From Actinomycetota bacterium (lineage in GTDB: Bacteria > Actinomycetota > Thermoleophilia > Gaiellales > Gaiellaceae): DNA of 13,360 nucleotides. The stretch is taken from contig VAXA01000293.1 in assembly GCA_005883365.1 (NCBI GenBank), forward strand, positions 1 through 13,360. The letters run 5' to 3'. The position numbers and the translations under genes are program-made. Shown one piece after another: positions 1 to 13,360 of this stretch. Position 1 is the first letter of the stretch. Every line of letters begins with the position of its first letter. Below the pieces are notes generated by a model. That model did no database searches. It was not told the origin of the DNA and was given only the letters and a program-made list of their open reading frames with translations.

Positions 1-1079
1 ATGCCGGGCAGGACGTCCGTCGCGTAGGAGCCGTCGACAGGCATCCGGGCGAACAACAGCATCCCGATGACGGTGAGCACCATGCCGGTGGCGGCGACCG
101 GCCGGACGCCGATCCGGGGGGCGAAGCTCGAGGCAAGGCCGGCCGAGAGCATGATCCCGGCCGTGAACGGCAGGAACGCGACGCCGGTCTTCAGCGGCCC
201 GAAGCCAAGGATCTTCTGGATGTAGAGCGTGTTGAAGAAGAACATCGCGAACATCCCGGAAAAGGCGAGGAACATGGACAGGTTCGCCGTGAGGAGCGAG
301 CGGACGCGGAAGATCGAGAGCCGGACAAGCGGCTCGGACGACCGCTGTTCGATCACGACGAACGCCGCGAGGAGCACGAACGCGAGGATGAACGAGACGA
401 TCGTCAGCGTCGAGCCCCAGCCGTGCTGGGCCGAGTTGACGAGTGCGTAGACGAGCGCCATCAGCCCACCCGTGACCGTGAGCGCGCCGGCGATGTCGTA
501 GCCCTGATGCGCGTGCTCGTCCTTCGACTCGGGCACGAGCCGCAGCGCCGCGAAGAAGGCGAAGATGCCGACCGGGACGTTGACGAAGAAGATCCAGCGC
601 CAGGAGAACGACTGCGTGAGCGCGCCCCCAAGCACGAGGCCGACCGCGGAACCGCCGATCGCGATTGCGGCCCAGACGCCGAGCGCGCGTGACCGCTCCT
701 TCCCCTCGGCGAACGTCGTGGAGATGATCGACAGCGCAGCCGGCGAGATGAGCGCCGCGCCGAGCCCCTGCAGCGCCCGGAAGCCGATCAGCATCCCCGA
801 GGTCGTCGCGAGCCCGTTCAGCAGCGAGGCGGCGGTGAAGATGACGAGGCCGACGAGGAAGAGCCGCTTCCGTCCCAGAAGGTCGCCCGCGCGCCCGCCG
901 AGCAGCAGGAAGCCGGCGAAGACGAGCGTGTACGCGTTGATCACCCACTGCAGGCTGGCCTCGGTGAAACCGAGAGACGTCTGGATATGGGGCAGCGCTA
1001 CGTTGACGATCGTCGCGTCGAGGACGACCATGAACTGCGCGAGGCAGATGATGACGAGTACGACCCAGGGATTCGTGGA
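1..1079 (-). CDS. DHA2-family (EmrB/QacA-like) MFS multidrug efflux permease, partial, start codon damaged
   Basis: Proton-driven drug exporter of the inner membrane, inferred from family. The minus-strand frame reads 359 residues to the left edge, so the C-terminal part of a usual 450-520-residue protein is missing. About 11 hydrophobic segments are visible. The first carries the DHA2 signature VVLDATIVNVALP (about residues 18-30); the loop after the second carries MFS motif A, GGRAGDLLGRKR (about 61-72). SWRWIFFVNVPVG follows, also typical of the family. No ATG, GTG or TTG occurs in frame between the upstream stop (TAG, in the lipA start region) and an ATG at 1031, which would cut transmembrane segment 1 in half. 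Inserting one G between 1079 and 1080 would create ATG-TCC-ACG-AAT-CCC-TGG behind an AGGGAG ribosome site, so I infer a one-base deletion or sequencing error. The gene is divergent from lipA with under 50 bp between them. The substrate cannot be told from sequence. Confidence 0.88.
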
Positions 1080-1106
1080 ATGGCGGGTCGGTCTCCCTAC
1101 GCCACC

Positions 1107-1112
1107 TAGACT
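1107..1112 (+). promoter_or_regulatory. Possible -10 hexamer for lipA
   Basis: TAGACT fits the actinobacterial TANNNT -10 pattern and ends 11 nt before the lipA ATG, which would give a very short leader. No convincing -35 hexamer is seen 16-18 nt upstream. It also lies in the short gap shared with the divergent permease gene. This is inference only. Confidence 0.3.
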
Positions 1113-1123
1113 GGAACGCGGCT

Positions 1124-2044
1124 ATGAACTCATCGCTTCCCGTCGCCGAGCGGCCCCGCCGGCCCGAATGGATGAAGGTGCGAGCGCCCTCGAAGGACGG
1201 CTCGTACTTCGACGTCCAGAAGCTCGTACACGGGCTCTCGCTGCACACGATCTGCGAGGAGGCGCGCTGCCCGAACATCGCGGAGTGCTGGGGCCGCGGC
1301 ACCGCGACGTTCCAGATCCTTGGCGACACCTGCACGCGCGCCTGCCGCTACTGCTACGTCCACTCCGGCAAGCCCGAGGCGCCGCCCGATCCGCTCGAGC
1401 CATTACGGCTCGCCCAGGCAGCCGCGCAGATGCGACTCAAGCACGTCGTCGTCACGTCTGTCGACCGCGACGACGTCCCCGATCGCGGCGCCGGCCACTA
1501 CGCGGCCACCATCCGCGCGCTCAAGGCGAAGCTGCCGGAAGCCTCGGTCGAGGTGCTGACGCCCGACTTCCTCGGAGTCGAGGAGGAGGCGCTGCAGACC
1601 GTCCTTGCCGCGAGACCCGACGTCTTCAACCACAACATCGAGACGGTGCGGCGCCTGCACGCGCGGATGCGCGGCGCGAAGGCGAGCTACGACGGCGCCC
1701 TGTGGCTGCTGCGCAGGGCGAAGGAGATCGCGGGGTATCCCGTGTTGACGAAGTCGGGAATCATCGTCGGCCTCGGCGAGACGAACGACGAGGTCGTCGA
1801 GACGATGCGCGACCTGCGCGCGAACGGCGTCGACGTCGTCACGATCGGCCAGTACCTCCAGCCGAGCGCGAAGCACGCGTCGATCGACCGCTGGGTCCAT
1901 CCGGACGAGTTCCGCTGGCTCCGCGAGCAGGGCGAGGCGCTGGGATTCGGGTCCGTCTTCTCCGGGCCGCTCGTGCGATCGAGCTACCGCGCCGACGAGC
2001 AGAAGCACGCGGCCGCGACCGGCCGCGGCGCAGTCGCGTACTAG
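1124..2044 (+). CDS. lipA: Lipoyl synthase (radical SAM)
   Basis: LipA inserts two sulfur atoms into protein-bound octanoyl groups (lipoyl-dependent dehydrogenases, GcvH) to make the lipoyl cofactor in the cytoplasm. Both iron-sulfur sites are visible: the auxiliary-cluster cysteines CX4CX5C (C44, C49, C55) and the radical SAM motif CX3CX2C (C70, C74, C77, in CTRACRYC). The conserved C-terminal RSSY (residues 285-288) supplies the serine ligand of the auxiliary cluster. VFNHNIETV (about 167-175), KSGIIVGLGE (210-219) and TIGQYLQPS (240-248) are further LipA hallmarks. The length of 306 aa is normal. The ATG at 1124 is chosen because it precedes RRPEWMKVRAP, the usual LipA N-terminal region; a GGA lies about 8 nt upstream but there is no strong Shine-Dalgarno. 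No lipB or lipoate ligase gene is present in the window. A hairpin follows directly. Confidence 0.97.
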   Translation: MNSSLPVAERPRRPEWMKVRAPSKDGSYFDVQKLVHGLSLHTICEEARCPNIAECWGRGTATFQILGDTCTRACRYCYVHSGKPEAPPDPLEPLRLAQAAAQMRLKHVVVTSVDRDDVPDRGAGHYAATIRALKAKLPEASVEVLTPDFLGVEEEALQTVLAARPDVFNHNIETVRRLHARMRGAKASYDGALWLLRRAKEIAGYPVLTKSGIIVGLGETNDEVVETMRDLRANGVDVVTIGQYLQPSAKHASIDRWVHPDEFRWLREQGEALGFGSVFSGPLVRSSYRADEQKHAAATGRGAVAY

Positions 2045-2049
2045 AAGCT

Positions 2050-2079
2050 GAGAAGGGCCGCCCGGAGGCGGCCCTTCTC
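2050..2079. terminator. Strong hairpin, probably a bidirectional terminator
   Basis: A perfect 13-bp inverted repeat (arms 2050-2062 and 2067-2079, GAGAAGGGCCGCC and its complement) encloses the tetraloop CGGA. It begins 5 nt after the lipA stop and ends 22 nt before the stop of the convergent gene at 2102, so it can serve both. No long T-run follows, as is common in high-GC actinobacteria, so the termination role rests on position and stem strength. Confidence 0.8.
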
Positions 2080-2101
2080 GTCTTGCGCTACTGCCTCGTC
2101 T

Positions 2102-5100
2102 CTAGGAGCCGAAGAAGCCGAACGCCTTCTGGACGAGGCTGGCCTTGTCGGCCGCCGTTCCGTACGCCTCCAGCGGGAAGGCGAGGAAGACGACCTTGTA
2201 CCCGTCGCTGTAGCTGAGCGCGTCGGGCTGCGAGGCGTCGTCGGTAAAGATCGCCTGCGCGGTGCCGTTGGGCGTGATCTCGTCCTCGAACGCCGCCCCG
2301 AGAACGGTGTGGTCGATCGAGATATCGCCGATCCCGTTGGTCAGCGTGCCGGTGACACTGTGCACGGCCGAGGTCGGCTTGTCGTTCTGCGCCTCCGACC
2401 CATCCCAGGTGATGTGGATGTAGTCGGAGAAGAACGGCGCCTGGCCGGCCGCTTGGTCGAGGATGTCCTGGCCGGACATCAACAGGTGCCCGCCGCCGTC
2501 GAGGAAGTTCTCCAGCTCCGGCTCGTACGGCCCCACCGGATCCGGATAGCTGTTCCCCGTGAACCAGACCACGCTGTTGAAGTCCAGCAGGAACGGCTGC
2601 GGAAGTGTCGCCCCGTCGGCCTTCAGATCCCAGACCTGGAACGGGATGCCCGCCGCCGTCAGCGCGTCCTTGTAGGACTGCTGGACGTCCGGAGCGTTGT
2701 TGTCGTTGTCGACGAGCAGCGCGTCGTTCGGGCCGACGCCGATCGTCTTCACGGTTCCGCTGGCCGAGACCGTCGAGTCGTTGGTCGACGTCGCGGTCAC
2801 CGTCGCGATGCTGCTTCCGGAGGCTCCACTGTCGATGTGGACGCGGACGCAGACGTCCGTCGAGTCGCCCGACGCTACCTGCGGCGTCGTGCCGGACGCC
2901 AGCGGCGTCGCGCACGTCGAGTCGAGGAAGCTGACGGCGAACCCGGTGGCCGACCCCGACGACGTCATGACGTACGTGTCGTCGTTGAAGCCACGGTTCG
3001 TCACCATCACGTGGTAGTCGACGTCGACCGGTCCCTTGCCGCCGTTCGACTGCGTCGCCGGAGCGAGGCTCACCGAGTACGGAGGCGCGAGCGGCGAGAC
3101 GAACGGGGAGCCCGTGGTCCCGACGCCCTCGTTGGAGGTGACCGTGACACCGTCGTTGACGATCGACGTGAAGCCCTTCTTGGCGGGGGTGTTCACCGTC
3201 ACGGAGAAGTGCACCTGGACGTTTCCGCCGGCCGGAACCGTCAGCCCGCTCCAGGTCGCCGTGCCGCCCAAGACCGTGCCGCCGTCCTGCGCAACGGCGT
3301 TGCCGGTGTTGGCCGGGACGGGATCGGTGATCGTGACACCGGTCGCTTCGACGTTGCCGATGTTCCTCAGCGTCAGCGTGTAGTCGATCGTGCTTCCCGG
3401 CCCGATCGGCTTGCCGGCATCAGACGTCGACTCGTCGAAGGCGGGAACCGACAGGTTGTCGTTCAGCTCCCATGCTGAACGCCCGTACGTGCCCGCGGCG
3501 AGCGTTCGCACGCCCGGCTGCGACGGATCGAGGTTGAGCTGCCCGATGGTGACGTCGGGAAGGCCCGTGCCGAGCTGGCCCCAGGTCGTCCCACCGTCGT
3601 AGGTGACGAAGTTGCCGACATCGGTGCCCGCGTACAGCGTGTTCGGGTACGAGGGGTCGAGCACGACCGAGTTGACCGGCACGTCAGGCAGGTTGCCCGA
3701 GATGTTCGTCCACTTCTGGCCGCCGTTGGTCGTCTTGAACACGTGTCCCGGCTGGCCGACCGTGCCCGCGTTGAACCCGTCGAACGCAACGTACGCGATC
3801 CGGTAGTTGCTCCGGTCGACGGCGATGCTCGAGACCGGGCGTCCGGGCAGGTTGCCGGTGACGTCTCTCCAGGCCGGGTTGTCGCTCGTCTTCGCGTCCG
3901 GGCTGAGATGGACGAGGCCCTCCTCGGAGCCCGTGTAGACCGCTTGGCCCCCACCGATGCCAATCGCGGAGATGGTGCAGCCGCGGCCGCCGTTCGGTGC
4001 CCCACCCGTGCAGCCGCTCGTCAGGTCGCCGCTGATCGGCTTCCAGGTGACGTCGGCCGCCGCGGGCGCCTTGGCGTTGTCTGTGCGATACAGGCGATAC
4101 GTGCCGAGGAAGAGCTGATTCGGATTGTCCTGGTTCATCACCCAGGGCGTGTAGAACTCGGACCGGTCGCTGAGGTTGATGCCGTTCCGGATGTACTGGT
4201 TGGAGAAGAAGCAGAACCCGCCACAGGCCGGGTTGTCACGGTATGGCGAGATGCCGTAGTAGGTGCCGTAGATGTAGCTCGAATCCGTCGGGTCGACCAT
4301 GACCTGGCCGCCGTCACCACTGAACAGGTCGAACCAGCTCAGGGCCTGAGTCGAGCCCAAGTCGGTCCCGAAGGTGTGCTCGGTGCCGTTGTCCTGGCTG
4401 CCGCCCCAGACATAGGACGGCGTCTGTGGATTGGTCGCGATGCTCGTGAACGTCGTGGTCGAGAGCGACCTGTTGAGGTCCTGCCAGTCGACGGCGGAGA
4501 GCGGAGTAGAGGTGCTGGACCGCCCGCCGAGGTCCGTGCTGTACCAGACGCCGCCGTCCGAGCCGATCATCACGTGCTGCGTGTTCGCCGGGTCGAACGC
4601 GACCGCGTGGAAGTCCGGATGCTGGTCGTAGCCGAGGTTCGTCCAGGTCTGACCACCATCGGTCGAGCGGAAGATCCCGCCCGCTCCGTGCGCGTAGTCA
4701 TAGACGCCCCCTGCGAACACGACGTCGGGGTTCGTCGGATCGGCCTCGATCACGTTGTCGTAGAAGCACTGGCCGGCGCAGTAGCCCGAGACGTTCTCCT
4801 TGTTGAATGTCCCGTTGGGATCGGGCTGGCTGAGTTGGCTCCAGCTGCCACCAGCGTTGGTCGACTTGAAGACCTCGGACTGGTGGTACGTGCCATCGTT
4901 GCCGTACCAGTCGAAGCCGGCGTAGAGCGTCGCCTGCGACTGACTGGCGGGATGCGAGAGAGAGATCGAGAAGCGCGTCAGGCCGGCTGCGTAGTTCGCG
5001 TTCGCCGGCAGCCCGTTCATGATCGTCTTCCAGCTGGCGCCGCCGTTGGTGCTCTTGTAGATGGCGTCGTGCCAGAACGAGGCGTATAGGTCCCCGTTCT

Positions 5101-6103
5101 GCGGGTCGAGCTCCAGGTCTGTGGCACCGTTCGTTCCCTGCGGTGCCTGCTTGAGCAGTGACCAGGTCGCACCGCCGTCGGTCGACTCCCAGATGCCGAA
5201 GCGAGAGTGCTGCACCGGCGAGGTGCGGCGCACGCCGCCACGGCCTCGGAGGGTCGCGGCGTAGAGATGGTTTGCGTTGCTCGGGTCGACGACGATCCGC
5301 GAGATGGACACGCCGTAGAAGTAGTCACCCGAGACGTGGCTCCACGTGTTGCCGCCGTCGGTCGACTTGAGGATGCCGTTGCCGAAGTAGCTGTCGCCCG
5401 AGAGGGCGCCCTCGCCGGTCCCCGCGTAGACCACGTTGTCGTCCGACGGGGCGACTGCGAGCGCCCCGATGTGGAGCGAGGGCATGTTGTCGGTCTTCGG
5501 AACCCAACTCGTTCCGTTCCAGACCCAGATCCCGCCCCCGGCGGCGCCGAGGATGCGCGTGCCGTCCTGGCGGATCGCCAGCGCGCCGACCCGGCCGCTG
5601 ACGCGGATGACGGTGCCCGAGTCACGCGTGGGCTGTCTCAGGCCACTCGGCCCGATCGGGGACCACGCATCGGCAAACGTCGTCGGCGTGGAGGGCGAAA
5701 GGCTGCGGCGATGTCCCAGCTTCTTGCCCTGGAGCGCCGCCTGAGCGCGAAGAGCGCCGGCCTGGCTGATGTCGAGCGGAGTGCTGCCCGCAGTGCGGCG
5801 ATCGCTGAAGTACTGATCGCGCTGCAGGATCAGGCTTCCTTCGTCGCCACCCTCGCCGCTGCGGTCGTCGGCAAGTGGCTGCTTGCCGAACTCGCTGCTC
5901 ACCAAGGGCTTCGATCCCGGCCGCTTGGTGGGAAAGCCCCCGAGGACGGCGAACGCCGTTCCGCCGCCGACTGCCGCGAAGACGGCTACGGCAAGGCCGA
6001 CGACGAGCCAGCGCGGGCGGCTCTCTACAAACTTCTTCGCCCTGCCTTTGGCGGCTTTCGCCGACGAGGCAAGGCCGAGCAAGCCGAGCTTGCGATACCT
6101 CAT
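2102..6103 (-). CDS. Large exported/membrane-anchored BNR (Asp-box) beta-propeller protein with DUF11-like domains
   Basis: A 1333-residue extracytoplasmic protein of unknown specific role. The N-terminus is strongly basic (residues 1-30), followed by a hydrophobic segment (about 31-57) that acts as signal or membrane anchor. Residues about 145-880 form one or two beta-propellers with Asp-box/BNR repeats: KSTDGGNTW (246), ESTDGGATW (306), KSTNGGASW (350), KSTNAGGSW (413), RSTDGGQTW (479), KTTNGGQKW (790) and a YDGGTTW variant (835). A DUF11-like domain follows at about 895-1005 (IDYTLTLRNIGNVEATGV), then a second Ig-like domain (about 1008-1120). The C-terminal alpha/beta domain (about 1126-1333) begins ALLVDNDNN and contains FLDGGGHLLMSGQD, as in ThuA/amidotransferase-like folds. 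BNR propellers occur in sortilin-type proteins and in glycosidases; no sialidase FRIP motif is seen, so enzymatic activity is not claimed. The ATG has a strong ribosome site (AGGGGGAG, 8 nt upstream). Convergent with lipA. Confidence 0.92.
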   Translation of the reverse strand: MRYRKLGLLGLASSAKAAKGRAKKFVESRPRWLVVGLAVAVFAAVGGGTAFAVLGGFPTKRPGSKPLVSSEFGKQPLADDRSGEGGDEGSLILQRDQYFSDRRTAGSTPLDISQAGALRAQAALQGKKLGHRRSLSPSTPTTFADAWSPIGPSGLRQPTRDSGTVIRVSGRVGALAIRQDGTRILGAAGGGIWVWNGTSWVPKTDNMPSLHIGALAVAPSDDNVVYAGTGEGALSGDSYFGNGILKSTDGGNTWSHVSGDYFYGVSISRIVVDPSNANHLYAATLRGRGGVRRTSPVQHSRFGIWESTDGGATWSLLKQAPQGTNGATDLELDPQNGDLYASFWHDAIYKSTNGGASWKTIMNGLPANANYAAGLTRFSISLSHPASQSQATLYAGFDWYGNDGTYHQSEVFKSTNAGGSWSQLSQPDPNGTFNKENVSGYCAGQCFYDNVIEADPTNPDVVFAGGVYDYAHGAGGIFRSTDGGQTWTNLGYDQHPDFHAVAFDPANTQHVMIGSDGGVWYSTDLGGRSSTSTPLSAVDWQDLNRSLSTTTFTSIATNPQTPSYVWGGSQDNGTEHTFGTDLGSTQALSWFDLFSGDGGQVMVDPTDSSYIYGTYYGISPYRDNPACGGFCFFSNQYIRNGINLSDRSEFYTPWVMNQDNPNQLFLGTYRLYRTDNAKAPAAADVTWKPISGDLTSGCTGGAPNGGRGCTISAIGIGGGQAVYTGSEEGLVHLSPDAKTSDNPAWRDVTGNLPGRPVSSIAVDRSNYRIAYVAFDGFNAGTVGQPGHVFKTTNGGQKWTNISGNLPDVPVNSVVLDPSYPNTLYAGTDVGNFVTYDGGTTWGQLGTGLPDVTIGQLNLDPSQPGVRTLAAGTYGRSAWELNDNLSVPAFDESTSDAGKPIGPGSTIDYTLTLRNIGNVEATGVTITDPVPANTGNAVAQDGGTVLGGTATWSGLTVPAGGNVQVHFSVTVNTPAKKGFTSIVNDGVTVTSNEGVGTTGSPFVSPLAPPYSVSLAPATQSNGGKGPVDVDYHVMVTNRGFNDDTYVMTSSGSATGFAVSFLDSTCATPLASGTTPQVASGDSTDVCVRVHIDSGASGSSIATVTATSTNDSTVSASGTVKTIGVGPNDALLVDNDNNAPDVQQSYKDALTAAGIPFQVWDLKADGATLPQPFLLDFNSVVWFTGNSYPDPVGPYEPELENFLDGGGHLLMSGQDILDQAAGQAPFFSDYIHITWDGSEAQNDKPTSAVHSVTGTLTNGIGDISIDHTVLGAAFEDEITPNGTAQAIFTDDASQPDALSYSDGYKVVFLAFPLEAYGTAADKASLVQKAFGFFGS

Positions 6104-6247
6104 TTCAGCTTCTCCCCCTTAGTTTTTGGTCGCAACGCACGACCGGAAGACGCCAGAGTGTCACACGATCCGCGAACCCGCGGCAGTCCACCCGCCGCAA
6201 CACAGCGCGTACCTTTGCGCAGCACCAGGGAGCGTGTCAATGCACTG

Positions 6248-6269
6248 GAATCCCTCGATCGAGGGATTC
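6248..6269. promoter_or_regulatory. Perfect 22-bp palindrome, candidate operator
   Basis: An uninterrupted 22-bp palindrome (centre 6258/6259, core CCCTCGATCGAGGG) ends 19 bp before the ATG at 6289. A TACCCT hexamer at 6275-6280 could be a -10 element of a leaderless transcript starting at or near that ATG. In that case the palindrome covers the -35 and spacer region, where a dimeric repressor would bind. It could instead be an RNA hairpin. The rest of the 6104-6288 gap shows no other feature I can support except the ribosome site of the leftward gene. Confidence 0.55.
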
Positions 6270-6288
6270 AGCGCTACCCTCGTTCCCG

Positions 6289-6651
6289 ATGCTGCGAGCG
6301 GCAGGGAGCGCATTTGCTGCAGCGGCGATCGCCCTGGGTGGGCTCGCCGCGGCGACATCCGGGCCAAACCTCCGCGGGGTACTCGACCGCAGCGGAGTAG
6401 AGTCGCCGGCCTGTTTCCCGGGCGAGCCGTGCGACCCGAACCCGGTCGGCGTCTTCGTTGTCTTCTCTCGCGAGCGCCACAAGCCGGTCCGCGTGAGAGT
6501 CCGATCAAACGGATCGTTCGCCGTCCGCCTTGCTCCTGCGTGGTACCGAATCTCGCTCGCTCCGCCACCGCTCTCCGGTCATGTCACGCCCGCGAGGGTG
6601 CGCGCCCCGCGCAAAGGCGTCGCGCGCCTGAGACTCGAGATCCGGCACTGA
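6289..6651 (+). CDS. Small secreted protein of unknown function
   Basis: A 120-residue protein with a clear N-terminal signal peptide: MLRAAG, then an alanine/leucine-rich stretch to about residue 23. The mature part has CFPGEPCDPNPVGVFVVFSR, then a short beta-rich segment (VRVRVRSNGSFAVRLAPAWY) and a basic C-terminus. The pattern of two cysteines around GEP, then a GxFxVxLxPxxY unit, resembles small secreted actinobacterial proteins with a carboxypeptidase-regulatory-like beta-sandwich. That assignment is by resemblance, and no catalytic residues are seen. The ATG at 6289 is chosen because it begins the signal peptide exactly; the same frame is open further upstream but has no signal-like start there. 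No Shine-Dalgarno is visible, so leaderless translation is likely. It converges on fumC with an 19-bp gap. Confidence 0.72.
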   Translation: MLRAAGSAFAAAAIALGGLAAATSGPNLRGVLDRSGVESPACFPGEPCDPNPVGVFVVFSRERHKPVRVRVRSNGSFAVRLAPAWYRISLAPPPLSGHVTPARVRAPRKGVARLRLEIRH

Positions 6652-6670
6652 GTCCTGACGCCCCGGCCGG

Positions 6671-8011
6671 TCAGGTGCCGCTGTGGTGCGGCTTCGCCAT
6701 CTTGCGGTAGTCGAGCGCCTCGTCGAGGATGGAGTCCTCGACGCCCTTCTCGCGCGCGACCTCGCGCAGGGAGCGGCCGGAGGCGGCGGCCTCCTTGACG
6801 ATCTCGCTCGCGCGGTCGTAGCCGATGTACGGGTTGAGCGCGGTCGCGGCAGCGAGTGTCAGCTCGGCGTAGCGCTCGCAGTTCTCGCGGTTCGCCTCGA
6901 TCCCGTCCACGCACTTCTCGGCGAAGAGCCGGCACGCGCTCGCAAGAAGCTTCACCGAGTCGAGGATGTTGCGTGCGAGGAGCGGCACGAAGACGTTGAG
7001 CTCGAAATGCCCCTGCATGCCGCCGATCGTGATCGCAGTGTCGTTGCCGATCACCTGGGCGGCGACCTGCGTCACGACCTCCGGCATCACCGGGTTCACC
7101 TTGCCGGGCATGATCGAGCTGCCCTTCTGGAGCTCCGGCAGCGCGATCTCGGCGAGGCCGGCGCGCGGGCCGGAGCCGAGGAAGCGGATGTCGTTCGCGA
7201 CCTTCGTGAGCGAGACGGCCACGGTCTTGAGCGCCCCCGACGCCTCGACGATCCCGTCGCGCGCCGCCTGCGCCTCGAACGGATCGGCCGGCGCCGAGAT
7301 CTCGAGCCCGGTCTCGCGCGCCAGCAGCTCGCGAACGCGCGGCGCGAACTCCGGATGCGTGTTGAGGCCGGTCCCGGTCGCGGTGCCCCCGAGCGGGATC
7401 TGCCCAAGCCGGGGCAACGCGCCGCGGACCCGCTCGACTCCCTGCCGCACCTGCGCGGCGTAGCCCGCGAACTCCTGGCCGAGCATGACCGGGACGGCAT
7501 CCATCCAGTGCGTCCGCCCAGACTTGACGACGTCGTCGAACTCCCGCGCCTTCGCCTCGAGCGACGTGGCGAGCTGCTCGAGCGCCGGCAGCAGGTCGTT
7601 CACGATCTCGTCGAGCGCCGCGAGGTGGACGGCCGACGGGAAGACGTCGTTCGACGACTGGCCCATGTTGACGTCGTCGTTCGGGTGGACGTCGTCTCCC
7701 GCGAGCGTCGCGATCACCTCGTTCGCATTCATGTTCGACGAGGTGCCGGAGCCCGTCTGGAAGACGTCGATCGGGAACTGGTCGTCGAGCGCCCCGTCCG
7801 CAATCCTCGCGGCGGCTGCCGCGATCCGCTCAGCCCTGTCGGCGTCGAGCAGGCCGAGCTCCGCGTTGACCTGTGCCGCAGCACCCTTGATCCGACCGAG
7901 CCAGCGCGCGACCGGGGGCGGGATCGGCTCGCCGGAAACGGGGAAGTTCGCGACGGCCTTCGCGGTCTCGCCGCCCCAGAGCTCTTGGCGCTCCTCGGCC
8001 TTCGCCATCAC
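6671..8011 (-). CDS. fumC: Class II fumarate hydratase, complete copy
   Basis: Fumarase of the TCA cycle, reversibly hydrating fumarate to L-malate as an iron-independent homotetramer. At 446 aa the length is close to the usual 460. Conserved elements in order: [14 protein letters not shown] (86-99), [15 protein letters not shown] (108-122), GRTHWMDA with H168 (165-172), TGTGLNTHP (212-220), and the superfamily signature GSSIMPGKVNP (297-307) with the catalytic serine loop and K304/N306. The annotated start is GTG (8011) followed at once by ATG (8008); no Shine-Dalgarno precedes either, and a TACACT hexamer 5 nt upstream of the GTG suggests leaderless translation. This is the only complete fumC in the window: two 5'-end copies lie upstream at 8417-8904 and 9785-10364. 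It differs from both at residues D58 and D106, which are G and Y in the fragments. Confidence 0.96.
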   Translation of the reverse strand: MMAKAEERQELWGGETAKAVANFPVSGEPIPPPVARWLGRIKGAAAQVNAELGLLDADRAERIAAAAARIADGALDDQFPIDVFQTGSGTSSNMNANEVIATLAGDDVHPNDDVNMGQSSNDVFPSAVHLAALDEIVNDLLPALEQLATSLEAKAREFDDVVKSGRTHWMDAVPVMLGQEFAGYAAQVRQGVERVRGALPRLGQIPLGGTATGTGLNTHPEFAPRVRELLARETGLEISAPADPFEAQAARDGIVEASGALKTVAVSLTKVANDIRFLGSGPRAGLAEIALPELQKGSSIMPGKVNPVMPEVVTQVAAQVIGNDTAITIGGMQGHFELNVFVPLLARNILDSVKLLASACRLFAEKCVDGIEANRENCERYAELTLAAATALNPYIGYDRASEIVKEAAASGRSLREVAREKGVEDSILDEALDYRKMAKPHHSGT

Positions 8012-8016
8012 TGCCG

Positions 8017-8022
8017 AGTGTA
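8017..8022 (-). promoter_or_regulatory. Candidate -10 element of fumC (leaderless)
   Basis: Read on the minus strand, TACACT lies 5 nt before the GTG and 8 nt before the ATG of fumC, the spacing expected when transcription starts on the initiation codon. No clear -35 is present. The same hexamer is repeated at 8910-8915 and 10370-10375 before the two fumC fragments, so those could also be transcribed. Inference from spacing and the lack of a ribosome site. Confidence 0.4.
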
Positions 8023-8059
8023 GGGAAGTGCAGGAGGACGACGCTGCGGGGAGCGGAAA

Positions 8060-8260
8060 CTACGCGACCGACGGGAGGCGCCGCGCGGCGTGCCGCCGCT
8101 CGCGCGGCTCACGACGCTCAGCCGCGGTCAGCTCGAGCACGGGCGTCCACCCGAGGTAGCCGCACTCCGGGCACTCGGGCGACTCGAAGTGCTTGAAGCG
8201 GTCACGACGGGCGACGCGGGTGGTGCGGCAGTGGAGACATTCGACGACGAGAGACTCCAT
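8060..8260 (-). CDS. Small zinc-ribbon protein, copy A
   Basis: A 66-residue protein with two CXXC knuckles: C8/C11 (ECLHCRTT) and C30/C33 (PECPECGYLGW), the layout of a single zinc ribbon. The C-terminal third is rich in arginine and glutamate (ERREPRERRHAARR). I recognise the general type (small conserved actinobacterial zinc-ribbon peptide) but know no function; nucleic-acid or protein binding is possible. It lies 48 bp upstream of fumC and downstream of reductase sequence on the same strand, so it was probably co-transcribed with them. Copy A has A46 where copies B and C have E46 (one base, position 8124). The ATG start gives a compact protein beginning just before the first knuckle. Confidence 0.82.
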   Translation of the reverse strand: MESLVVECLHCRTTRVARRDRFKHFESPECPECGYLGWTPVLELTAAERREPRERRHAARRLPSVA

Positions 8261-8296
8261 GCCCGGTCCATCGGCGTCCGGGCGCCGGCCCGATGT

Positions 8297-8310
8297 CCCC
8301 CGATCGGGGG
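8297..8310. repeat. 14-bp palindrome after the reductase 3' end, copy A
   Basis: CCCCCGATCGGGGG is a perfect palindrome able to form a 5-bp GC stem with a GATC loop. It sits 4 bp beyond the reductase stop codon and 36 bp before the zinc-ribbon start. It recurs at 9190-9203 and 10650-10663. It could be an attenuator or processing site between the two genes, or an operator. No T-run follows. Confidence 0.5.
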
Positions 8311-8314
8311 CTAC

Positions 8315-8416
8315 CTACGACGTCTTGCCGCTGGCGATGCGCTCGGCGGCGGCGAGCAGCTCGTCCCACGAGCACAGCTTGATGCGCGGCCGGCCGGTCT
8401 TCTCGCCGGCGGCGCG
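8315..8416 (-). pseudogene. Ferredoxin-NADP reductase remnant, last 33 codons (copy A)
   Basis: This matches the 3' end of the complete reductase gene at 10668-11990 (its positions 10668-10769), encoding the end of the protein ([20 protein letters not shown]...) and its stop codon. It is cut at 8416/8417, where the sequence switches without overlap to fumC. It lacks all FAD- and NADP-binding parts and any start, so it cannot be a working gene. It is the right-hand part of the first 893-bp repeat unit. Confidence 0.92.
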
Positions 8417-8904
8417 TTGACGACGTCGTCGAACTCCCGCGCCTTCGCCTCGAGCGACGTGGCGAGCTGCTCGAGCGCCGGCAGCAGGTCGTTCACGATC
8501 TCGTCGAGCGCCGCGAGGTGGACGGCCGACGGGAAGACGTCGTTCGACGACTGGCCCATGTTGACGTCGTCGTTCGGGTGGACGTCGTATCCCGCGAGCG
8601 TCGCGATCACCTCGTTCGCATTCATGTTCGACGAGGTGCCGGAGCCCGTCTGGAAGACGTCGATCGGGAACTGGTCGTCGAGCGCCCCGTCCGCAATCCT
8701 CGCGGCGGCTGCCGCGATCCGCTCAGCCCTACCGGCGTCGAGCAGGCCGAGCTCCGCGTTGACCTGTGCCGCAGCACCCTTGATCCGACCGAGCCAGCGC
8801 GCGACCGGGGGCGGGATCGGCTCGCCGGAAACGGGGAAGTTCGCGACGGCCTTCGCGGTCTCGCCGCCCCAGAGCTCTTGGCGCTCCTCGGCCTTCGCCA
8901 TCAC
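8417..8904 (-). pseudogene. fumC fragment, 5' 162 codons (copy B)
   Basis: Equivalent to 7524-8011 with the start codon and its upstream 48 bp retained. The frame runs past the joint into reductase sequence read in the wrong frame and stops at 8311, predicting a 197-residue chimera: FumC 1-162 plus about 35 arginine/alanine/serine-rich residues. H168 and the GSSIMPGKVNP loop are lost, so fumarase activity is excluded. It carries G58 and Y106, unlike the intact gene. Confidence 0.92.
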
Positions 8905-8952
8905 TGCCGAGTGTAGGGAAGTGCAGGAGGACGACGCTGCGGGGAGCGGAAA

Positions 8953-9153
8953 CTACGCGACCGACGGGAGGCGCCGCGCGGCGTGCCGCCGCTCGCGCGG
9001 CTCACGACGCTCAGCCTCGGTCAGCTCGAGCACGGGCGTCCACCCGAGGTAGCCGCACTCCGGGCACTCGGGCGACTCGAAGTGCTTGAAGCGGTCACGA
9101 CGGGCGACGCGGGTGGTGCGGCAGTGGAGACATTCGACGACGAGAGACTCCAT
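8953..9153 (-). CDS. Small zinc-ribbon protein, copy B
   Basis: Intact 66-codon duplicate of 8060-8260, offset by 893 bp. All four zinc-ligand cysteines (C8, C11, C30, C33) are kept, and it differs from copy A only by E46 in place of A46. Its flanks are a truncated fumC downstream and a truncated reductase upstream, so its original promoter upstream of the reductase is absent from this unit unless transcription reads through from copy C. Confidence 0.78.
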   Translation of the reverse strand: MESLVVECLHCRTTRVARRDRFKHFESPECPECGYLGWTPVLELTEAERREPRERRHAARRLPSVA

Positions 9154-9189
9154 GCCCGGTCCATCGGCGTCCGGGCGCCGGCCCGATGT

Positions 9190-9203
9190 CCCCCGATCGG
9201 GGG
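9190..9203. repeat. 14-bp palindrome, copy B
   Basis: Second occurrence of CCCCCGATCGGGGG between the reductase stop codon and the zinc-ribbon gene, carried by the duplication. Confidence 0.5.
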
Positions 9204-9207
9204 CTAC

Positions 9208-9784
9208 CTACGACGTCTTGCCGCTGGCGATGCGCTCGGCGGCGGCGAGCAGCTCGTCCCACGAGCACAGCTTGATGCGCGGCCGGCCGGTCTTCTCGCC
9301 GGCGGCGCGCTCGGCCTCGTCGATCGCGGTCCAGCCGGAGTACTCGACGACGCGGACGCCGCGCTCGGCCAGCAGTGCGTCGACGGCTGCAGCGCTCGCG
9401 TCCGGCTTCGGCTGCAAGCGGCCGGCCACTGCGTCCTCGAGCAGGAGCACCACGGTCTCGGTCGCGTCTTTCTTGTTCGTGCCGATGACGCCGGTCGGGC
9501 CGCGCTTGATCCAGCCGGCGGAGTAGACGCCGGGCTCCACGCGACCACCCTCGTTCGGGATCGTCCCGGTCTTGGCGTCGAAGACGACGCCTGGAAGCTC
9601 GACACCGTGGTAGCCGACGCTGCGGAAGACGAGCCCGCATGCAAGCGTCTCGCGCTCCTCCGTCGGCACGGCGCGTTCGTTCTCGTCGAGCTCGTTGCGG
9701 ACGAGCTCGATCCCCTCGACCCGCTCCTTGCCGAGAATCGCTATGGGCGACTGAAAGAAGCGAAAGACGACGCGCCGCGGCCTG
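9208..9784 (-). pseudogene. Ferredoxin-NADP reductase remnant, last ~191 codons (copy B)
   Basis: Equivalent to 10668-11244 of the intact gene; it encodes about residues 250-440 including GWIKRGPTGVIGTNKKD. The N-terminal FAD-binding GSGPAG and NADP-binding GNGNVA regions are missing. It begins at the joint 9784/9785, where fumC sequence precedes it on the minus strand in a different frame, so no normal start exists; an in-frame GTG at 9669 could only yield a 153-residue piece. Two bases differ from the intact copy: 9683 (leucine/arginine difference on the antisense reading, glutamate versus alanine in the protein at about residue 284) and 9736. Confidence 0.92.
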
Positions 9785-10364
9785 GCTCGACTCCCTGCCG
9801 CACCTGCGCGGCGTAGCCCGCGAACTCCTGGCCGAGCATGACCGGGACGGCATCCATCCAGTGCGTCCGCCCAGACTTGACGACGTCGTCGAACTCCCGC
9901 GCCTTCGCCTCGAGCGACGTGGCGAGCTGCTCGAGCGCCGGCAGCAGGTCGTTCACGATCTCGTCGAGCGCCGCGAGGTGGACGGCCGACGGGAAGACGT
10001 CGTTCGACGACTGGCCCATGTTGACGTCGTCGTTCGGGTGGACGTCGTATCCCGCGAGCGTCGCGATCACCTCGTTCGCATTCATGTTCGACGAGGTGCC
10101 GGAGCCCGTCTGGAAGACGTCGATCGGGAACTGGTCGTCGAGCGCCCCGTCCGCAATCCTCGCGGCGGCTGCCGCGATCCGCTCAGCCCTACCGGCGTCG
10201 AGCAGGCCGAGCTCCGCGTTGACCTGTGCCGCAGCACCCTTGATCCGACCGAGCCAGCGCGCGACCGGGGGCGGGATCGGCTCGCCGGAAACGGGGAAGT
10301 TCGCGACGGCCTTCGCGGTCTCGCCGCCCCAGAGCTCTTGGCGCTCCTCGGCCTTCGCCATCAC
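9785..10364 (-). pseudogene. fumC fragment, 5' 193 codons (copy C)
   Basis: Equivalent to 7432-8011. It reaches FumC residue 193, so H168 (GRTHWMDA) is present, but the C-terminal two-thirds, including the GSSIMPGKVNP loop, are absent. The frame crosses the joint into reductase sequence in the wrong frame and ends at 9741, predicting a 207-residue product with a 14-residue foreign tail. Because class II fumarase active sites are built from three subunits and several regions, activity is not expected. The start codon and candidate -10 element are retained. Confidence 0.92.
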
Positions 10365-10412
10365 TGCCGAGTGTAGGGAAGTGCAGGAGGACGACGCTGC
10401 GGGGAGCGGAAA

Positions 10413-10613
10413 CTACGCGACCGACGGGAGGCGCCGCGCGGCGTGCCGCCGCTCGCGCGGCTCACGACGCTCAGCCTCGGTCAGCTCGAGCACGGGCGTC
10501 CACCCGAGGTAGCCGCACTCCGGGCACTCGGGCGACTCGAAGTGCTTGAAGCGGTCACGACGGGCGACGCGGGTGGTGCGGCAGTGGAGACATTCGACGA
10601 CGAGAGACTCCAT
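10413..10613 (-). CDS. Small zinc-ribbon protein, copy C
   Basis: Third intact 66-codon copy, identical to copy B. It is the only one preceded on its strand by the complete reductase gene (54 bp gap), so this unit keeps the presumed ancestral upstream context: marR, reductase, zinc ribbon. Two CXXC pairs as in copy A. Function unknown. Confidence 0.82.
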   Translation of the reverse strand: MESLVVECLHCRTTRVARRDRFKHFESPECPECGYLGWTPVLELTEAERREPRERRHAARRLPSVA

Positions 10614-10649
10614 GCCCGGTCCATCGGCGTCCGGGCGCCGGCCCGATGT

Positions 10650-10663
10650 CCCCCGATCGGGGG
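10650..10663. repeat. 14-bp palindrome, copy C
   Basis: Third CCCCCGATCGGGGG, here 4 bp after the stop codon of the intact reductase. This is the context in which any function (terminator, attenuator or operator) would have been selected. Confidence 0.5.
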
Positions 10664-10667
10664 CTAC

Positions 10668-11990
10668 CTACGACGTCTTGCCGCTGGCGATGCGCTCGGC
10701 GGCGGCGAGCAGCTCGTCCCACGAGCACAGCTTGATGCGCGGCCGGCCGGTCTTCTCGCCGGCGGCGCGCTCGGCCTCGTCGATCGCGGTCCAGCCGGAG
10801 TACTCGACGACGCGGACGCCGCGCTCGGCCAGCAGTGCGTCGACGGCTGCAGCGCTCGCGTCCGGCTTCGGCTGCAAGCGGCCGGCCACTGCGTCCTCGA
10901 GCAGGAGCACCACGGTCTCGGTCGCGTCTTTCTTGTTCGTGCCGATGACGCCGGTCGGGCCGCGCTTGATCCAGCCGGCGGAGTAGACGCCGGGCTCCAC
11001 GCGACCACCCTCGTTCGGGATCGTCCCGGTCTTGGCGTCGAAGACGACGCCTGGAAGCTCGACACCGTGGTAGCCGACGCTGCGGAAGACGAGCCCGCAT
11101 GCAAGCGTCTCGCGCTCCTCCGTCGGCACGGCGCGTTCGTTCGCGTCGAGCTCGTTGCGGACGAGCTCGATCCCCTCGACCCGCTCCTTGCCGAGGATCG
11201 CTATGGGCGACTGAAAGAAGCGAAAGACGACGCGCCGCGGCCTGCCCTGCGGCTCGCGCGCCGCGAACCCCTGCAGCACGGCGAAGTTGCGCTCGGCGTT
11301 CGTGCTCTTCGGCTGTGCCCCCTCGAGGTCGACCGGATCGACGACGACGTCGGCGCCGGCGAGCTCTCCCATCTCCTGCAGCTCGGGCGTCGTGAACGAG
11401 GCCTGGGCGGGGCCGCGCCGCCCGACGACGACGATCTCGCGGAGCGACGAATCGGCGATGGCCGCGATCGAGGCGTCCGTCGCATCCGTCGGCGCGAGCT
11501 CCTCGTGCGTGAGCGCGAGCATCCGCGCCACGTCGAGCGCCACGTTCCCGTTCCCGATCACGACGGCGCGCTCGACGGAGAGGTCGAAGTCGAGCTGCTG
11601 GAAATCGGGATGGCCGTTGTACCAGGCGACGAGCTCCGTGGCCGCCCACGAGCCCGGCAGGTCCTCGCCCGGGATGCCGAGCCGACGATCGGTCTGTGCG
11701 CCGACTGCATAGATGACGGCGTCGTAGAGCCGCACGAGGTCGGCGTGGTGGAGATCGCGACCCACCTCGACGTTGCCGAGGAAGCGGAAGCCGGGCTGCT
11801 CGGCGATGCGCTCGAACGCGCGCGACACCGACTTGAGCTTCGGATGGTCAGGAGCGACCCCGAGGCGGACGAGCCCCCACGGCGTCGGCAGCCGCTCGAG
11901 CATGTCGACCTCCGCGGGCGGGTCGGCGGACAGAAGCGCACCGGCGGCGTAGAAGCCCGCCGGGCCGGATCCGACGACGGCAACGCGCAT
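10668..11990 (-). CDS. Ferredoxin--NADP+ reductase, FprA/adrenodoxin-reductase type, complete
   Basis: Flavoprotein passing electrons between NADP(H) and ferredoxin in the cytoplasm, for example to supply cytochromes P450 or iron-sulfur enzymes. The 440 residues cover the whole fold: an FAD Rossmann motif VVGSGPAGFYAA (5-16), LERLPTPWGLVRLGVAPDHP (31-50, an FprA hallmark), YAVGAQ (94-99), an NADP Rossmann motif VIGNGNVALDVARML (144-158), VVGRRGP with R191/R192 positioned for the 2'-phosphate (188-194), and GWIKRGPTGVIGTNKKD (339-355), which closes the FAD site. This matches mycobacterial FprA and mitochondrial adrenodoxin reductase in plan. The ATG is 13 bp after the marR stop on the same strand, with no clear Shine-Dalgarno, suggesting translational coupling to marR. 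A zinc-ribbon gene follows 54 bp downstream. Its 3' part is duplicated twice to the left. Confidence 0.95.
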   Translation of the reverse strand: MRVAVVGSGPAGFYAAGALLSADPPAEVDMLERLPTPWGLVRLGVAPDHPKLKSVSRAFERIAEQPGFRFLGNVEVGRDLHHADLVRLYDAVIYAVGAQTDRRLGIPGEDLPGSWAATELVAWYNGHPDFQQLDFDLSVERAVVIGNGNVALDVARMLALTHEELAPTDATDASIAAIADSSLREIVVVGRRGPAQASFTTPELQEMGELAGADVVVDPVDLEGAQPKSTNAERNFAVLQGFAAREPQGRPRRVVFRFFQSPIAILGKERVEGIELVRNELDANERAVPTEERETLACGLVFRSVGYHGVELPGVVFDAKTGTIPNEGGRVEPGVYSAGWIKRGPTGVIGTNKKDATETVVLLLEDAVAGRLQPKPDASAAAVDALLAERGVRVVEYSGWTAIDEAERAAGEKTGRPRIKLCSWDELLAAAERIASGKTS

Positions 11991-12003
11991 GACGGCGCCG
12001 ATG

Positions 12004-12540
12004 CTAGTCGTGCTTTCCCGGATACCGGTCTTCGAGCGTGACCATCACACGGCGCAGGAGAGCATTGAGCTGTTCCTTCTCGCGGTCGGTCAGCGCCTCC
12101 GCGAGCAGCGCCTCCTTCTGGGCCTGGATTCCCATCGTCTGCTCGTGCTTCTTCCGCCCATTCTCCGTCAGCTCGACGAGGACGCTCCGCCGATCGGCCG
12201 GATCGCGCAGGCGGCGGACGAGGCCCTCCTTCTCGAGCGCGTCGAGCCGGCTCGTCATGGCGCCGCTCGTGAGGTCGGCACGGCGTGCGAGCTCGCCGGC
12301 CTTGCGGCGGTATGGCTTGCCCGCCCAGCGCAGCGCCGTGAGCACGTGCCAGTCGCTGACCGTGAGGCCGAGCTGGTCGAGCGTCTCGTCGTGCATCCGC
12401 TTGATGCGCCGGTTGATGCCGCCGATGCGGTCGACGATCCCCTCGACCGTCAGGTCGAGATCGGGCGGCAGGTCGGCGCCGATCTCCTCGAGGAAGCTGT
12501 CGACGTGGTCCCGCTCGCCGGTCTTCCTCGCTTTGGGCAC
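12004..12540 (-). CDS. MarR-family transcriptional regulator
   Basis: Winged-helix DNA-binding dimer that usually represses nearby genes until a ligand or oxidant is bound. With the GTG at 12540 as start the protein has 178 residues. The core is visible: LTVSDWHVLTALRW (about 60-73), the recognition helix region LTSGAMTSRLDALEKEGLVRR (90-110, broken by no gaps), and the wing DPADRRSVLVELT (113-125); the C-terminal helices are for dimerisation. I prefer GTG 12540 (AGGA 11 nt upstream) because the frame further upstream, with an ATG at 12603 and a TTG at 12621, runs through the palindromic operators and lacks family resemblance. The gene is 13 bp upstream of the reductase and divergent from the cupin-TPR gene. 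No cysteine is seen in the core, so an OhrR-like thiol switch is unlikely; the ligand is unknown. Confidence 0.9.
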   Translation of the reverse strand: MPKARKTGERDHVDSFLEEIGADLPPDLDLTVEGIVDRIGGINRRIKRMHDETLDQLGLTVSDWHVLTALRWAGKPYRRKAGELARRADLTSGAMTSRLDALEKEGLVRRLRDPADRRSVLVELTENGRKKHEQTMGIQAQKEALLAEALTDREKEQLNALLRRVMVTLEDRYPGKHD

Positions 12541-12563
12541 GTTCGAAGTGTTCCTGAAATTTC

Positions 12564-12608
12564 TCTTGACGTCAAGATAGCTCAAGTGGTAGTTTCTTGA
12601 CATCAAGA
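12564..12608. promoter_or_regulatory. Paired palindromic operators overlapping a divergent promoter region
   Basis: Two 14-bp sites lie 31 bp apart start to start, about three helical turns: TCTTGACGTCAAGA (12564-12577, perfect palindrome) and TCTTGACATCAAGA (12595-12608, one central mismatch). Both are followed by TA. On the plus strand TTGACG (12566-12571) and TAGTTT (12590-12595) form a -35/-10 pair with an 18-bp spacer, placing the transcription start in the second site. A MarR dimer bound at both would block the cupin-TPR promoter, and marR itself, whose GTG lies 24 bp to the left. Operator identity is inferred from symmetry and position. Confidence 0.7.
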
Positions 12609-12736
12609 TACTTGCCGCCAAGGAGGAGGCTCACCACGCACCCATCAGACCCCCAGTTCGCCCAGCTCGTCCATGAGGATCGCGCGGCGCAGCTTCGCGC
12701 CGCCGCGCTCCGCACCCAATCTTCGAGGAGGCCGCC

Positions 12737-13360
12737 ATGGCAACCACAGAGACCTCTTACCGCGTTCTTTCGATTCCCGCGGAGGCACGCGAGGGCGACG
12801 GCGACAGGGTGTCGGTCCGCCTCCGCCGCACGCTCGACATAGGCGCGTTCGGCGCGGGGGCCGCGTTGCAGCGCAAGGCCGGCGAAACCGTGATTCCCGA
12901 CCACCATGAGGCGGGCCCGGGCGGGGACCGGCACGAGGAGCTGTATGTCGTGCTGCAGGGCTCGGCCACGTTCACCGTGGACGGCGAGGACGTCGATGCC
13001 CCGCCGGGGACGGCGATCTTCGTCCGCGACCCGGCAGTGATGCGGAAGGCGGTCGCGACTGCTGATGACACGATCGTGCTCGCGATCGGCGGCCCCCGGG
13101 ACGCCGCCTACCGGATCACGCCCGCAGCTTCTCAGGACGGCTTCTGGGACGCGTACCAGGCCAAGGACTATGCCGCCGCGCTCGAGGCGGTCAACCGCGG
13201 CTTCGAGATGTATCCCGGCAACGCCCACCTGCTCTACAACGTCGCCTGCATGCAGGCGCTACTCGGGAACGAGGACGCCGCCCTCGCGGCGCTCGCCGAG
13301 TCGGTCGCCCAGTGGGAGCTGTACAAGGACCAGGCCCGGAAGGACGACGACTTCGCCTCG
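12737..13360 (+). CDS. Cupin-TPR protein, 3' end beyond the window
   Basis: At least 208 residues with no stop before the right edge. Residues about 40-118 form a cupin barrel (GETVIPDHHEAGPGGDRHEE, then YVVLQGSATFTVDGEDV and PPGTAIFVRDP), with H56/H57 and H67-E68-E69 as possible metal ligands. Residues about 136-200 form TPR-like helices (FWDAYQAKDYAAALEAVNRG, YNVACMQALLGNEDAALAAL). The closing RKDDDF resembles the usual end of such TPR units, so few residues are probably missing. The combination suggests a small-molecule or metal sensor/enzyme with a protein-interaction tail, but no substrate can be named. The ATG has an excellent ribosome site (GAGGAGG, 5 nt spacer). It is divergent from marR and probably under its control through the paired palindromes. 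A 5' leader of about 130 nt contains a second ribosome-like site at 12620-12629. Confidence 0.87.
   Translation, partial: MATTETSYRVLSIPAEAREGDGDRVSVRLRRTLDIGAFGAGAALQRKAGETVIPDHHEAGPGGDRHEELYVVLQGSATFTVDGEDVDAPPGTAIFVRDPAVMRKAVATADDTIVLAIGGPRDAAYRITPAASQDGFWDAYQAKDYAAALEAVNRGFEMYPGNAHLLYNVACMQALLGNEDAALAALAESVAQWELYKDQARKDDDFAS

Follow-up and report, generated by a model that had tools for sequence, protein, structure and literature searches.

Tandem duplications with short junctions are known from bacteria, where near-identical copies lie head to tail, short homology is found at the junction and the outer genes stay intact. Duplications can also originate from the assembly itself: false segmental duplications caused by haplotype mis-assembly were described for diploid genomes (Kelley and Salzberg 2010, PMC2864568), and heterotype false duplications, for which divergent haplotypes are kept as separate copies, were reported to result in false gene gains (abstract of Ko and others 2022, PMC9516828).

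The window, i.e. the whole stretch of DNA analysed here, is an entire contig (C1; 13,360 bp) of a genome assembly from an uncultured bacterium that amounts to 2.15 Mb in 310 contigs and is 78% complete. It contains three repeated units of fumC, zinc-ribbon and reductase sequence which, judged from the sequence comparisons described below, very probably represent a false tandem duplication made by assembly and most likely exist in no chromosome. The relevant features are the following (the signature referred to is defined further below):

6671..8011, minus strand: fumC, complete fumarase/aspartase-type lyase gene at the left (Pfam Lyase_1 7.3e-97, FumaraseC_C 1.8e-17)
7432..8416, no strand: copy A, part of fumC, zinc-ribbon ORF 8060-8260 and the end of the reductase gene (985 bp, 4 differences to copy C)
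8416..8417, no strand: J1, joint of reductase and fumC, without common bases and without the 10+5 signature
8417..9784, no strand: copy B, fumC fragment (ORF 8311-8904), zinc-ribbon ORF 8953-9153 and reductase fragment (ORF 9208-9669), from alignment to A and C
9770-9784, no strand: J2 signature, 15 bp, of which 11 bp are common to the parents in register, followed by 4 bp that carry the bases of the left parent; fumC sequence from 9785 on
9785..11244, no strand: copy C, fumC fragment (ORF 9741-10364), zinc-ribbon ORF 10413-10613 and, as read from the left, the first part of the complete reductase gene, from alignment to A and B
8060-8260, 8953-9153 and 10413-10613, minus strand: zinc-ribbon ORFs of 66 aa (motif CxxC...CxxC)
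10668..11990, minus strand: complete FprA-type ferredoxin-NADP reductase gene at the right (PDB 1lqt, FprA, E 3.5e-136; Pfam Pyr_redox_2)
12004..12621, minus strand: MarR-family regulator gene in a conserved neighbourhood (Pfam MarR 6.9e-13), adjoining the reductase gene in four same-genus relatives

Within NCBIfam, fumC_II was identified as the best model for fumC (511.8 bits, below its cut-off of 664.75), and the best PDB matches of fumC are fumarate hydratases. The zinc-ribbon ORF of copy A matched neither Pfam nor NCBIfam, hence 'zinc ribbon' is to be taken as a reading of the motif. Elsewhere in the window (2102-6103, minus strand) a 1333-aa protein is encoded, which gave Pfam Sortilin-Vps10/BNR-type propeller and DUF11 matches.

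Self-comparison of the window confirmed the three copies together with their offsets of 893, 1460 and 2353 bp, and the joints at 8416/8417 (J1) and 9784/9785 (J2) were found to be exact as originally predicted. Copies A and B differ at four positions within 893 bp (7696, 7838, 7839 and 8124), A and C differ at the same four sites within 985 bp, and B and C differ at two positions within 1368 bp (9683 and 9736), with no difference between the latter two copies over the 1266 bp from 8417 to 9682. As identities of 99.5-99.9% over such lengths are far beyond chance, the copies are real in the letters of the contig.

Comparison with the relatives indicated on which side some of the differences arose. 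At site 7696 copy A possesses C, as do 10 of 10 relatives, and B and C possess A; at 7838 the G of copy A is found in 8 of 10 relatives and the A of B and C in none; at 7839 the T of copy A is found in 9 of 10 and the C of B and C in one. Thus, B and C share derived bases that are absent from A at three sites (7696, 7838 and 7839 in A coordinates), whereby the adjacent changes at 7838 and 7839 perhaps are one event. At site 8124, G in copy A is shared with two and T in B and C with four of the six relatives with an aligned base, one of these six bases being doubtful since the relative concerned (G008) has no zinc-ribbon match there. Concerning the sites at which B and C differ, T (copy B) is found in 3 and G (copy C) in 7 of 10 relatives at 9683, while at 9736 A (copy B) is found in one and G (copy C) in 9 of 10.

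The original prediction assumed a 1460-bp duplication, within whose left copy an 893-bp duplication then took place, a history which requires A and B to be sisters and which is contradicted by the derived bases shared between B and C: if A and B were the last to diverge, these bases could not be placed on any branch without gene conversion, and hence the nested history is unsupported. Gene conversion could rescue it, yet as an added assumption. The reverse order (893 bp first, then 1460 bp) was rejected because the start of C within fumC lies 92 bp to the left of that of B, and no order of events makes B and C sisters unless gene conversion is invoked. A real nested tandem amplification in the organism, which was the main history proposed, is favoured by the completeness of both the outer fumC and the outer reductase gene, and tandem duplications that have short homology or none at the junction do occur in bacteria; with base differences that group B and C against A, it is nevertheless considered very improbable, and further evidence against it comes from the relatives and from the remaining assembly. 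Two or three strain haplotypes, on the other hand, would account directly for the base differences and suit a pattern in which B and C depart from A at four sites and from each other at two, although gene conversion could mimic it. Two further origins of the copies were considered and rejected: homologous slippage, as the units are not flanked by any repeat long enough to be of use (none at J1 and solely an 11-bp word at J2), and copying by a mobile element, as a Pfam scan of 8 window proteins revealed no transposase and inverted repeats of at least 40 bp are absent.

Some part of the window is matched in 59 of the 61 genomes searched (own genome included). In four same-genus relatives (G014, G009, G005 and G006) marR, reductase, zinc ribbon and fumC are present once each and contiguous, which speaks against a real amplification. 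None of the 19 relative loci (L004-L022), all of which derive from other species, possesses the duplication. In the true locus, fumC, the zinc-ribbon ORF and the FprA-type reductase gene most likely occur once each. Variations of the neighbourhood were seen as well: in G011 the reductase gene is separated from the zinc-ribbon ORF by about 2 kb, in which a 631-aa ORF is located (L242 4062-5957, G011:C25) that may resemble secreted S53-type peptidases, and in G004, G007, G008, G010 and G015 fumC and the reductase gene adjoin each other without a zinc-ribbon match. The zinc-ribbon ORF adjoins fumC in several same-genus relatives and has no match in others.

The remaining assembly was sampled with 100 of the 310 contigs, taken as three number blocks (2-61, 150-169 and 290-309) and hence not as a random draw; 18 of these were wholly N, leaving 82 readable contigs with 640,619 bases. 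Considering direct pairs of at least 150 bp and at least 96% identity, adjacent near-identical direct duplications were identified in 7 of the 82 readable contigs (9 direct pairs, 221 to 2649 bp). The same script returned one match among 139 control loci (1,616,879 bases, some loci overlapping, e.g., L008, L023 and L242 from one contig), namely 0 of 20 for G011 (368,382 bases), 0 of 80 for the genome_contigs loci (769,331), 0 of 19 for the relative loci (79,166) and 1 of 20 for G033 (400,000). This sole match is a tandem array with a period of approximately 188 bp (L210 17419-18319, G033:C1), located in a relative represented by a single contig. Among the seven contigs, one (L124 9857-14393, G000:C23) shows a nested three-copy layout like that of the window, with offsets of 781, 2116 and 2897 bp. 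Alignment with 5 relative loci for L124 and 3 for L168 showed that what is duplicated in these two contigs is present there once. In an eighth contig an inverted pair of 639 bp with 99.4% identity was observed (L187 2448-3086 and 5334-5971, G000:C294). Moreover, the sample contains four pairs of overlapping contig ends (95.7-99.6%) that were left unmerged.

Inspection of the joints revealed a common signature, consisting of 10-12 bp common to both parents in exact register, then a block of 3-5 bp that departs from the right parent at 2-5 positions, and then the right parent itself. Apart from J1, all nine joints of duplications of at least 150 bp bear it (L115, L124 twice, L156, L167, L168, L174, L195 and J2). 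The common run starts 15 bp ahead of the last mismatch in seven joints and 14 bp ahead in two, and the bases of the block are those of the left parent wherever the left parent has a second copy, with one further difference in L167; for the second joint of L124 such a copy of the left parent is missing, so that the common run alone is shown. For comparison, random position pairs from the same contigs gave a run of at least 10 bp within 20 bp in 220 of 1,982,017 cases (1.1e-4). The earlier claim that the parents share no overlap at either joint holds literally, at the breakpoints themselves, and holds for J1, where the longest common run of the parents is 2 and the joint is blunt; it fails for J2, where the word ACGCGCCGCGG (11 bp) is present in both parents in exact register and stops 4 bases short of the joint. 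Microhomology employed in recombination abuts the breakpoint. Next to the breakpoint, J1 possesses none, and the 11 bp of J2 are set off from it by the 4-bp block, an arrangement other than that expected of a real duplication.

Along the deposited strand, the signature points in the same direction at all nine joints, which are distributed over eight contigs, and a test for its mirror form at nine joints, J1 among them, was negative throughout. If the direction were free, the agreement of eight contigs would have a probability of 1 in 128 by our own arithmetic. As a chromosomal process has no reason to follow the orientation of a contig, a signature tied to this orientation points to an artefact, and like structures across the assembly that share one software-like joint and one direction add to the evidence against a real amplification. 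To uphold a biological origin, one would have to assume that this lineage truly undergoes frequent strand-directed tandem duplication, which anneals about 10 bp, keeps a few mismatching bases and thereby amplifies numerous loci in nested form within a mixed population; this we regard as extremely improbable. Chimeras formed during library preparation or amplification (e.g., circularised or template-switched fragments) and subsequently trusted by the assembler are quite improbable as source of the joints. Circularised fragments would also yield head-to-tail joints, and the bluntness of J1 fits them; template switching is, however, not expected to extend an end with mismatches to the new template at its last 3-5 positions, and chimeras from a library show no preference for either orientation on the contig, yet the nine signature joints point one way.

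Taken together, recurrence within the same assembly, a common joint signature, its fixed direction and the single-copy relatives argue for false duplication by assembly. Of the two outcomes left open by the original prediction, a very recent event or an assembly product, the latter is thereby favoured, and the biological reading is probably not right. The findings combine recurrence exceeding that of the controls, joints tied to contig orientation (J1 being without the signature) and haplotype-like differences. We infer that a software step caused the joints and that a strain mixture was the source of the base differences. Co-existing strain haplotypes, about 0.5% apart, would yield assembled pieces covering the same stretch, which an assembly, scaffolding or gap-closing step would set head to tail instead of superimposing them. 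The pieces would be joined via a spurious, short overlap in which about 10 bases match, whereby the last few bases of the left piece would be kept; joints like those observed would result if the rule for overlaps allowed mismatches at the ends of pieces. At the level of listed entries, the literature search met no assembler joining rule of the 10+5 kind. The fragmentation of the assembly suggests short reads as source data, and the identity of B and C over 1266 bp, which exceeds what short reads or ordinary inserts resolve, counts in favour of an artefact as well.

Counted against an artefact are the blunt J1 and a 67-bp duplication in L163, both of which are without the 10+5 signature. Confidence in an artefact is lower for J1 alone than for the whole. 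One may take J1 as the product of a true and recent tandem duplication of 893 bp, which arose in a single strain as ends were joined without homology, and J2 alone as an assembly error; in favour of this, J1 differs from J2 and the eight joints elsewhere in having neither common run nor block. This option is nonetheless unlikely, as J1 and J2 reside in one contig of an assembly that carries such duplications in its sampled contigs, and as the bases that set A apart from B also set it apart from C, just as a haplotype switch would give. J1 presumably represents an error of the same general kind as J2.

Taken at face value, the contig would count as a recent amplification of a zinc-ribbon gene accompanied by truncated fumC paralogs; it should rather be taken as a warning, given that approximately one in twelve of the readable sampled contigs (7/82) carries a probably false duplication. 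The junction signature, with its 10-12 common bases, its retained mismatching block of 3-5 bp and its single direction, provides a test that requires sequence only and by which further genomes produced with the same pipeline could be checked for this error. The locus resembles the short-junction tandem duplications of bacteria in its near-identical head-to-tail copies, the short junction homology and the intact outer genes, but differs in that their homology abuts the breakpoint, whereas here a mismatching block of 3-5 bp intervenes and the direction follows the deposited contig strand. Applying the principle of haplotype-derived false duplication to the present contig would be an extension of the described cases. 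With the heterotype duplications (PMC9516828) the contig would share divergent haplotypes kept as separate copies, the differences being that those derive from vertebrate long-read assemblies and that the abstract of that report mentions no fixed joint signature. The cases of PMC2864568, as far as described there, concern diploid vertebrates and the placement of mate pairs; in the present case a bacterial metagenome bin is concerned, in which strains would take the place of alleles and the joints are gapless with a fixed 10+5 overlap.
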